Positions 1 through 64,000 of a stretch of 64,000 nt of DNA are shown in pieces (the stretch's first letter is position 1; each line of letters begins with the position of its first letter). Where the stretch lies: NCBI GenBank assembly GCA_020832415.1, contig JAFIES010000143.1, forward strand, positions 1 to 64,000, read 5' to 3'. Source of the DNA: Balneolaceae bacterium. GTDB taxonomy: Bacteria > Bacteroidota > Rhodothermia > Balneolales > Balneolaceae. The notes under the pieces are model-generated. The model was not told where the DNA came from. It was given only the letters and a program-made list of their open reading frames with translations, and ran no database searches. Made by a program: the position numbers and the translations under genes.

Positions 1-409
1 TACCGCATGGAGGTGACAGGCCAACAACTCTGTCAGGTTCGATATAGGCTACGCGTTCATTTGCTCGTAAACGGTTCAGCTGAGCTTCATCAAGCTGGGC
101 TGAAAAACCCTGTAAAGCTGTATCATAAGAGTTGGTAACTACATCAGTGGGTACATTGGCTTCGGCAAGTACCATACCTCTGAATTGCTCAACATACAAT
201 TTCCCTTTTGATTCAACTTCTTCGGGGTCTGGCTTCAGTACAATAATATAACTTCCTTCAATAATATCACCGGGCTGAAGCTCCGGCACATCGATTTCCT
301 CTGCATCCGTAACATCGGTTACCGAATTCATCTCACTACATCCAATCATCAGACCGGCTATCAGGAAAACAGATAAATAAATCTTACTTTTTAGCAGTTT
401 TGTAAACAT
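1..409 (-). CDS. Subtilisin-like (S8) protease lipoprotein, N-terminal part only
   Basis: The ATG is at 409 and the frame stays open to the left edge, so only about 136 residues are seen. Residues 1-24 are a lipoprotein signal ending in a lipobox MIGC with Cys24. Residues about 49-130 match the inhibitor I9 propeptide of subtilases: a YIVLKP start, GFSAQL, then LRANERVAYIEPD near the end. In this family the propeptide folds the protease and is then cleaved. The catalytic Asp/His/Ser domain would lie beyond the edge and cannot be checked. The protein is probably exported and lipid-anchored. The gene is divergent from the one at 575; the 165 bp between them should hold both promoters. Confidence 0.75.
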   Translation of the reverse strand, partial: MFTKLLKSKIYLSVFLIAGLMIGCSEMNSVTDVTDAEEIDVPELQPGDIIEGSYIIVLKPDPEEVESKGKLYVEQFRGMVLAEANVPTDVVTNSYDTALQGFSAQLDEAQLNRLRANERVAYIEPDRVVGLSPPCG

Positions 410-574
410 GTTCTATTGTTTTGATTGAGGTTTTAGATTGTGACCGCCTGCTTTGGCCGCCATGTTGATCATTACATATCACCCTAATTGTTAATATTTG
501 TTAATCAACCTCCTTAAAAAAACAAAAAGAATTCACACATGCACCTGAAAAGCTAAAATTCTAATATTTGTACT

Positions 575-1207
575 TTGTCCATTACCGATTACCTCCCATC
601 CCTGTTCTTGTTTGTTCTTTTTTGTGTGACGCATTCACTCTTTGCCTCCCCGAAAGTGAAAGTCCGATTGTTAGATAAGGTGCCGGTAATTAAACCTTTC
701 TATCGCTTGGCTTACAATATATTAGCACTCATTCTGCTTGTACTTTTTATTCTCAAGCTCCCTGCTGATACGACTCTTTATAAAACATCAGGATTGTTTT
801 TTTCTTTGCAGATTATCATTCAGATATCGGCTGCCGTTTCTGCTCTATTTACTTTGAAAGGCCACGGCGCAGAGTTTTCAGGTGTTCAACAATTGAGCGC
901 GTATGTTCGATCAGGTAAAATGCCCGGGTATCTTGACGAATCCCGGAGAGGCCGGTTGCAACGTTCAGGATTTTATCAATATATGCGCCATCCTCTCTAT
1001 ACATTTTCGATGATTATTCTGATTGCATCGCCGATTATGACAGTAAATCTTGCATTTATTACTATTTTGGCCGGAATTTATTTCTATACCGGTTCGTTTT
1101 TTGAAGAACGAGGACTCGTAAAACGCTTTGGAATTGACTACGAACAGTATAAAGCAGAGGTTCCCAGATTTCTGCCCAACATTTCAGCGATCATTAAAAA
1201 ATTGTGA
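575..1207 (+). CDS. NnrU / isoprenylcysteine methyltransferase-like membrane protein
   Basis: About 210 residues with roughly five hydrophobic segments. The first helix ends in HSLFAS, typical of NnrU-type proteins, and the C-terminal half carries YMRHPLYTFSM and a late EERGLVKRFG...YEQYK, the RHP-x(n)-E signature of the ICMT/PEMT methyltransferase fold. The specific substrate is unknown. The start is uncertain: the only sensible start is TTG at 575, and it overlaps TACTTTG (571-577), which looks like a -7 promoter element. A start further in would remove part of the first conserved helix. The Nudix gene begins 14 bp after the stop, so the two probably share a transcript. Confidence 0.7.
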   Translation: MSITDYLPSLFLFVLFCVTHSLFASPKVKVRLLDKVPVIKPFYRLAYNILALILLVLFILKLPADTTLYKTSGLFFSLQIIIQISAAVSALFTLKGHGAEFSGVQQLSAYVRSGKMPGYLDESRRGRLQRSGFYQYMRHPLYTFSMIILIASPIMTVNLAFITILAGIYFYTGSFFEERGLVKRFGIDYEQYKAEVPRFLPNISAIIKKL

Positions 1208-1221
1208 TCGTATAAACAATT

Positions 1222-1869
1222 ATGGATAAGCATCCCTTTTATCACTTTTTAAAAAACAGAAGCGAATCATCCCTGCCCGGCAGAGCGGCTCAAATGAAGA
1301 TGGCCCCCATTCCGCTTGATCCCGATTTTGTACTGCCACATAACGCATCAGAAACAGCGCACCCAAGCGGAGTACTGATTCCCATTTTCCCCGATAAGGA
1401 GAATAATTTGCATGTTATACTGACTCTCCGCACCAACTCAATACGCCATGCCGGACAGATCAGCTTTCCCGGCGGAAGAAGGGAGAATGATGAAACGCTG
1501 GAAGAAACGGCACTTCGCGAAACAGAAGAGGAGATCGGTATTGCACCCTCCTCAGTTGATCTTGCGTGCTGTATTTCTCCGCTCTATTTATATCGGACGG
1601 ATAATCAAATCACACCTTTTGTCGGTTTTTTAAATGAAAAGCCGGCGCTGACCCCCAATCCCGCAGAAGTAGAGGAGGCATTTACCACCTCACTCGAGCA
1701 GCTTATCTCTCCAAAATATCAAAAGCGGGAGGAGTGGCACCTTACCCACGCCTCATTCGATGTACCCTACTGGAGCATCCACCGGGTTCCGCTCTGGGGT
1801 GCTACCGCAATGATGATGAGTGAATTATTGGAGCTGTACGGTGAATTTCGTAAAGGTCTGAATGATTAA
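1222..1869 (+). CDS. Nudix hydrolase, CoA pyrophosphatase (NudL-like)
   Basis: 215 residues. A complete Nudix box runs from Gly85 to Ile107 (G-x5-E91-x7-R99-E-x2-E103-E104-x-G106-I), which binds the catalytic divalent metal. Just before it, LTLR...HAGQISFPGG matches the UPF0035/NudL signature of enzymes that cleave CoA to phosphopantetheine and 3',5'-ADP. Length is usual for the family and no signal peptide is seen, so it is cytoplasmic. It lies 14 bp downstream of the NnrU-like gene and is followed by a strong hairpin. CoA as substrate is inferred from the signature. Confidence 0.85.
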   Translation: MDKHPFYHFLKNRSESSLPGRAAQMKMAPIPLDPDFVLPHNASETAHPSGVLIPIFPDKENNLHVILTLRTNSIRHAGQISFPGGRRENDETLEETALRETEEEIGIAPSSVDLACCISPLYLYRTDNQITPFVGFLNEKPALTPNPAEVEEAFTTSLEQLISPKYQKREEWHLTHASFDVPYWSIHRVPLWGATAMMMSELLELYGEFRKGLND

Positions 1870-1891
1870 ACCGAAAAAGATCGAACTGGGA

Positions 1892-1926
1892 AATGTTAAA
1901 CCGATAAAGTAAATCGGTTTAACATT
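1892..1926. terminator. Bidirectional terminator hairpin
   Basis: Perfect 14-bp inverted repeat (1892-1905 and 1913-1926) with a 7-nt loop, lying between the convergent Nudix gene and the minus-strand barrel gene that ends at 1951. It probably serves both. Confidence 0.7.
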
Positions 1927-1950
1927 CACTATTTATCAGATTCTGACTGA

Positions 1951-2649
1951 TTAAAAAGAGACCCCAACCACTATATAGAATTGCTCAGTATCGGGGTTTA
2001 AAATAGCCGCGCCGGTTAAGGGAATGGAAAATGTATCGGTAACACGAATCTCTTTGCTGGCAGATAATCCAACATTAACGAGTGCAAAATCGCCATCACT
2101 GGAGTGCCAGCCATCCCCTGCACCGGCAAACAGGTTTACGGCTCCAAAACTAAGACCCGCCTCAAAATAGAGATCGCTCCCAGCTGATCCTGCTGCCTCC
2201 GCTTCATTGAACATGTAGTTCCCTGAAAGTGAAAAGTTGTCCAGCTCCAGGCCGATATTCAGTTCAATTGCGTGGCTGTCGCCGTCAAAATAGTCAGAAC
2301 CGGGGTAATAGTAGTCGGTGAGGCCGATGCTCAGGCCAAAACCGAACTCATATGCTGCATAGAGATCCATCTCCTGGAATCCCAAATCCCCCTGAGATGC
2401 CTGACCATCTATTCCTTGTGATCCCCATGCGCCAACTGAAAAACCGCCTGCGCTAAACTCCACATAGGGTTGTATAGAAGGACCGGAAAATGCAACCCCC
2501 CGAAACACGTAGGTGCTGTATAAGTCCACACCAGTATCAAACTTTTGTGCTTGTGTGGTTTCTGTTTTTAATGTTAAGAGAAGTGTTATGCCAAAAAACA
2601 GGATTACCGATGTTTTTAGCAGAGTTGTAGTATTGAATTTAAGATTCAT
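1951..2649 (-). CDS. TorF/Gcw_chp-type outer-membrane beta-barrel protein
   Basis: 232 residues with an N-terminal hydrophobic signal ending near TQA-QKF. The mature part begins with DTGVDLYSTYVFRG, the usual opening of the Gcw_chp (putative TorF family porin) proteins, followed by alternating aromatic/glycine strands and a C-terminal Phe (IVVGVSF), typical of outer-membrane barrels. It lies downstream of amt on the same strand, separated by a hairpin, so it may serve as an outer-membrane partner of ammonium uptake. That role is inference from position only. Confidence 0.7.
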   Translation of the reverse strand: MNLKFNTTTLLKTSVILFFGITLLLTLKTETTQAQKFDTGVDLYSTYVFRGVAFSGPSIQPYVEFSAGGFSVGAWGSQGIDGQASQGDLGFQEMDLYAAYEFGFGLSIGLTDYYYPGSDYFDGDSHAIELNIGLELDNFSLSGNYMFNEAEAAGSAGSDLYFEAGLSFGAVNLFAGAGDGWHSSDGDFALVNVGLSASKEIRVTDTFSIPLTGAAILNPDTEQFYIVVGVSF

Positions 2650-2701
2650 AGTAGTATTTTATAGATAGGTTAAGAGGATTACGTAAGTGATCTGATTAAG
2701 T

Positions 2702-2740
2702 AAAGGAGCACGCTGACCCCAAATCAGGTGCTCCTTTTTT
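2702..2740. terminator. Hairpin between amt and the barrel gene
   Basis: 10-bp inverted repeat (2702-2711 and 2728-2737). The T-run is strongest on the plus strand; on the minus strand, the direction of transcription here, only a weak T-run follows, so partial read-through from amt into the barrel gene is likely. Confidence 0.55.
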
Positions 2741-2752
2741 TGTGAGTGAAAT

Positions 2753-4204
2753 TTAAGCCGTGTAGGCTCCGAGTTCGGAGGTTTTCACGGGTGAAAAATC
2801 TGGATACGCTTTGTTTCCGTGTTCCGATATATCAAGGCCGTCTGATTCAACCTCTGCCGATACCCTTACGCCCATTATTGCTTTGATTGCAGCAAATACG
2901 GCGTATGAAAAGACAAATGTTGCCCCGAGAATGGCTGTGGTTCCCAAAAGCTGAATAAGAAAGCTTGCCGGAGTGAAGATACCCACTGCAAGTGTGCCCC
3001 AGATTCCACATACACCATGTACCGATATCGCGCCAACCGGATCGTCGATTTTCAGCTTATCAAACATCAGAATGGCGAATACAACAAGGGCACCGGCTAC
3101 AGCCCCGATTACTACGGCACTCATCAGAGAAACCACATCTGCCCCGGCGGTTACACCTACAAGACCGGCAAGAATTCCATTGAGTGCCATAGGCGCATCA
3201 AGAGACTTCATTACAACCTGAGTGGTAACCATTGCTGCAAGTGCACCGGCACATGCGGCAAGCGCCGTGGTTACAAATACGTAGGATACTTCGGCCGGGT
3301 CTGCACTTAAAACGGAACCGCCATTGAATCCAAACCAGCCAATCCAGAGCAGAAAAACACCAACAGTGGCCAGCGGAATATTGTGAGCCGGGATGGCAAA
3401 GATTTTCCCATCTTTAAATTTACCCGAACGCGCACCCAAAAGCAGCACACATGCAAGGCCCGCAACGCCACCAACACCATGAACCAGTGTGGAACCGGCA
3501 AAATCGTAAAATCCGAGTTCTGCTAACCAGCCTCCGCCCCACACCCAGCTTCCGGTAATGGGATAGCTGATGGCAAGCAAAAGAGCACCAAAAATCATAA
3601 ATGATGAGAGCTTGATACGCCCCGTTACACATCCCGAAACAATTGTAGCCGCTGTGGCTGCAAACATCGCCTGGAAAATAAAATCGCTCCAGATGGTCAT
3701 CTCCTCTCCATATGCCGGTGTGAGCATTCCAACAGGATCGGATGAATCGAAGCCGATGCCGAAGCCTCCAAAGCCAAGAATCCCGTTAAAATCGCCGGGA
3801 TACATCAGCTGAAAGCCAACAAAAGCGTAGATAAGAATACCGGTGCAGAGTATGAAGACATTCTTGTAGATCACATTCACCGAATTTTTCGATTGCGTGA
3901 GACCACTCTCTACGGAGGCAAATCCCAGGTGCATCAACAGCACGAGAAATGCTGCAATGAGAATCCAGAGATTATCGATCATAAATTTAACGTAGGCAGG
4001 TGAAGCCATGAATTCATCGAGCGAAGCGTACCCGCCCTCTGACTCTTCAATAGCATCCGCTTCATCAGTAACTTCTGTAACTGCTATGGTATCAGCTGCA
4101 GCATCCTGAATTGAAACGGTTTCGGAGTAGGCATTCATGGCAACAATGGTTGCGAAAACGGCAAGCGCCGTAAATAGAATACTTGTTTTAACAACTTTAG
4201 TCAT
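2753..4204 (-). CDS. amt: Ammonium transporter Amt
   Basis: 483 residues. A signal-like hydrophobic N-terminus (about 1-27) and an acidic linker precede the roughly eleven-helix Amt core. The twin-histidine pore is visible as HGVGGVAG and HGVCGIWG, and the DxxxxSTLVHG stretch is intact. Amt carries ammonium or ammonia across the inner membrane. The C-terminal tail ends KTSELGAYTA. No GlnK/GlnB gene lies beside it, which is unusual for amt loci. A promoter element reading TATCTTTA (4221-4228 on the minus strand) lies just upstream of the start. Confidence 0.93.
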   Translation of the reverse strand: MTKVVKTSILFTALAVFATIVAMNAYSETVSIQDAAADTIAVTEVTDEADAIEESEGGYASLDEFMASPAYVKFMIDNLWILIAAFLVLLMHLGFASVESGLTQSKNSVNVIYKNVFILCTGILIYAFVGFQLMYPGDFNGILGFGGFGIGFDSSDPVGMLTPAYGEEMTIWSDFIFQAMFAATAATIVSGCVTGRIKLSSFMIFGALLLAISYPITGSWVWGGGWLAELGFYDFAGSTLVHGVGGVAGLACVLLLGARSGKFKDGKIFAIPAHNIPLATVGVFLLWIGWFGFNGGSVLSADPAEVSYVFVTTALAACAGALAAMVTTQVVMKSLDAPMALNGILAGLVGVTAGADVVSLMSAVVIGAVAGALVVFAILMFDKLKIDDPVGAISVHGVCGIWGTLAVGIFTPASFLIQLLGTTAILGATFVFSYAVFAAIKAIMGVRVSAEVESDGLDISEHGNKAYPDFSPVKTSELGAYTA

Positions 4205-4647
4205 TGGAGGAAGAATTAGTTAAAGATAAGGTTGCCTTAAATTTGTAAGTGAATTTTCATTATGTCAATATTTTTTTATTTGTATTTGTAATTTTACAAT
4301 AATTATTTATACAAAATGGAAAAGCGCTTTTAATAAATAGATTTAAATGAATTAATCCCCTAATAAAATCAGGTGAGAAAAAAAATTAGGCGGGAAATCT
4401 CTTTTTTTGAGAGCAAACAGGTAATAACAAACCCTTTTCCTACTGCCATGCAATCACTTAGACTACCGTAACCCTCAATGAAACATTAAGGTTACATTTT
4501 AACTTAAATGAGAGTCTATAGAACGGTGTAACTCAATAGATACATTGGCCGGAATAAATCTGCCTTTTCGGAATGCAATGAGTAGTTTATCCGTTAACTT
4601 GTTGCGCATTAATTACATACAAAACTTACAATTTACCTTCTTAACGA
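4205..4647. other. Divergent intergenic region, amt / mscS
   Basis: 443 bp, strongly AT-rich, with no convincing coding frame. It should hold the promoters of amt (minus) and mscS (plus). Apart from the -7-like TATCTTTA for amt at 4221-4228 I see no clear operator. Confidence 0.5.
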
Positions 4648-5571
4648 ATGGACACTGCGGAATTTAACGATGCCTATGATATTGTGATTGGCAAAGTAGA
4701 AGAGTGGGTTCAAACCTTTTTTGAAATGCTTCCCAATTTTGTGGTAGCACTGTTTGTACTGATTCTTTTCTACGTGCTGGGCAAAATAGCACGGAAACTT
4801 GTTGGCAATCTCTTATCAAAAATCACCAACAATAAAACCATTACCAGCCTGCTCGAAACCATTATAGGTATTTCCATAATAGGTATCGGGGTGTTTATAG
4901 CTCTCAGCGTAATGCAGCTTGATGGCGCGGTTACATCACTTCTTGCCGGTGCCGGTATTATTGGTCTGGCACTTGGTTTTGCTTTTCAGGATATCGCATC
5001 CAATTTTATTTCAGGTGTCATTCTATCGATAAGGCATCCATTCGGCATTGGTGATATCATCGAAACCAACGATTTTTACGGAACCGTTGAGAAGCTGAAC
5101 CTCAGAAATACCATTATGCGCACTGTTACAGGGCAGATTGTTTATGTTCCAAATAAACGGGTGTTTGAAAATCCGCTTCAAAACTACACAACAACCGGCC
5201 TTAGAAGGATCGACCTGGCTTGCGGTATATCCTATGGTGATGATCTTGAAAAAGTGAGAGATATAACGACCAACGCTATTAAACGTGTTGAAAATGTACT
5301 TGATGACAGAGGGGTTGAGTTCTACTTCGATGAATTTGGAAACAGTTCCATCAACTTTAAAGTACGGTTTTGGGTGAGATTCAGAACCAATCCCGATTTT
5401 TGGCAGGCGCGAAGTGAAGCCATTATTGCAATCAAGAAAGCATTTGATGAGAATGATATTATGATTCCATTCCCAATCCGAACACTCGATTTTGGAATCC
5501 GCGGCGGGGAGAAGTTAGACAGTATGCTGCCACCGGCCTCATCATTCAAAAAAAATGAAAACGAATTATAG
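4648..5571 (+). CDS. mscS: Small-conductance mechanosensitive channel MscS
   Basis: 307 residues with three N-terminal membrane helices followed by the MscS pore-lining helix and beta domain: GAGIIGLALGFAFQDIASNFISG then RHPFGIGDIIE, and PNKRVFENPLQNYT further on, all hallmarks of the family. The channel opens under membrane tension and releases solutes on osmotic downshock. It stands alone, starting at an ATG about 440 bp from divergent amt. With mscL at 11.5 kb, the window carries both classes of emergency-release valve, which fits a saline habitat. Confidence 0.92.
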   Translation: MDTAEFNDAYDIVIGKVEEWVQTFFEMLPNFVVALFVLILFYVLGKIARKLVGNLLSKITNNKTITSLLETIIGISIIGIGVFIALSVMQLDGAVTSLLAGAGIIGLALGFAFQDIASNFISGVILSIRHPFGIGDIIETNDFYGTVEKLNLRNTIMRTVTGQIVYVPNKRVFENPLQNYTTTGLRRIDLACGISYGDDLEKVRDITTNAIKRVENVLDDRGVEFYFDEFGNSSINFKVRFWVRFRTNPDFWQARSEAIIAIKKAFDENDIMIPFPIRTLDFGIRGGEKLDSMLPPASSFKKNENEL

Positions 5572-5651
5572 CTTCGTAAACAATTCTTTATAGGCTGTAA
5601 AATTCCCTATTTTAAGCCAGCTAAATATTAAGTTGAACGGTAAAAAAGATT

Positions 5652-6902
5652 ATGACCAACAATATCAGAGTAGTAGTAACCGGCCTTGGCGCATTAACTC
5701 CGCTTGGCAACACAGTAAAAGAAACATGGGAAAATGCCGTAGCCGGGAAAAGTGGCGCTGCTTATATCACCAAATTCAATCCTGAAAAATTCAAAACACA
5801 TTTCGCCTGTGAGGTGAAAGATTTTGACCCAAAAAAGCACCTCGACAGAAACGAGATTAAACGTTCTGATCTGTTTACCCAGTACGGACTCTATGCAGCT
5901 GCAGAAGCGATGGAAGATTCCGGCCTCGATCTGGAAAAAACATCCCCGTTTGATGTTGGTGTAATCTGGGGAACCGGCCAGGGCGGCATGGGAACATTCG
6001 AGGAAGAGGTAAAAGAATACACACTCAACAATTACGAACCGAGATTTAATCCATTCTTTGTGCCCAGACTCATTCCAAATATGGCATCGGGCATGATCTC
6101 AATGAAATTCGGGCTGATGGGAATCAACTATACCACCATCTCGGCCTGTGCCAGTTCAAACACTGCCATTATGGATGCGTTTAATTATATCCGCATGGGC
6201 AAGGCCAAAGCGTTTGTTACAGGCGGATCGGAAGCACCCGTAACCGAAGCTACCATTGGCGGTTTTACGGCGATGAAAGCGATGAGCACCCGGAACGAAT
6301 CCCCCGAAACCGCATCCAGACCGTTCGATCCCGATCGCGACGGTTTTGTAATGGGTGAAGGCTCCTGTGCACTGATTCTTGAAGAGTATGAGCATGCAAA
6401 AGCCAGAGGAGCCAAAATCTATGGTGAGGTAACAGGCGCCGCCATGACAGCCGATGCCTACCACCTCACGGCTACCCACCCCGAAGGTCTCGGTGCACTC
6501 CGCGGCATGAGGCTTGCCCTCGAAGAAGCAAAACTGAACCCGGAAGATGTTGGCTATGTAAACACACACTCTACATCAACACCGGTTGGCGATATCAGCG
6601 AGATTATTGCTGTGAATAAACTCTATGAAAGCAGCGGAGTTAAGCCAACCATCAGTGCTACAAAATCGATGACCGGCCACCTCCTTGGGGCTGCCGGAGC
6701 GATGGAAGCTGTGCTATCTCTGCTTGCTATAAAAAATAATATTATCCCACCCACCATCAACACCGAGAGCATTGACCCTGAAATCCCCGGAGATGCGGAT
6801 TATGTTCTTGGAGAAGCGAGAGAAAAAGAGCTAAATCACGCCATGAGTAACAACTTTGGATTTGGCGGGCACAACGGCATTGTGGTGTTCAGTAAAGTGT
6901 AG
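5652..6902 (+). CDS. fabF: 3-oxoacyl-[ACP] synthase II (FabF)
   Basis: 416 residues, normal family length. The thiolase-fold catalytic triad is present: Cys166 in SACASSN, His306 in NTHSTSTPVGD and His343 in KSMTGHLLGAAGA, with Lys338 beside it. FabF condenses malonyl-ACP with acyl-ACP in each elongation round of fatty-acid synthesis in the cytoplasm. No acpP, fabG or fabD gene lies next to it, so this is a stand-alone copy. A terminator follows closely. Confidence 0.93.
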   Translation: MTNNIRVVVTGLGALTPLGNTVKETWENAVAGKSGAAYITKFNPEKFKTHFACEVKDFDPKKHLDRNEIKRSDLFTQYGLYAAAEAMEDSGLDLEKTSPFDVGVIWGTGQGGMGTFEEEVKEYTLNNYEPRFNPFFVPRLIPNMASGMISMKFGLMGINYTTISACASSNTAIMDAFNYIRMGKAKAFVTGGSEAPVTEATIGGFTAMKAMSTRNESPETASRPFDPDRDGFVMGEGSCALILEEYEHAKARGAKIYGEVTGAAMTADAYHLTATHPEGLGALRGMRLALEEAKLNPEDVGYVNTHSTSTPVGDISEIIAVNKLYESSGVKPTISATKSMTGHLLGAAGAMEAVLSLLAIKNNIIPPTINTESIDPEIPGDADYVLGEAREKELNHAMSNNFGFGGHNGIVVFSKV

Positions 6903-6920
6903 CTGTGATTGATTTGCTGC

Positions 6921-6952
6921 AGAAACAGCTCGAACTAAATTGAGCTGTTTCT
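6921..6952 (+). terminator. Terminator after fabF
   Basis: Perfect 11-bp inverted repeat (6921-6931 and 6942-6952) with a 10-nt loop, about 20 bp after the fabF stop; only a short, interrupted T-run follows. Confidence 0.6.
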
Positions 6953-7086
6953 GCTATTTATTTCGTTTATCAAGTGCAGGCGTGTTACGAAACAAATAAT
7001 TTCGAACCTATTGCTCACACACTATTGATATTCAACGAACAAATAAATACCATTTCATCGAAATCATAAACCAACACTTTACAGCT

Positions 7087-7923
7087 ATGAAAAAGTTATT
7101 CCTTTCGTTTATGCTCACAGCACTGATTTCTACATTATCGGTGGCTCTTTTTGCGCAAAGCCCCGCTGATATTTTAGAACGAATGATTAGTGAGCACAGC
7201 AACTCACTCTCCAATGTGGAAACCATGATGGTAATAACAACTATGGAAGGCCTTATTGAAACGGATGAGCCCGATACCACATATTACCGCAAGGTAACCA
7301 TGGATAACGGTATGCTTTCCATGCAGCCTGTAACCTCGGCCAGTGATGTTCCAAGCACGAACGTGCACGATTTTAATACAAATTTTGATGCTCTTGTTGA
7401 AAATGCCAGCTATGAAGGCACTGAAACCATAGACGGATACAGCACACATGTTTTGCTGATTGAGGATATCTCGTCGCTTTACAGAGGCGCCACATCCGGG
7501 CTTGAAGATACACCCGTAACCCAGGAAGGTGAAGCGATGCGCGGAAGACTTTACATAGATTCAAACAATTACGTACTTCGCCGAATGAGTTTTGAAATGC
7601 AATTCAGTGAAGAGTACACCGGATCGTACGATATAAACTTCAAAGATTACCGCGACGTAAATGGCATGCCCTACTCATTCCTGGCAGAGATGGTTATTGA
7701 TGGAATTTCCGAACAGTTCTCGGCTGAAGATCTGGCCCAGGCACGCCAGGGCCTTCAGGAAGCACGCGAGCAGATCGATAATGCGTCCGGCATGCAGCGG
7801 CGAATTCTCGAAAGAACCCTGAGAGGCACTATCGACAGACTTGAAACAATGCTTGAAGAGGGTGGTATGTCGATGCGCCTCATCACACATACTGTTGAAA
7901 CCAACGTTACGATACCCGATTAA
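7087..7923 (+). CDS. Secreted protein of unknown function, possibly LolA-like
   Basis: 278 residues. A Sec signal (about 1-23) ends ALFA-QSP. The mature part starts with ADILERMISEHSNSLSNVETMMVITTMEG and alternates short beta strands such as GRLYIDSNNYVLRRMSFEM and YDINFKDYRDVNGMPYSF. This layout resembles the LolA/LppX-like open barrel that holds a lipid, but no decisive motif is seen. Residues about 210-255 form a charged, likely helical stretch. It lies alone between fabF and the acidic lipoprotein and has its own terminator. The function is unknown; the fold is a guess. Confidence 0.6.
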   Translation: MKKLFLSFMLTALISTLSVALFAQSPADILERMISEHSNSLSNVETMMVITTMEGLIETDEPDTTYYRKVTMDNGMLSMQPVTSASDVPSTNVHDFNTNFDALVENASYEGTETIDGYSTHVLLIEDISSLYRGATSGLEDTPVTQEGEAMRGRLYIDSNNYVLRRMSFEMQFSEEYTGSYDINFKDYRDVNGMPYSFLAEMVIDGISEQFSAEDLAQARQGLQEAREQIDNASGMQRRILERTLRGTIDRLETMLEEGGMSMRLITHTVETNVTIPD

Positions 7924-7946
7924 TCCTCTATTTTTCACTTTTTTTT

Positions 7947-7985
7947 AAAGGCGATATAACTGAAAATGTTGTATTGCCTTTTTTA
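7947..7985 (+). terminator. Terminator after the secreted unknown
   Basis: Imperfect inverted repeat (7947-7960 and 7968-7981) followed by a run of Ts, 24 bp after the stop at 7923. Confidence 0.65.
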
Positions 7986-8070
7986 TTTATTAAAATTCTG
8001 TAACATTTCCACTTTTCATGCATCGTGTAGATATAAACGAGAATTATAAGTAAATCAATCTGCACACGAC

Positions 8071-9432
8071 ATGAGATATTTTATTAAAGCCTCTACCCTT
8101 CTGATTGCAGCAGCACTAATCCTGTTTGGCTGCGATAATGCCACATCGCCACACGCAAATAGTAATGAAAGTGCTTCAAATTTATACAGCGCTGCCAATA
8201 ATGGATCTGATAATGATGACAATTCCGGAAATGTTATCGTTATTGATGAAGAAAGCCTTAGCGAAAACTGGTCATTCGTTTTAGAAACCGGAGAAAATGG
8301 ATTTGGTGAATTGGTTGATGGTCCCGGAGCACCATTTATAGGAACCGGCAGTGCTGCCTTTTCATTAACCGATAACGAAGATGGTGTTGCTCTGTTTGGC
8401 GCCATATTTGAGGGAAGTACTCCCCTTACTGCTTTCAGCAAGATCCAATACAACACCTATCAGGCTACTGCCGGATCAGGGCAGGCTGTTGCACTCCAGT
8501 TTCAGGTAAATTACGATGGTGAAAATGATTGGCAGGGACGCCTTGTATTTGAACCCTATCACGATGGCAATGTAGAACAAAATCAGTGGCAGACCTGGAA
8601 TCCGCTCGAGCAAGAAGGCTGGTGGGCCACAGGTGGCGCTGGTGCAGAACTATGTACCCAAGAAAATTTATGCAGCTGGAATGACATTCGTGAAGCCTTT
8701 CCGAATGCCGTTGTAAGAGCGGAAGAATCACTTGAAAATGTTGGTCTTATCATTTTTAAAGCAGGAAGCAGCTGGGGCGAATTCCTAGGATATGTAGATG
8801 GTTTTGAATTGGAAGTTGCCGGCGAATCTTTTGTTTATAGTTTTGAAGCCGAAGATCCTGATGACGATGATGAAAATGGAGACAATGGAGAAAACGGGGA
8901 CAACGGCGAAGATGATGAAAACGGCGATGACAATGGAGAAAACGGAGACAACGGCGAAGATGATGAGAACGGTGATGACAATGGAGAGAACGGAGACAAC
9001 GGCGAAGATGATGAAAACGGCGATGACAACGGAGACAATGGCGAAGATGACGAGAATGGAGACGAGGAAGAAGAAAATGGGGATGATCCCGACAATCCTG
9101 CCTTAAAAGAAGACTGTAAAAATGGCGGATGGGAGGCATACGGATTCCGTAATCAAGGACAATGCATCCGATATGTAAACACCGGGCAAGACAGCCGTAA
9201 TGATTCCGATGATGATAACGACTCTGAAAATGGTGATGACCAGGAAGAAAACGGTGATGACGAAAACGGATCAGAAAATGGAGAAGATGATGAAGAGAAC
9301 GGAGAGGGTGACGAAGAGTCAAACGATCCTCAAACCATTCAGGATTGCCAAAATGGTGGATGGCAAGATTTTGGATTCCGTAACCAGGGTCAATGTATTC
9401 AGTTTGTAAATACAGGAAACGATAGTCGCTGA
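8071..9432 (+). CDS. Lipoprotein with acidic D/E/N/G repeats and two NGGW-FRNQGQC motifs
   Basis: 453 residues. The signal ends in a lipobox LFGC with Cys21. Residues about 60-260 form a beta-rich domain containing ENWSFVLETG and a QTWNPLEQEGWW stretch, resembling secreted carbohydrate-binding-like domains. Then come long acidic low-complexity runs of ENGD and GEDD units, divided by two copies of a short domain: DCKNGGWEAYGFRNQGQCI at about 348 and DCQNGGWQDFGFRNQGQCI at the very end. Each copy has two cysteines and is followed by VNTG. The acidic linkers probably hold the domains away from the surface and may bind cations. The ligand is unknown. Confidence 0.7.
   Translation: MRYFIKASTLLIAAALILFGCDNATSPHANSNESASNLYSAANNGSDNDDNSGNVIVIDEESLSENWSFVLETGENGFGELVDGPGAPFIGTGSAAFSLTDNEDGVALFGAIFEGSTPLTAFSKIQYNTYQATAGSGQAVALQFQVNYDGENDWQGRLVFEPYHDGNVEQNQWQTWNPLEQEGWWATGGAGAELCTQENLCSWNDIREAFPNAVVRAEESLENVGLIIFKAGSSWGEFLGYVDGFELEVAGESFVYSFEAEDPDDDDENGDNGENGDNGEDDENGDDNGENGDNGEDDENGDDNGENGDNGEDDENGDDNGDNGEDDENGDEEEENGDDPDNPALKEDCKNGGWEAYGFRNQGQCIRYVNTGQDSRNDSDDDNDSENGDDQEENGDDENGSENGEDDEENGEGDEESNDPQTIQDCQNGGWQDFGFRNQGQCIQFVNTGNDSR
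8862..9075 (+). repeat. In-frame low-complexity repeat coding acidic linker
   Basis: Degenerate tandem units of about 12-48 nt built from GAT/GAA/AAC/GGC-type codons, encoding NGDNGEDDENGDD-like blocks within the lipoprotein gene. Near-identical blocks of 48 nt occur at about 8900-9050. This is a likely site of length change by slippage. Confidence 0.75.
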
Positions 9433-9462
9433 TACATTCTGACCTATCAAGCCAGAAAAAAG

Positions 9463-9500
9463 GCTCCCGTCAATTAAATAAATTGTGGCGGGAGCTTTTT
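9463..9500 (+). terminator. Terminator after the acidic lipoprotein
   Basis: GC-rich stem (gctcccg...cgggagc, 9463-9475 with 9481-9495) followed by a T7 run, 30 bp after the stop. Confidence 0.85.
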
Positions 9501-9511
9501 TTATTTAACAA

Positions 9512-9800
9512 CTTATTTACCGGCTTTCAGCAGATCTCTGATCTCTGTAAGCAGTTTTTCCTGTGCCGGTGGCTCAGCAGGTGCCTCAGGTTTTACCTCT
9601 TCTTTCTACTTGGCATTTTCAAATGCTTTCATCACCATAAAAAATAGCAAAGTCGATCAGTGTTTGGATATACACACCATAATTAATGGTTACAGCCTCA
9701 ACTTTAGCGGAGCCTCCTGAATAGTAATTACAAGGTCCGAAAATCCACACCTCCAAACAGCATCCCGATTGGTGGCATCAGTACACCTACCCGCCTTCCA
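9512..9800 (-). pseudogene. Decayed second copy of mscL
   Basis: This stretch aligns base by base with the intact mscL at 11525-11926, on the same strand. It shares the ends of the coding frame down to the tail that encodes LLTEIRDLL. It is broken: an in-frame TAG (9609-9611) replaces a Lys codon of the KKKEEE stretch, a deletion of about 14 bp removes the IRK region near 9647, further small indels follow, and the N-terminal third is missing. It cannot make a channel. It looks like one arm of an old duplication, with the gene at 9982 lying between the two copies. Confidence 0.9.
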
Positions 9801-9981
9801 ACAACTCAGCACATGCAGACCTTCTCTAAATGAGACGCTTAGCTTTTACTTTTCCATTTTAAAAAGTGCTAAAATCAAATTTTATATTTATTTCTTATTT
9901 TGTTTAGTATACACTTAGTGGGAAAATAGCAGTACTTTGATCCCATATTTTTGCTTAATTTTTAACTTAAATTTTAAGGGC

Positions 9982-11478
9982 ATGAAACAATCTGAGATCA
10001 TCTTTCAATTGTTAGATATCAAAGAGAATGTGCCACTGACGCCTAGTGATATGGCGGAGTCGTTAACCGTCACTTTTTACCCAAAGCATAAATCCACACC
10101 TGCTCTCAACGCATTTTCTGAATCACTTAAGGCAGCATTTTCTCGCATGGGTGTAACCATCCTTCCATTCGAAGAGTCACTAACAGAACAAAGGGATAAA
10201 GTACGCCCCGGCATTGTAATTATTGAGCAGGGAGAGGGTGCAGATGAAAACCTTGCTATCAGAATGGTTTCAAGTCTATATTATAATCCAATTGTTACTA
10301 TTCTCGACTCATCTCCACCCTTTCCAAAAAGCCCATCTCTACAGGAAGTATTAGATAGTATTGTAGGTGTATTAGCGTGGAATCTGACTCACGTTCCTAT
10401 ATTTCTTGAAGATGACAAATGGACCATCTGTACAATGAACGGAGCTGTAATAGAGTGTACCGGATCCGATTCGCCGGATTATGACATTCTGTATTCACTT
10501 ATTCCAAAACTCTCTGCTCAGGTAGTGCCTCCCAGCAGGGATGACATTGTTTATCGAAATGGACTGCCTGGCGCTGAAGAGAGAGGATACGGAAAATTTG
10601 TGGCTGATTTTATGACTGCAGCAACTATTTGGCGAAACAATGGCCTGATGCTTGCTCATACTTCGATCGATGATCTGGCTTATAGAAACAGGTTCTACAA
10701 GAGAATTGTCTCAAAATATCTGGACCACAGAACCGGTATGAGCTATGGTTTTATGGTGAAACAGCTGCCAACAGATACTAAACCGGCCCAACCCTTTGAG
10801 GAAGTTCCCGATCATGTGCAAACTGCAATGAATGATCATCCGATTCAGAAAAATTCAGATGGTACCACATCTGTTGCTATCGATCTATTTGAAAAGAAGT
10901 GGATTGTAAACCTTCCGGATGTGTGGCTTTTGTCTACTCGTTCGGGGTGCAACAAAACAGACCTGGATCCGCAGAAAGACATTCTAAGACTGGGTTTACA
11001 TAAGGGGAAAATCACCATCGATACACCACCAAAAAGTACGCCGAAAGAGTGCCGATCTTCATATGATACCTACGCAATCCTGGCTCACGCCATTGGTAAT
11101 ATCACTATTGCATCCATTCTGCTTTCAGTAGATGCGTCTGCCGCTCTTCCGCATATCCTGCAGAATGATGGACTCTCAATTTCACACTGGCACGGCTATC
11201 CGGATAAAGAGTTTCCGCTGCCCGGGTATACTATACATGGTGATGATAATCCGCCCGTTTCCTGCTCAACTCCACAATCGGCCGCATACGCCTTTCAAGG
11301 CAAAATCAATGCAGTTCAAAATTTAAAAACCGACCTGGCGTCTTACCGTGGCGACGTTCACATAGAACCACACCATGGTACGAATATAAGCGGAGGATTA
11401 TCACTTACAGAAACAGCGGCATGGGTAGATAAGATGCACAAAAATAAAAAAAGGAAGGGAGTATTGGTGAGTGGTTGA
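9982..11478 (+). CDS. Protein of unknown function, about 498 residues
   Basis: I do not recognise this protein. I chose the ATG at 9982 (MKQSEIIFQLLD) over the longer TTG-started frame at 9937, because TACTTTG at 9933-9939 looks like the -7 promoter element and would overlap the TTG. There is no signal peptide and no membrane segment, so it is probably cytoplasmic. Distinctive runs are PGAEERGYGKF, TSIDDLAYRNRFYKR and a C-terminal part with several His residues (HWHGYP, IEPHHGTN). The density of His, Asp and Cys (SGCNKTD, TPKEC) leaves room for a metal enzyme, but no known motif is complete. It ends opposite mscL. Confidence 0.7.
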   Translation: MKQSEIIFQLLDIKENVPLTPSDMAESLTVTFYPKHKSTPALNAFSESLKAAFSRMGVTILPFEESLTEQRDKVRPGIVIIEQGEGADENLAIRMVSSLYYNPIVTILDSSPPFPKSPSLQEVLDSIVGVLAWNLTHVPIFLEDDKWTICTMNGAVIECTGSDSPDYDILYSLIPKLSAQVVPPSRDDIVYRNGLPGAEERGYGKFVADFMTAATIWRNNGLMLAHTSIDDLAYRNRFYKRIVSKYLDHRTGMSYGFMVKQLPTDTKPAQPFEEVPDHVQTAMNDHPIQKNSDGTTSVAIDLFEKKWIVNLPDVWLLSTRSGCNKTDLDPQKDILRLGLHKGKITIDTPPKSTPKECRSSYDTYAILAHAIGNITIASILLSVDASAALPHILQNDGLSISHWHGYPDKEFPLPGYTIHGDDNPPVSCSTPQSAAYAFQGKINAVQNLKTDLASYRGDVHIEPHHGTNISGGLSLTETAAWVDKMHKNKKRKGVLVSG

Positions 11479-11483
11479 AATTC

Positions 11484-11505
11484 AGGGCCTGTTAGCCGGC
11501 CCCGA
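11484..11505. terminator. Short hairpin between convergent genes
   Basis: GGGCC/GGCCC stem with flanking ttc/gaa pairing, between the stop at 11478 and the mscL stop at 11525. It could serve both genes. Confidence 0.4.
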
Positions 11506-11524
11506 AATTTTCAAGAACTCTCAA

Positions 11525-11926
11525 CTATTTGTCTTTCAGCAGATCTCTGATCTCTGTAAGTAGTTTTTCCTGCGCAGGCGGTTCAGCAGGTGCTGCCGGT
11601 TTCTCCTCTTCTTTCTTCTTCGCATTTGCAAATGCCTTGATTACCATAAAAATGGCAAATGCGATGATCAGAAAGTCGATCAGTGTTTGGATAAACACAC
11701 CATAATTGATGGTTACAGCCTCAACCTCAGCGGTTGCCTCCTGTATAGTAATAACGAGGTCTGAAAAGTCCACCCCTCCAAGTAACATCCCGATTGGGGG
11801 CATCAGTACATCGTTTACAAAGGAGGTAACAATTCGCCCAAATGCGGCGCCAATTACAACTGCAACCGCCAGGTCAAGTACATTACCACGCAAGATAAAT
11901 GCCTTAAAGTCATTTTTTAAGCTCAT
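11525..11926 (-). CDS. mscL: Large-conductance mechanosensitive channel MscL
   Basis: About 133 residues from the ATG at 11926 ([20 protein letters not shown]). A longer frame from 11950 adds eight residues that the family does not have. The first helix [21 protein letters not shown] and [14 protein letters not shown] are canonical, followed by the second helix and the acidic/Pro-rich tail ending [12 protein letters not shown]. The channel is a homopentamer in the inner membrane that opens under extreme tension. A broken copy lies at 9512-9800. Confidence 0.93.
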
Positions 11927-12204
11927 AATCAATATCAGGTTGGTTAACATTATCTAAGCCAATAGATTACGAATTAATTTAAAGCAGGGCAATATCGGCC
12001 GGAAATTTTGAGAGTACGATTTAATATCCCCCTTCGGAATTACATTTCATAAAAATACACTCAGAGGTAAGATCAGCATGCTCTAAAAAAACGATTGAAT
12101 TTATACCGACATACTATTTGGGTAAACCTTTCTGCCATGAAATTCTGAATTAGTAGAAATGCATGCGTAGACTGAGTCTTTCTCTATTAGATAACAAACA
12201 AAAA

Positions 12205-12235
12205 AAGCCTTGCAAGTCAATGACTTACAAGGCTT
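12205..12235 (-). terminator. Terminator-type hairpin beside the tRNA-like scar
   Basis: Two 15-nt arms (12205-12219 and 12221-12235, one mismatch) nearly abut. On the minus strand a run of seven Ts follows, so it reads as a rho-independent terminator for minus-strand transcription, as would follow a tRNA gene. Immediately upstream on that strand is the tRNA-3'-end-like fragment. Confidence 0.6.
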
Positions 12236-12238
12236 CTT

Positions 12239-12256
12239 GTGCCCTGGACTGGATTC
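12239..12256 (-). other. tRNA 3'-end-like fragment, possible attachment site
   Basis: Read on the minus strand this gives GAATCCAGTCCAGGGCAC: the end of a T-loop, a T-stem half and an acceptor-stem 3' strand with discriminator A. The 5' part of a tRNA is absent. Tyrosine integrases often use tRNA 3' ends as att sites, and the integrase begins 160 bp away. I could not find the matching intact tRNA or second att copy in the window. Confidence 0.4.
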
Positions 12257-12347
12257 CATTATTACAATCTCCTTCTCCCTACTTCTGATAAATATGCCTT
12301 CTAAATGCAATTAAGGCGTATTTTGTAATTTACTTCCCAAACAATAA

Positions 12348-12389
12348 GTACCATAATTCAATTTTTATTTGTACCATTTTTTGTACCAT
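12348..12389 (+). repeat. Three GTACCAT direct repeats upstream of the integrase
   Basis: GTACCAT occurs at 12348-12354, 12371-12377 and 12383-12389, all in the same orientation, 27-68 bp before the integrase start. Short direct repeats of this kind beside an integrase gene are typical arm-type binding sites for the N-terminal domain of the recombinase. Confidence 0.5.
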
Positions 12390-12415
12390 ATTTTTTTAAT
12401 TCCAATTTTCATCAT

Positions 12416-13663
12416 ATGAGTGTTACAATAAACCTTACCCAATTAAAACGTAAAAAAACAAAGACCGGTGAGATACCCATATATATACGTTTTACTGAAA
12501 ACGGCAAATCTTGGTACAAATCAACAGGCATTTCTGTACTACCAAAATATTGGCTTAAAAAGGATCAAGCTATCCGGAAGTCTCACCCCAGATACAAGAA
12601 ATTAAATCACGAGTTACAACGCATTACCAATGAGGCGGAAAATAAACTACTTGATCTTCGAGCAAATGATAAGGAGAACGCAAAGTTAGTAAAAGATGCC
12701 ATAACCAAAAAAAGGGGGAATAAACTTCTGAATATGATGACTCACTATGAAGATGAGTTAAAAAATGAAAGATATTGGGAGTGGAAACATTTTAAGGTGG
12801 TAAATAAGCAGATTGAAGATTTTTTAAACTCCAGTGACTACGATTATTCTTCAGACATTACAATCAAAGATGTTGACACCAAATTTCTTGAGGATTTCCA
12901 GCATTATTTAATGCATGGTATTGGCAACAAAATGAAAAAAACCGGAGAGAAAAATAACTCGCCCAATACAGTGCGGAGAAAACTCAGATATTTTCGCGGT
13001 TTTATTAATGAACTTATAAAAAGCGAAAAGCTTCAAAAAGATCCATACTTAAACTTAAATAAGCCAAAAGAACAACCCGTTTCAAAAACCAGGCTTACAA
13101 TTGATCAAATACAAGCCATTGAAAATGTTCAATTGAAAAAAGGCTCAAATCTATGGCATGCCAGAAACTATTTTCTCTATTCTTTTTACAATGCTGGCAT
13201 TCGTTTTGGAGATTTGTGCCAACTTAAATGGAATAATATTGTTGATGACAGATTAGAATATCAAATGAGTAAAACTGGTGGCCGAAAAAGCATCAAGCAA
13301 TTACCCGTAATGCAAGAGATTCTCAATCACTATCGGAATGATAATACAGAGATAGATGATCTAATTTTCCCCATATTGGATAATTTTCCAAACGATCCAA
13401 TTGAATTGCTAAAACAAATTTCATCAAAAAACTTTATTGTGAACCGTGACCTGAAAAAGGTTACCAAAAAAGCAGGTATCGATTCCAATGTTAGTTTCCA
13501 TGTAGCACGTCACTCTTTTTCGCAGTATGCACTTAAAAATAACATGCCTTTATATGAAATCAGCAAAGCACTCGGCCACAGTAGCATCAAAATAACTGAA
13601 CGTTATATTAATTCCTTTGACGAAGACCTATTAGATAAAAGCATGGATAAATTATTTGGGTAA
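12416..13663 (+). CDS. int: Tyrosine recombinase (integrase) of a Bacteroidota-type element
   Basis: 415 residues: an N-terminal arm-binding domain (about 1-100), a SAM-like core-binding domain (about 105-205), and a catalytic domain with all expected residues: Arg263 (AGIRFGD), Lys286, His362/Arg365 (HVARH), His388 (LGHSS) and the nucleophile Tyr397 (ERYI). It cuts and rejoins DNA at att sites through a 3'-phosphotyrosine. It is the first gene of the small element that follows. The excisionase-like gene at 14398 is its natural partner. Confidence 0.93.
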   Translation: MSVTINLTQLKRKKTKTGEIPIYIRFTENGKSWYKSTGISVLPKYWLKKDQAIRKSHPRYKKLNHELQRITNEAENKLLDLRANDKENAKLVKDAITKKRGNKLLNMMTHYEDELKNERYWEWKHFKVVNKQIEDFLNSSDYDYSSDITIKDVDTKFLEDFQHYLMHGIGNKMKKTGEKNNSPNTVRRKLRYFRGFINELIKSEKLQKDPYLNLNKPKEQPVSKTRLTIDQIQAIENVQLKKGSNLWHARNYFLYSFYNAGIRFGDLCQLKWNNIVDDRLEYQMSKTGGRKSIKQLPVMQEILNHYRNDNTEIDDLIFPILDNFPNDPIELLKQISSKNFIVNRDLKKVTKKAGIDSNVSFHVARHSFSQYALKNNMPLYEISKALGHSSIKITERYINSFDEDLLDKSMDKLFG

Positions 13664-13790
13664 TATTGGAGGAAATCAAATCCTTTGTCGAGGTGAATAT
13701 TTACAATTGACTTTTATTCTTAAATGTTTAATTTGATTGTACTTCATAAAATAAGGAAATAGAGAACGATATTAGATTTACTAACTGATT

Positions 13791-14279
13791 ATGAAATCAG
13801 AGAATAAATCATATTTAACAAGAGAGTATATTTTTTGGAAAAAAACAGTTGATCTTTCACTGAAGCTCTTCTTGTATGTAGTAGCTCCTGTATTATTTAT
13901 TTTACTTATTGTAAAATCAACTGGTTTGAAATTGGCAGATGTATACATGCATAAGTTAGATTTGATATTGCTAATTACGGCAACTGTTTTTGGAACTTTC
14001 TTTCTTAATGCATTAAACAAAGAAGCTAAATTTCTACAACTTATAAGCCTTATAAGAGAGACCGCAAGATTGTTGATGCAGGAGCAATTCGGCCCCAATA
14101 TGATTTGGGAAAAATACTGGTCGCTTCGAAATCAGGAAAACTATACCGAAAAAGCAGCCTACCATGAAATTGAAAAATGGCTTTTAAACGATTTAGAATT
14201 CAATAAAGAAGAAGTGAAAAAGAAATTTAACATAACTCTAAATTTCGAGTCTTTTACAAGGTCTGCAAGAAACCAATAA
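13791..14279 (+). CDS. Two-helix membrane protein of unknown function
   Basis: 162 residues. Two hydrophobic helices (about 25-45 and 57-75) sit in the N-terminal half; the rest is charged and likely cytoplasmic (IETARLLMQEQFGPNMIWEKYW, a C-terminal KKKFN stretch). I do not recognise a family. It lies between integrase and excisionase-like genes of the integrated element. Single small membrane proteins in this position are often exclusion or lysis-control factors, but nothing in this sequence shows that. Confidence 0.6.
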   Translation: MKSENKSYLTREYIFWKKTVDLSLKLFLYVVAPVLFILLIVKSTGLKLADVYMHKLDLILLITATVFGTFFLNALNKEAKFLQLISLIRETARLLMQEQFGPNMIWEKYWSLRNQENYTEKAAYHEIEKWLLNDLEFNKEEVKKKFNITLNFESFTRSARNQ

Positions 14280-14397
14280 TTGTCTGTATATACGTTTAAT
14301 TCCTAGTCGGAAACAAGCGGAAAGTATTTTCCTTCCTGTTTCCTGGCTGAATTTCTAACCTCTGCTCAAAGTCAATCACTAATTAATCTTTGAGCAT

Positions 14398-14703
14398 ATG
14401 CAAACATATATCCCATCAAAAGAGGAGTTCCAGAAAACTGTTGTACAAGCAGTTGAACAGGCTGTTGCAAATCGACTTCCTGAGATCATCCACAAAGCAA
14501 CCCAAAAGAAGTATTACACAATTCAAGATGTATGTGATCTTTTAGATGTCTCCAGAAGGCACTTACAATATCTGCGAGATACAGGGCAAATTGGTTGTAT
14601 TAAAAATGGAAGAAAGGTCTATTTCCGGGCTGAAGATTTAGAAGAGTTCTTCGAGATTAACTATATCCCATCAGATGATAAACTGGGAGATAATGGAGAG
14701 TAA
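14398..14703 (+). CDS. Excisionase-like helix-turn-helix protein
   Basis: 101 residues. Residues about 40-90 form the MerR-like winged helix of excisionase-family proteins: YYTIQDVCDLLDVSRRHLQYLRDTGQI followed by KNGRKVYFRAEDLEEFF. Such proteins bend att DNA to help excision or act as small repressors. Its end overlaps the next gene (ATG at 14693, stop at 14703), so the two are translationally coupled. Confidence 0.8.
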   Translation: MQTYIPSKEEFQKTVVQAVEQAVANRLPEIIHKATQKKYYTIQDVCDLLDVSRRHLQYLRDTGQIGCIKNGRKVYFRAEDLEEFFEINYIPSDDKLGDNGE

Positions 14704-15709
14704 AGACGCTTACTACTTCCCACATGATAGCAATGCGAAGGATGATCCTGATTGTTTGGTTCTGATTGAAGAATTGGGATTGGAAGGCTACGGTATATTT
14801 TGGGTTTTGGTCGAAACACTAAGAGACCAAAAAAACTTCCGGGCTCCACTCAGAATTTTACCACCATTGGCCAGGCGATATAATACGACAGCTGAAAAAA
14901 TGAAAGCTGTGGTTGTCCGATACAATTTATTTCAGGTAGATGAAGATTCTTTCTTCTACAGTGATTCACTAATCAGGAGAATGCAACCACTCATTCAAAG
15001 AAAATTGAATCGTAGAATCGATGGAATTAAAGGGAATCTCATACGATATAAGCATGCCACAAAAGCAGAATTGGATGATATGTCACCAGATGAAATATTC
15101 GAACTGAATAAAAAAATCAAGCTAAAGCTCGGGGGCGACTCGGGGGGCGATCGCCAGGCGACTCGCATCCCCATCGCAAGTAAAGTAAAGGAGAGTAGAG
15201 TAAATGAGATTAAAGGAGAGTGTGTAAAGCAAAACACACCCACACTTGATGATATTCTAAATTTTTTCACAGGTCATGGTGGAGATAAAGCCAAAGCCAG
15301 GAAGTTTTACAATCACTACAACTCACTCGATTGGGAAACTACAAATGGAAGGAGAATAAAAAACTGGAAAGCAAGAGCAAAAATGTGGATCGAGGAAGAC
15401 AAGGGAACGTCACAAAATCCCAGTAGTACCGGTCAAAATGTACCTATGCCTTCATTTGAAATACCACATCTTAAAACACCCGTTCAATGGGATATTAGAC
15501 AATTAGACTATTATCGATCTGAACTAAAAGAGAAATTTCAAATTTCGATCGATCAAGTTGATGAATTATCATTAATGATTTCAGAAAAAAACTATGACGA
15601 CTTTATCTCCGTATTCGATAAAATCAGCCGTGAATTGAATACAAAGAAATTACAGCCAGATGTAATTTATATGAGAATAAAAGAGCTTCTTAATGGGGAA
15701 CACAATTAA
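14693..15709 (+). CDS. DUF4373 (Lin1244-like) replication-type protein
   Basis: About 338 residues from the ATG at 14693, which overlaps the end of the excisionase-like gene; an in-frame ATG at 14675 is less likely. The N-terminal 90 residues (AYYFPHDSNAKDDPDCL..., EELGLEGYGIFWVLVETLR) match the DUF4373/Lin1244-Lin1753-like winged-helix domain of phage and element replisome organisers. The middle is charged, followed by a C-terminal part with DDILNFFTGHGG and NHYNSLDWETTNGRRIKNWK, typical of the C-termini of these proteins. It probably starts replication of the element. Confidence 0.75.
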   Translation: MESKDAYYFPHDSNAKDDPDCLVLIEELGLEGYGIFWVLVETLRDQKNFRAPLRILPPLARRYNTTAEKMKAVVVRYNLFQVDEDSFFYSDSLIRRMQPLIQRKLNRRIDGIKGNLIRYKHATKAELDDMSPDEIFELNKKIKLKLGGDSGGDRQATRIPIASKVKESRVNEIKGECVKQNTPTLDDILNFFTGHGGDKAKARKFYNHYNSLDWETTNGRRIKNWKARAKMWIEEDKGTSQNPSSTGQNVPMPSFEIPHLKTPVQWDIRQLDYYRSELKEKFQISIDQVDELSLMISEKNYDDFISVFDKISRELNTKKLQPDVIYMRIKELLNGEHN

Positions 15710-15711
15710 TC

Positions 15712-15942
15712 TCACAACCTGTGCAAAGTTCGACAGCTACCGTACAATCCGCAAAGGGTAAGGACTTTTTGATTAAGCATGGGTTTCTGTGAGATGGTCT
15801 TCATGGTCATTGCCTCCCATACATCTTTGCACGGATCAAGCCCATCTATCTGTTGTATCCACACTTTTGCTCTAATTAGTTTCAGAGTGGCCGGGTAATC
15901 AAATTTATTTTGCGAAAAAAAATAAATCCATGTTTCACTGTT
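15712..15942 (-). pseudogene. Possible C-terminal gene remnant
   Basis: An open stretch of 76 codons, with no usable N-terminal start, reads ...FDYPATLKLIRAKVWIQQIDG and ...AMTMKTISQKPMLNQKVLT up to a TGA at 15714. The composition looks protein-like, but I recognise no family. It ends head-on to the DUF4373 gene. It may be the tail of a lost gene at the edge of the element, or chance. Confidence 0.3.
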
Positions 15943-16248
15943 TCACTGACCCGGAGGTTAAAATTAATCTGCTTCTGAAGAGCATTAATAACCATAATCA
16001 GATTGCCTGGGTTAAACAATTTTTAAATGTACCGTTCGGTGAATATTAAGCTTCTTCAATAGTGTAACCAGTTCGTTGAATAATGGGCTCGAGTAATCAA
16101 ATACAATCAACCATTTATTACATATAAAAAAGCCCTGTGATTTTCACCACAGGGCCCTATTAAGGACAACGAAAAGTGTGCTCGCACTTTTCATTTTCAC
16201 TTTTAGTATATGTATGAACCGAAAAATCGGAATTCCTTACACTTTTTT

Positions 16249-16521
16249 TTAATTTTTTTTAACCTCAACCAATCGCCATGTCAGCGTATGCATATCAAGC
16301 AGCAGGCGACAGAACAAACCATCCCGGGTCAACACATGGTAATGGAATTGCCGCCGCCCGCCTTTTCTTTCTTGATGAACATGCCGAACCTCTTTCACCT
16401 TCCAGGTCTGGCCATCTTCTCTCTGGATTCTGTATGGTGTAAACCGGTGTTGTAGCCCATCACGATTAAAACCTTTGCACACATTTAAAACATTCACCGG
16501 TTCGTAGTTATCTGCATTCAT
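16249..16521 (-). CDS. 90-residue protein of unknown function, copy A
   Basis: I do not recognise this with certainty. It has no signal or membrane segment. The core YRIQREDGQTWKVKEV...H and a C-terminal LLLDMHTLTWRLVEV recall the small barrel of DUF6504-type proteins that accompany translesion polymerases; this is a weak resemblance. A second gene at 34181-34453 encodes the same 90 residues although the DNA differs at ten or more codons, all synonymous, so the frame is under strong selection. Its start lies 35 bp from an operator-like palindrome, and its tail runs into a terminator. The plus-strand frame over it is a shadow. Confidence 0.75.
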   Translation of the reverse strand: MNADNYEPVNVLNVCKGFNRDGLQHRFTPYRIQREDGQTWKVKEVRHVHQERKGGRRQFHYHVLTRDGLFCRLLLDMHTLTWRLVEVKKN

Positions 16522-16555
16522 AGTCTTCCTTTTATTGAAAGTATAAAGTGCCGGA

Positions 16556-16573
16556 GTGACTACGTATTGTCAC
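16556..16573. promoter_or_regulatory. Operator-like palindrome, copy A
   Basis: GTGAC-N8-GTCAC with TACGTA inside, kept in both copies of the repeat although the DNA beyond it diverges at once. It overlaps the -33 region of the 90-residue gene; TATACTTTC on the minus strand just downstream fits a -7 element. A LexA-type or other repressor is possible; which one is unknown. Confidence 0.55.
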
Positions 16574-17013
16574 TTGCGTGTATATTAGTGGGCACTAACT
16601 TTCACTTGATAAATTTCAGAATAGAAAAATGAGGGTATTCTGCGAGGATGAAATGTATTTAACTCATTAGAACTTTTGGGTAAATCACTGGTCGTAACGC
16701 AAATGATGAATGAAATTGAGCAACTAATAAAATTTTGAGTTTTTCAAATGACGACTGTGCATGTAGCATTTGAATTTGATAATAAATTATCATGTCAAAG
16801 CTATGAGTATTTTTGTCTCTTGCAACTATTAAGCTCTTGACTTAAGACACCCAAACACTGTATAATGCAAGCATCGCCGATTTTCTGGCAATTTGCAGGG
16901 CGATTGACAAATTTTGCTAAAGCGCCTGTTGTGCTAAACACCGGATGTACACAATCGCTCATCTTATTAAATATCTGGTTGCAATTTTGATTTATTAATC
17001 TCTAATAAGCGCA
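16574..17013. other. Non-coding gap with a hairpin
   Basis: 440 bp without a convincing frame on either strand. One hairpin (atcgcc...ggcgat, about 16874-16906) is visible. The right part should hold the promoter of the gene at 17014. Confidence 0.4.
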
Positions 17014-17826
17014 ATGACACACACAAACATATTCCCCCCATATTTAGGCTTTGGGATATTCAATTCGAAATCCATTTCAGAAAATGGCGATGAAATTCGT
17101 GCTGATTATCATTTTAACGGACAGCCAATACACAGGGCAGTTCATTTAAAGAAAAATGACAGTTGGGTAATCATGGATACAATAAACAATTCTGGAAGAA
17201 GCAGCTCTGGAAAAGACCTCGAGAAGGCAACACTGATGCATTTTGAACATCTTGATTGCAATACCGACACTACCTTCCAATATGTACTGAATCTGGTTTG
17301 TGGACTAGGCAACATTTATTTCCAGTATTTAAAATCTAATGCTGATGCCGAAGGAGCTGCAAGTTTTTACCCTTCAGGAAAAATTGTGGTATTTAGAGTT
17401 CCTATTACTAATGAAACTTTAGAAAGTCATATAACAAGCTTTTCAGCTGATAAACTCTCTTTATTAATGGAAATCAATGACAATAAGAAGCCAGATTCCG
17501 TTTATGATTCGTTTATTTTTATGATAAAAAAGAATGGAGAAAGAAAGGCATTGTCAATTCGAATGATTGAGTACTATGTACCACTTCAATTGCTTCATCC
17601 AACGGCAGAATACCTGTGTAGCAACCAGTTAATCGAACCAGAAAAGATATTCAGAATGATTATTCAGGATATTCCTTGCAAAGTGGATAGTGCGTCATTA
17701 ACATTCCAAGGCACCCCCGAAGATGATTATCAAAGCTATACAATTTATTTTCAGGGAATTGATCATGAATCTGAATTTCCAACTTTAATGAATGACTTAC
17801 GACAAAATTTCCTATCTGATAGCTGA
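17014..17826 (+). CDS. Protein of unknown function, 270 residues
   Basis: Not recognised. There is no signal peptide or membrane helix, so it is probably cytoplasmic. It opens MTHTNIFPPYLGFGIF and has mixed alpha/beta-looking composition with FQYVLNLVCGLGNIYFQYLK in the middle and a C-terminal FPTLMNDLRQNF. It stands alone on the plus strand, facing the gal operon tail and separated from it by a terminator. Base use is as AT-rich as the flanking spacers, hinting at transfer. Confidence 0.55.
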   Translation: MTHTNIFPPYLGFGIFNSKSISENGDEIRADYHFNGQPIHRAVHLKKNDSWVIMDTINNSGRSSSGKDLEKATLMHFEHLDCNTDTTFQYVLNLVCGLGNIYFQYLKSNADAEGAASFYPSGKIVVFRVPITNETLESHITSFSADKLSLLMEINDNKKPDSVYDSFIFMIKKNGERKALSIRMIEYYVPLQLLHPTAEYLCSNQLIEPEKIFRMIIQDIPCKVDSASLTFQGTPEDDYQSYTIYFQGIDHESEFPTLMNDLRQNFLSDS

Positions 17827-18036
17827 TTATTTGGATAACTTTAAGTTTAGCACTGTATTTCAATAAAGCCTGTTATTTTTCTAAGTGCAAAACACTGACT
17901 TATTATTACGTGAGCTTAATAATCGCCATACCACATATTATGCAGTATGACGGATTTTCGTTAGAGTAGGATTGGCACCTTCTCTTTTTAGGATGAGATT
18001 TGAATAGTTGAGACATAAAAAAAGTTATTAAAAAAA

Positions 18037-18062
18037 ATCCCGGGCAATTCATCACCCGGGAT
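18037..18062 (-). terminator. Terminator of the galactose operon
   Basis: 8-bp perfect stem (18037-18044 and 18055-18062, atcccggg/cccgggat) followed on the minus strand by a T run, about 145 bp after the galT stop at 18206. Confidence 0.8.
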
Positions 18063-18205
18063 CTAATTAGCTACCATATTTGAGATAGCACATCCAGCTA
18101 CGGAAGTATTTTTAAGTTATCTATTTGATAATATGTTGCATGTAGGTGTGTTAGTGGGTGTTCAAATTCTAATCATGTATTCTTGATAAATTTTCCAATC
18201 CCGAT

Positions 18206-19249
18206 TCATCGTGATTTGTAATGCACATCAGATAATGACTTTAACATGTCAGCACTTGCCTTTGGAGTAATATCCCTCTGCTGGTTGCCAAGCATTTCGT
18301 ATCCCACCCGGAACTTCTTCACAGTGGCGGAGCGAAGCAATGGCGGATAGAAGTGCATGTGAAAATGCCATTCAGGATGTTCTTTTCCATCGGTAGGTGC
18401 AGGATGAAAGCCTGCTGAATATGGAAATGAGATCTCAAAAATATTGTCATACTTCACCGTGATCTGTTTGATTATGTCTGCCAGTCCTTCCTTCTCACTA
18501 TCTGTCATATCTGTAAATCGTGAAAAGGGCCGCCTGCTAATAACAATCGTCTCAAACGGCCAAAATGCCCAAAATGGGACAACCACCACAAAATGTTCAT
18601 TTTGAGCTACAATTCTCTCATCAATATTAATTTCCAGTTCCAGATAGTCATTTAACAAAGTTCGGCCATTATCTTTGAAGTAGTTCTTCTGATGGATGAG
18701 CTCCTTACTAGGCTCATCGGGAATGGTTTGCTGTGCCCAGACTTGCCCGTGTGGATGAGGGTTACTGCACCCCATGATCTCTCCTTTATTCTCAAATATC
18801 TGTACATAGTTGATCTCTTCAAGTGAACCAAGTTCTTCATACTGCTTTACCCATAAATCTACCACATTGCGAATTTGAGAAGTTGCCATTTCAGGAAGTG
18901 TCTGATCATGACGGGGTGTAAAGCAGATTACCCTACAGATACCCTTCTCCCCTCTCGCTATCAGTAAATTATCTTTATTAAACTCTTCACTTGGAGTATC
19001 CGGCAGAAGAGCGCTAAAATCGTTATCAAATACAAAGGTCGACTCATACTTTGGATTCTGGGCATTACCCGCTCTTGAATTACCGGGACACAGATAACAC
19101 TTTGGATCGTACTGCGGTTTTTCACTCTCGCCCACACGTTCTTGTTTTCCCTGCCATGGGCGTTTGGTGCGGTGGGGTGATACCTGAACCCACTCGCCTG
19201 TTAATGGATTGAATCTGCGGTGTGGATAGTTTGACAGATCTAAATTCAT
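18206..19249 (-). CDS. galT: Galactose-1-phosphate uridylyltransferase GalT
   Basis: 347 residues. The start [21 protein letters not shown], the zinc-type CYLCPGN and the catalytic [10 protein letters not shown] (nucleophilic His of the HPH triad) are canonical, as is [14 protein letters not shown] near the C-terminus. It exchanges UMP between UDP-glucose and galactose-1-phosphate in the Leloir pathway, cytoplasmic. It overlaps galK by 4 bp (ATG at 19249, galK stop at 19246), so the two are translationally coupled. It is the last gene of the galactose operon. Confidence 0.95.
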
Positions 19250-20439
19250 ATTTCAAGAACTTTAAAACTTTCTTCTTTCGGTTTATCAACCAGGCGTGTT
19301 CCGTCTGAAATTGCGGTAACATAGACTTCAGTGTCCAGACCTGTCTCTGCTTTGTAACTCTTTTGTATGATATCTTTGAATGATTCTACAGAACCTGTCC
19401 TTACAAGGTTGATCGTACAGCCACCAAATCCACCACCCATCATTCTGGAACCGATCACCCCATCTACATCTCTCGCAATATCTACAAGAACATCCAGTTC
19501 TTTACAGCTCACCTCATACTTATTCTTTAATCCATCATGAGAGAGAAACATTTTTTCACCAAATGCATCGATATCATTCTGTTCAAGATCTTCGCAAGCA
19601 TCAAGCACTCTGTTATTTTCTTCAATTACAAACAAGCATCGATCAAATACAACCGGTTCCATTTTATCTTTATGATCTTTCAAGACTTTAAGAGTAACAT
19701 CTCTTAGTTTCTTAACTTTGGGGTGAGTTTCTTGAATAATGGAAACACCTTTCTCACACTGCTGCCTGCGAATGTTGTACTCAGACCCGGCAAGCTCACG
19801 CCGAACACCCGTATCACACAACACAATCTTAAAATCAGGATCTTGCAACGGAACGGCTTCATAATCCAGCGTACGACAGTCTAACTTAAGAGCGTGAGCT
19901 GCTTTTCCGTTTAGACTTGCAAATTGATCCATTATTCCGCACTGAACTCCCACAAACTCATTTTCAGCCTTTTGAGCTATCTGAGCCATTTTCATCAAAG
20001 AAATCTCCCAACCATTACGTTCAGCAAGTCCGTAAAGTACACCACTTTCAAGTGCAGCCGATGATGAAAGCCCAGCCCCGATTGGTACATTACCGCCAAA
20101 CACACAATCAAATCCGGTAGTCTCCATGCCATGTTTTTGAAGCTGATCCACAACCCCGAGAATGTAATCGGGCCAACCTTTACCGGATTTATTGAGGCTT
20201 GTTGATAGTTCAATTTCATACTCCTCATTCATGTCAACTGAAAACAACCGAACCCGGTTTTCATTGTTGAGATTTAGTGCCAACCAAATTGCTTTATCAA
20301 TTGCAGCCGGTAGTACAAACCCATCATTATAATCAGTGTGTTCGCCAATGAGGTTAACGCGACCCGGGGCTTCTATAAGTATAAATTGATTTCCAAAACG
20401 TTTTGTGAATTCACTGCAAATGTTATCAATCAAGTTCAT
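19246..20439 (-). CDS. galK: Galactokinase GalK
   Basis: 397 residues, GHMP kinase family. The galactokinase signature [19 protein letters not shown] is near residue 25, the ATP-binding [13 protein letters not shown] at about 125, and GGGFGGC near the C-terminus. It phosphorylates galactose at C1. It sits 33 bp downstream of the symporter and overlaps galT by 4 bp. Cytoplasmic. Confidence 0.95.
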
Positions 20440-20471
20440 CTGTAAATAAATACTCTAAATTATTATAAATA

Positions 20472-22109
20472 CTACCAGAATACAGCATATAAGGCGGCTA
20501 CAATTATCAGAATTACGTATGCTCCAATATTGAAAGCAGTTCCTGTTTTAAACATATCAGATGTGGTATGAATTGCTTTTGGATCTTCATCATCTGGATT
20601 TGTTGTTAAACTTACCCCTGCAATTATCGCGATTGTGATAAGAAGTGTGTACAGCATTTGATCGAGAAATGGCAAATCAAGAACAGGGTTTTTAAGTAAT
20701 AGCGCTATCACAATTGAGGATAATACTCCATAGATGGCACCTTGAGTTGTTGTCTTCTTCCAAAAAAGCCCCATAATAAACACAGCCAATATTCCAGGAC
20801 TTACAAGGCCTGTATATTCTTGTATATACTGAAAAACCTGCGGTACATTTGCCAGCTGAGGCGCCATAAAAATAGCAATTAAAAGTGCTACTGCAGCGGT
20901 AATTCGTCCTGTATTTACAGTTTGCTTATCGGTTGCATTTTTATTGAAATATTGACGATAGATGTCCATAGTGAATATTGTTGCAATTGAATTAAGCATG
21001 GATGCCAAGGAAGACACGATCGCAGCAGCCAGTGCAGCAACAACTAACCCTTTAAATCCTGGGGTTAAAAACACCCTAATTAACCATGGATAGGCATTAT
21101 CGTAAACTATACTTCCATCAGGGTTTGTAAATACATCAGCAACTCCAGGTATAATTGTAGTACCCTGTGGCTGTACGTAGAGTACATAAACAATGATTCC
21201 CGGAATCACAACTATCAAAGGCATTATAAGCTTTAAAAATCCTGCAAAGATAATTCCCCTCTGAGCCTCTTGTAGTGATTTGGCTGCAAGAGTTCGCTGA
21301 ATGATGTATTGATTAAAACCCCAATAGTAGAGATTTGCGACCCAGAGCCCTCCAATCAATACACCGATTCCAGGAAGATTATTAAATTCGGGATTTGATC
21401 GATCCAGAATCATTGTAAACTTTTCACCTGCAACTTCGTATATATGTGCCATTCCATTTATTACACCACCATCCGGTGTAACATGGTTTAATGCCGCCAG
21501 AGTAGTTACCGTACCTCCAACAATCAATAAAACAACTTGAAGAACATCGGTCCAGGCCACCGCAGATAAACCCCCATAGATTGAGTATGCTGCTGCAATA
21601 AAAGCTAATCCAATTAAAGAGGGTATTAACAGGCTTCCATTACCTGTGCCTATTATGGTATCTAAGGCACGGGCTCCCAGATACATCACGGTTGTTAAGT
21701 TTACAAAAACAAAAAGTGCAATCCAGAATACCGCCAGTATAGTCTTAAGCGTGGTATTAAAACGATATTCAATAAACTCCGGAATGGTAAAAAGCTCTTT
21801 TTTAATAAAAATCGGCAAGAAATATTTACCAACAATAATCAATGTTACCGCTCCCATCCATTCATAGGATGCAATAGCCAAACCTACTGCAAATCCCGAG
21901 CCAGACATTCCAATAATCTGTTCGGCTGAAATATTAGCTGCGATCAGTGAAGCTCCAATTGCCCACCACGGTAATGATTTGCCGGCAAGAAAGTAATCTT
22001 CTGCATTTTTTTGATACCCTTTCTTTTCACGCGATACCCACAATCCAAGCCCAACAATAATTAATGCATAGGATATAAATACAATTGAGTCTAATAATGA
22101 AAATCCCAT
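20472..22109 (-). CDS. Sodium/solute symporter (SSS family), probable galactose transporter
   Basis: 545 residues, about 13-14 membrane helices. SSS features include YFLAGKSLPWWAIGASLIAANISAEQIIGMSGSG near the N-terminus and GFNQYIIQRTLAAKSLQEAQRG in the middle, as in the SGLT sub-group of sodium/glucose/galactose cotransporters. The ATG lies 4 bp from the epimerase stop, and galK follows 33 bp on, so the substrate is very likely galactose. Inner membrane, sodium-driven, which fits a saline habitat. Confidence 0.9.
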   Translation of the reverse strand: MGFSLLDSIVFISYALIIVGLGLWVSREKKGYQKNAEDYFLAGKSLPWWAIGASLIAANISAEQIIGMSGSGFAVGLAIASYEWMGAVTLIIVGKYFLPIFIKKELFTIPEFIEYRFNTTLKTILAVFWIALFVFVNLTTVMYLGARALDTIIGTGNGSLLIPSLIGLAFIAAAYSIYGGLSAVAWTDVLQVVLLIVGGTVTTLAALNHVTPDGGVINGMAHIYEVAGEKFTMILDRSNPEFNNLPGIGVLIGGLWVANLYYWGFNQYIIQRTLAAKSLQEAQRGIIFAGFLKLIMPLIVVIPGIIVYVLYVQPQGTTIIPGVADVFTNPDGSIVYDNAYPWLIRVFLTPGFKGLVVAALAAAIVSSLASMLNSIATIFTMDIYRQYFNKNATDKQTVNTGRITAAVALLIAIFMAPQLANVPQVFQYIQEYTGLVSPGILAVFIMGLFWKKTTTQGAIYGVLSSIVIALLLKNPVLDLPFLDQMLYTLLITIAIIAGVSLTTNPDDEDPKAIHTTSDMFKTGTAFNIGAYVILIIVAALYAVFW

Positions 22110-22112
22110 GAG

Positions 22113-23105
22113 TTATATCTTTGATATGTTTGGCTGTCCATCATGGATTTGCACCTCGAGTTCCCACGTTGAAACATTTTTTGGTTCTAATGATTTGTGT
22201 TCTCCCCATTTTATAGCCTCATTTAGTGAGTCCGGTCGAGAACTGCATGGTTCCAAAGCCACTGTGTAATCTTTTTGTTTGGATGAATTCGGCCACCCGC
22301 CATAGCATAGCCATATTCCAAGGTATGGCACCTTTTTTGTATCAAATTGAAATAGAATCGATTCATCAAACTTTGCTCTATATAACCCTGCTAAACCAGA
22401 TTGAAGCCGATCAGTAAAAAATTTACCAGCAAATTTTGAGCTTGGAGGATGTACCTCATCGAATCGATGATCAAGTTGTAAACTGTTCAGTTGTGGCCAT
22501 TTAATCCGTTCTTTCGTTTTCTGATTGTTTTGATTTGATACCCCATTAAACACTTCTGTCACCTCATCGGGGAGTAACAGTTTATCTCCTTCATCTACCT
22601 CAAGAAGCGGATGCGAAGACCAAATGTATTCAAATTTTGAATCGCCCCAATTTTCCACCTCATATAATATCTGAACTGAATTCCCTTTCAGTTTTATGGT
22701 TTTATTAAACCGATAATCCAGTTGAACACCATCCATCCAAAGTTTTAGCTCACAATCACCGATTTGTTCAAATTTCCAACTTTGCGACCATAATTCACCG
22801 TGGTCTGGCAAATAAATTTTCCTGCCAGATGCATGCTTATAAACAGATGGAGATATGTTTGGAAAACATTCATCAAAACCCGCGGCATATGGTGGCAAAA
22901 AATCCTGGCCATACTTTGGCAATCGGGTTTTTTCTAATACTGTATTAGACTGTTTTAAAAACTCTGTACCCGAATATTTTCGGGTTATGTGTGTAATTTT
23001 ACCCCCCATTTCCGGTAAAATTTTTACGAGAAGTCTATCATTTTCCATGACCACTTTCTCGTTTGGTATATGAACATTATGTTTACTTTTAGATAAATTT
23101 ACCAT
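22113..23105 (-). CDS. Aldose 1-epimerase-like protein (galactose mutarotase fold)
   Basis: 330 residues of GalM-like beta-sandwich: MENDRLLVKILPEMGGKITHI at the start, PYAAGFDECFPNI, IWSSHPLLEVDEGD and PYLGIWLCYGGWP with YTVALEPCSSRPDSLNEAI near the end. It is not the standard GalM sequence but a neighbouring subfamily. It probably converts beta- to alpha-galactose ahead of GalK. No signal peptide is seen. It sits in the operon 4 bp ahead of the symporter. Confidence 0.75.
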   Translation of the reverse strand: MVNLSKSKHNVHIPNEKVVMENDRLLVKILPEMGGKITHITRKYSGTEFLKQSNTVLEKTRLPKYGQDFLPPYAAGFDECFPNISPSVYKHASGRKIYLPDHGELWSQSWKFEQIGDCELKLWMDGVQLDYRFNKTIKLKGNSVQILYEVENWGDSKFEYIWSSHPLLEVDEGDKLLLPDEVTEVFNGVSNQNNQKTKERIKWPQLNSLQLDHRFDEVHPPSSKFAGKFFTDRLQSGLAGLYRAKFDESILFQFDTKKVPYLGIWLCYGGWPNSSKQKDYTVALEPCSSRPDSLNEAIKWGEHKSLEPKNVSTWELEVQIHDGQPNISKI

Positions 23106-23250
23106 TCTATTTTCAATTAGGATTATACATCCCTTATATAACTAAATTGCAATGACTTAAATGGCCTAAAATTTTTATCTGTTTAGTCTTGAAACAAAGA
23201 TAAATCGCTCTGCTCAACAATAAATCCTCATTCAAATCAATAGATGATTA

Positions 23251-24249
23251 TCATTGAGTATTTGTATTGAAGATTGACTGGATGTAATGTGGACTAGTGA
23301 TATATGATCTCAAATAAGCTGCTTGATCAGTTTGAATAATTGTAACACCGCGTTTCAATAGTGTACCAAATACCTCGTCTGATTTGGCAGGTATGTCTTC
23401 ATCTGCGAGCCCACCAGTATGCCGGCCATTCCACAAAGTGTTTAGCCATACACGAACTCCCATGTTATGGATAGATCTGAATAATTCTTCTGTCATTCGA
23501 TGAGCATTATCTAGATTGAATAACAATTCAACTGCGGTTATTCCTAGCTTTTCCTTGTATTCTGAAATCAGATCAATTAGTTCTTCATCTGAATAATCAT
23601 GACCGGGTATAATTGGCATAAACAATACTTCATCCATTGGTAGCCCCTTAAGTCGATCAATCATTTCATCAGGTGTATTTCTAGTTTTAATTATTGCATG
23701 ATCAAGCATATCAAGCTCTTCCACAATTGGCATTACCTCTTCTAATATCGGATTTATATGGTCAAGGTTTATTAGTGCACGTCCTCTTACCAGTTCCAGT
23801 ACTTCTTCAAGAGTTGGAATTTTTTCTTGCGTAACCTCTCCATCATGCACTAAATTCAGCTCCAACAATTCTTTAAGGGTTTTATCTGATACAGGGCCAG
23901 AACCATTTGTTGTTCTGCCCAGATCTCGATCATGCATTAAAACAAAGTAACCGTCTGATGTTTTCTTGAGATCGATTTCCACAACATCAGCGCCATTGCG
24001 TATTGCACTTTCTACAGCCTTGAGTGAATTTTCCGGGAGGCTCGGTGTACCGTCTCTATATGTGGTATTGGCCCTATGTGCAACCACGAAAATATGAGGT
24101 ATGGTTGAGTCTAACCATGCTGCCCGGATGTCTTCTGGGTTAGTCTGAAGATGAAATGTGTTATTCTGGGCTGAAATGGGTTGATGTATTAAAAAAGCCA
24201 AAAGCATCAATCCAATGTAAAACAAAAGTACTTGTATACGGTTTAGCAT
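23251..24249 (-). CDS. Exported glycerophosphodiester phosphodiesterase (GDPD)
   Basis: 332 residues with a Sec signal (about 1-27, ending PISA-QNN). The catalytic elements are intact: AHRANTTYRDGTPSLPENSL (His-Arg, Glu-Asn) and VEIDLKKTSDGYFVLMHDRDLGRTTNG (Glu-x-Asp metal ligands, MHD histidine). GDPDs hydrolyse glycerol-phosphodiesters or related phosphodiesters to a phosphomonoester and an alcohol, with Ca or Mg. Here the enzyme is periplasmic and lies between the phosphatase and the epimerase, so its product should feed the phosphatase. The true substrate is not shown. Confidence 0.88.
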   Translation of the reverse strand: MLNRIQVLLFYIGLMLLAFLIHQPISAQNNTFHLQTNPEDIRAAWLDSTIPHIFVVAHRANTTYRDGTPSLPENSLKAVESAIRNGADVVEIDLKKTSDGYFVLMHDRDLGRTTNGSGPVSDKTLKELLELNLVHDGEVTQEKIPTLEEVLELVRGRALINLDHINPILEEVMPIVEELDMLDHAIIKTRNTPDEMIDRLKGLPMDEVLFMPIIPGHDYSDEELIDLISEYKEKLGITAVELLFNLDNAHRMTEELFRSIHNMGVRVWLNTLWNGRHTGGLADEDIPAKSDEVFGTLLKRGVTIIQTDQAAYLRSYITSPHYIQSIFNTNTQ

Positions 24250-24357
24250 AATCTTATTGATATGAATGTTAATCTTATAATTATAAAGGTTTTTATTAAA
24301 TGAAGATTTACTGCTTTGTAAATCAAGTATATACTATAGTAATTTTTATTACTGTAA

Positions 24358-25818
24358 TTAACCTTCGGCATACTCTTGCACACCAGCTGTTTCAACCATC
24401 AGATCAAATAGTTCAGTATTTCTCACGAAAGGTTTCAACTGATCACTTCCAGGCCCCCAGGCGGCTATCTCTACATAATCAGCTGTATGGCTGGTACTGA
24501 TGAAATACACACCGTTATAGTTTGCCAGCACTCCAGACATTACAGCTCCAGCACTGTTACGTTGACCATAAGGAGATCTGAATTCACGCCGGAACGCTTT
24601 ATGAATTTTATTTGCCTGATCTTTGGTGATTTGAGTGTTTGTGGCAAACTCTAATACTTCTCTGACTCTGTTTACTGAAACATTATCATTTGGTGATTCA
24701 TCGGACCAGTAAAAATCAAGTTCTCCGTAGAGCCATTCAAAACTTCTGCGATAATCACGCAGGGTATTCAACATTTTTGGGGAATCTTCATAGCCGCTTC
24801 CATGTGCACTTAAGCCGGGGTTCGCATTACCATGATCGGTCGTCAGGATTACCAGTGTATCATCCCTGTCTTTGGTATAATCCATCACCACTTTTACAGC
24901 GTCATCAAAAGAGATCTGATCATAAATCATACCCGCAGCATCATTTCCATGGGCAGCATGATCAACTCGTCCTCCTTCTATTTGAAGTATAAACCCATTC
25001 TCATTCGTTTCGAGATGATTCAATGCTTCGGTCGTCATTTCGGCAAGGGTTGGAACTGAATCTCTCAACTCCAGTATATTTTTATGATCTACTGTGTATG
25101 GCAGGTGTGAATCGTAAAAAATACCCAGCAATTTACTGTTTGGATCCGCCTGTTTTAATTCGGTTTTATTTCGAGCAACCTGATACCCTTTTTGAATCAT
25201 TTTCTGATAGAGGTCCTGTCCATCTGAGCGTGATTCCGGATCAAAATGCCTGTTCCCGCCTCCCATCAGCAAATCATAATCACGATCTGAGTATTGCTCT
25301 GCAATTTCATCTTCCATTCCTCTTGAAGGAGCATTCGCGCCAAACCCTGCAGGTGTAGCATGCGTTATTCGGGTTGTGGTTACAAGGCCTGTTCCTTTTC
25401 CGGCACCCCGGAATATTTCCAAAATCGTTCGATACACTTCATTGTTTGGCCCCATATTAACCGCACCATTGTTAATACGACGCCCACATCCCCATGAAGA
25501 TGACGCAGCAGATGAATCGGTTACGTTTGAATTGAGAGGTGTCATATCCATTAAGCCACGGTAAAATTCTCTATCGGGGTTTCTGTAGAGATTGATCCAG
25601 TAGGTCGGCTCGTTTTTTTCACTCTGTTTTATTAAATCTGCAAGGGTCAGAGTGCCGGTACTCATTCCGTCGGATACAAGAAATATGACATTTTTTGCCT
25701 GTCCAGGTTCAGACTTCTTTATTCCTGATCCATTTCTGCCCCCAAAATATCCGGTACCAAGAGCAATTGATGATAATGCACTATTCTTAAGAAAATCTCT
25801 TCGTGTTTGTTTAGACAT
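24358..25818 (-). CDS. PhoA-type alkaline phosphatase with Tat signal
   Basis: 486 residues. The twin-arginine motif RRDFLK opens the signal. The phosphatase core has VSDGMS (metal Asp), TDSSAAS with the phosphorylated Ser, RITHATPAGF, EGGRVDHAAHGND and TTDHGN, and late SHTADYV. It removes phosphate from monoesters in the periplasm with two zinc and one magnesium. It follows SusD in the operon and precedes the phosphodiesterase, a pairing that would strip a phosphodiester to free sugar and phosphate. Confidence 0.9.
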   Translation of the reverse strand: MSKQTRRDFLKNSALSSIALGTGYFGGRNGSGIKKSEPGQAKNVIFLVSDGMSTGTLTLADLIKQSEKNEPTYWINLYRNPDREFYRGLMDMTPLNSNVTDSSAASSSWGCGRRINNGAVNMGPNNEVYRTILEIFRGAGKGTGLVTTTRITHATPAGFGANAPSRGMEDEIAEQYSDRDYDLLMGGGNRHFDPESRSDGQDLYQKMIQKGYQVARNKTELKQADPNSKLLGIFYDSHLPYTVDHKNILELRDSVPTLAEMTTEALNHLETNENGFILQIEGGRVDHAAHGNDAAGMIYDQISFDDAVKVVMDYTKDRDDTLVILTTDHGNANPGLSAHGSGYEDSPKMLNTLRDYRRSFEWLYGELDFYWSDESPNDNVSVNRVREVLEFATNTQITKDQANKIHKAFRREFRSPYGQRNSAGAVMSGVLANYNGVYFISTSHTADYVEIAAWGPGSDQLKPFVRNTELFDLMVETAGVQEYAEG

Positions 25819-25918
25819 GAGTTATCAAAATATTTTTTCCATTTCACGTTTTTAAAAAACGTATTCTAACAAACCATTTAATCTGTCAAGAAAATGATTG
25901 TTTTTAAATTCTTTAATA

Positions 25919-25956
25919 GAGCGACTCCACTTTTTTTATTTAACATGGAGTCACTC
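25919..25956 (-). terminator. Hairpin between susD-like gene and phosphatase gene
   Basis: 11-bp stem with one mismatch (25919-25929 and 25946-25956) and a 16-nt loop. No clear T-run follows on the minus strand, so it may slow transcription or protect the SusCD message rather than stop it. Confidence 0.5.
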
Positions 25957-25983
25957 CTTAGAGAATCAAATATATCGTTGGTT

Positions 25984-27786
25984 TTAAAATCCTGGATTTT
26001 GCTGAAGTTGAGGTGCTCTTTCCAATTCATCAGCATCGATAGGAATCCAGTACAATCTTTCTACAAAATTATTGTCCGGAGCCGCCCTTACCTGTCTCCA
26101 AGTGGTAGAAGTTACTCCATCTTCTGTAACTTCAGCAATTGTTATTCCTAGTGGTGTTTGAGGCAATACATCTTCAACAATTCTCCATCTTCTAATATCA
26201 TGCCATCTGATATTTTCACCAACAAACTCAATTTTCCTCTCATATTTTAGAGCATCTCTTACATCGCCGTTGAAATCAGGCATACCTGCACGATTTCTAA
26301 TCATATTAATGTAAGTAGCGGCGGTTGCTACGTCTCCTAATTCAAGACTCGCTTCAGCATAGTTCATCAATACCTCAGCATACCTCATGTGTATCCAAGA
26401 GTTATCATTTAGTTCATTTCGACCTACAACATCTCTTTTCATGAACTTTTTCAGTAAATACCCAACTTGTGTAGCGTTCCAATCTTCAACAGGTCCTTGA
26501 TTGGTATCTAAGCCAAACCTTTCAGAAACAATTTCTCCATTCTCAATTACCCTTCGAGTTCGTCGATCATATATTCCTACAGGATCTAATTGCTCTAAGT
26601 TTGAAAAGCGTGGTTGCCACTCTGCACCGTCATATAGTACAGTGCCATAAAATCTAGGATCTCTATCACTATATGGATTATCTGAATTGAATGTAGCTGA
26701 TGTGTTTATGTACTCGTTGTTCGAGTTTAAAGTAAAATGATCAAAAAAATCAGATCCATCACTCATTTGGTAACTATCGACCAGTTGTTGTAGCGGTCCA
26801 TTTGCTCCCCAGTTATTTAATCCGTTTGGCCCGTATCTTAAATTTTGTCTGTTTCTATCAGTGTCATTTGAGCCTGAAGCATCTTGCCGGAACATTCTAC
26901 CCCAAATAATTTCATCATCTGATAAATCCGTAGTCTCAAAAAATGCAAAATAATTTTCTGAAACGGCATTCTGGTCAGGTGCTCCAAAATCAGCCAGACG
27001 CAAGGTTCCAAGGTTGATTACATCCTCTGCAGCATCCCTTGCGGCTGTCCATAATGCAGCTCTGTCAGGATTAATATAGCCAACTAATTCATTCTCTACA
27101 TTTGGTCCAGCTGTTAACTCACTGGCTGCAAATAATAGAACTCTTGACTTTAATGCCATTGCAGCTTCTTTATTCGCTTTGCCCATTAGCATTTCACTTT
27201 TGTGGCCAAGTAAACTGGCCGCCATATCACAATCCTCTATGATGAAATTGACTGTTTCTTCAAATGAAGATCTTTGAACATCTTGAAAATCACCAGACAA
27301 TGCAAAGGGCGAATCAAGAAGTACTAAGCCACCATAAGATCTCATCAAATTGTGATATTTCCATGCTCTAAGGAAGAGTAACTCTCCCTTTACTCTATCT
27401 CTATCATTTACATTTTCAATAGCTGATATATTATCCAAAGCCAAATTAATATTGTGGATTTGACTATAATTGCTGTTCCAATTACGCTCTCCTCGATTTG
27501 ATCCGAAGTTGTCAGGGGTCATTGTACCCTCATTCCAGGGCTTAATCACCCCACCTCTAGAATCCACTAATTCATCAGTCATTGAACCCATTGCATTACC
27601 TTTAGACATACCATGGTAAACATCACGATAGAGTTTACTCAAGTATTGTTCAACCAACTGCATATCATTCCAGACTATCGCATCTGAGTATCTATCTGGT
27701 GGACTTTGATCTAAAATATCACTGCACCCAACAAAAAAGTACAAGAGGAGTACTATAAGGCTTGTTTTCTTTATTAACGTTTTCAT
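25984..27786 (-). CDS. SusD/RagB-like nutrient-binding lipoprotein
   Basis: 600 residues. A lipoprotein signal ends FFVGC with Cys at about 21. SusD features are LDQSPPDRYSDAIVWND at the start, LFLRAWKYHNLMRSYGG in the TPR part and the C-terminal NYAEASLELGD, MIRNRAGMPDF and ERKIEFVGENIRWHDIRRW. SusD caps the SusC pore at the cell surface and binds the incoming ligand. It lies 46 bp after the susC-like gene, as always in this family. The ligand cannot be read from the sequence. Confidence 0.93.
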   Translation of the reverse strand: MKTLIKKTSLIVLLLYFFVGCSDILDQSPPDRYSDAIVWNDMQLVEQYLSKLYRDVYHGMSKGNAMGSMTDELVDSRGGVIKPWNEGTMTPDNFGSNRGERNWNSNYSQIHNINLALDNISAIENVNDRDRVKGELLFLRAWKYHNLMRSYGGLVLLDSPFALSGDFQDVQRSSFEETVNFIIEDCDMAASLLGHKSEMLMGKANKEAAMALKSRVLLFAASELTAGPNVENELVGYINPDRAALWTAARDAAEDVINLGTLRLADFGAPDQNAVSENYFAFFETTDLSDDEIIWGRMFRQDASGSNDTDRNRQNLRYGPNGLNNWGANGPLQQLVDSYQMSDGSDFFDHFTLNSNNEYINTSATFNSDNPYSDRDPRFYGTVLYDGAEWQPRFSNLEQLDPVGIYDRRTRRVIENGEIVSERFGLDTNQGPVEDWNATQVGYLLKKFMKRDVVGRNELNDNSWIHMRYAEVLMNYAEASLELGDVATAATYINMIRNRAGMPDFNGDVRDALKYERKIEFVGENIRWHDIRRWRIVEDVLPQTPLGITIAEVTEDGVTSTTWRQVRAAPDNNFVERLYWIPIDADELERAPQLQQNPGF

Positions 27787-27831
27787 ATGATGTGTTTTTT
27801 TAAATTTTATGTGGTTTCAATAATCCATTGA

Positions 27832-30800
27832 TTAAAATGTAAATCTGGTACCCATTGATATTGTTCTCATGATGGGATAAGCACCCATTCCATAATTTTC
27901 AGGGTCCATTACATCATTACCAGAGTACAATAGAAATAAGTTTTGTCCAGATACATAGAAGCGAATATCAGAAGCACCCAATCTTGTTTGAATTGCAACA
28001 GGAAGGCTATAACCAAGTTGCAAATTTCTTAGTCTAACAAAGGAGTTATCTACCAAATAGAAATCACTTCTAAATGACGATCTCCAATATTCATCATTAC
28101 TATTATAGGCTCGTGGTTTGGTGGCATCAGGATTTTCAGGGGTCCATCTATCATCTGCATCCCACTGGAAATAATTACCTGCATACCCAATTCGATAATC
28201 AGTGAAGATATCCCTCCAGATCTTTGTTTGTCCTTGAATAAGACCACTTAAATCAAAATTTCTGTAAGAAAAATCAAAGGAGAAACCGAAAGTAAGTCGA
28301 GGTGTTACACCGCTACCAAAAGGAACCAAAACGCGATCTGCAGATGTTATCTCACCGTCTCCACTCACATCTTCAAGAATAACATCTCCAGGTCTCGCCC
28401 CTGGAACATGCGGTAATGAATTCACATGATCTTCATCTCTAAAAATGCCTCCAGATCTATAGATTAATCGTGATCCGATGGGTTGACCTGTCAATCTTTG
28501 CCATTCATACTCTCTAAATGGCTCATCTGCCTCAACAATCTTATTTCTGTTATAAGCTACATTTCCAGAAAAGCCATAACTTAAATTATTTCTTGCACCT
28601 CGATACCCAAGTACTGCCTCAAATCCCCAATTCTCAACAATTCCAAAATTTTCATCCGGTAGTGAGATTCCAGTAAAATTTGGAACTGAAACATTTCTCG
28701 GAACTAAGATATCTGAGCGTCTTTCAAAGAAAAAGTCTGTTTCAAAATTTAGTCGATTATCGAAAAAATATGATTCCCACCCAAAATTAAACACATTTGC
28801 AACTTCCCATGTAATATTTGGATTAGGTGAGCCAGCCTGCTGAAGACCTGAAACAAAGGTTTTGTCAGGGCCGAAATAAGTACCTGTTGTAAACTGGTAA
28901 GTAGATAAATATTGCCATCGTGCTACTTGATCATTACCCATTCTGCCAAATGATGCCCTTAACTTAAAATAATCCATAAAATCTATATTATCCCTCCACC
29001 ATGAATGCTCTGAAGGAACCCAGCCAACCAGTACGGATGGAAAGTTACCCCATCGTCCAGATGCCTCTGAAAACCTCAGTGATCCATCCCTTCGAAAGCT
29101 GAATTGGAATAAATATTTTTCTTGATAATTATAGCTAATCCTACCAAAGTAATTCTCACTGGCATCCAAATTAACCCAACTTGAATTATCCTTTTCATCA
29201 TCCCCACCTGCAAAAAGATAAGGCAACTGAGTTGTTCGAAAATCTCTTCTAAATGCATTAAAACCCTCTCTATTCCACTCATACCGCTCATATGCAACAA
29301 AAGCGTCAATGTTGTGTCCATCTGCAAGACTAGTTACATATTGAAGTCTTGTATTGGTAGTACGAGTTCTTGAATCTTCACTGGTTTGTGTCATTCTTAT
29401 ATCCGGATAACCAACCTCTGAAGGAACAAGAAATGCTGAACCATCTTCTGCACCTGTATTTCCAGCAGCTAAATAAGAAGAAACATCCAACGAATAAACA
29501 GTCCAAGGTTGCTGAAATACTTTTTGTTCTCTAAGAAACAGATCATATGAAAAGGATCCGGAAAGCCTTAGACCTTCAATTCCTGGGAAATTTAGGCTAC
29601 CAGAGAGTTTCGCACTTCCTGTAGTACGTACATGATCATTAAAACCAGTTGCATCTGAAGCCATCACCATTGGTTGATCACCTCTTTCTATATCCGGCCC
29701 AGGAAGCCCGTTTGGAAAGTTTGCATGTGAAGTGGGATACATTCTGATAATGGTCTCATAAATATTATTAGCCGATCGTGTAGGATACATTCTATTATCT
29801 CTAACACCATACAAATCAAGACCAAGATCAATGTACTCATTAACGTCTACGTCTATATTAGCTCTTAAATTATACCTATCATATGATGTATTATTGTTTT
29901 GATAAATTCCATCTTCAAATTGATTCCCAAATGATGCAAAATATCTAACATTTTGAGCACCACCAGCAACAGACATGTTGTGCCTGGTTGTTGTGCTATA
30001 ACTTCTTAAGGCTTCATTAAACCAATCAGTATTAGGATGTGTCCAAGGGTAATTTCCAGACCTGAATCTTTCAACATCTTTCTGAGAAAATGATCGATTT
30101 TCCTCGGGTATATCTCTGTATGATTCCATCTCGCGAATCATTGTTGCATATGTTGGAGCGTCAACCATTTGAGGCAACTTTGTTGGACTCAAAAATCCAT
30201 GACTATAGTCATATGTGAATGTTGGTGAAGAATCAGCTCCTCCCCTTTTTGTGGTTACGAGAATAACTCCATTTGCCGCTCTTGCTCCATATATAGCTGC
30301 AGATGCGTCTTTTAAAACACTTATACTTTCAATATCTGCAGGGTTTAAAACATTTAAGCTTCGACCTGGAACACCATCTACTACAATAAGAACATCGTTA
30401 TTATTCAATGTAGATGTTCCTCTAATCCTAATACTTGCCGCATTTGCACCAGGCTCACCCGAATCTTGCATAAAAATAGCTCCGGGTAGTCGTCCGGCTA
30501 GCGCATTAGATGTCATTGAAACTGGAGCATTAGCTATTTGTTCACTTCTAACTGTAGCCACTGAACCAATAACATTTGCTCTTCTTTCAATGCCATATCC
30601 AATCACTACCAATTCATCAAGTCCTTCAATTTCTAGTTCTAATTGAATATTAATTTCCGATCTGCCATCAATAGCAACCGTTGCTCTTCTATAACCTATA
30701 AATGAAAATATTAATCTATCTTCTAATGAATTTACTGATAACTCATAATTTCCATCTCTATTGGTTGAAGTTCCTAGAGTTGTTCCCTCTACCATTATAG

Positions 30801-30945
30801 AAACCCCTGGTAAAGGTTCACCGGTTTGTGCATCTGTAACAGATCCTTGTACAGTGACAGATTCTTGTGCGTATGTTTCAATTACTTCAAAACACAACCC
30901 GAAAAATAAAGTTAGTATTACTATAAGTATTGATTTACTATACAT
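27832..30945 (-). CDS. SusC/RagA-like TonB-dependent transporter
   Basis: 1037 residues. After the signal come a carboxypeptidase-D-like regulatory domain (VQGSVTDAQTGEPLPGVSIMV), a TonB-box-like VVIGYG, a plug with NALAGRLPGA and AARAANGVILVTTKRG-type ending, and a 22-strand barrel ending in Phe. It is the outer-membrane pore energised by TonB. The gene starts the operon. A LacI-type operator lies at 31045-31060, about 100 bp upstream of its start. Confidence 0.95.
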   Translation of the reverse strand: MYSKSILIVILTLFFGLCFEVIETYAQESVTVQGSVTDAQTGEPLPGVSIMVEGTTLGTSTNRDGNYELSVNSLEDRLIFSFIGYRRATVAIDGRSEINIQLELEIEGLDELVVIGYGIERRANVIGSVATVRSEQIANAPVSMTSNALAGRLPGAIFMQDSGEPGANAASIRIRGTSTLNNNDVLIVVDGVPGRSLNVLNPADIESISVLKDASAAIYGARAANGVILVTTKRGGADSSPTFTYDYSHGFLSPTKLPQMVDAPTYATMIREMESYRDIPEENRSFSQKDVERFRSGNYPWTHPNTDWFNEALRSYSTTTRHNMSVAGGAQNVRYFASFGNQFEDGIYQNNNTSYDRYNLRANIDVDVNEYIDLGLDLYGVRDNRMYPTRSANNIYETIIRMYPTSHANFPNGLPGPDIERGDQPMVMASDATGFNDHVRTTGSAKLSGSLNFPGIEGLRLSGSFSYDLFLREQKVFQQPWTVYSLDVSSYLAAGNTGAEDGSAFLVPSEVGYPDIRMTQTSEDSRTRTTNTRLQYVTSLADGHNIDAFVAYERYEWNREGFNAFRRDFRTTQLPYLFAGGDDEKDNSSWVNLDASENYFGRISYNYQEKYLFQFSFRRDGSLRFSEASGRWGNFPSVLVGWVPSEHSWWRDNIDFMDYFKLRASFGRMGNDQVARWQYLSTYQFTTGTYFGPDKTFVSGLQQAGSPNPNITWEVANVFNFGWESYFFDNRLNFETDFFFERRSDILVPRNVSVPNFTGISLPDENFGIVENWGFEAVLGYRGARNNLSYGFSGNVAYNRNKIVEADEPFREYEWQRLTGQPIGSRLIYRSGGIFRDEDHVNSLPHVPGARPGDVILEDVSGDGEITSADRVLVPFGSGVTPRLTFGFSFDFSYRNFDLSGLIQGQTKIWRDIFTDYRIGYAGNYFQWDADDRWTPENPDATKPRAYNSNDEYWRSSFRSDFYLVDNSFVRLRNLQLGYSLPVAIQTRLGASDIRFYVSGQNLFLLYSGNDVMDPENYGMGAYPIMRTISMGTRFTF

Positions 30946-31044
30946 TTGATCACCATTATTAATTGTAGATTTTTCTAAATAATTGAGAATAATGTTTATT
31001 TAGTATTGTTATGGTTTTGGTTGTCAACTGAGAATCGCACATTA

Positions 31045-31060
31045 ATGGTAACGCTACCAT
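31045..31060. promoter_or_regulatory. LacI-type operator upstream of the susC-like gene
   Basis: ATGGTAACGCTACCAT: 6-bp arms around a central CG, the classic LacI/GalR operator form, 100 bp upstream of the transporter start. It shares the TnnTAnCGnTAnnA pattern with the other two sites beside the regulator gene. Confidence 0.65.
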
Positions 31061-31154
31061 AAATGTTGAAAAAAAGAGAATATCCCAGTATTGTCACCTT
31101 TTGTCTGTGTCTACTCAATGAGATTGGCGTAAATCATAAAACCAAAAGTGGCTA

Positions 31155-31168
31155 TGTTATCGTTAACA
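31155..31168. promoter_or_regulatory. Second LacI-type operator upstream of the susC-like gene
   Basis: TGTTATCGTTAACA, arms TGTTA/TAACA with central CG, 210 bp upstream of the transporter start and 153 bp beyond the end of lacI. The pair about 110 bp apart (centre to centre, about ten helical turns) would allow looping. Confidence 0.65.
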
Positions 31169-31320
31169 ATCTCTGTTCTCATTATAAAGAATTTTTACTT
31201 CTTTGAAAAAATATTTTCCCTCTTTAATAATTTCTTAATCTCCACCAAGTAGTTTATAGGCTTTCTCTATAGATGTATATTTAATTTTATCAAGCTTTTA
31301 AGTAGTATAGAATACTTTAA

Positions 31321-32340
31321 CTATTTATTGCACCCACATGATTGTCTGATTACCAAATCTGTCAATAGATCAATATTTTCAGCAGGTTCATCTTTATTCT
31401 CAATAACTTTTATCAGTTTTTCTGCGGCTTTTCTTCCAATACTCACTGAAGGCTGATATACAGTGGTCAATGGACATTTTAACAAGCGCGCACGAATATC
31501 ATCTGAAAATCCAGTTATGGCAATATCATCCGGTATAGAGTAGCCAAACTCTTCAATAGCCTCAATTGCACCAATTGCAGCCGGATCATTTACAGCCAAA
31601 ACAGCCCTGGGCATCTTATCTCCTGGTAGCTCCAGGATTTTTTTCATTGCTTCATAACCACCTTTTTCCTGAAATCCACTTTCAACAATCCACTCCTCTT
31701 TTATATCCAACTTATTGTCTTTTAGTGCATTTCTAAAGCCCTCAAGCCGCTCTTTACCTGTAGAAATTTGCGGTCCACTCAGGTAGGCAAATGTTTTATA
31801 ACCATGGTCAATCATATGTTGAGTCATATTATAAGAACCGTTTCTGTCATCAACACTAACTGTACTTGCCCCTATGCCTTCAACACATCTGTCAAAAAAG
31901 ACAAGCGGCTTCCCTGTGTCAATAATTCTTTTCAACAGTGAAAAATCCGTTGTTTCTTCAGAGCAGGAAACCAAAATACCGTCTACCTGTTGGGCAAGTA
32001 GGGTTTCCAGTGCTTTATTCTCTCTTTCAAATTTTTCAGCAGAATTTGTTAATAGTAGTTGGTAGTCTTTCTCATATGTAACATTTTCAATTCCACTAAC
32101 AACCTGGGCAAAGAAAGCATGGGAAATTTCCGGAATAACAACTCCAATAGTGTATGTTCTGCTTGAAACAAGACTTTTTGCGACCCTGTTGGGCGTATAA
32201 CCCATTTTTTTAGCAGTCTCAACAATCGTCTTCTTAGTATTTTCATCGACATTGTCATGATTGTTTAATGCCCTGGATACCGTCATAGCAGATACTCCCA
32301 GTTCTGCAGCAATTTTTTTCAACGTTATATTATTACTCAA
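31321..32340 (-). CDS. LacI/GalR-family transcription regulator
   Basis: 339 residues. The N-terminal HTH (ITLKKIAAELGVSAMTVSRALNNHDNV) and hinge YTPNRVAKSLVSS are typical; the sugar-binding PBP1-like core follows (YTIGVVIPEISHAFFAQVVSGIE, VNDPAAIGAIEA, GFSDD). The start is TTG at 32340; no in-frame ATG fits. It sits between the SusC promoter and galE, and LacI-type palindromes flank it on both sides. It most likely represses the operon, galE and itself, and is relieved by galactose or a breakdown product. Confidence 0.9.
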   Translation of the reverse strand: MSNNITLKKIAAELGVSAMTVSRALNNHDNVDENTKKTIVETAKKMGYTPNRVAKSLVSSRTYTIGVVIPEISHAFFAQVVSGIENVTYEKDYQLLLTNSAEKFERENKALETLLAQQVDGILVSCSEETTDFSLLKRIIDTGKPLVFFDRCVEGIGASTVSVDDRNGSYNMTQHMIDHGYKTFAYLSGPQISTGKERLEGFRNALKDNKLDIKEEWIVESGFQEKGGYEAMKKILELPGDKMPRAVLAVNDPAAIGAIEAIEEFGYSIPDDIAITGFSDDIRARLLKCPLTTVYQPSVSIGRKAAEKLIKVIENKDEPAENIDLLTDLVIRQSCGCNK

Positions 32341-32381
32341 ATTTGATGGATTTTGAACAGCATTAATAATTAATAATGATA

Positions 32382-32395
32382 TTTTAACGATAACA
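32382..32395. promoter_or_regulatory. LacI-type operator between lacI and galE
   Basis: TTTTAACGATAACA, central CG; its right half matches the site at 31155 in reverse complement. It lies 42 bp upstream of the lacI start and 55 bp from the galE start, placed to control both divergent promoters. Confidence 0.6.
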
Positions 32396-32449
32396 TTATA
32401 ATATAATCATGCAATATTGCAAAGTAAAAGCTTTCACTAATAGTACATC

Positions 32450-33451
32450 ATGAATCAAATTCTTGTAACAGGTGGTACCGGATTTATCGGTAGCCATACG
32501 CTTGTAGAACTACTCAAAGAAAATTATCAGGTTGTGGTAATAGACAATCTCAGTAACAGTAAATTGAGCTCACTTAAGCAAATCGAGAAAATTACCGGTC
32601 AACATGTGGATTTTCATAAAATTGACCTTTTAGATACCCATGCCCTTCTAAACCTATTTAACCAATATAGTTTTGATGCCGTTATTCATTTTGCAGGCCT
32701 TAAAGCTGTGGGTGAGTCTGTAGAGAAACCGATTCTTTACTATCAAAATAATGTAACCGGCACACTGAATTTATGTGATGCTATGAGTAAAGCAGGCGTA
32801 AAAAACCTGGTTTTCAGTTCTTCTGCTACTGTTTATGGTGACCCTAAAAAATCACCAATTCCTGAAGACAGTCCACTTAAAGGCGTTAATCCATACGGTT
32901 TGACAAAACTTACAATTGAATATATTCTGAAGGATCTGTATCAATCTGACCAGAGCTGGAATATTGCACTTCTGAGATATTTCAACCCTGTTGGTGCTCA
33001 CGAAAGCGGAATGATTGGTGAAGACCCAAATGGCATACCCAATAACTTAATGCCATTTATTACTCAGGTAGCCGTTGGTAAACTAAAAAAGCTAAACGTG
33101 TTTGGAGACGATTACCCTACTCATGATGGAACAGGAATCCGTGATTATATTCATGTAGTAGATCTTGCTATTGGCCACCTGAGAGCTCTCGAAAAACTGG
33201 CAGATAATCCCGGAGTAGAAATTTACAATCTGGGCACCGGAAAAGGTTCCAGTGTACTTGATGTTGTTCAAGCTTTTGAAAAAGCCAACAACATAAACAT
33301 CCCTTATGAAATTGTTCCAAGACGGCCCGGAGATGCTGCAATATGTTTTGCCGATCCTTCAAAAGCAGAACGTGAGTTAAACTGGAAAGCAAAACGTGAT
33401 TTAAAAACGATGTGCAGAGATGCCTGGAGATGGCAGTCCCAAAATATTTGA
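32450..33451 (+). CDS. galE: UDP-glucose 4-epimerase GalE
   Basis: 333 residues. A Rossmann NAD site TGGTGFIGSHT opens the protein; SSSATVYG and PYGLTKLTIEY carry the catalytic Ser and Tyr-x3-Lys of short-chain dehydrogenases; the tail has RRPGDAAICFADPSKAERELNW. It interconverts UDP-galactose and UDP-glucose and closes the Leloir cycle with galK and galT. It is divergent from the lacI gene and shares the operator region. An IS200-type element follows 30 bp after its stop. Confidence 0.95.
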   Translation: MNQILVTGGTGFIGSHTLVELLKENYQVVVIDNLSNSKLSSLKQIEKITGQHVDFHKIDLLDTHALLNLFNQYSFDAVIHFAGLKAVGESVEKPILYYQNNVTGTLNLCDAMSKAGVKNLVFSSSATVYGDPKKSPIPEDSPLKGVNPYGLTKLTIEYILKDLYQSDQSWNIALLRYFNPVGAHESGMIGEDPNGIPNNLMPFITQVAVGKLKKLNVFGDDYPTHDGTGIRDYIHVVDLAIGHLRALEKLADNPGVEIYNLGTGKGSSVLDVVQAFEKANNINIPYEIVPRRPGDAAICFADPSKAERELNWKAKRDLKTMCRDAWRWQSQNI

Positions 33452-33483
33452 TGGGTTAATAAAGTATTCTGCTAAAATGAACT

Positions 33484-34050
33484 AAACCACCCTGCACTGA
33501 AAGTACAGGGGTTTAGTGACGGACTAAAGTCCTATTCCAAGATAAAATCTGAGTTGTCATCATCCTTCTCGCTTCTGTGGTGTTCCAAGTAGGCTTGTAC
33601 CATTTCATCGGTTATGTTCCCTGTACTCCAGGCTCCATAACCCATTGCCCAAAAATGCCTACCCCAATATCTGTTCTTTAGTGCTGGAAATTCTTTCTGA
33701 AGTAATCTCGATGTTCGACCTTTCATCCGTTTTACCAACTGGCTTATTGAGGTGCGTGGGGGATATTCAATATGGATGTGTACATGATCCTTGCTCACAA
33801 CACCTTTCAATATCTCTACTTCCTCAACATCACAAATTTGTATCACCAATTCCCGACACCGTTTTTGAAGATCTCCCTTCAGTACGTGATATCGATATTT
33901 TGTTACCCACACAATATGGCACGTCAATCGAGTGGTTGTATGACTTCCTTCTCGCATTGGTTTTCCCATAGATTAAAGGATACCAATTTTTAGACTTTTC
34001 GTAACACTAAAGTTCTGCACTGAATGTGCAGGGTTTTAAACCCTCCTCTG
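33484..34050 (-). mobile_element. IS200/IS605-type insertion sequence, tnpA only
   Basis: About 570 bp with one transposase gene. A subterminal hairpin lies at each end: cctgcact/agtacagg (33491-33509) on the left and ctgcac/gtgcag (34015-34031) with a second stem gggtttt/aaaaccc on the right. There are no terminal inverted repeats, as expected for this group. No tnpB. Exact ends are not fixed. It sits directly downstream of galE. Confidence 0.8.
33532..33969 (-). CDS. tnpA: IS200/IS605 transposase TnpA (Y1, HUH)
   Basis: 145 residues. The single-strand-specific HUH core is visible as DHVHIHIEYPP (His62, His64, His66) and the catalytic Tyr127 in VQAYLEHH; CHIVWVTKYRYHVL opens the protein. 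It moves single-stranded IS DNA. The frame is intact with no visible lesion, so the copy may be active. Confidence 0.92.
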   Translation of the reverse strand: MGKPMREGSHTTTRLTCHIVWVTKYRYHVLKGDLQKRCRELVIQICDVEEVEILKGVVSKDHVHIHIEYPPRTSISQLVKRMKGRTSRLLQKEFPALKNRYWGRHFWAMGYGAWSTGNITDEMVQAYLEHHRSEKDDDNSDFILE

Positions 34051-34180
34051 AGACCAATAAAAGCCCTGTGATTTTCACCACAGGGCCCTATTAAGGACAA
34101 CGAAAAGTGTGCTCGCACTTTTCATTTTCACTTTTAGTATATGTATGAACCGAAAAATCGGAATTCCTTACACTTTTTTT

Positions 34181-34453
34181 TCAATTTTTTTTAACCTCAA
34201 CCAATCGCCATGTCAGAGTGTGCATATCAAGCAGCAGGCGACAGAACAGACCATCCCGGGTCAACACGTGGTAATGGAATTGCCGCCGCCCGCCTTTTCT
34301 TTCTTGATGAACATGCCGAACCTCTTTCACCTTCCAGGTCTGGCCATCTTCTCTCTGGATTCTGTACGGTGTAAACCGGTGTTGTAACCCATCCCGGTTA
34401 AACCCTTTGCATACATTTAAAACATTCACCGGTTCGTAGTTATCTGCATTCAT
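34181..34453 (-). CDS. 90-residue protein of unknown function, copy B
   Basis: Same 90 residues as the gene at 16249-16521. I counted ten synonymous codon differences (for example CAT/CAC, ACG/ACT, CCA/CCG, CGT/CGG, CTA/TTA) and no amino-acid change. The same palindrome and -7-like element lie upstream, and the same hairpins and terminator lie downstream. It is next to an IS200 element and upstream of the defence island. Its function is unknown. Confidence 0.75.
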   Translation of the reverse strand: MNADNYEPVNVLNVCKGFNRDGLQHRFTPYRIQREDGQTWKVKEVRHVHQERKGGRRQFHYHVLTRDGLFCRLLLDMHTLTWRLVEVKKN

Positions 34454-34487
34454 AGTTTTCCTTTTATAGGAAGTATAAAATGGCGGA

Positions 34488-34505
34488 GTGACTACGTACT
34501 GTCAC
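34488..34505. promoter_or_regulatory. Operator-like palindrome, copy B
   Basis: GTGAC-N8-GTCAC, one base different from copy A inside the spacer. A further GTGACTA half-site occurs about 10 bp beyond it on the minus strand (34512-34518). Confidence 0.55.
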
Positions 34506-34989
34506 CTGATTGGAAATATGTAGTCACGATCATTTATCTGTATATTGCCATTTCTATTGAAAACAGAAATAAACAACTACACACTGAGCATGACCATCAC
34601 CCACAATCTCGAATTTCTTTATTCACTTTCCCCAAGTAAATGATGATTAATGCTCACCATCGGGGCTTCTTCAACCGAGTAAACCACGAATACAGGGCAA
34701 TCTCTTCAAAAACAATGGGGCACTGCCAAATACAAGCACGTCCATATTGACGATAGTACCGGCAGTGGTACTGTTTATTAGTTGCTACTTCAAATCATGT
34801 AGATTTACTAAGGGACATTATATTGTCATATTGAGCTTAATTTGATTTCCAATGTAATCAATCATAATCCTTAGACGGTGGGTAGATTCCGCGATAGAGG
34901 TTGTGATTAAGATAATCTAATTATGTAGACGATCTACAAAGATATATATTGTCAATGAATCAAATATATTATCTTGTAACCGTGCTACA
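34506..34989. other. Intergenic region upstream of the restriction-modification operon
   Basis: 484 bp with no convincing frame. TGTAGA-CGA-TCTACA (34924-34938) is a perfect palindrome 52 bp before hsdS, and a TGTAGA half-site recurs at 34798-34803. These are candidate control sites for the operon; no controller (C) protein gene is seen nearby. Confidence 0.45.
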
Positions 34990-35556
34990 ATGTTGCAAAA
35001 ATTAGAAAATATCGCTGATGTCCGGTTTGGGAATCCATTTAAGTCTTCCGATAACAGGGGTGTGGCCTATTTTCAGGTAAATAATTTAAATGGTGATGGG
35101 CAGTTAGATGAGAGCCAATTAGTCTATATACCGGAAAATGATAATATAGACACGAGTGATTATTTACAAACAGGTGATATTCTTCTACCTGCTAAAGGAA
35201 GTAAATTTACTTCTGCTATCGTCCCAAAAAAATACAACACCCTTTCAGTCGCCTCCTCTTCGCTGTTTGTAATTCGGGCAAAAAATAATGGTGTGCTGCC
35301 TGAGTATTTGCAATGGTATTTGAATTTACCCCGTACCCGGTGGGAGCTTGAAAAAGGCGCAACAGGTACGAATATTAGTTCACTATCAATCAAATATCTG
35401 AGAAAATTAAAGATTGAAGTGCCGGACTTGTATACACAAAATAAACTGATTCGGTTAAAATATTTACAGGAAAAAGAAGCTGAAATTTTGAATCAATTGC
35501 TAAATGCCAGAAAGAAGCTGGTACAAGCTATAACAAGAAACATTATAGATAATTAG
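34990..35556 (+). CDS. hsdS: Single-TRD type I specificity subunit (half-HsdS)
   Basis: 188 residues: one target-recognition domain (LENIADVRFGNPFKSS..., VASSSLFVIRAKNNGVLPEYLQWYLN, ATGTNISSLSIKYLRKLKIEVP) followed by one coiled-coil conserved helix (KLIRLKYLQEKEAEILNQL). A full HsdS has two of each and about 400 residues, so this is a half subunit, able in principle to dimerise. It starts the operon, 3 bp before hsdM. A second, full-length S gene lies at 39560. Confidence 0.8.
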   Translation: MLQKLENIADVRFGNPFKSSDNRGVAYFQVNNLNGDGQLDESQLVYIPENDNIDTSDYLQTGDILLPAKGSKFTSAIVPKKYNTLSVASSSLFVIRAKNNGVLPEYLQWYLNLPRTRWELEKGATGTNISSLSIKYLRKLKIEVPDLYTQNKLIRLKYLQEKEAEILNQLLNARKKLVQAITRNIIDN

Positions 35557-35559
35557 ATA

Positions 35560-37050
35560 ATGAGCCAGGAAATATCCCAAGACAAAATTAACACAGTTGC
35601 ATGGAGTGCATGCGATACGTTTCGAGGTGTGGTTGACCCTTCTCAATACAAGGATTATATACTCATATTTCTGTTCATTAAATATCTGTCCGATTTGCGA
35701 AAAGACCGGATGGAAATACTTTATAAAGAATATGATGGAAATGAAGAGCGTATTAAACGAGCTTTAAAGCGAGAGCGGTTTATTCTTCCCGAACACTGTA
35801 CGTATGATCATATATATAAGCATCGCAGCGAACCCAATATCGGTGAGATTATTAATAAAGCCCTGCACGATATTGAAGAAAGCAACAAAGAGAAGCTGGA
35901 TGGAGTGTTCAGAAATATTGACTTTAACTCCACAACAGCCCTTGGGGAAACAAAGGAGAGAAATTCCCGCCTTAAAAGTTTAATTGAAGACTTTAGCGAT
36001 CCGTTGCTGGATTTCCGTCCTTCTAAAATTGGAAAAAGAGATGTGGTCGGAGATGTTTACGAGTTTTTGATATCCAATTTTGCTTCTGATGCAGGAAAAA
36101 AGGGAGGAGAATTTTACACCCCATCTGAAGTTTCGGAACTGATGGCTCGCTTACTTCAGCCACAATCCGGAGAACGATTGTATGACCCTACCTGTGGTTC
36201 CGGATCATTATTGATCAAACTTGTTCAGCAAGTACCCGATAAAAATTACTCCGTATATGGACAAGAGAGTAACGGTAGTACATGGGCCTTGTGTAAGATG
36301 AATATGTTTCTGCACGATATTGACAATGCCCGGATTGAATGGGGAGATACCATAAAAAACCCCAGGCTAACCGAAGACGACAAATTGATGAAGTTTGATG
36401 TTGTTGCGGCTAATCCCCCCTTTTCATTGAAAAAATGGGGTGTTAAAGAAGCCGAGCATGATTCATACAATCGTTTTTGGCGAGGTATTCCACCAAAAAC
36501 CAAAGGAGATTACGGTTTTATTACCCATATGGTGGAAAGCCTGAATGAGCATGGCCGGATGGTTGTGGTGGTTCCTCATGGTGTGTTGTTCAGGGGTAGT
36601 CGTGAAGCTAAAATCAGGGAGCAGTTTATCAAAGAGAACTTGCTGGATGCCGTGATTGGTTTGCCGGAACAGCTCTTTTTTGGTACCGGTATACCAGCTG
36701 CCCTGTTAGTCTTTAAGAAAAATCGCGACCGGAAAAATATACTGTTTATTGATGCCAGCAACGAGTACCTGGATGGTAAAAAGCAAAACAAACTGCGGGA
36801 ACAGGACCTCGAAAAAATCTACCAAACCTATCGCGACTATAAAACCATAGACAAATACAGCTATGTAGCGGAACCCGAGGAACTGGAGGAAAATGAATAC
36901 AACCTCAATATTCCCCGCTACGTCGATACGTTTGAGGAGGAGGAAGAAATAGACATTCCTGCGGTACAGAAAGAAATTGAGCAGCTTGAACAGGAGCTAT
37001 CTGAGGTGCGTAGTGAAATGGATGAATATCTAAAGGAATTGGGGTTTTAA
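35560..37050 (+). CDS. hsdM: Type I DNA N6-adenine methyltransferase HsdM
   Basis: 496 residues. An N-terminal helical HsdM domain precedes the SAM-binding motif DPTCGSGSLL (209-218) and the catalytic NPPF (285-288). GEFYTPSEVSELMARLL is also typical. It methylates adenine at sites chosen by HsdS and forms the M2S core of the restriction complex. The C-terminus is an acidic coiled-coil. It begins 3 bp after the half-HsdS stop. Confidence 0.95.
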   Translation: MSQEISQDKINTVAWSACDTFRGVVDPSQYKDYILIFLFIKYLSDLRKDRMEILYKEYDGNEERIKRALKRERFILPEHCTYDHIYKHRSEPNIGEIINKALHDIEESNKEKLDGVFRNIDFNSTTALGETKERNSRLKSLIEDFSDPLLDFRPSKIGKRDVVGDVYEFLISNFASDAGKKGGEFYTPSEVSELMARLLQPQSGERLYDPTCGSGSLLIKLVQQVPDKNYSVYGQESNGSTWALCKMNMFLHDIDNARIEWGDTIKNPRLTEDDKLMKFDVVAANPPFSLKKWGVKEAEHDSYNRFWRGIPPKTKGDYGFITHMVESLNEHGRMVVVVPHGVLFRGSREAKIREQFIKENLLDAVIGLPEQLFFGTGIPAALLVFKKNRDRKNILFIDASNEYLDGKKQNKLREQDLEKIYQTYRDYKTIDKYSYVAEPEELEENEYNLNIPRYVDTFEEEEEIDIPAVQKEIEQLEQELSEVRSEMDEYLKELGF

Positions 37051-37174
37051 GATGGGAAATAACCATATCAAGGAAAAACACCGAATCCATAAAACACTAA
37101 AATACAATATCTTGAATTGCATCAGGGGTTACCGGGAATAATGTTCAATTAATATAAAAAGAAATGATGGAATC

Positions 37175-37957
37175 ATGAACTTCGAACATATCATACTGGA
37201 AGAGGAGCAAAAGGAATTGTTTATTCAAATTGTGGAAAATTGGAAAAGAATTCCAAGAGAGGATCGGATAGTAATGGTGTATTCTCAAGACTCGATTGGC
37301 GGTGATTTGACTGTTTTAAGTAAAAGTTCAGGCCTTAATGTAATCAATAACATCATAATTGGAGATCTGGATGAGCTTTCAAGCAACGGTTTGTTACGAG
37401 AGAAATACACAAAAAAGGGAGGAGAAAATTATTTAGTATCACCCAAAGGCTTCCAATACTACGAATGGTTGATGAACAGAGAGGGAAAACCTGTTGAACG
37501 AATTGAAAAGAACATTCTGAAATATATTGAGCTTGATGCATTTAAAACTACCTACAGCGAAGCCTACAAAAAACTGAAACAAGCCGAGGTGTTGCTGTGG
37601 TCCAGTGATAGCCAAGAAAATTTTACAACTATCGGCCACCACTGCCGCGAAGCGATGCAGGAGTTTGCCGACCGGCTCTACACTGAAGTAATTGGAGAAA
37701 AATCAGACCAATTGAAATCACGGGACAAGAACCGAATTAAATCAGTAATAGAAGCAAAAAAAGAAAACGTAAGTACAACGGTTGTTCCATTTCTTGAAGC
37801 ACTGAATAACTATTGGAATGCATTATCTGACCTGGTGCAGCGGCAGGAGCACGGCGGACAAAAAGAAGGTGAACCGCTCACCTGGGAAGACGCCCGCCGG
37901 GTGGTGTTTCAGACAGTAAATGTGATAGTGGAACTGGATAAGACTTTAAGGAAATAA
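37175..37957 (+). CDS. Unknown protein with winged-helix-like N-terminus
   Basis: 260 residues, not recognised as a family. Residues about 45-95 (LTVLSKSSGLNVINNIIIGDLDELSSNGLLREKY...YLVSPKGFQYYEWL) read like a winged helix. The C-terminal half is all-helical with HHCREAMQEFADRLYTEV and SALSDLVQRQEHGG. Such proteins are common passengers in restriction loci. It is 125 bp after hsdM and 14 bp before the HEPN gene, so probably one operon. A role in defence is inference from place. Confidence 0.6.
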   Translation: MNFEHIILEEEQKELFIQIVENWKRIPREDRIVMVYSQDSIGGDLTVLSKSSGLNVINNIIIGDLDELSSNGLLREKYTKKGGENYLVSPKGFQYYEWLMNREGKPVERIEKNILKYIELDAFKTTYSEAYKKLKQAEVLLWSSDSQENFTTIGHHCREAMQEFADRLYTEVIGEKSDQLKSRDKNRIKSVIEAKKENVSTTVVPFLEALNNYWNALSDLVQRQEHGGQKEGEPLTWEDARRVVFQTVNVIVELDKTLRK

Positions 37958-37971
37958 AAAAAGTTCATGAT

Positions 37972-39540
37972 ATGAGTCGAATTAAACCAAAATTAGAAAA
38001 TCTTATTAAAATAGAATCGCTGGATAAGTTTTCAGATGAGGATGCAATTCAAATTATCGGAACTATTCAGGACATGTCTTATAAGAAAGAATTTTTAGAA
38101 GGCATGAATCATGCTCTGAGATTAGCTGATTCAATAAAAGAAAGAAATTTTAGTATGCTTTATTCAGCCTACTATCATTACACTTTTGGAAATATCTGGT
38201 ATGATAGGTATAAATTGCAAAATCCTAAAAAATTAGCCTGGAAATGGGAGTGTCAAGATTACAACCAGATAATTATTCACTATAGAATAGCATCAAGGGA
38301 AGTGAGTGCCTTGAAACTTAGCAATCCTGGAGAAATCGATCTATACTCTAAAATCACTACTAATCTCGCCAACAATTTATCCCATTTAGGGCGAATTATT
38401 GAAGCGATCGAAAACTGGAATAACTGCCTAATAAAAAACGATTTATTTGGCATGGCAAGGGGTAATTTAGGTCATGGTCTTATGCAGTATTCAAAAAATG
38501 TTTATGATTCTGGTCATAAAGCATTTCTTCTTCGGGAAGCATATAAGAATTTGCATAAGGCATTTACACCCGACATAACACCCGAAGCAAAAAAAGGGTT
38601 TTCGAATTGTTTAAAACAGATAGAATCATGGTTAGATAAAAAATTTCTTAATGAAGAGATAGATTTAAACAAATGGGAATTAGGTAACACTAATAATGAA
38701 AAGCGATACCGTAGATGGTGTTTAGATAACAGGCTTTTTCTGAATCCCTTAAATGAACTTGGCAATTTTTCAATTGCAGCACAAGATGTTTTACACTTAC
38801 CGGATATCATATTAAAGATTGATGAAAAACCATTTCATCATGGGTTGTACAATGTAATTAAGCAGGAATATGTGGCAGCCCGGTATTTACTTTTTGAATC
38901 AACACTGTATGCCAATCAAGGAGAGATGCATTATGCCGACAAAGGGAATCTGATGGTAGATACATTGGATTATTCCTTCCATTCAATTGGTATTGAAAAG
39001 ATGAAGCTGACATTCAGGATGGCTTATTCGATTTTTGATAAGATCGCTTTTTTTATGAATGAATATTTCAAATTGGAAGTGAAGCACCATCAGGTCAATT
39101 TCAAAACAATATGGTACACCAAAAGAAAGAAGGAAAATGGAATTAGAGAAGAGTTTGACAGCCGCGAAAATTGGCCATTGAGAGGACTTTATTGGCTGGG
39201 CAAAGACCTGTTTGAAACAAACAATGAATTTAAAAATTGTCTCGAGCCGGATGCCAAAGAAATAAATAAGGTTCGAAATCATTTAGAGCACAGATACTTG
39301 AAGGTTCATATGTTTAAAGTACCCGATGAAGATTTCTTTTTCTCAGATAGTCTGTGCTACTCTATTTCAAGAGATAATTTATTTGAAAAAACACTCAGAG
39401 TTTTAAAACTCTCTCGAGCGGCAATCATGTATTTATCTTTTGCAGTAAATGTTGAGGAAACAATTAGAAAAAAAGAGCTGGATCAATCAATAGTTGCGCC
39501 AATTATGTCTACCGAACTATTCGAAGGATTGCGTTTTTAA
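37972..39540 (+). CDS. LA2681-type HEPN protein, candidate RNase effector
   Basis: 522 residues. An N-terminal helical, TPR-like part (about 60-220) is followed by LNPLNELGNFSIAAQDVLHLP and HGLYNVIKQEYVAARYLLFES, which match the LA2681-like HEPN family. The HEPN active-site motif is present as R435-N-x3-H440 (VRNHLEHRY). HEPN proteins are frequently metal-independent RNases used in toxin-antitoxin and phage-defence systems. It lies inside the type I operon, between hsdM and the full hsdS, so it may act when restriction fails. That is inference. Confidence 0.75.
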   Translation: MSRIKPKLENLIKIESLDKFSDEDAIQIIGTIQDMSYKKEFLEGMNHALRLADSIKERNFSMLYSAYYHYTFGNIWYDRYKLQNPKKLAWKWECQDYNQIIIHYRIASREVSALKLSNPGEIDLYSKITTNLANNLSHLGRIIEAIENWNNCLIKNDLFGMARGNLGHGLMQYSKNVYDSGHKAFLLREAYKNLHKAFTPDITPEAKKGFSNCLKQIESWLDKKFLNEEIDLNKWELGNTNNEKRYRRWCLDNRLFLNPLNELGNFSIAAQDVLHLPDIILKIDEKPFHHGLYNVIKQEYVAARYLLFESTLYANQGEMHYADKGNLMVDTLDYSFHSIGIEKMKLTFRMAYSIFDKIAFFMNEYFKLEVKHHQVNFKTIWYTKRKKENGIREEFDSRENWPLRGLYWLGKDLFETNNEFKNCLEPDAKEINKVRNHLEHRYLKVHMFKVPDEDFFFSDSLCYSISRDNLFEKTLRVLKLSRAAIMYLSFAVNVEETIRKKELDQSIVAPIMSTELFEGLRF

Positions 39541-39559
39541 AACAATTTCACAATTTAAC

Positions 39560-40831
39560 ATGAAAGAAGCATTAACAAATAAAGAGTTAGATCAAAAACC
39601 CGGATACAAAAAAAACAAATTGGGATGGATTCCTAAGGATTGGGAAATAAAAAAACTGAAAGCCATCGGATCGTTCAAGAATGGAATGAACAAATCTAAA
39701 GAAGATTATGGTAATGGGCGTCCATTCGTAAATTTAATGGATGTATTTGGCAGAAAAGCTGTTAATCTAAATGGATTGGGGTTAGTTGAAACAACAGAAA
39801 ATGATCTTTTAAAGTATGGGCTAAAAAAAGGAGATGTTTTATTTATCAGATCATCCGTAAAGCCATCCGGAGTCGGATTGGCAGCTTTAGTTGATAAAAA
39901 TCCTGGGAAAGTAACTTATAGTGGTTTTTTAATCAGATTTAGAGAAAAGGGATACTTATATGATGAATACAAAAAATATTGTTTTGATGAACCAAAGTTC
40001 AGACATCGTTTAAAATGTAAAAGTACAATAAGTGCAAATACAAATATAAATCAACAATCTTTAGGCAATTTAAGGCTATTGCTTCCACCCCTCCCTGAAC
40101 AAAAAAAGATCGCCGAAATCCTCTCCACATGGGATCGCGCCATTGAAACCCTGGAGCAGCTAATCGCCAAAAAAGAGGAGCTGAAGAGAGGGTTGATGCA
40201 GAAACTGCTAACCGGTAAAACGAGGTTTCCGGGGTTTGAGGGAGTGTGGGAGGAAATTAAGCTAAACAAACTAATTACTACTTTTTCTGGAGGCACTCCG
40301 AGTAGAAGTAAGCCAGAATATTACAATGGAACTATTCCTTGGATTAAATCTGGCGAATTAAATACACGACGAATTTTTAACACAAAAGAATTTATTACAG
40401 AAGAAGGCCTAAAAAATTCATCTGCAAAATTGGTTAAAAAAAATACATTGCTGTTAGCAATTTATGGAGCAACTGCTGGAGTTATTTCGGTAAATATGAT
40501 GGAAAAAGCATCTATAAATCAGGCAGTATTAGCATTGGTTCCCAAAAACAATAAAATTGATCAAGGCTTTCTTGAACTATGGTTTTCGTTCAATAAAGAT
40601 AAAATTGTTCACACTTATACACAGGGTGGCCAGCCAAATTTAAGTGCAAAAATCGTGAAGTCTTTAACGATTGAATGTCCTGATGTTGAAGAACAAAGAA
40701 AGATTTCTAAGTTGATATTTTCAATTTCAAATGAAATTGAGATTATGAAAAAAGCTATTAATGCTTTTAAAAATCAGAAAAAGGGATTGATGCAGCAATT
40801 GTTGACGGGAAAGACAAGGATTAAGGTGTAA
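39560..40831 (+). CDS. hsdS: Type I specificity subunit HsdS (full length)
   Basis: 423 residues from the ATG at 39560; the frame opens at 39494 inside the previous gene but the earlier start is unlikely. Two target-recognition domains, each followed by a conserved helix: TRD1 starting WIPKDWEIKKLKAIG, then PLPEQKKIAEILSTWDRAIETLEQLI and KRGLMQKLLTGKTRFPGF; TRD2 starting WEEIKLNKLITTFSGGTPSRSK, then KKGLMQQLLTGKTR. The repeated LMQ.LLTGKTR marks the pseudo-symmetry. It recognises a two-part DNA site for HsdM and HsdR. Confidence 0.93.
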   Translation: MKEALTNKELDQKPGYKKNKLGWIPKDWEIKKLKAIGSFKNGMNKSKEDYGNGRPFVNLMDVFGRKAVNLNGLGLVETTENDLLKYGLKKGDVLFIRSSVKPSGVGLAALVDKNPGKVTYSGFLIRFREKGYLYDEYKKYCFDEPKFRHRLKCKSTISANTNINQQSLGNLRLLLPPLPEQKKIAEILSTWDRAIETLEQLIAKKEELKRGLMQKLLTGKTRFPGFEGVWEEIKLNKLITTFSGGTPSRSKPEYYNGTIPWIKSGELNTRRIFNTKEFITEEGLKNSSAKLVKKNTLLLAIYGATAGVISVNMMEKASINQAVLALVPKNNKIDQGFLELWFSFNKDKIVHTYTQGGQPNLSAKIVKSLTIECPDVEEQRKISKLIFSISNEIEIMKKAINAFKNQKKGLMQQLLTGKTRIKV

Positions 40832-40849
40832 ACGAAACCAAGAGGTATT

Positions 40850-42049
40850 ATGGCAACATATAAAACAAGAAGTACATCACGTAATTCTGCTGAGATTGAA
40901 GAGGACATTGTTCTGGATGATAAGCTTGGAAACACAAGGAAGATATTTAGACCTCAAATTGTCAAGAAAGGATCAGAGGTTTTGGTGCGTGGCCACTTAA
41001 TCCACCAAAGAAAAAATGTAAATGATGAATGGGAAGATACTGATGCTATTAATTTAAACACCTTAAAAGGTGGTGAAGGTGTGAAGCTGCAACTAAGAAG
41101 TAAGCAGATGAAAAAGTTTTACGAAGCACTTAACCATCTTTATGAAATTGCTAAAGAAGGTGTGCCACGGGGCGAAAGAGAGTGGACTGTAGAACGAGCG
41201 GATCAAATTATCAAAGTTGATTCCAACAGAGTAGTGTTTGTTCGGCGGTTACTTGAGCAAGATTTTGGTGATGAAATTTGGCAAGAGCTATTAGATCAAA
41301 AACCAGATTTGGCAACAAAGTTGGCTAACGCGAGAATTCAGCAAAACCGGGAAAATTCACTTGATCTTTTTACTCAAGCACTCGAAAGAACTGCTGATTT
41401 AAACGAGGATTGGTGGCAAAATTTCTTTGCAAAGAATACCTGGATATTCGGATATGGGTTAAACTATCAGTTCTTGCATCTACTTGAAGATCAGCCAGAT
41501 TGTGGAGGCAGAAGGTATACCGGTAAGGGTTCACAGAAAGGTGATTTCTTAATGAATACAGAGGCACAAGTCCGTTTCACCGTTCTTGTTGAAATCAAAA
41601 AACCCAATACGCCGCTTTTTCAAAAAAACTCAAAAAGAGAATTAAAAAGACATCGAAATGGAGCACTTTTACTACATGATGAATTAACCGGAGGTGTCTC
41701 CCAGCTTCAATCAAATTGCCATCGATGGTACACAGAAGGTTCAAAGAGAACTGATGACTTTGAACAACTTACATCGGAAGAGATATTCACCTATCAACCA
41801 AAAGGCATCTTAGTAATTGGAGATACGAGCCAATTAAAAGAATCTATTGATGCAAGATCTACCTTTGAGCTTTACAGAAGAAATCTGTCAAATCCGGAAA
41901 TCATTACATTTGACGAACTCTATGAGCGAGCAAAGTTTATAGTTGAACAAGATGAAACTGAAATAATTGATGAATATGATAAATCAGAATCATTCGATGA
42001 TATAGATACCGAAGAAATTGAAGTTTGGGAAAGTGATTTGCCTTTTTAA
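40850..42049 (+). CDS. Shedu (SduA, DUF4263) nuclease-type defence protein
   Basis: 399 residues. The N-terminal 170 residues are family-variable. The C-terminal SduA domain has EDWWQNFFAKNTWIFGYGL followed by the PD-(D/E)xK core: Asp232 (GDF), Glu248 and Lys250 (VLVEIKKPNTPLF). Shedu is a single-gene anti-phage system with nuclease activity. Here it sits 18 bp after hsdS and 15 bp before a small gene, inside a type I operon, so the two defences share a transcript. All three putative catalytic residues are present. Confidence 0.82.
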   Translation: MATYKTRSTSRNSAEIEEDIVLDDKLGNTRKIFRPQIVKKGSEVLVRGHLIHQRKNVNDEWEDTDAINLNTLKGGEGVKLQLRSKQMKKFYEALNHLYEIAKEGVPRGEREWTVERADQIIKVDSNRVVFVRRLLEQDFGDEIWQELLDQKPDLATKLANARIQQNRENSLDLFTQALERTADLNEDWWQNFFAKNTWIFGYGLNYQFLHLLEDQPDCGGRRYTGKGSQKGDFLMNTEAQVRFTVLVEIKKPNTPLFQKNSKRELKRHRNGALLLHDELTGGVSQLQSNCHRWYTEGSKRTDDFEQLTSEEIFTYQPKGILVIGDTSQLKESIDARSTFELYRRNLSNPEIITFDELYERAKFIVEQDETEIIDEYDKSESFDDIDTEEIEVWESDLPF

Positions 42050-42064
42050 ATCAAATACAAAATA

Positions 42065-42349
42065 ATGACAAGCGAAGAATTATATCAACTGCTTACAAAC
42101 TTTCAGGAAGAAAGCCTCCTTAAGTTAGGAATGGAAAAAGAGGATGGATTTTGGACACATCCCAATTCAATAGCTCGATTTGAAGTTTCTGGTAATAACC
42201 TAATTGTCTACAGAGGTGGAATTGCAATTGGAAGATTATGTGCTTCAATTAATGAGCCTGGATCTCTTTACAATACATTAATCGAGACTGATGTAATTGA
42301 ACCGGCTACACATCTGAATTACCTAAGGGAAAAAGGATTAAAACTTTAA
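42065..42349 (+). CDS. Small protein of unknown function, 94 residues
   Basis: Not recognised. MTSEELYQLLTNFQEESLLKLGMEKEDGFW then short strands (ARFEVSGNNLIVYRGGIAIGRL) and LNYLREKGLKL. It lies 15 bp after the Shedu gene and 3 bp before hsdR, so tight spacing argues for a real gene of the operon. It may be a partner or inhibitor of the Shedu protein; nothing proves that. Confidence 0.65.
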   Translation: MTSEELYQLLTNFQEESLLKLGMEKEDGFWTHPNSIARFEVSGNNLIVYRGGIAIGRLCASINEPGSLYNTLIETDVIEPATHLNYLREKGLKL

Positions 42350-42352
42350 ACC

Positions 42353-45300
42353 ATGAACACCCCTTCCTACATCGAAGACCACTCCAGCCAAATTCCGGCA
42401 TTGACGATGCTGAGCAAGTTGGGTTATGAATATTTGCCTCCGGAAAAAGTGGAAGCAATGAGGGGCATCCATTCCGAAGTGTTACTTAAACCGGTATTGG
42501 AAGAACAGCTTCGCAAAATCAACAAGATTGAGTTCCACGGTAAAACCTATCCTTTTTCGAACCACAACATTTCTGCCGCGGTAGATAAGCTGAGTGATGC
42601 CCCGCTGGTCAGCGGACTTATTAAAACCAATGAGCAGTTGTACCACCTGCTTACACTCGGCAGCAGCTTTGAAGAAACCATAGAGGGCGACCGAAAAAGT
42701 TTTAGCCTGCACTATATCGATTGGGAACACCCGGAAAATAATGTTTTTCATGTGGCCGAAGAGTACAGCGTTCAGCGTTCCGGCAGTTATAAAGAGTACC
42801 GCCCGGATATTGTGTTGTTTGTAAACGGCATTCCGCTGGTAATCATCGAATGTAAACGCCCTGATTTAAAAGTGAGGGAAAAAGACCAGCAACCGGTCGA
42901 CCAGGCCATCTCTCAGCACCTCCGGAATCAAAAGAATGACGGTATTCCGGGATTGTACGTCTATTCGCAATTACTGCTTGGCCTTGCGGTTAACAGCAAC
43001 AAATATGCTACTACAGGAACACCGAACAAATTCTGGAGCACCTGGAAAGAGAAATTTGAAACAGAAGAGGAAGAGCAAATCCATGACCGTAAGCTTGAAG
43101 AATTAAAAAATGAATCACTACACCCTGACCTGTTTGAGGGTGTTTTCTCTGACCGGTTTCGTTATGTGAAATCACATTTTGAGGCTCTGCAAAAGGGAGA
43201 TCAAAAAGTCACTGATCAGGACAAGATTCTTTACGGTTTATGTCGCCCTGCTCGTCTTTTGCGCTTTATCAAACGCTATACCTTATATGATGCAGGTGAG
43301 AAGAAGGTAGCTCGCTATCAGCAATTTTATGCTGTAGAAAAGACGCTGACACGAATTCAATCACTCGAACAGGGAAAACGGCAAGGGGGTGTGATTTGGC
43401 ATACTCAGGGTTCCGGAAAGTCCCTGACAATGGTAATGCTTGCAAAAGGTATTGCGCTGGATAAAGGAATTCCCGATGCCCGTATTGTTTTGGTCACCGA
43501 TCGTGTGGACTTGGATGATCAAATCTATGAAACGTTTGATGACTGCGATCTGGAACCGGTTCAGGCATCTACCGGTAAACATCTGATTGAACTGCTCAGG
43601 CAGAAGAAGAGGGCCGTTATAACAACGGTCATCAATAAGTTTGAAGCTGTGATTAAAAAGAGCAAGGTGAAGGAGGAGTCACCCAATATATTTGTATTGG
43701 TGGATGAAGGCCATCGCACGCAATACGGAACGGCCAATGTTCGGATGCAGCAAACGTTTCCCAATGCCTGCTTTATTGCGTTTACCGGAACTCCATTGAT
43801 GAAGCAGGAAAAACATACTGCACGAAAGTTCGGTGGCATTATAGATACCTATACCATTAAAGAGGCAGTCAGCGATAAAGCGGTCGTTCCACTGTTATAT
43901 GAAGGACGACATATTCCGCAAGAGGTCAATAAAAAGCCTATAGACACCTATTTTGAACGGATTTCGGAACGATTAAATGAGAAAGAAAGAGCCGATCTAA
44001 AGAAGAAATTTAGCAGGGCTGATCAGCTGAATGAAGCCGAACAAAAGCTGATGACCATTTGCTACGATATCAGCGATCACTTTTCAAAAACATGGCAAGG
44101 TTCCGGTTTCAAAGGTCAGTTAACCGTTCATTCCAAAACAGCCGCGATCAGGTGTAAACAATTCCTGGATGAATTCGGAAAGGTAAGCTCCGAAGTGATC
44201 ATTTCAGGCCCGGATACCCGTGAAGGACATGAAGACATGGACGAGGAAAACATCGATATCGTTCAGAAATTCTGGAAAAGAATGATGGAGCGTTTCGGTA
44301 CCGAAAAAGAGTACAACAAGCAATTGATCTACCAGTTCAAAAGTGACGAAGATCCAGAGATCATGATTGTGGTGGATAAATTGATTACCGGGTTTGACGC
44401 TCCCCGAAATACGGTTTTATACATTGCAAGGAGCCTGAAAGAACATAAACTGCTTCAAGCCATAGCTCGTGTCAATCGTTTGTTTGAAGGGAAGGATTTT
44501 GGGTACATCATCGATTACTATGGCATTCTTGGTGAGCTGGATGAGGCTTTGACAACATACAGTGAACTGCAAGAGTTTGAGGAAGAAGAATTAGAGGGCA
44601 CCTTAGCAGATATTCAGCAAGAAATAGAGAAACTCCCTGAGCGTCATGCCCACGTGTGGGACATATTTAATGGAATAGATCGAAGTTTGGATGCTCAATA
44701 TTATGAGCAGCATTTGGAAGATGAAGATATTCGGGATGAATTTTACGAGCGGCTATCTCTGTTTGCCAGAACTTTGAAAATGGCTCTTTCTACTTTTGAT
44801 TTTATTCAAAATACAGATCCTAAAAAGGTCAACCAGTACAAGAATGACGCAAAGTTTTTTATGAGTTTACGCTCATCCGTAAAAGCCCGGTATTCTGATG
44901 CAATCGATTATGGCCAGTATGAAAAACAAGTACAGAAGTTGATAGATACGCATGTAACCTCCAGTGAAGTTGTGAAATTGACCGAACAGGTTAACATTTT
45001 TGATGAAGACAAGTTTGAGCAGGAATTAGCGAAAGTTGAAGGTGACGCCGCACGGGCTGACCGGATAGCGTCTCGCACAAAAAAATCAATTAGTCTGGTA
45101 ATAGATGAAGATCCTGCTCTCTATAAAAAGTTTTCAGAAATGCTGGAGCAAACGATTAGTAACTGGAAGGCTCGACGACTATCTGATGCGGAATATTTAA
45201 AACGGGTTAAGGAAATCATGGAAAAAGTTCGTTCCCGGTCTTCCGATGACATTCCTGAAGAGTTAAAAGGGAAAAAAGCTGCCCAGGCTATCTATGGCAT

Positions 45301-45586
45301 CGTTAATGAGATCATGAACGGTGGCAAAGTCAGATCTGTAGGTATGCCTTATGGTTCGGATTCATCTCAACCAGGAACGAGTGAAATGGGTATCCAAATT
45401 GATGAAATCATCCAAAATCATTTGGTGGTAGATTGGCAGTTTAAGACAGATATTAAGAATGCAATGCGGCAGGATATTGACGATTACCTTTTCTCATTGC
45501 GGGATAAGGGTGTAGAATTAACATTGGAGGAAATGGATGATATTATTGAAAAATCTATCGAATTGGCTATCAGGAATTACACATGA
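42353..45586 (+). CDS. hsdR: Type I restriction endonuclease HsdR
   Basis: 1077 residues. N-terminal nuclease of PD-(D/E)xK type (PDIVLFVNGIPLVIIECK, Asp152, Glu166, Lys168), superfamily-2 helicase with Walker A TQGSGKS (351-357) and Walker B DEGH (451-454), then the helical C-terminal domain that docks on M2S. It translocates DNA and cuts away from unmethylated sites. It overlaps the next gene by 4 bp. Confidence 0.95.
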   Translation: MNTPSYIEDHSSQIPALTMLSKLGYEYLPPEKVEAMRGIHSEVLLKPVLEEQLRKINKIEFHGKTYPFSNHNISAAVDKLSDAPLVSGLIKTNEQLYHLLTLGSSFEETIEGDRKSFSLHYIDWEHPENNVFHVAEEYSVQRSGSYKEYRPDIVLFVNGIPLVIIECKRPDLKVREKDQQPVDQAISQHLRNQKNDGIPGLYVYSQLLLGLAVNSNKYATTGTPNKFWSTWKEKFETEEEEQIHDRKLEELKNESLHPDLFEGVFSDRFRYVKSHFEALQKGDQKVTDQDKILYGLCRPARLLRFIKRYTLYDAGEKKVARYQQFYAVEKTLTRIQSLEQGKRQGGVIWHTQGSGKSLTMVMLAKGIALDKGIPDARIVLVTDRVDLDDQIYETFDDCDLEPVQASTGKHLIELLRQKKRAVITTVINKFEAVIKKSKVKEESPNIFVLVDEGHRTQYGTANVRMQQTFPNACFIAFTGTPLMKQEKHTARKFGGIIDTYTIKEAVSDKAVVPLLYEGRHIPQEVNKKPIDTYFERISERLNEKERADLKKKFSRADQLNEAEQKLMTICYDISDHFSKTWQGSGFKGQLTVHSKTAAIRCKQFLDEFGKVSSEVIISGPDTREGHEDMDEENIDIVQKFWKRMMERFGTEKEYNKQLIYQFKSDEDPEIMIVVDKLITGFDAPRNTVLYIARSLKEHKLLQAIARVNRLFEGKDFGYIIDYYGILGELDEALTTYSELQEFEEEELEGTLADIQQEIEKLPERHAHVWDIFNGIDRSLDAQYYEQHLEDEDIRDEFYERLSLFARTLKMALSTFDFIQNTDPKKVNQYKNDAKFFMSLRSSVKARYSDAIDYGQYEKQVQKLIDTHVTSSEVVKLTEQVNIFDEDKFEQELAKVEGDAARADRIASRTKKSISLVIDEDPALYKKFSEMLEQTISNWKARRLSDAEYLKRVKEIMEKVRSRSSDDIPEELKGKKAAQAIYGIVNEIMNGGKVRSVGMPYGSDSSQPGTSEMGIQIDEIIQNHLVVDWQFKTDIKNAMRQDIDDYLFSLRDKGVELTLEEMDDIIEKSIELAIRNYT

Positions 45587-46275
45587 ACACCATTAATTAC
45601 GGGAAAAAAGAGATTGGTTATGAATTGCAATTTACAGACCGTAAAACATTGGGAATAACGGTTTATCCTGATTTGAATGTGGTAGTAACCGCACCAGAAG
45701 ATGTCAGCAAGGAGAAAGTCCAGGAAAAAGTTAAATCCAAAGCACGCTGGATTTTAAAACAGCTTCGGACATTTGAGAAGTATCAGCCACTCTCCAAATC
45801 CAAAGAATTTGTTTCGGGGGAAACCCATCTGTATTTAGGCCGACAATACTTATTAAAAGTAGAAAAAGGTTCTGATAATCAAGTAAAACTGAAGGGTAAA
45901 TACCTGAGGGTAAAATCCAAAAACAAGAAAAAGGTTGAAGGGTTGGTATATGACTGGTACCGGTTAAAAGCTCAGATTCATTTCAGTACTATTTTAGATG
46001 ATCTGTTGCCGGAATTTGAGAATCATGATCTGAAAATAAATGAACTCAATATTCGCAAAATGAATACTCGTTGGGGCAGCTGTACTCCCGGAGGTATCAT
46101 TACATTAAACTTACACCTGATTAAGGCTCCAAAACGGTGTATTGAATATGTGATATTGCATGAGCTTTGCCACCTTATACATCATAAACACGATGCCGCT
46201 TTCTACCGCTTGTTGAATTCAAAGATGCCTCACTGGAAAAAGTGGAAAGAGAAGCTGGAAATTACATTAGCTTGA
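45583..46275 (+). CDS. YgjP-like zinc metallopeptidase (M48/SprT-like, DUF45)
   Basis: 230 residues. The zinc site is ILHELCHLIHHKHDAAF (HExxH at 193-197, further His following), with MNTRWGSCTPGG upstream, the family hallmark. The gene overlaps hsdR by 4 bp, a frequent arrangement in type I loci, so the two are translationally coupled. Its role there is not known; a link to clearing protein from DNA is a guess from the SprT-like fold. Confidence 0.85.
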   Translation: MNTINYGKKEIGYELQFTDRKTLGITVYPDLNVVVTAPEDVSKEKVQEKVKSKARWILKQLRTFEKYQPLSKSKEFVSGETHLYLGRQYLLKVEKGSDNQVKLKGKYLRVKSKNKKKVEGLVYDWYRLKAQIHFSTILDDLLPEFENHDLKINELNIRKMNTRWGSCTPGGIITLNLHLIKAPKRCIEYVILHELCHLIHHKHDAAFYRLLNSKMPHWKKWKEKLEITLA

Positions 46276-46350
46276 TTGGGAATGTTTATCTTCCAAATCT
46301 TCAATTATATAACGTGTTATCAGCATCCATGTCAAACATAAAACGCACAT

Positions 46351-46367
46351 GTTCGCAATTTGCGAAC
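46351..46367. promoter_or_regulatory. Palindromic operator of the higBA module
   Basis: GTTCGCAA-T-TTGCGAAC, a perfect 17-bp palindrome 28 bp before the higB start, with TAGCTTAG (46375-46382) as a -7-like element between. This is where HigA should bind. A 10-bp version GTTCGCGAAC lies inside the higA frame at 47149-47158. Confidence 0.75.
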
Positions 46368-46394
46368 TTTTTTGTAGCTTAGAAGCGTTATGAA

Positions 46395-46739
46395 ATGAGA
46401 ATACACCTAATTAAAGAAAAAACGGTTATTGATTATGCAAACGAACATGCAACATCAACCGGTGCATTTTTACGATGGATCGAAATAATAAAAAATGCAG
46501 ATATAAAGAAACCACAAGACTTTGTTGACCTGTTTGGCTCAAAAAGTGTTGACATACTGGGTAATAAAAGCGATCGAGTATGTTTTAATGTTGGTGGAAA
46601 TAAACACCGGATCATTTGTTCCTATTATTTCAATGAAACGGTAAACACAGTCACTATTTTTGTAAAATGGATTGGAACTCACGCAGAATATGACGCCATT
46701 AATGAACGAGAAGAACAGTATACAATAGATAAGTATTAA
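46395..46739 (+). CDS. higB: HigB-type mRNA interferase toxin
   Basis: 114 residues, RelE superfamily. The C-terminal FVKWIGTHAEYDAI and the middle GNKHRIICSYYFN are typical of the HigB_toxin family. HigB cuts mRNA on the ribosome and arrests growth unless HigA holds it. Toxin-before-antitoxin order is usual for hig. It is the first gene of a three-gene module and follows an operator palindrome; it starts 119 bp after the metallopeptidase gene. Confidence 0.9.
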   Translation: MRIHLIKEKTVIDYANEHATSTGAFLRWIEIIKNADIKKPQDFVDLFGSKSVDILGNKSDRVCFNVGGNKHRIICSYYFNETVNTVTIFVKWIGTHAEYDAINEREEQYTIDKY

Positions 46740-46745
46740 AAGATT

Positions 46746-47264
46746 ATGGATACCCTGAAATACAAAGTGATTAAAAGTGATGTGCAATACATCGAGTATG
46801 CTAATCGACTTGAGGAATTGGTTACCAAAGGCCTGGAAAGCCAGGAAGCTATAGACGAGTATGAGTTGCTTTATCTGTTAATCCGCACCTGGGATAATGA
46901 GCATCGGCTGGCTCCGGAATTAGATCCGATAGAGCTCATTAAATCGTTAATGAAAGATCATGAATTATCACAAAACGATCTTGCTAATATAGCAGGGGTA
47001 GGGAAAAGCTATATCTCTGAGATTTCGAATTATAAGAAAAGAATGTCTAAAAAGGTTATTCGAAACATTGCTGAACATTTTAAGATCCAACAAGAGGCAT
47101 TAAACAGGCACTACCGATTGGAAGGTGAAGGTAAATTTGAAGAACGAGGTTCGCGAACAAGTAAAATTTTCGATTTTAAAACCGGTGAACTGGTAAGTTA
47201 CACTGAATCGACTCGCGGATTTGAAGTTCAACCAGATGATCCGAATTATTCAATAGCTAAGTAG
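46746..47264 (+). CDS. higA: HigA-type antitoxin with extended C-terminus
   Basis: 172 residues. An N-terminal helical part precedes an Xre-type HTH (MKDHELSQNDLANIAGVGKSYISEISNYKKRMSKK, about 80-115). About 45 residues follow the HTH (RLEGEGKFEERGSRTSKIFDF... to the end), longer than plain HigA. In toxin-antitoxin-chaperone modules such tails act as chaperone-addiction regions bound by the SecB-like partner. It starts 6 bp after higB and ends 2 bp before the SecB-like gene. Confidence 0.85.
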   Translation: MDTLKYKVIKSDVQYIEYANRLEELVTKGLESQEAIDEYELLYLLIRTWDNEHRLAPELDPIELIKSLMKDHELSQNDLANIAGVGKSYISEISNYKKRMSKKVIRNIAEHFKIQQEALNRHYRLEGEGKFEERGSRTSKIFDFKTGELVSYTESTRGFEVQPDDPNYSIAK

Positions 47265-47266
47265 GA

Positions 47267-47719
47267 ATGAAAGAAAAGAAAAATGTTGATGTATCCTTTG
47301 GGCTAAATTCTTTTGAAATAGAATCATATGAATTTAAGAAGCCTAAAAAAAAACTTAATGTAAACAAGTTAGGATACCAAATTCAGTTTAGGCCAGATAT
47401 TGACGTTGATAATGACACCTTCATTATTGAGATGAAGGTTCAGGCAAAATTTGGGAAAGAATCTGATGAGGCGGTCGGGTCTATACACACAAAGACAAAC
47501 TACAGGGTAATTCTTTTAAAAGATTTAGTAAAAGAAGGAAAACTTGAATTGCCAAAAAACCTTGCTGTTACGCTACTTAGTATTGCACTCTCAACAACAC
47601 GTGGTGCTTTAGCAGCAAAATCCGAAGGAAATATCTTGGCTGAAAATGTGATGCCTCTCATTAACCCTGAAGAGATGTATGAGTCTTCTCCTTTAAAAGG
47701 AGCTATTGAATTAGATTAA
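47267..47719 (+). CDS. SecB-like chaperone of a toxin-antitoxin-chaperone module
   Basis: 150 residues. The beta-rich part (QIQFRPDIDVDNDTFIIEMKVQ, IHTKTNYRVILLKDL) leads to a helix LAVTLLSIALSTTRGALAAKSEG and LINPEEMY, which corresponds to the late helix and Pro-Ile-Asn-Pro end of SecB. General SecB is tetrameric and holds unfolded proteins; TAC-type copies instead protect a fragile antitoxin. The gene is 2 bp after higA, and no secretion gene is near, which favours the TAC role. Confidence 0.72.
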   Translation: MKEKKNVDVSFGLNSFEIESYEFKKPKKKLNVNKLGYQIQFRPDIDVDNDTFIIEMKVQAKFGKESDEAVGSIHTKTNYRVILLKDLVKEGKLELPKNLAVTLLSIALSTTRGALAAKSEGNILAENVMPLINPEEMYESSPLKGAIELD

Positions 47720-47848
47720 GAAAATTAAGCATCTTTAGATTTATCCGGTATTGTTTTTATAGCCTATCTTATCTTCAATTTGGACATCTCTGCTCATCCA
47801 ACTTGTCAGCTCTGTTATTGCAAATTCAGCAATCAAATAAGGAAGAAC

Positions 47849-48046
47849 TTAAAGTTTTCTATCTCTCAACTTTTTAACTGCATATGCTCCGCCTGCGGTT
47901 GCCAGAAGTACAAGTCCGCCGATGGGTGCCTGATCGGGTTTGTCTGGCGGTGGCGGCGGGGCCTGGGCCATCAGCCACTCCGGCAAGCCAATCAGAATTG
48001 CAAGTGTGAGGATGAGTAGAATGAATGCGAGTGTTGTAGTTTTCAT
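47849..48046 (-). CDS. Small PID-CTERM-like membrane protein
   Basis: 65 residues. A hydrophobic signal (about 1-27, ending LMA-QAP) leads to a proline run and then PIGGLVLLATAGGAYAVKKLRDRK, a short hydrophobic helix with a basic tail. This matches the PID-CTERM-type sorting tail of Bacteroidota small proteins. It lies after the SecB-like gene, facing it, and just downstream of the large secreted protein on the same strand. Confidence 0.65.
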   Translation of the reverse strand: MKTTTLAFILLILTLAILIGLPEWLMAQAPPPPPDKPDQAPIGGLVLLATAGGAYAVKKLRDRKL

Positions 48047-48125
48047 TGTTTGAATATTGTTTAGTAATGATTTGCCAATCGTAAGTATTTCCTATTTATT
48101 ACCATCAATTGCTGACCTTCTATCT

Positions 48126-51100
48126 CTATTTAATCAGTGTCATCTTGCGCATCAACATCTGATTGGAGGTGTTGAGCCGGTACATATAAATACCACTGCT
48201 GAGGTTTGACGCATCAAAGTTTACCGAATGACTGCCAGCGGTTACCTGCCCATCTACCAGAGTGGCGATCTGGCGGCCCGACATATCGTACACCGTCAGG
48301 CGAACCTGGCTGCTCTCCGGCAATTGAAAATTTATCTGAGTGGTTGGGTTAAATGGGTTCGGATAGTTTTGATTCAGGGTCAGCTTAACAGGCGTTTCTC
48401 CGGTATTTATATCCAACTGCTTGGATGTGCTAATGATGAACCGGTGACCGGTGCTACTCTGTTTTTGCAATCCGGTTTGAAGCATACCCATTGGATTTGA
48501 CGGAGTTTTTGCTGCCTCCCTGATCATAAATTCATACCTCATACCCTGCTCCAAACGAAGGCTGTGGCCGGTTTCCAGATCGTTCAGGTAAAGGGTCAGT
48601 CCATTGGATTCTATATCCGTTACTTTTAGTTTGTAGCTTCCAGGCCGCGTGGCTTGGGTGACAAGCGGAATCTCCAGATCCTGCCCCATCGGGTAGTGGC
48701 CGATATCCATCAAGCCTGCATCCTTCTGCGTGGCCAGCAGTGCATAACCGGAAGAGAGCGGCTCCAGCTGCCAGGCATCGCCATCCGTAAAATTTTGTGA
48801 GCCATCTGCAGAAAACCGCAGCCATGCGCTGTTGCTCATACCCTGGCCGTTCAACTCAAGACGAACCAGCGGCTGGGTGGTTTGCTCTTTTCCATAGAAA
48901 CTTGCTACATCGGTAGTCTTATCAGCCTGAGTAAAGCTGATCGATGGGTTTGATCCACTGCTCTGTACAAAAAAGCCCTGGAAGGGGTGAATCACTCCGT
49001 TAAAGTCACCTGAACCTGCTGAGCGAGTAATCCAGCTACCGCTCTGCTGACCATCGGGCTGGCCGCCGTCTCCGCCATCACTATTGGGTTCCCAAACATA
49101 AATGGCATTACGTACATTGGTCCGGGAAAGCCCGTCCCAGCTCACGGGCGAGCCAAACGGATTGCCGATTAGCGACCATCCGTCTTCGTTGGAGTTCAGT
49201 GAAGGAGATACACCCGAAGCATGCTCGCTTCCGGTTATGGGAAGTTCTTTGTCAAACCCGCCGGTTACACCCGGGGATGAAATATCATCATCTTCGTAAA
49301 CCATCACCAGCAGGCCTTGCCCGGCTGATAGTATGGCTGTGGTCAGATCAGGCACAGCAATCCACCAGGGTGATGCATCATCAGTCTCACCCAGGTAGTC
49401 TGAGTCAAGATCCCAGGTATAAATGTTGGGGCTACCGGAAGAGAGATCCACTCCTGTGATTCCCTCGCCTTGGGTCCAGATGGGGCCAAGAAAGGTGGAC
49501 AATGGAACTCCGGCCGGGGTGGTGAGCAGGCGCCAGCCTTCCTGTCCGGTTAACGTCAGGATGAGTTCATCATCGGCTTGAAAGGATACTTCATCTCCGT
49601 AGGCAATTCCTTCGGAATTTTCGGCAAAGGCACGGTAGTAGATGGTAGTGCCGAAGGGAAGCAGACTTACTGTGGAGCTGAACTCACCAAGACCATCACC
49701 CATCTCTTCAACAAAGCCCTCACCTGGATCAAAACCCTCAGTGGTGCTCCAGATTATACCGCGGTTGATAATGGGGGATCCACCGGTTGATGTCACTTCT
49801 CCGCTTAATGTAGCACTGGTTGCTTCTACTTCGTCTTGAGTTGGCGTAGTGGCAACCGAAGGCGGGCCAATCATGGTTCCGGAAATAATCAGGTCGGAGC
49901 CGATGCCATCGAAGGAAACATCGCTGTCATTAATATTGAGTGTGGTGATATTAGCAAGGCCGCCACCGGGCAGTAAATTTGTGTCACTTCCCAGATCTAT
50001 TCCGGAATAACCATACACCCGAAAGGTTACGGGGCCTTCCAGGTCTTGATAGGATTCATCCAGCAATACACTCATCACACGCTGAACCATAACCCTGTTG
50101 CTCACTTCAGGAATAGTCAATTCACCGATGTAATCACCTTGATTAAACCCGTCGATGTTGGAGTACAGACGGAAAATTTCAGGTCCGTTCCCACCAATAT
50201 TCGTGGTCTCGCGCCCTAACCCGATCGTAATATTGTTGAGGGTTAAGCGATAATCTTGATCAGGCTCAATGGTAAATTCAAAAAAAGACTGATTTGTATT
50301 AAAACTTTCCTGCCAGCCCACAAGTATGATGGAGCCCAGGGCTTCTTCCCAGTAGTCGGTGTCGATACTCAAATTACTTGCATAGGTAAGAGTGGAGACG
50401 CTAAGATTGGAGTGAAATGACGCAGGAGCTAACGAAGAAGCCGAAAAGCCGTCGATGCTTCCTATATCAAAACGAGCGAGTTCCGGAGCTAACGTTGCAA
50501 ACGTAACGGGATCAGAATACATGGTGCCTTCTTCGGAAGTAATAACATAGGCGCGAACTGTATATTGTGTAAGTTCAAGCAGGCCCGATATACTTTGGCT
50601 GAATGCTCCATCTCCCGAACCTGAACTAATTTGTGTCGATCCCATCCCGCCAATAGTGGGGGTACTGTTAATCGATGTTTGGGAATAAACAAATCCGCGA
50701 CCGGTAATATTGAGTCCGCCATCAGCTGGTATAGAGGCGCCAAACGTCACGGAAGTTTCACCAAGGCTGGATACACCCACGGTAGAAAGTGTAAGCTCCT
50801 CCGGATCGAATACCGTACCGGTAAGAATTACATTTGAGCCTGTTCCTTCATATGAACTAAAAGTACCACCCGGAACGCCCTTAGGGTGTACATTAGGCTC
50901 CATATTTGCCAAGCCACCGCCGGGTGGGAAGCTTCCTACTACTACATCACCATGACCGTGGACGCGAAACGTGACTTCTTCGATGCCGTTAAACTCCGAT
51001 GGAAGATCAATACTCATTGTTGCTTGCCTGACACCACCGGTAGCTGCAGGTAATACAAGTTCTTGCAATATAGTACTGTAGCCATCCAGACTGGAATACA

Positions 51101-51482
51101 CACGGAACGTTTGTGGGCCGGAAAGGCCGCTTGTTGATTCCCTGCCTACGCCAAGTGTAAGATTGCTTAATGCCAGCTCTTTGCCGCCATCGGCCGAAAT
51201 AGTAAACTCAAAGTAGTTATTATTGATATTAAATGAGCCGGCATCCCAGTTCACAAGAAAAATACCTTCGTGCAGGTTTTCCCAGAAACCGTTGTCTGGC
51301 TGAAGGTTGCTGGCGTAGGTAATAGGTGTTGCCGAAACATCTGCCGCAGTAAATGAAGGCGCTAAACTTGAAGCAGTAAATCCGGTTACGCTTTCGATAT
51401 CAAATTCTACTAAGGTTTGCGCATTAACCATACCGAACCATCCAAAAACGAGTAAAGGCAGAAGTTGTAGGAATTTTTTCAT
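48126..51482 (-). CDS. Large T9SS-sorted secreted protein with duplicated N-terminal module
   Basis: 1118 residues. After a signal ending VNA-QTL come two copies of a 230-residue beta module (DIESVTGFTASSLAP at about 27 and DIGSIDGFSASSLAP at about 340; each holds a GVGRES/GLGRET and VYSSLDG-type core), FN3-like repeats (SVTFGASIPADGG, ATLSGEVTSTGGS), and a domain opening LTLTGQEGWRLLTTPAG. The C-terminus is a T9SS type A sorting domain (LNQNYPNPFNPTTQI, YDMSGRQIATL, SSGIYMYRL, MTLIK). It is exported and probably surface-bound or released. The ligand is unknown; a related protein starts at 58397. Confidence 0.85.
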   Translation of the reverse strand: MKKFLQLLPLLVFGWFGMVNAQTLVEFDIESVTGFTASSLAPSFTAADVSATPITYASNLQPDNGFWENLHEGIFLVNWDAGSFNINNNYFEFTISADGGKELALSNLTLGVGRESTSGLSGPQTFRVYSSLDGYSTILQELVLPAATGGVRQATMSIDLPSEFNGIEEVTFRVHGHGDVVVGSFPPGGGLANMEPNVHPKGVPGGTFSSYEGTGSNVILTGTVFDPEELTLSTVGVSSLGETSVTFGASIPADGGLNITGRGFVYSQTSINSTPTIGGMGSTQISSGSGDGAFSQSISGLLELTQYTVRAYVITSEEGTMYSDPVTFATLAPELARFDIGSIDGFSASSLAPASFHSNLSVSTLTYASNLSIDTDYWEEALGSIILVGWQESFNTNQSFFEFTIEPDQDYRLTLNNITIGLGRETTNIGGNGPEIFRLYSNIDGFNQGDYIGELTIPEVSNRVMVQRVMSVLLDESYQDLEGPVTFRVYGYSGIDLGSDTNLLPGGGLANITTLNINDSDVSFDGIGSDLIISGTMIGPPSVATTPTQDEVEATSATLSGEVTSTGGSPIINRGIIWSTTEGFDPGEGFVEEMGDGLGEFSSTVSLLPFGTTIYYRAFAENSEGIAYGDEVSFQADDELILTLTGQEGWRLLTTPAGVPLSTFLGPIWTQGEGITGVDLSSGSPNIYTWDLDSDYLGETDDASPWWIAVPDLTTAILSAGQGLLVMVYEDDDISSPGVTGGFDKELPITGSEHASGVSPSLNSNEDGWSLIGNPFGSPVSWDGLSRTNVRNAIYVWEPNSDGGDGGQPDGQQSGSWITRSAGSGDFNGVIHPFQGFFVQSSGSNPSISFTQADKTTDVASFYGKEQTTQPLVRLELNGQGMSNSAWLRFSADGSQNFTDGDAWQLEPLSSGYALLATQKDAGLMDIGHYPMGQDLEIPLVTQATRPGSYKLKVTDIESNGLTLYLNDLETGHSLRLEQGMRYEFMIREAAKTPSNPMGMLQTGLQKQSSTGHRFIISTSKQLDINTGETPVKLTLNQNYPNPFNPTTQINFQLPESSQVRLTVYDMSGRQIATLVDGQVTAGSHSVNFDASNLSSGIYMYRLNTSNQMLMRKMTLIK

Positions 51483-51601
51483 GTGTGAGATTTTATTGGT
51501 TTCTAATGAAAGAATAAGTATTTGCCGTTCTTGCGCAGTTTCGCATTGCTGAAGTTGAAAGGTTTAAGGCGCTGTCTTAAATCATTTTTTTTGAAAAAAT
51601 T

Positions 51602-51631
51602 CCTCTGCCCATCTATGTATATTGGCAGAGG
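51602..51631 (-). terminator. Terminator after the tail-collar gene
   Basis: 8-bp stem (51602-51609 and 51624-51631, cctctgcc/ggcagagg) followed on the minus strand by a T run, 80 bp after the stop at 51712. The 229-bp gap to 51482 is otherwise empty and should contain the promoter for the large secreted protein. Confidence 0.75.
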
Positions 51632-51711
51632 AAAAACATTTTCATGGTTCGCATTTACCGGTACTTAATCCGGTTTGCAGTTCCTGTAACATAACCTGAT
51701 TCCGTTTGATG

Positions 51712-52302
51712 TTAATCACGCTGTGGAAATATCCCCTGAAGCGCGATAACCCAATTAATAACCAGGTATGGTTGCATGTTGGTGTGGGGCATGCTGCCAC
51801 CGGCCGGGTCAATATTAACATTGGCAGAACCAGCTAATGATGCACCTTCTACTGTGTTTGCCTTGTTACCATAAGCCAGCTGTGGTGTAAAAACACGGTT
51901 TTCCATAACTCCCACTTTGGCAGGAACATCTCCGGCCTGAGGGGTTTCTCGTGATGCATTGTTTGTGCTATAAACAGGTGTTACAGAAATGGAACCGGCT
52001 TGGGCACCATGTGTATGAGCAGGCATCTCATTTGCTGTTAGAGTTACCGATTCAACACCTCCCTGCTGACCCAATGTATATTGGCTGCCACCTTGTATTT
52101 GTCCGGCTCCAATGGGCGCTCTTCCACGCAAATCAGGTAAATTAAAGTAGGTTGAGCCGTTTCCTCCATAGGTGGTTCCAATCAGGGCGAATAATGCCTG
52201 ATTTTGAGATATCTGCATTTGCTGGCCATTGCAATATGCCCAGGATTTTGGGGCAAAATTGGCAGCCCAGGCCATAAGCATCGAAATGAAGGGTTCATCC
52301 AT
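51712..52302 (-). CDS. Phage tail collar domain protein (microcystin-dependent-like, MdpB)
   Basis: 196 residues. The first 60 (DEPFISMLMAWAANFAPKSWAYCNGQQMQISQNQALFALIGTTYGGNGST, DLRGRAPIG) are the tail collar domain; a His-rich MPAHTHG follows, and VINWVIALQGIFPQRD closes it, typical of the MdpB family. In phages such proteins form fibre collars; in bacteria their role is largely unknown. No phage gene lies beside it. The PBP1-like gene upstream on the same strand is its likely operon mate. Confidence 0.85.
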   Translation of the reverse strand: MDEPFISMLMAWAANFAPKSWAYCNGQQMQISQNQALFALIGTTYGGNGSTYFNLPDLRGRAPIGAGQIQGGSQYTLGQQGGVESVTLTANEMPAHTHGAQAGSISVTPVYSTNNASRETPQAGDVPAKVGVMENRVFTPQLAYGNKANTVEGASLAGSANVNIDPAGGSMPHTNMQPYLVINWVIALQGIFPQRD

Positions 52303-52463
52303 TGTTAGTCCTCGTTTTTTGTGATGTGATCAGAATAATTTCACTTGATATTACTCATCACGCACCGGTTTATTTGTTTTAGGTTAAAGATGCAAACTAT
52401 GCATCAGCTTCTGATTGCATGAAAAAGCAACCAAGTGTTTTTGCACTATTTTTGCCATACGGT

Positions 52464-53633
52464 TCATATACACAAATAGGGATTTTTCCACCCGGTAACA
52501 GACTCTTCGTGAATTTCCCTGAACACCTGGTGATTGAATGGCATAGCTTGTCCCTGCCCGATTACCATTCTGCTGATATGCTGATCACCGGACTGAATTT
52601 TCTCTATATCTATTTCCGGCAGTTTATAACCCGAATCCAGATAAAAATTGCGTTCACCACGTGGCGTTCTGATCTGTTCATTCTTCAACAGCTTGCGGGC
52701 TTCGGCATACAACTTTGATTTCAGATGCGGGTAAATAATGCCGATTATCAAACCTGATTCATATCCTAACAAGGAGAAAACATTGGCCATCGTACCTGTT
52801 CGAGCAATGTACTTTTCCCTGAATACTTTATTCTCTTTCTCAGTGGATTCAAAATTCCACATAGATGCGCTATGCAGGGTTAATTGCTCACCTTTCACAA
52901 GTTCCAGCATTTCCGGAGAACTCATGTGTGGAGAAACCAATAGCGGAATGTTATTGAAGTAAGAGTTTGCGGCTAAGACTTTCAGGCATTGAATGGCATC
53001 TTTTCCTGAAAACAATACATTCAAATAGGATGGTTTGCCCTGTTTTTTAAAATGCTGAACCAGTTGCTCAACATATTCGGAAAATTCCTTTTCTTGTTTG
53101 ATACCATGTGGAATTACAATATAGTCTACCACCTCACTCCCAGCAATTTCAGTTCCGTGCCGGAATGCCGAATGCATATGATAACCTGATTCATACAAGG
53201 GCATCATAACAGCTCCCCGATCTCCAAACTCTTGTTGCGCCCACACTCCTTTTGCAAACTCTGCCTGCCAGTATTGAAAACTATTATTGAAAACAAAGTC
53301 TGATACTATTTCGGTATTTGGCAGGTATTCGCCAAGGTCTGTAAACAATGCCAGCTTTCCAGACGCTTCAATGATTTGCAAGAGTTCCGGAAGTGTCTTG
53401 TAGCTGATTGGACCAGTAACCATATCTGCCTGAAGAAATCCGTATAACTTTTGCAGTGCGTCTGCCACCATCTGACTCTGTCCCTGCTTGATGTACTCTG
53501 GTAAAAAATCGATCGAATTATGCAGCGATTCCGGCAAACCACACATTAAGCCGTGCATAAAATCTATGGACATTTGTGGATATGTTGAGGAAAATGGACA
53601 CAGTACCCCTACTGTAACTTTATTCGATAACAT
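52464..53633 (-). CDS. PBP1-like ligand-binding protein without signal peptide
   Basis: 389 residues resembling Leu/Ile/Val-type ABC substrate-binding proteins: KVTVGVLCPFSSTYPQMSIDFMHGLM at the start, YLNVLFSGKDAIQCLKVLAANSYFNNIPLLVSP, and LGYESGLIIGIIY. There is no N-terminal signal or lipobox, although such proteins are normally exported, so it may be a cytoplasmic sensor or be exported otherwise. It lies 162 bp upstream of the tail-collar gene. No ABC permease or ATPase gene is near. Function unknown. Confidence 0.65.
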   Translation of the reverse strand: MLSNKVTVGVLCPFSSTYPQMSIDFMHGLMCGLPESLHNSIDFLPEYIKQGQSQMVADALQKLYGFLQADMVTGPISYKTLPELLQIIEASGKLALFTDLGEYLPNTEIVSDFVFNNSFQYWQAEFAKGVWAQQEFGDRGAVMMPLYESGYHMHSAFRHGTEIAGSEVVDYIVIPHGIKQEKEFSEYVEQLVQHFKKQGKPSYLNVLFSGKDAIQCLKVLAANSYFNNIPLLVSPHMSSPEMLELVKGEQLTLHSASMWNFESTEKENKVFREKYIARTGTMANVFSLLGYESGLIIGIIYPHLKSKLYAEARKLLKNEQIRTPRGERNFYLDSGYKLPEIDIEKIQSGDQHISRMVIGQGQAMPFNHQVFREIHEESVTGWKNPYLCI

Positions 53634-54127
53634 TATAAGTGAATTCAGTATTCAGGTTAGACACACAGCAGCTGGGAATAAGGTAAGTTCCATGCTACTA
53701 CACATCGTCATGCCCGTCATAACACGATCAGCCCCCTTTTTAATCACTTATTTTACAACGTATTATGATTAGGGAAGTGGTGTTTAGCAAGCATGTTCAA
53801 AAGATTAAAACAACTTAATAAAAAAAATATAATAAATCTTTAATTATTATATATAACAATAAAATATATCTTAACTACTATATTTATTGTGTTTGGACGT
53901 ATTAATAATTTACCAGACTGTGCTTTCCCATAATTAATCCTACTTAAACCATTCGTATGGCAAAATTAATATTAGAGCATGATCTTGATTGGACTAGATG
54001 TTTATAACAATGAACTGTGGCCATTCTTTCCGATTAAAAATTTTGGAAGACAAGTGTTCAGCATCCTTTATAATATGTTGCCTTGTTTTTTGATTATAGT
54101 TGGAGGTAAATCAAATGTTTAACTGAT
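53634..54127. other. AT-rich intergenic stretch
   Basis: 494 bp with no convincing frame. 53811-53890 is over 85% A/T, as expected of a promoter zone or a horizontally acquired edge. It lies between the PBP1-like gene and the recombinase gene. Confidence 0.4.
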
Positions 54128-54727
54128 TCAGCTTGCGACAAGTTTCTTCACCTTCAGCACTGTATTTGGTGAGCAACCCACAACTTTTATAATCTCCCTG
54201 ACTGTGAATCCCTTCTCCAGGTATTTTTGAATTTCTATAGAGGTCTCTTTTTTGAGAAATTCACGGTCTGTTTCGGAGCTACCCCTTGGCCGCCCAAGTT
54301 TACCACCATTTTTTACATACATCATCCGGCCATAATGTGTTCGCTCTTTGATGTTCTCGAGTTCCATTTCATATAGGGAGCTCATTACGGATGTTATCAT
54401 TTTCCATACCGGGTTCTTTTTTCCCGCCGGCCGGGATTCCAGCCCGATGTTACGGACTTTGACATTCACCTTATGTTTATCCAGCCACTCCAGGGTTTGG
54501 ATTACATCCCCGGTATTCCGGCCACACCTGCTCAACTCTTCCAGAACAAGTTCAGTAAGCTTGCCACTCTCGACCAGTTTAAGGATCTCTCTACCACCGT
54601 CTCTCTCCTGAAATGGCACAGAACCGCTTACCACATCCAGAATGGTTTTATCATACGAGTCCTCATCCACCTTAAATCGCTCGGCACTTTGGCTAGTCGT
54701 TGACACCCTGTTGTATTTTACTCTCAT
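54128..54727 (-). CDS. Serine recombinase (resolvase/invertase family)
   Basis: 199 residues. Ser9 in KYNRVSTTSQ is the nucleophile. ELVLEELSRCGRN and SSLYEMELENIKERT follow the catalytic core and E-helix, and the C-terminal HTH is FTVREIIKVVGCSPNTVLKVKKL. It makes paired double-strand breaks through phosphoserine and either resolves or inverts DNA. Repeats that look like its site lie immediately upstream (54741-54856). Confidence 0.9.
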   Translation of the reverse strand: MRVKYNRVSTTSQSAERFKVDEDSYDKTILDVVSGSVPFQERDGGREILKLVESGKLTELVLEELSRCGRNTGDVIQTLEWLDKHKVNVKVRNIGLESRPAGKKNPVWKMITSVMSSLYEMELENIKERTHYGRMMYVKNGGKLGRPRGSSETDREFLKKETSIEIQKYLEKGFTVREIIKVVGCSPNTVLKVKKLVAS

Positions 54728-54740
54728 GATGCTAATTTTT

Positions 54741-54856
54741 GTTATTAATTAATTGTGAAAAATTAATAATAACAATAACACTAATTAATCGGCTTAAATC
54801 AAGATGAGGGGGTGTGAATTGTGTTACTAAATAAGTTATGAATTAATTAATAACAC
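54741..54856. other. Candidate res/crossover site of the serine recombinase
   Basis: GTTATTAATTAATT (54741-54754) recurs as its perfect complement AATTAATTAATAAC (54841-54854), with a third partial copy AATTAATAATAAC from 54761 and GTGTTA/TAACAC arms at 54821 and 54851. Multiple inverted half-sites directly upstream of a resolvase gene are the usual form of res DNA. Confidence 0.6.
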
Positions 54857-55001
54857 ATATATCCCGAGCCGGTAGATAATCTCCTGTGATATCAATCTAG
54901 AAAACTTGCTCCTATTACAATCAAATTACCCGGTGTGAAGATGAGTTGCCATCTTGGATAAATTCGCATATGCATAATAATACATGTAAGCTTTATTATC
55001 C

Positions 55002-55358
55002 GTGCCACTCATTAATGATCAAAAAATCCAGGAGGTATTCAATCTGTTTAGAAATAGTTGGGTTGTTCTGCCTACTTCTGTGGTTCTATCGGCAGGTATT
55101 CATCCCCGGACTCTGTACAACCTCCGGGATGAAGGGCTGATTATACGGCTCGAAAGAGGCCTGTACAAACTTAAAGATGATAAACCTCTATCCAATCCGG
55201 ATCTGATAATTGTTGCCGCAAAGATTCCCTCGGCTTCGATTTGTCTGATCTCGGCTCTCGATTTTCACAATATGTCAAAAGAGATTCCTCACAAAAGGGA
55301 TTGAGAAACACTCGGTAGACGTGCAGACCATTCAGATATACAATCCCGCGAAGACCAT
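55002..55358 (+). pseudogene. Broken AbiEi-type antitoxin (older AbiE module)
   Basis: The first 95 residues read as an AbiEi family HTH protein (VLSAGIHPRTLYNLRDEGLIIRLERGLYKL, ASICLISALDFHN, IPHK), then a stop comes at 55302-55304. In another frame from 55297 the typical AbiEi sequence GIEKHSVDVQTIQIYNPAKTI resumes, so roughly 40 codons between were deleted and the frame was lost. It ends where the minus-strand AbiEii gene stops. The rest of this antitoxin is gone. Confidence 0.8.
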
Positions 55359-56155
55359 TATAGTTTGCTAATTATTTCATTCGTGATTGCCAAATACGCT
55401 TCATCCTGATCATACTCAATTTCAGGTCTTAACAGAGCCGTAATATCTCCGGTAAATTCTTCATCTTGCATCTTTTCTTCCAAATTCAGCTCAAACTCTC
55501 GTGCGGTTGGGGCTTTATTTTCTTCTTCCTGCATGTATACATGAAAACACTCTATAATCTTATCAACATCCAAATCAAGTTTTTCAAGAGAATAGTACAG
55601 ATCAAACAGATCCCGTCCTTTTTTTCTCTGGTATAGAGCCCTGAGTTTGGTACCTAAAAGTTCCTCGGGCTGGTAGCTTGTAACATCTGCACTTCCCTTG
55701 TACCAGGGATTTTCAACAGCAAAAGCCTTTTTCTGTAAATCCAATACATGAAAGTGTTCTCGTGTATTGATTTCAAGCTTTACACGCATCCTTGGCGGTG
55801 GACTCACTTCCGTATCAAATTGATAGTAAACCGTGCAATTATGTTCATTCAGTTTCACTTGGCGGTCAACTTTCCCTCCCAGGAACAATAACTGATCCCG
55901 AATAGCTTCCAGCATCGGTTTTGCAGGGCCCGGTTTTAACTGTACCAGATCAATATCTTCAGAATACCTTGCCTGTGGGTTCAGGTACAGTTTATGCAGC
56001 GCCGTACCACCTCTGAATGCGAGGTTTTCTTTCAAAAACTCATTTGAAAAGATCTCCACAACAGCTCTTGAAATAACCAAATCCTGTTCCACCTGTGAAG
56101 ATTCATTCCAGGGAGCAACCGACCGCCATGCATCTATGTACGCTTTCGGGATCAT
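55358..56155 (-). CDS. AbiEii-type nucleotidyltransferase toxin (type IV TA)
   Basis: 265 residues. The nucleotidyltransferase signature is LAFRGGTALHKLY followed by RYSEDIDL, with KLEINTREH further on and LLGTKLRALYQRKKGRDLFDL, all typical of AbiEii/AbiGii toxins. These transfer nucleotides to targets such as tRNA and block growth. It overlaps the antitoxin gene by 4 bp. Its stop codon lies inside the remnant of an older AbiEi gene on the other strand. Confidence 0.9.
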   Translation of the reverse strand: MIPKAYIDAWRSVAPWNESSQVEQDLVISRAVVEIFSNEFLKENLAFRGGTALHKLYLNPQARYSEDIDLVQLKPGPAKPMLEAIRDQLLFLGGKVDRQVKLNEHNCTVYYQFDTEVSPPPRMRVKLEINTREHFHVLDLQKKAFAVENPWYKGSADVTSYQPEELLGTKLRALYQRKKGRDLFDLYYSLEKLDLDVDKIIECFHVYMQEEENKAPTAREFELNLEEKMQDEEFTGDITALLRPEIEYDQDEAYLAITNEIISKL

Positions 56156-56967
56156 AGTTCGTCTACCTCAACCTTCATATTTGGTATAATTTTCCAGCGA
56201 TTTGGCGTTTTTTGGTTTTCACTGTCCGCTTTGGGGTTTAACGCTGCCGGATAGTAATTGCGGTCTTCTAAAACACTGTATAAAGCATCTGCCAAAGTAG
56301 ATTCCTGCAACACTTGATCTAATAGATAGCCCAACCTCTGAAGCGTGGTTGTTTGAGGGAATGTGGCTGCTGTATTAGCCAACATATTTAGTTCCAGTTC
56401 CAGGCTCAACTCAGCTAATACCGTAGCTGCACGGTTTATACCACCGATCCGGTCTGAATAAAAGATAAGGTCAAGTGCCGTCAATGCAGGGTTCGAAATG
56501 TTTATATATCCTGCATCGGTCTTTTGCTGTGTGACAAACTCGGTACTCCACTCTTTTTTCAGACAAAAGATAATAGATTGTTGTCTGTTTTTGATCGGCC
56601 TCAAATACGGTGGTTCTGAGACCACAAATTGAGTCTGTGGCTGCTGATGAGCCGCTCCGTGATACATTGCTGCGGTTAAGAGGCCTGCGTAGTAATCTCG
56701 TTCTAAAAATCTCATGAGATCGTGCACGAAATATCCTAATGGTAGTGTCTGGCGGGACGCATACTCAGGTGGTATGATTAGATAGAAATTCTGCCGAAGC
56801 CTTGATATTCGTTTTTTGTTGGATAAACGTTGAATAACTTTTTGATAAGCATCGTCAGATAAACTAAACTCGGAAATTACTTCCTCCCCGGTAAACGTAT
56901 ATCGCCCTCTGCTGCGTAGCTGGTCTAAGTAGCGGTTAAGGTATTCGTATGTATTCCCGTTATTCAT
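56152..56967 (-). CDS. AbiEi-type antitoxin (type IV TA)
   Basis: 271 residues. An N-terminal winged helix (RYTFTGEEVISEFSLSDDAYQKVIQRLSNKKRISRLRQNFYLI) binds the promoter; the C-terminal half has YHGAAHQQPQTQFVVS, ITNPALTALDLIFY-like NISNPALTALDLIFY and a conserved AATVLAELSLELE, as in larger AbiEi proteins. It represses the module and neutralises the AbiEii kinase-like toxin without binding it. It starts the two-gene operon and overlaps the toxin gene by 4 bp. Confidence 0.88.
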   Translation of the reverse strand: MNNGNTYEYLNRYLDQLRSRGRYTFTGEEVISEFSLSDDAYQKVIQRLSNKKRISRLRQNFYLIIPPEYASRQTLPLGYFVHDLMRFLERDYYAGLLTAAMYHGAAHQQPQTQFVVSEPPYLRPIKNRQQSIIFCLKKEWSTEFVTQQKTDAGYINISNPALTALDLIFYSDRIGGINRAATVLAELSLELELNMLANTAATFPQTTTLQRLGYLLDQVLQESTLADALYSVLEDRNYYPAALNPKADSENQKTPNRWKIIPNMKVEVDEL

Positions 56968-57104
56968 GTAGCTTTCAACTGCATTACTGGACGGAATTCA
57001 TCCATTTATGCAGTTAAGAACTAAAAATTCTTGATAAAATACAAGCCCTAAATCCCTGAACTACTTTAGGTTTCTTCTAAAGGCGGCTTTAAACTCCTTT
57101 ATGA

Positions 57105-57275
57105 AGGTTTGAACCGGTTATTTCAGCCAGATATTATGAAGATAAGAGCACGTTAATACTTTGGAGAGCATTCAGGAAAAAAGTAAAATTAGAAAACATT
57201 CCATCAGATCTAAAGCCGGTTATTGATCAGATTCAGGTGTTCCTTTGGCCGGTAACGAAATATATATATCAATGA
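57105..57275 (+). pseudogene. C-terminal remnant of an older AbiEii toxin
   Basis: 57 codons open to a TGA at 57273-57275 read ...YYEDKSTLILWRAFRKKVKLENIP, SDLKPVIDQIQVFLWPV. The W-x-A-F-x-K and L..VI..I..FL.P pattern is the C-terminal end of the AbiEii family. Same strand as the broken AbiEi at 55002; the intact minus-strand AbiE pair lies between. The N-terminal part has vanished. Confidence 0.65.
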
Positions 57276-57428
57276 AAACAATGACTAAAAAGTGGCATCC
57301 GAAAACCGGATTGAGAAAATAAAGACAGTTATATTCAGATAATGCAATGTTATGCAATACAGTTGGCATATTTTTTCATAACCACTTGGAAGCGTAGAAA
57401 AAACCGAAGCATTGAATACAAGTGATAT

Positions 57429-57809
57429 TTAAGAGAAAGTACCATCTTGGTTCTCTAAAATGGAGACAGGATGGTTAATGGAAATGTTCCAGACGTCGGA
57501 AAAACGGCTTTCATAATCGTTGTCGGGGTTTAATAACCTGCCCCCCCCTCTTGGAGTCTTGTGCTCTTTCCATTCCTCAAACTTTGGATGATAAAGCCCC
57601 AACATCTCGCATACAAATCCAACTCTTTGGTATAGGATAATAATATCATACCGTTCTACACAATGGTCGAGATATTTACAGATCTTTTTTTCGTCAAGAA
57701 ATGGATCTTGAAACTATTGGTATATTAGATGTGCTCTCCAGGAAGAAACAATCTGGCTGTTTAGTTCAGATAGTTTATTGAGAAGCAGTATTTCGCTGGA
57801 AAGATCCAT
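57429..57809 (-). pseudogene. Unknown gene with one in-frame stop
   Basis: 127 codons from an ATG at 57809 to a TAA at 57429, interrupted by a single TAG at codon 32 (57714-57716). Conceptual protein MDLSSEILLLNKLSELNSQI... then YLDHCVERYDIIILYQRVGF and PKFEEWKEHKTPRGGG. Composition is protein-like throughout. Family not recognised. A poly-C run of seven lies near 57541. A dead gene, or one read through a TAG. Confidence 0.55.
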
Positions 57810-58396
57810 ACTTTAATTTGCAAATATTCCCTGAAATAAAGAAAAATAATTATCAAGTCTTCTATACTAGTTGTCAATGTGTGGAGAGTTCTATTTTCTA
57901 TTTCTCCCAAAAAAAGATGAATAATTCAATCAAGATCTTATCGAGCATAACTGAGAGTACCACCCTTGAACACAATAAATCACATCTAATAATTTAACTG
58001 AGACGCCTCATAAACAGACAAAATTGTATCTTTTTCTTATAGCCTGATTATAAAAAGTGGTGTATAGATTGTTTAATACATAAGGGTATGCTTTTTTTAA
58101 ATTTTAATTAAGAACTTTTAATAAAATTTATTAACCTGTTGCCTTTCAATGCATAAGTGTATGCTGTCTATATTTTTATAGTCTGATCATCACTCATCTG
58201 ATATTTATTGCATTGTAACATTTAAAACCAAAACTGAAAGACTACACTAAGCAAATAGAGCTACCATAAAACGGTTTTACTACGAGTTTGGCTTTTGCAA
58301 CTTATTAAGTTGGCTAAAAGAGATTTTTGCATAGCCATTCTGAACAATCCAGTTAAAATAGCTGTACTTGCTTCATTCGGGGAAAAAGATAGCGAT
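57810..58396. other. Upstream region of the large adhesin gene
   Basis: 587 bp, AT-rich, no convincing frame. A short repeated phrase occurs twice (tgcataagtgtatgct near 58150 and acataagggtatgct near 58080, each after a similar aatttaat or cctttcaa run), both followed by a tatttttat-like tract. It should contain the promoter of the gene at 58397. Confidence 0.4.
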
Positions 58397-61300
58397 ATGA
58401 AGAAAAAGGTTACTACGCGCCATAACATTGTCAACCAATTTTTGATTACTGGTTTTATACTATTGTTTGCGGGAGCTTATACAGCCAACGCCCAGAATAC
58501 CTTAGTGGAATACGATATACAGGCCATTGAGGGTTTTACGGGTACGTCTCTTTCTGCTTCGTCCACTGTAGACGGTGTTTCAGCTACAGGTATCACTTTT
58601 CCGAATAACCTTGAAGTTGAAGTCGGTTTCTGGGAAAATCTGCACGAAGGTCTGTTCTTGATCAACTGGGATGAGGGTGACTTCAATATCAATAACAATT
58701 ACATGGAGTTCACTGTATCGGCCACGGAAGGCAATGAGTTGCAACTCGACAATCTTACTTTGGGTGTGGGCCGGGAAACCACGGGGAATGTATCGGGTCC
58801 ACGAATCTTTCGGGTTTACTCCAGTCTGGATGGATACTCCACACACCTTGGGGAGGTTGTTTTTGATGTAGCTTCAACTGAACTTCCCGACTTTGAGCAG
58901 GCAATCTTATATGCCCCTCTGGGCTCGGAGTTTGACGGTATTGAAGAGGTCACCTTTCGCATTCACGGCCATGATGATGTGAGAAATCAACCGGATTTTC
59001 CCGGTGGTGGCGGCTTGGCTAATGTAAGCACTGAAAGCCCCTCCGGTGTGCCAGGCTTCACCGTAGCTGGTACTGGATCCAACGTTATTCTAACCGGTAC
59101 ACTTATTCAAACCACGCCAGAAATGCCATCCGATGAAGTTGATGTAATCTTTAACGCTTCAGGTACAACAATTCCCTCTGTGGCCAATACGCAGGAAGAT
59201 GCAGTTTTTGTTTTAAGTTTCACACTGGAGGATGAAGGCTCCGATGCAACAAATGTTTTACTGGAAGAACTAACCATCCGAAAGTCTGACGATGATGAGT
59301 TTAACAATTGGACTGATATTATAGCCGGAGCAGTCTTGGTGGATGGTGATGGACGTTCGGATTACACGGATGTTGATGTATATGCAGATAGGATAACATT
59401 TTCCGGGTTTGACCAGGCCGCAGACAGGACGGGTGGTATCGCAGATGGGGAAAGCAAGCAGTACGAACTGTATATCTGGCTGAAGGAATCGATTGAAGGC
59501 AATCTTAACGAAACCATAGATAGAAGCCACGTTGCACTTGAACTAACCCCTGATGTTGATATCGAAACAGCAGACGGTTCGAGCGGAATCAGAACTACAG
59601 CTACCATCGGTACATCGGCTACAGATAATGAAGTAGTGGTTACAGCTACAGCTTTGGAAGTAACTGTTCAACCGTCTGCCGAAATACACGCAGTCATACC
59701 ATTTGAGAACCCTCCTGCTGTACAGGCAGTAGATGCCAATGGTAACTGGTCACTGCGCCATACTTCAACAAACTTTACGATTACCAATACCATTAATATT
59801 ACACAACAAAACACGCCAAATCACAACAATATTTCTAATGGTGGTATAAATGTAGAGTCATTGATATTTTATGGTTCAGGGGATACTCATATTGTATTTA
59901 CTGATGTTCAAAATTCATTAAGTGTCCAAACAGATTTAATTACTGTGAAGCCTACGGTAGGGTTGGAAAGGGTGACAGGAGGTCTAAATTCCGGCACATT
60001 ACAAAACGGGTCAACTGATCAGGCGATTGTTGGTTTGGGTTTATATACAGTAGGAACTTCCTCATTTACTGATTTAGAAATTGATATTGATTCTGACCCC
60101 GCTGATAGAATAGAAAACATAAGATTGATCAAGGCAGCTTCTGGTACATATGCAACTTCAGATGCCGGTAATGTGGTAGCCTCAAGCCCTGATTTCACTG
60201 ATGGTAAATTAGTTTTCTCGTCAATTAGCGATCAAGATTATACCGGTGATTTAGTCACTAATTACTATTTTATTATTGCAGATGTAGATGCGACAGTTAA
60301 TTCCCTCGCCGATGATCTTATTCTTTCTGTGGATGTAAGTGGATTTACTTTTTCCAATGAAGCACTTGCTGTTAATGCAAATGATCTTAGTACAAACTTT
60401 AACACCGGAGATTTTAGCTATACGTTCGAGGGTTCTCTAATTGAAGATCCGGTCGGCATCATTACTCCCGGCGATGGCAATATAGTTTATGTTAGCCAGG
60501 GAGTAGATACCGAAGCCGAAGGCTACAACGCCAGTGGCAATAGCTGGGCCAACGCCCTCCCCAAACTTCGCGACGCCCTGGACTGGGCCCAAGACTGGGA
60601 TGTAGATGAAAACGGCACCCTGCAAATTTGGGTAGCCAAAGGCTTGTACACTCCGGTTGACCCGGCTGATCCTGAGAATGTGACAACCGAAGAAAGGCAG
60701 GCCACTTTCCATTTAATAGACGGCGTAGAACTCTACGGCGGGTTTGCCGGCAATGAAACTTCCCTTGAAAACCGCGACTGGGAAACCAATCTCACCATCC
60801 TCAGCGGGGATATTGACGGGAATGACCTCCCCTTTGATCCCGACGCAGATTCTGATGGCGATCCGGATACCCATTCGCAGACCGATCATATTGTTGGCGA
60901 CAACTCCAATAACGTAGTAACCGGTTTGGGCACCGATGAAACAGCCATTATAGATGGTTTTACCATTACAAGCGGTCTCGCTGCTCGAGGTGATCAATAC
61001 CAATATTCAGGCGGTGGAATGTTTATCGAAGCCGGCAGCCCCACCCTGAGAAACATCATCTTCTCCGGAAATTATGCCATTTTTAACGGCGGCGGGATGT
61101 ATAATAGTCAAAACAGCAATCCATCCTTAACCAATATTACCTTCTTAGGGAATTATGCCGATTATGGTGGCGGCGGAATGTACAACGCGAACAACAGCAG
61201 CCCCATTCTGACTAACGTCATATTTTCCAAGAATTATGCCCGCGCCATGGGTGGTGGTATGCTTACAGCGAACAGCAATCCCACTCTTACCAACGTCATC

Positions 61301-64000
61301 TTCACTGCAAATTCGGCTAACCACTATGATTCAGGTGGCGGTGGTATAAGTAACTTTGAGAGCAGCCCCACCTTGACCAACGTCACCTTCACTGGCAATT
61401 GGGCCAGATTTGGGGGTGGCGGGATGGAAAACAGACGAAACAGTAACCCCATCCTGATCAACGTCACCTTCTCCGGAAATTCAGCAGATTTTGGTGGCGG
61501 GATCCACAACCGGCGCGACAGTAACCCTTCTCTGACCAACGTTATCATCTGGGGTAACACAGCTCCATCAGGTGGCGAGTCTATTTTTAATTTTGAAAGT
61601 GAAAACACCGATCCCTCAATCCCGGTCATTTCCCACAGCCTGATTGAAGGCTCCGGCGGTAGTGGAGTGGATAACTGGAATGAGGACGTTGGCACCGACG
61701 GCGGAAACAATATTGATGAGAATCCTCTGTTCGTCGATCCAACAGACCCGGCAAGCGCCCCTGCTACATCAGGCGATTACCGCCTGACCGAAATAAGCCC
61801 GGCCCTAAACGTGGGCGACCCGAATACCAACCTCTCCCTGTTCCCCGGCGGGCCGGAAAACCCCGTGGATCTGGCAAATAATCCACGAGTTTTTGCAGGA
61901 ACTGTGGAACGAATTGACATAGGCGCATACGAATTCCAGGGTGCGCCGATTTTGAGACCGGACCCGATCGTCTTAACGGCCCCGGCTAATGAAGCAGAGA
62001 ATGTATCTTTACAGCCTGAATTTGAGTGGGAGTCCGAAGCGAATGCCGACACCTACACCCTCCAGGTATCCACAGATCATGAGTTCGAAATGCTGGTATT
62101 TGACGAAGGTGATCTGGAAGATACAACCTTCCAGCCTGGTGAGAACCTGGAGAATGCCACCACATACTTCTGGCGTGTTTGCGGCACCAGTGCCGCCGGT
62201 GATGGCGAATGGAGCGAAGTATGGAGTTTTACCACGGTTCCCGAAGCTTCGGAGGTGGTGATTTTGCTTACCCCCGCGAATGAGGCCATGGATGTGGTAC
62301 TGACCCCGGAACTGACCTGGAACCAGGCCGTTGGCGCGGATACCTACGAACTACAGCTCAGTGAACATGCAGACTTCAGTAATCCGGTGATTGACGAAGA
62401 GGAGCTAACCGAAACCAGTTTCCAGATTACCGATGCCCTGGATGTATCCACGCTTTACTACTGGCAGGTACGCGGTGTCAACCCCGGCGGCCCCGGCGAG
62501 TGGAGCGAGCCGTTTACCTTTACCACCCGTGCCCTGCCCGAGGCCGGCGACGGTCGTGTACTGGTGAGCAACCAAAGCAGTTTGTACATTTTTAACGGTG
62601 CCGACTTTGGCCTGACCGATGCGGCGTACTCCATTCGGATTGAATCGGTTTCCGGCGGCGGTACCCTGAGCGCTGAAGTAGATGATCAACTAACCATTGG
62701 CCAAATCAACAGCGATGCGCTAACCTACGAACCGGCACCCGGTCAGCATGGGTATGGATTCGCTGCCTTCGAGTTTACCGTACTCGACGATGATGGGCTG
62801 GAAAGTGAGCAGACCTACACCATGAGTATCGATTTGGCAGCCACTTCGGTAGAACTGACCGGCGGCAAAGGCTGGAGGTTTTTAACCAGTCCCTCAATAG
62901 GTGATACCTTTGAAGGGTTCCTGGCCCCGATCTATGTGCAGGGTGTGCCCGGCTCAGACAACCCCGGCGCCCGCGATGCCAGCCTCTACATCCTCAACCA
63001 GGAGGCCTACCAATGGGAGCTCCCCGATGCCATGAGCGACGAGATTGATCCCGGAAAAGGCTTCATCGTCTTTGGCTTTGAGGACGATGTGCCGGCCACA
63101 CTTACCTCTGGACAAAACTGGCTGCCGCTGGACGGAGAGTATGGGTACGAAGGCCTGTTCTATGATCCCGATCAGCCGTCCGGTAGCGACAGCCACTTTT
63201 TAATTGCCAACCCGCATCCGATCAGCCTGGACTTTTGCGAGTTCTTTGCGCAGGCTGTTGCTGAGAATATCCAGATCTGGGATCCGTCTTTCAATGAAGG
63301 GGACTACCGTACGCTGAGCTGCTTCAACGGGGGAGCAGAGATTGCCCCGTTTCAGGCGTTCTGGATCCGCACACTTGATTCGGGCCCGCAGCTTCAAAAG
63401 ACAGCAAATCTCAGTTTGGATGACCCGTCTTTGGGAATTCCCGAAGCGGCCTACCTGGCCGCCCCGGCTGATGGCTTCTTCAAGCAGGCCCCGGCCGAGG
63501 ATCTGTTCAGGATCTCCCTGAACCTGACCGAAGAGCGGGAGGGCTTTACCAATGATGTGCAGATTCTGTTTACCGAAGAAGGCGCCATGGGCATGGACCA
63601 CCTGGACGCGCCGAAGCTAAGCGCAGCAGGCCTTGCCCCCCGCTGGCTGAACTTCCATGCACTGGATGAGAATAGCAAAGGCTACGCCATCCGCAGCTTG
63701 CCCGCCAATTTTAGCGATCAGATTACCATTCCGCTGGGCATCGAAACCACGCAGGCGGGAGGCTACACGCTGAGCTGGGAGCTTCCGCATCGCTCAGTCT
63801 TTGGAGGCAGCTACTTCCTGAGGGATACCCAAACAGGGGCCATCACCGAACTAAGCGAAGGCCAAACTTACCGTTTTGATGTAGACCCCACCCATACAGC
63901 CAAGGTAGTAGAGTCCCCTCTTGAAAGGGGGGACGCAAGGGGGGGGTCTTTCATGAGCCGGGCCAATGGAGAATCCACACCCCGCTTTGAACTCCTGGTA
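58397..64000 (+). CDS. Giant secreted adhesin-like protein, incomplete at right edge
   Basis: Open from the ATG at 58397 to the edge, about 1868 codons, no stop seen. A signal peptide ends ANA-QNT. Residues about 35-235 repeat the N-terminal module of the protein at 48126 (GFWENLHEGLFLINWDEGDF, GVGRETT, VYSSLDGYSTHLG). The middle has a right-handed beta-helix built from about 24-residue turns of the type PxLTNVTFSGNxAxxGGGMYN (61010-61570), then two FN3-like repeats (PANEAENVSLQPEFEW and PANEAMDVVLTPELTW), a cadherin-like piece and a domain opening VELTGGKGWRFLTSP, also in the 48126 protein. Surface adhesin or enzyme scaffold; a T9SS tail probably lies beyond the edge. Confidence 0.85.
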   Translation, partial: MKKKVTTRHNIVNQFLITGFILLFAGAYTANAQNTLVEYDIQAIEGFTGTSLSASSTVDGVSATGITFPNNLEVEVGFWENLHEGLFLINWDEGDFNINNNYMEFTVSATEGNELQLDNLTLGVGRETTGNVSGPRIFRVYSSLDGYSTHLGEVVFDVASTELPDFEQAILYAPLGSEFDGIEEVTFRIHGHDDVRNQPDFPGGGGLANVSTESPSGVPGFTVAGTGSNVILTGTLIQTTPEMPSDEVDVIFNASGTTIPSVANTQEDAVFVLSFTLEDEGSDATNVLLEELTIRKSDDDEFNNWTDIIAGAVLVDGDGRSDYTDVDVYADRITFSGFDQAADRTGGIADGESKQYELYIWLKESIEGNLNETIDRSHVALELTPDVDIETADGSSGIRTTATIGTSATDNEVVVTATALEVTVQPSAEIHAVIPFENPPAVQAVDANGNWSLRHTSTNFTITNTINITQQNTPNHNNISNGGINVESLIFYGSGDTHIVFTDVQNSLSVQTDLITVKPTVGLERVTGGLNSGTLQNGSTDQAIVGLGLYTVGTSSFTDLEIDIDSDPADRIENIRLIKAASGTYATSDAGNVVASSPDFTDGKLVFSSISDQDYTGDLVTNYYFIIADVDATVNSLADDLILSVDVSGFTFSNEALAVNANDLSTNFNTGDFSYTFEGSLIEDPVGIITPGDGNIVYVSQGVDTEAEGYNASGNSWANALPKLRDALDWAQDWDVDENGTLQIWVAKGLYTPVDPADPENVTTEERQATFHLIDGVELYGGFAGNETSLENRDWETNLTILSGDIDGNDLPFDPDADSDGDPDTHSQTDHIVGDNSNNVVTGLGTDETAIIDGFTITSGLAARGDQYQYSGGGMFIEAGSPTLRNIIFSGNYAIFNGGGMYNSQNSNPSLTNITFLGNYADYGGGGMYNANNSSPILTNVIFSKNYARAMGGGMLTANSNPTLTNVIFTANSANHYDSGGGGISNFESSPTLTNVTFTGNWARFGGGGMENRRNSNPILINVTFSGNSADFGGGIHNRRDSNPSLTNVIIWGNTAPSGGESIFNFESENTDPSIPVISHSLIEGSGGSGVDNWNEDVGTDGGNNIDENPLFVDPTDPASAPATSGDYRLTEISPALNVGDPNTNLSLFPGGPENPVDLANNPRVFAGTVERIDIGAYEFQGAPILRPDPIVLTAPANEAENVSLQPEFEWESEANADTYTLQVSTDHEFEMLVFDEGDLEDTTFQPGENLENATTYFWRVCGTSAAGDGEWSEVWSFTTVPEASEVVILLTPANEAMDVVLTPELTWNQAVGADTYELQLSEHADFSNPVIDEEELTETSFQITDALDVSTLYYWQVRGVNPGGPGEWSEPFTFTTRALPEAGDGRVLVSNQSSLYIFNGADFGLTDAAYSIRIESVSGGGTLSAEVDDQLTIGQINSDALTYEPAPGQHGYGFAAFEFTVLDDDGLESEQTYTMSIDLAATSVELTGGKGWRFLTSPSIGDTFEGFLAPIYVQGVPGSDNPGARDASLYILNQEAYQWELPDAMSDEIDPGKGFIVFGFEDDVPATLTSGQNWLPLDGEYGYEGLFYDPDQPSGSDSHFLIANPHPISLDFCEFFAQAVAENIQIWDPSFNEGDYRTLSCFNGGAEIAPFQAFWIRTLDSGPQLQKTANLSLDDPSLGIPEAAYLAAPADGFFKQAPAEDLFRISLNLTEEREGFTNDVQILFTEEGAMGMDHLDAPKLSAAGLAPRWLNFHALDENSKGYAIRSLPANFSDQITIPLGIETTQAGGYTLSWELPHRSVFGGSYFLRDTQTGAITELSEGQTYRFDVDPTHTAKVVESPLERGDARGGSFMSRANGESTPRFELLV
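61010..61570 (+). repeat. Tandem beta-helix coding repeats
   Basis: Six to seven coding units of about 72 nt, each encoding a core N-P-x-L-T-N-V-x-F-x-G-N with GGGM nearby. Units differ in sequence but keep frame and period, as expected of an old, diverged tandem expansion. Confidence 0.7.
63912..63950 (+). repeat. GC-rich palindromic repeat carried in frame in a coding region
   Basis: ccccTcttgaAaggGg (63915-63930) followed by a G-rich tail (ggacgcaagggggg) interrupts the T9SS-type protein and is read as ESPLERGDARGGS. It resembles the small palindromic repeats that spread between genes, here inserted without breaking the frame. Confidence 0.55.

Follow-up and report, generated by a model that had tools for sequence, protein, structure and literature searches.

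In toxin-antitoxin-chaperone (TAC) systems, phage alarms that were recognised as a class not long ago, a chaperone serves as the sensor. For HigBAC, the major tail protein of phage lambda is reported to disrupt the contact between HigA and HigC and so to activate HigB (PMC11980606, citing Mets et al. 2024), and in CmdTAC a phage capsid protein is described as competing for the chaperone (PMC11618068). Pairs of antitoxin tail and chaperone are reported to be transplantable in laboratory work (PMC5105189), and an artificial CmdTA-HigC hybrid is described as active on phages (PMC12671086). Here we analyse a three-gene operon on contig C103, one of the 152 contigs that make up a draft genome of 3.94 Mb; the 64,000-nt stretch of that contig that was studied is referred to below as the window. 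We regard the operon as a TAC of the HigBAC type that probably serves as an anti-phage alarm, with a probability of roughly 0.85. The assignment is founded on gene order, protein families, a predicted SecB fold, conservation of the operator, and the co-occurrence and co-divergence of antitoxin tail and chaperone. A TAC had been suggested by a first-pass annotation on the strength of gene arrangement and a long HigA tail, and the predicted fold, together with the way in which tail and chaperone occur and diverge together, bears that suggestion out.

The operon is compact. On the plus strand, higB, higA and a gene for a SecB-fold protein follow one another with gaps of 6 nt and then 2 nt, as read from the open reading frames in the window, and the SecB-like gene indeed begins 2 bp after higA, as first noticed. 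The reading frames, like the operator and the HigA tail, exceed what chance would produce. As in TAC operons of the HigBAC type, a HigB-family toxin gene stands first: higB (46395..46739, plus strand) encodes 114 aa of the HigB_toxin family (PF09907, E 2.4e-18), the only match to that family in the whole genome. A profile of 8 homologues recovered three HigB sequences of solved structure (E 3e-9 to 3.8e-9), and the protein matches the PADLOC model PD-Lambda-2_A (4.5e-17) and no other PADLOC model at E<=1, the PDC-M64A/B models included. HigB-family proteins are mRNA-cleaving toxins. The helix-turn-helix (HTH) antitoxin gene comes second: higA (46746..47264, plus strand) encodes 172 aa with an HTH_3 domain at residues 65-114 (PF01381, 7.9e-6, which exceeds the cut-off), followed by a C-terminal tail. 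HigA also matches PADLOC PD-Lambda-2_B (5.2e-20) over residues 5-122, which cover only positions 3-120 of the 402-position model, and it falls short of the NCBIfam HigA model (E 0.06, 13.2 bits vs 47.7). Relatives of HigA were found by single-sequence search in 65 of 395 genomes of the phylum. The third gene (47267..47719, plus strand; 150 aa) encodes the sole member of its family in the genome.

A defence island lies directly upstream of the operon, at 34990-46275 of the window. It comprises genes for an HsdS-like fragment (34990-35556), HsdM (35560-37050), an LA2681-like HEPN protein (37972-39540), HsdS (39494-40831), the Shedu protein SduA (40850-42049), HsdR (42353-45586) and a YgjP-like metallopeptidase (45583-46275) whose gene overlaps the end of the HsdR gene; the Shedu and HEPN genes are located within the type I restriction operon. 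Neighbours of this kind favour a role in defence. Among the related loci, L001 adjoins a gene for a PifA-like KAP NTPase, and a Schlafen/AlbA_2 gene is found near L002.

The label 'SecB-like' given to the third protein is invisible to sequence models, because the open reading frame has no Pfam match, here at E<=1. The canonical SecB family, PF02556, is not reached at its cut-off by this protein; among 25 relatives of the chaperone, one alone touched the model, at E 0.053, and a PDB search with a profile of the 25 returned no SecB chain. The relation to SecB thus appears through the predicted fold only. An AlphaFold2 model built from three sequences (pLDDT 84.2, pTM 0.80) consists of four strands and one long helix followed by short helices, and its top Foldseek matches are the SecB chains 1fx3, 1ozb and 1qyn (E 1.3e-4 to 9.1e-4, probability 1.00), next to which comes 5mtw_C, the Mycobacterium tuberculosis TAC chaperone Rv1957 (9.7e-4). 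In VIA comparisons the model aligned best with 1ozb_B (Z 10.2, rmsd 2.9, 119 residues), then with Escherichia coli SecB 1qyn_B (Z 9.8), 1fx3_D (9.7) and M. tuberculosis Rv1957 5mtw_A (8.0); lower matches were the streptococcal protein of unknown function 2o2a (7.9), SecB 5jtl (7.3) and 2hng, also of unknown function (7.2), after which PelC follows at Z 5.0. We therefore treat the product as a predicted SecB-fold protein. Because the Pfam SecB model misses this family of chaperones, counts of TAC systems in this region of the tree may be too low.

A single-sequence search found relatives of the chaperone in 37 of 395 genomes of the phylum, and they are present in 20 of 128 genomes of the order; in most loci the chaperone gene immediately follows an antitoxin gene, which belongs to one of two types. 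Viral contigs and phage records yielded no relatives; among plasmid records, one distant chaperone relative came from Hymenobacter (27% identical across 71% of the query), and 44 records matched HigA at E<=1e-3. The second type of association corresponds to the PADLOC candidate system PDC-M64, whose chaperone component is matched by the window protein (PDC-M64C, PDLC04763, 4.6e-11, residues 13-140). At 28 distinct loci (among L006-L009, L011-L031, L074, L078 and L084), a chaperone gene of this family follows a tailed HTH antitoxin gene, and the first gene encodes some 160 aa. This first gene matched PADLOC PDC-M64A/B in 5/5 cases scanned; four of four such proteins had no Pfam family at E<=0.1, and a profile search of the PDB gave no convincing relative (best E 0.38). 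PDC-M64 would thus seem to be a TAC family whose toxin has escaped recognition, and we found no paper on it in the open-licence literature. More divergent chaperone relatives also occur in the order (L079-L083, L085-L087, L089, L090), several of them behind an HTH gene (HTH_3 in 4/4 scanned, one below the Pfam cut-off); no adjoining HigB or M64-type gene was found at these loci. In the chaperone tree, the HigB-linked proteins group together as one clade (support 100/98); its closest neighbours there, from L006 and L074, accompany M64-type genes (support 92/93). On this tree, a single change of partner would be the simplest history.

The tail of HigA, residues 124-172 (47115..47261, plus strand), is a candidate chaperone-addiction (ChAD) region by virtue of its length and its co-divergence with the chaperone. 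Six distinct HigB-HigA-chaperone loci are available, namely the window, L001, L002, L004, L005 and L088, and their tails after Y123 measure 49, 49, 50, 51, 50 and 51 residues. A comparison of 30 HigA loci contained three with the chaperone gene (the window, L005 and L004) and 27 without. In 13/13 aligned relatives lacking the gene the tail has 3-28 residues, and in 14 more distant chaperone-free HigA proteins it was judged by eye to have about 0-5. The impression that this tail is longer than usual therefore holds, with 49 residues in the window against at most 28 in the 27 loci without a chaperone gene, and the antitoxin extension that marks TAC systems of the HigBAC kind, missing from chaperone-free homologues, is seen in 6/6 loci with the gene (49-51 aa), against 3-28 aa in 13/13 aligned relatives without it. 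One of these 13, L036 (1-1810), from the window's own genus, has kept only a remnant of HigA, with a tail of 17 residues, and lacks the 5′ part of higA, higB and the chaperone gene; its long left-hand stretch may be an insertion. A predicted model of the HigA fold was too poor for use (pLDDT 52.7). Considered without alignment, the window tail showed no likeness to the published ChADs considered, nor was a WHRLSSYR-like motif seen in it by eye.

The extreme C terminus varies. The antitoxin of CmdTAC is reported to end in LAA, a ClpXP signal described as common to other TAC antitoxins (PMC11618068). In the chaperone-linked set, 8/25 antitoxin cluster representatives end in AA vs 0/148 other ORFs of the same loci, a crude background of ORFs of 150 aa or more rather than of annotated genes, and the cluster containing the window and L001 HigA proteins is represented in this count by L002. 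Further chaperone-linked antitoxins end in AS, AG or VG. Window HigA ends in SIAK, as does that of L001, and among the six HigB-type loci only L002 ends in AA. Because 8/25 representatives end in AA and the CmdTAC antitoxin in LAA, degradation by ClpXP is plausible, by analogy, for antitoxins of the chaperone-linked family, with the window protein itself ending in SIAK.

The six loci appear to be composed of two halves that diverge separately, HigB with the N terminus of HigA on one side and the tail with the chaperone on the other, with a change point inside higA. Across all 15 pairwise comparisons of the six loci, identity in HigB correlates with identity in residues 1-58 of HigA (r 0.83, Mantel p 0.0056) and that in the tail with that in the chaperone (r 0.57, Mantel p 0.065), and tail and HigB are uncorrelated (r -0.16, p 0.73). 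Three pairs illustrate the pattern. The window and L001 share identities of 0.49 in HigB, 0.82 in the tail and 0.82 in the chaperone; the order is reversed in L002/L005 (HigB 0.83, HigA-N 0.79, tail 0.24, chaperone 0.44) and in L004/L088 (HigB 0.91, HigA-N 0.91, tail 0.39, chaperone 0.65). At the DNA level, identity between the window and L001 rises from 0.55-0.68 in 5′ higA to 0.81 near 46940 and then stays at 0.76-0.87 until the chaperone gene has almost ended; L002/L005 and L004/L088 show the reverse, a drop from about 0.8-0.9 around 46940 to less than 0.5 around 47160. The part of higA that encodes the HTH (46920..47114, plus strand), where identity shifts level in all three pairs, is thus a candidate exchange region. 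Among 20 chosen M64-type loci, the tail likewise tracks the chaperone once toxin and core are accounted for (partial r 0.61, compared with -0.17 for the toxin), the pairs being non-independent and no p-value being claimed. This divergence looks like the natural exchange of a chaperone-addiction cassette, although one shared tree is not rejected by tree tests. In its full form, the proposal is a natural counterpart of the swap engineered in the laboratory: 3′ higA, from some point within the HTH and including all of the tail, would form with the chaperone gene a mobile sensor cassette that moves between HigB/HigA-N effector halves, and one clade of a chaperone family that elsewhere serves M64-type genes would have been joined once to HigBA; we would give this even odds.

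Upstream of higB, the perfect 17-bp palindrome recorded earlier, GTTCGCAATTTGCGAAC, is confirmed at 46351..46367 (arms 8+1+8), ending 27 nt before the higB ATG. The pattern GTTCGC-N5-GCGAAC is found a single time in the draft genome of 3.94 Mb and starts 43-45 nt before higB in 6/6 chaperone-bearing loci, and in L004 it is extended to a 27-bp palindrome. The looser pattern GTTC-N9-GAAC lies within the last 70 nt upstream in 12/25 HigB loci, including 6/6 with the chaperone (shuffle mean 0.002). In the chaperone-free relatives L038, L039, L040, L044, L054 and L055 both half-sites are altered together, to GTTCTC/GAGAAC in L039 and to GTTTC/GAAAC in L038, L040 and L044; the site is asymmetric in L037, L041, L042 and L057, and the pattern finds none in some other chaperone-free relatives. 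In Bacteroidetes, the promoter consensus is described as TAnnTTTG at -7 with TTTG near -33 (PMC7366714). A -7-like element, TAGCTTAG (46375..46382, plus strand), with one mismatch to TAnnTTTG, begins 24 nt past the first base of the palindrome, and an element stands at this distance in 6/6 chaperone loci, exact in L004 and L088 and with one mismatch in the other four, the window included. We infer that the lineage uses the TAnnTTTG -7 element; a sigma-70-type scan gave 5 matches vs a shuffle mean of 9.1, none of them just before higB. Because it is kept before higB in six loci at fixed spacing from the -7-like element, the palindrome is very likely the operator of the operon and a putative HigA site; it would cover the upstream promoter region and therefore suits autorepression.

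The same palindrome might instead terminate transcription of the upstream hsdR-ygjP genes. It can fold into a hairpin (stem 7 bp, loop 3 nt) with six T behind it; this T run is also kept in L001, L002 and L005, and the hairpin is stable for its composition (-8.7 kcal/mol, z -2.48, 3/200 shuffles equally good); it scored as terminator-like, yet the region holds 2 such sites vs a shuffle mean of 1.8. A terminator would not be expected to keep its place before higB in all six loci at a constant distance from the -7-like element, nor to persist as a perfect palindrome in two loci, L004 and L088, whose T run is shorter and interrupted. L001 and L002 moreover have different genes upstream, and the half-sites co-vary in several chaperone-free relatives, though they are asymmetric in others. 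A terminator in place of an operator is accordingly improbable, and both roles at once are possible. Still less credence is due to a second HigA site within the message, which had been proposed on the basis of a shorter copy of the operator inside higA. That copy, GTTCGCGAAC, is present once in the window at 47149..47158, and it has the half-site GTTCG/CGAAC in common with the operator; it is expected 0.01 times per window and found in 0.0004 of shuffled operons, low single-site probabilities for a site that was chosen after the fact. The operon contains 2 perfect 10-bp palindromes against a shuffle mean of 1.63, and the 10-mer has 4 copies in the genome where 3.8 are expected under equal base frequencies. 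The half-sites of GTTCGCGAAC touch, whereas GTTCG and CGAAC are 7 bp apart in the operator, and the sequence is absent from 4/4 relatives compared (L001, L002, L004 and L005, with L088 outside the comparison), L001 encoding the identical GSRT through different codons. Lacking conservation, with the wrong geometry and about the expected copy number, GTTCGCGAAC was rejected as an internal operator, and its presence is most likely due to chance; the idea of a second site is barely tenable.

Of the alternatives that concern the proteins, one makes the SecB-fold protein a general-purpose export chaperone whose gene happens to lie behind an ordinary two-gene HigBA. In its favour, the genome lacks any match to PF02556, and published TAC chaperones are reported to replace E. 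coli SecB if overexpressed (PMC5105189). An export chaperone, however, fits poorly with so patchy a distribution in order and phylum, with a gene that mostly sits directly behind one of two antitoxin types, and with a long HigA tail confined to loci that have the chaperone gene, and we consider it very unlikely. A stronger contender, though still an unlikely one, attributes the unequal divergence of the two halves to lineage-specific rates or selection with no exchange of a cassette. The topologies are not in formal conflict, as a shared tree was not rejected by AU tests either when the window and L001 were grouped in the HigB/HigA-N data (p-AU 0.102) or when L002 and L005 were grouped in the tail/chaperone data (p-AU 0.25); only six loci are involved; and the junction is blurred, since most pairs have a conserved HTH part. 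Four-fold degenerate sites, compared between the HigB side and the tail side, gave 22/45 identical vs 7/31 in L002/L005 (p 0.030) and 31/51 vs 14/43 in L004/L088 (p 0.0076), with 9/30 vs 31/61 reaching only p 0.074 in window/L001. Their agreement with the amino acids argues for exchange over selection on the proteins, and since the direction is opposite between pairs, neither half is simply the faster one. Together with the shift of DNA identity within higA, these observations lead us to favour exchange of the tail and chaperone as a unit over differences in rate.

We propose the following sequence of events for the operon as a TAC. HigA would repress transcription by binding the 17-bp palindrome over the promoter, and would hold HigB off, probably via its N-terminal part. 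The 49-residue tail would destabilise HigA unless bound by the neighbouring SecB-fold chaperone; were the chaperone occupied by a competing client, by analogy a new phage structural protein, HigA would be lost, freeing HigB to stop translation. Operator binding by HigA, its dependence on the chaperone, its proteolysis, the phage trigger and the RNase activity of HigB are thus all inferred steps. Several results weigh against this reading: sequence searches gave no match to SecB, the correlation of tail with chaperone draws on six loci and has a Mantel p of 0.065, window HigA ends in SIAK and not in AA, its tail showed no likeness to the published ChADs considered, and viral contigs and phage records yielded no relatives. 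TAC systems of this kind are already known, and relative to the open-licence literature the fresh part is the mosaic of HigB and HigA tail, along with a chaperone family invisible to Pfam. If the proposed exchange is true, it would alter what is sensed while the toxin is kept. Matched pairs of tail and chaperone that travel as a cassette could be read directly from genomes and their interchangeability predicted, and triggers could be sought by comparing systems with a common toxin half and different sensor halves.

Among described systems, PD-lambda-2 resembles the window in so far as its models are matched by HigB and, in the N-terminal part, by HigA. Its antitoxin, however, is reported to be fused to a peptidase and its third gene to be related to a P4 phage antitoxin (PMC9519451), whereas the window has no C-terminal peptidase and a third gene of SecB fold. 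The PADLOC candidate PDC-M64 shares with the window a PDC-M64C-matching chaperone, a three-gene arrangement and an HTH antitoxin with a tail; where the window has HigB, however, its first gene belongs to another family, some 160 aa long and unmatched in Pfam. CmdTAC of E. coli is likewise described as a TAC of three genes; its chaperone is homologous to SecB, and its antitoxin has an unstructured C-terminal region. Its toxin, however, is an mRNA ADP-ribosyltransferase, unlike HigB (PMC11618068; PMC9519451), and its antitoxin reportedly ends in LAA rather than the SIAK of window HigA (PMC11618068). The M. tuberculosis TAC, HigB1-HigA1-Rv1957, corresponds in gene order and in the predicted fold of the chaperone (5mtw, Z 8.0), and its antitoxin is reported to carry a C-terminal extension of about 45 residues, compared with 49 here (PMC5105189; PMC6377645); in the structural alignment the two chaperones share 9% sequence identity. 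HigBAC of E. coli C496 has, as described, the same three components, a HigB toxin, a HigA antitoxin and a SecB-like chaperone (PMC11980606). The window chaperone belongs to a family that escapes the Pfam SecB model, and at the level of description, rather than of compared sequences, the window operon is like HigBAC.
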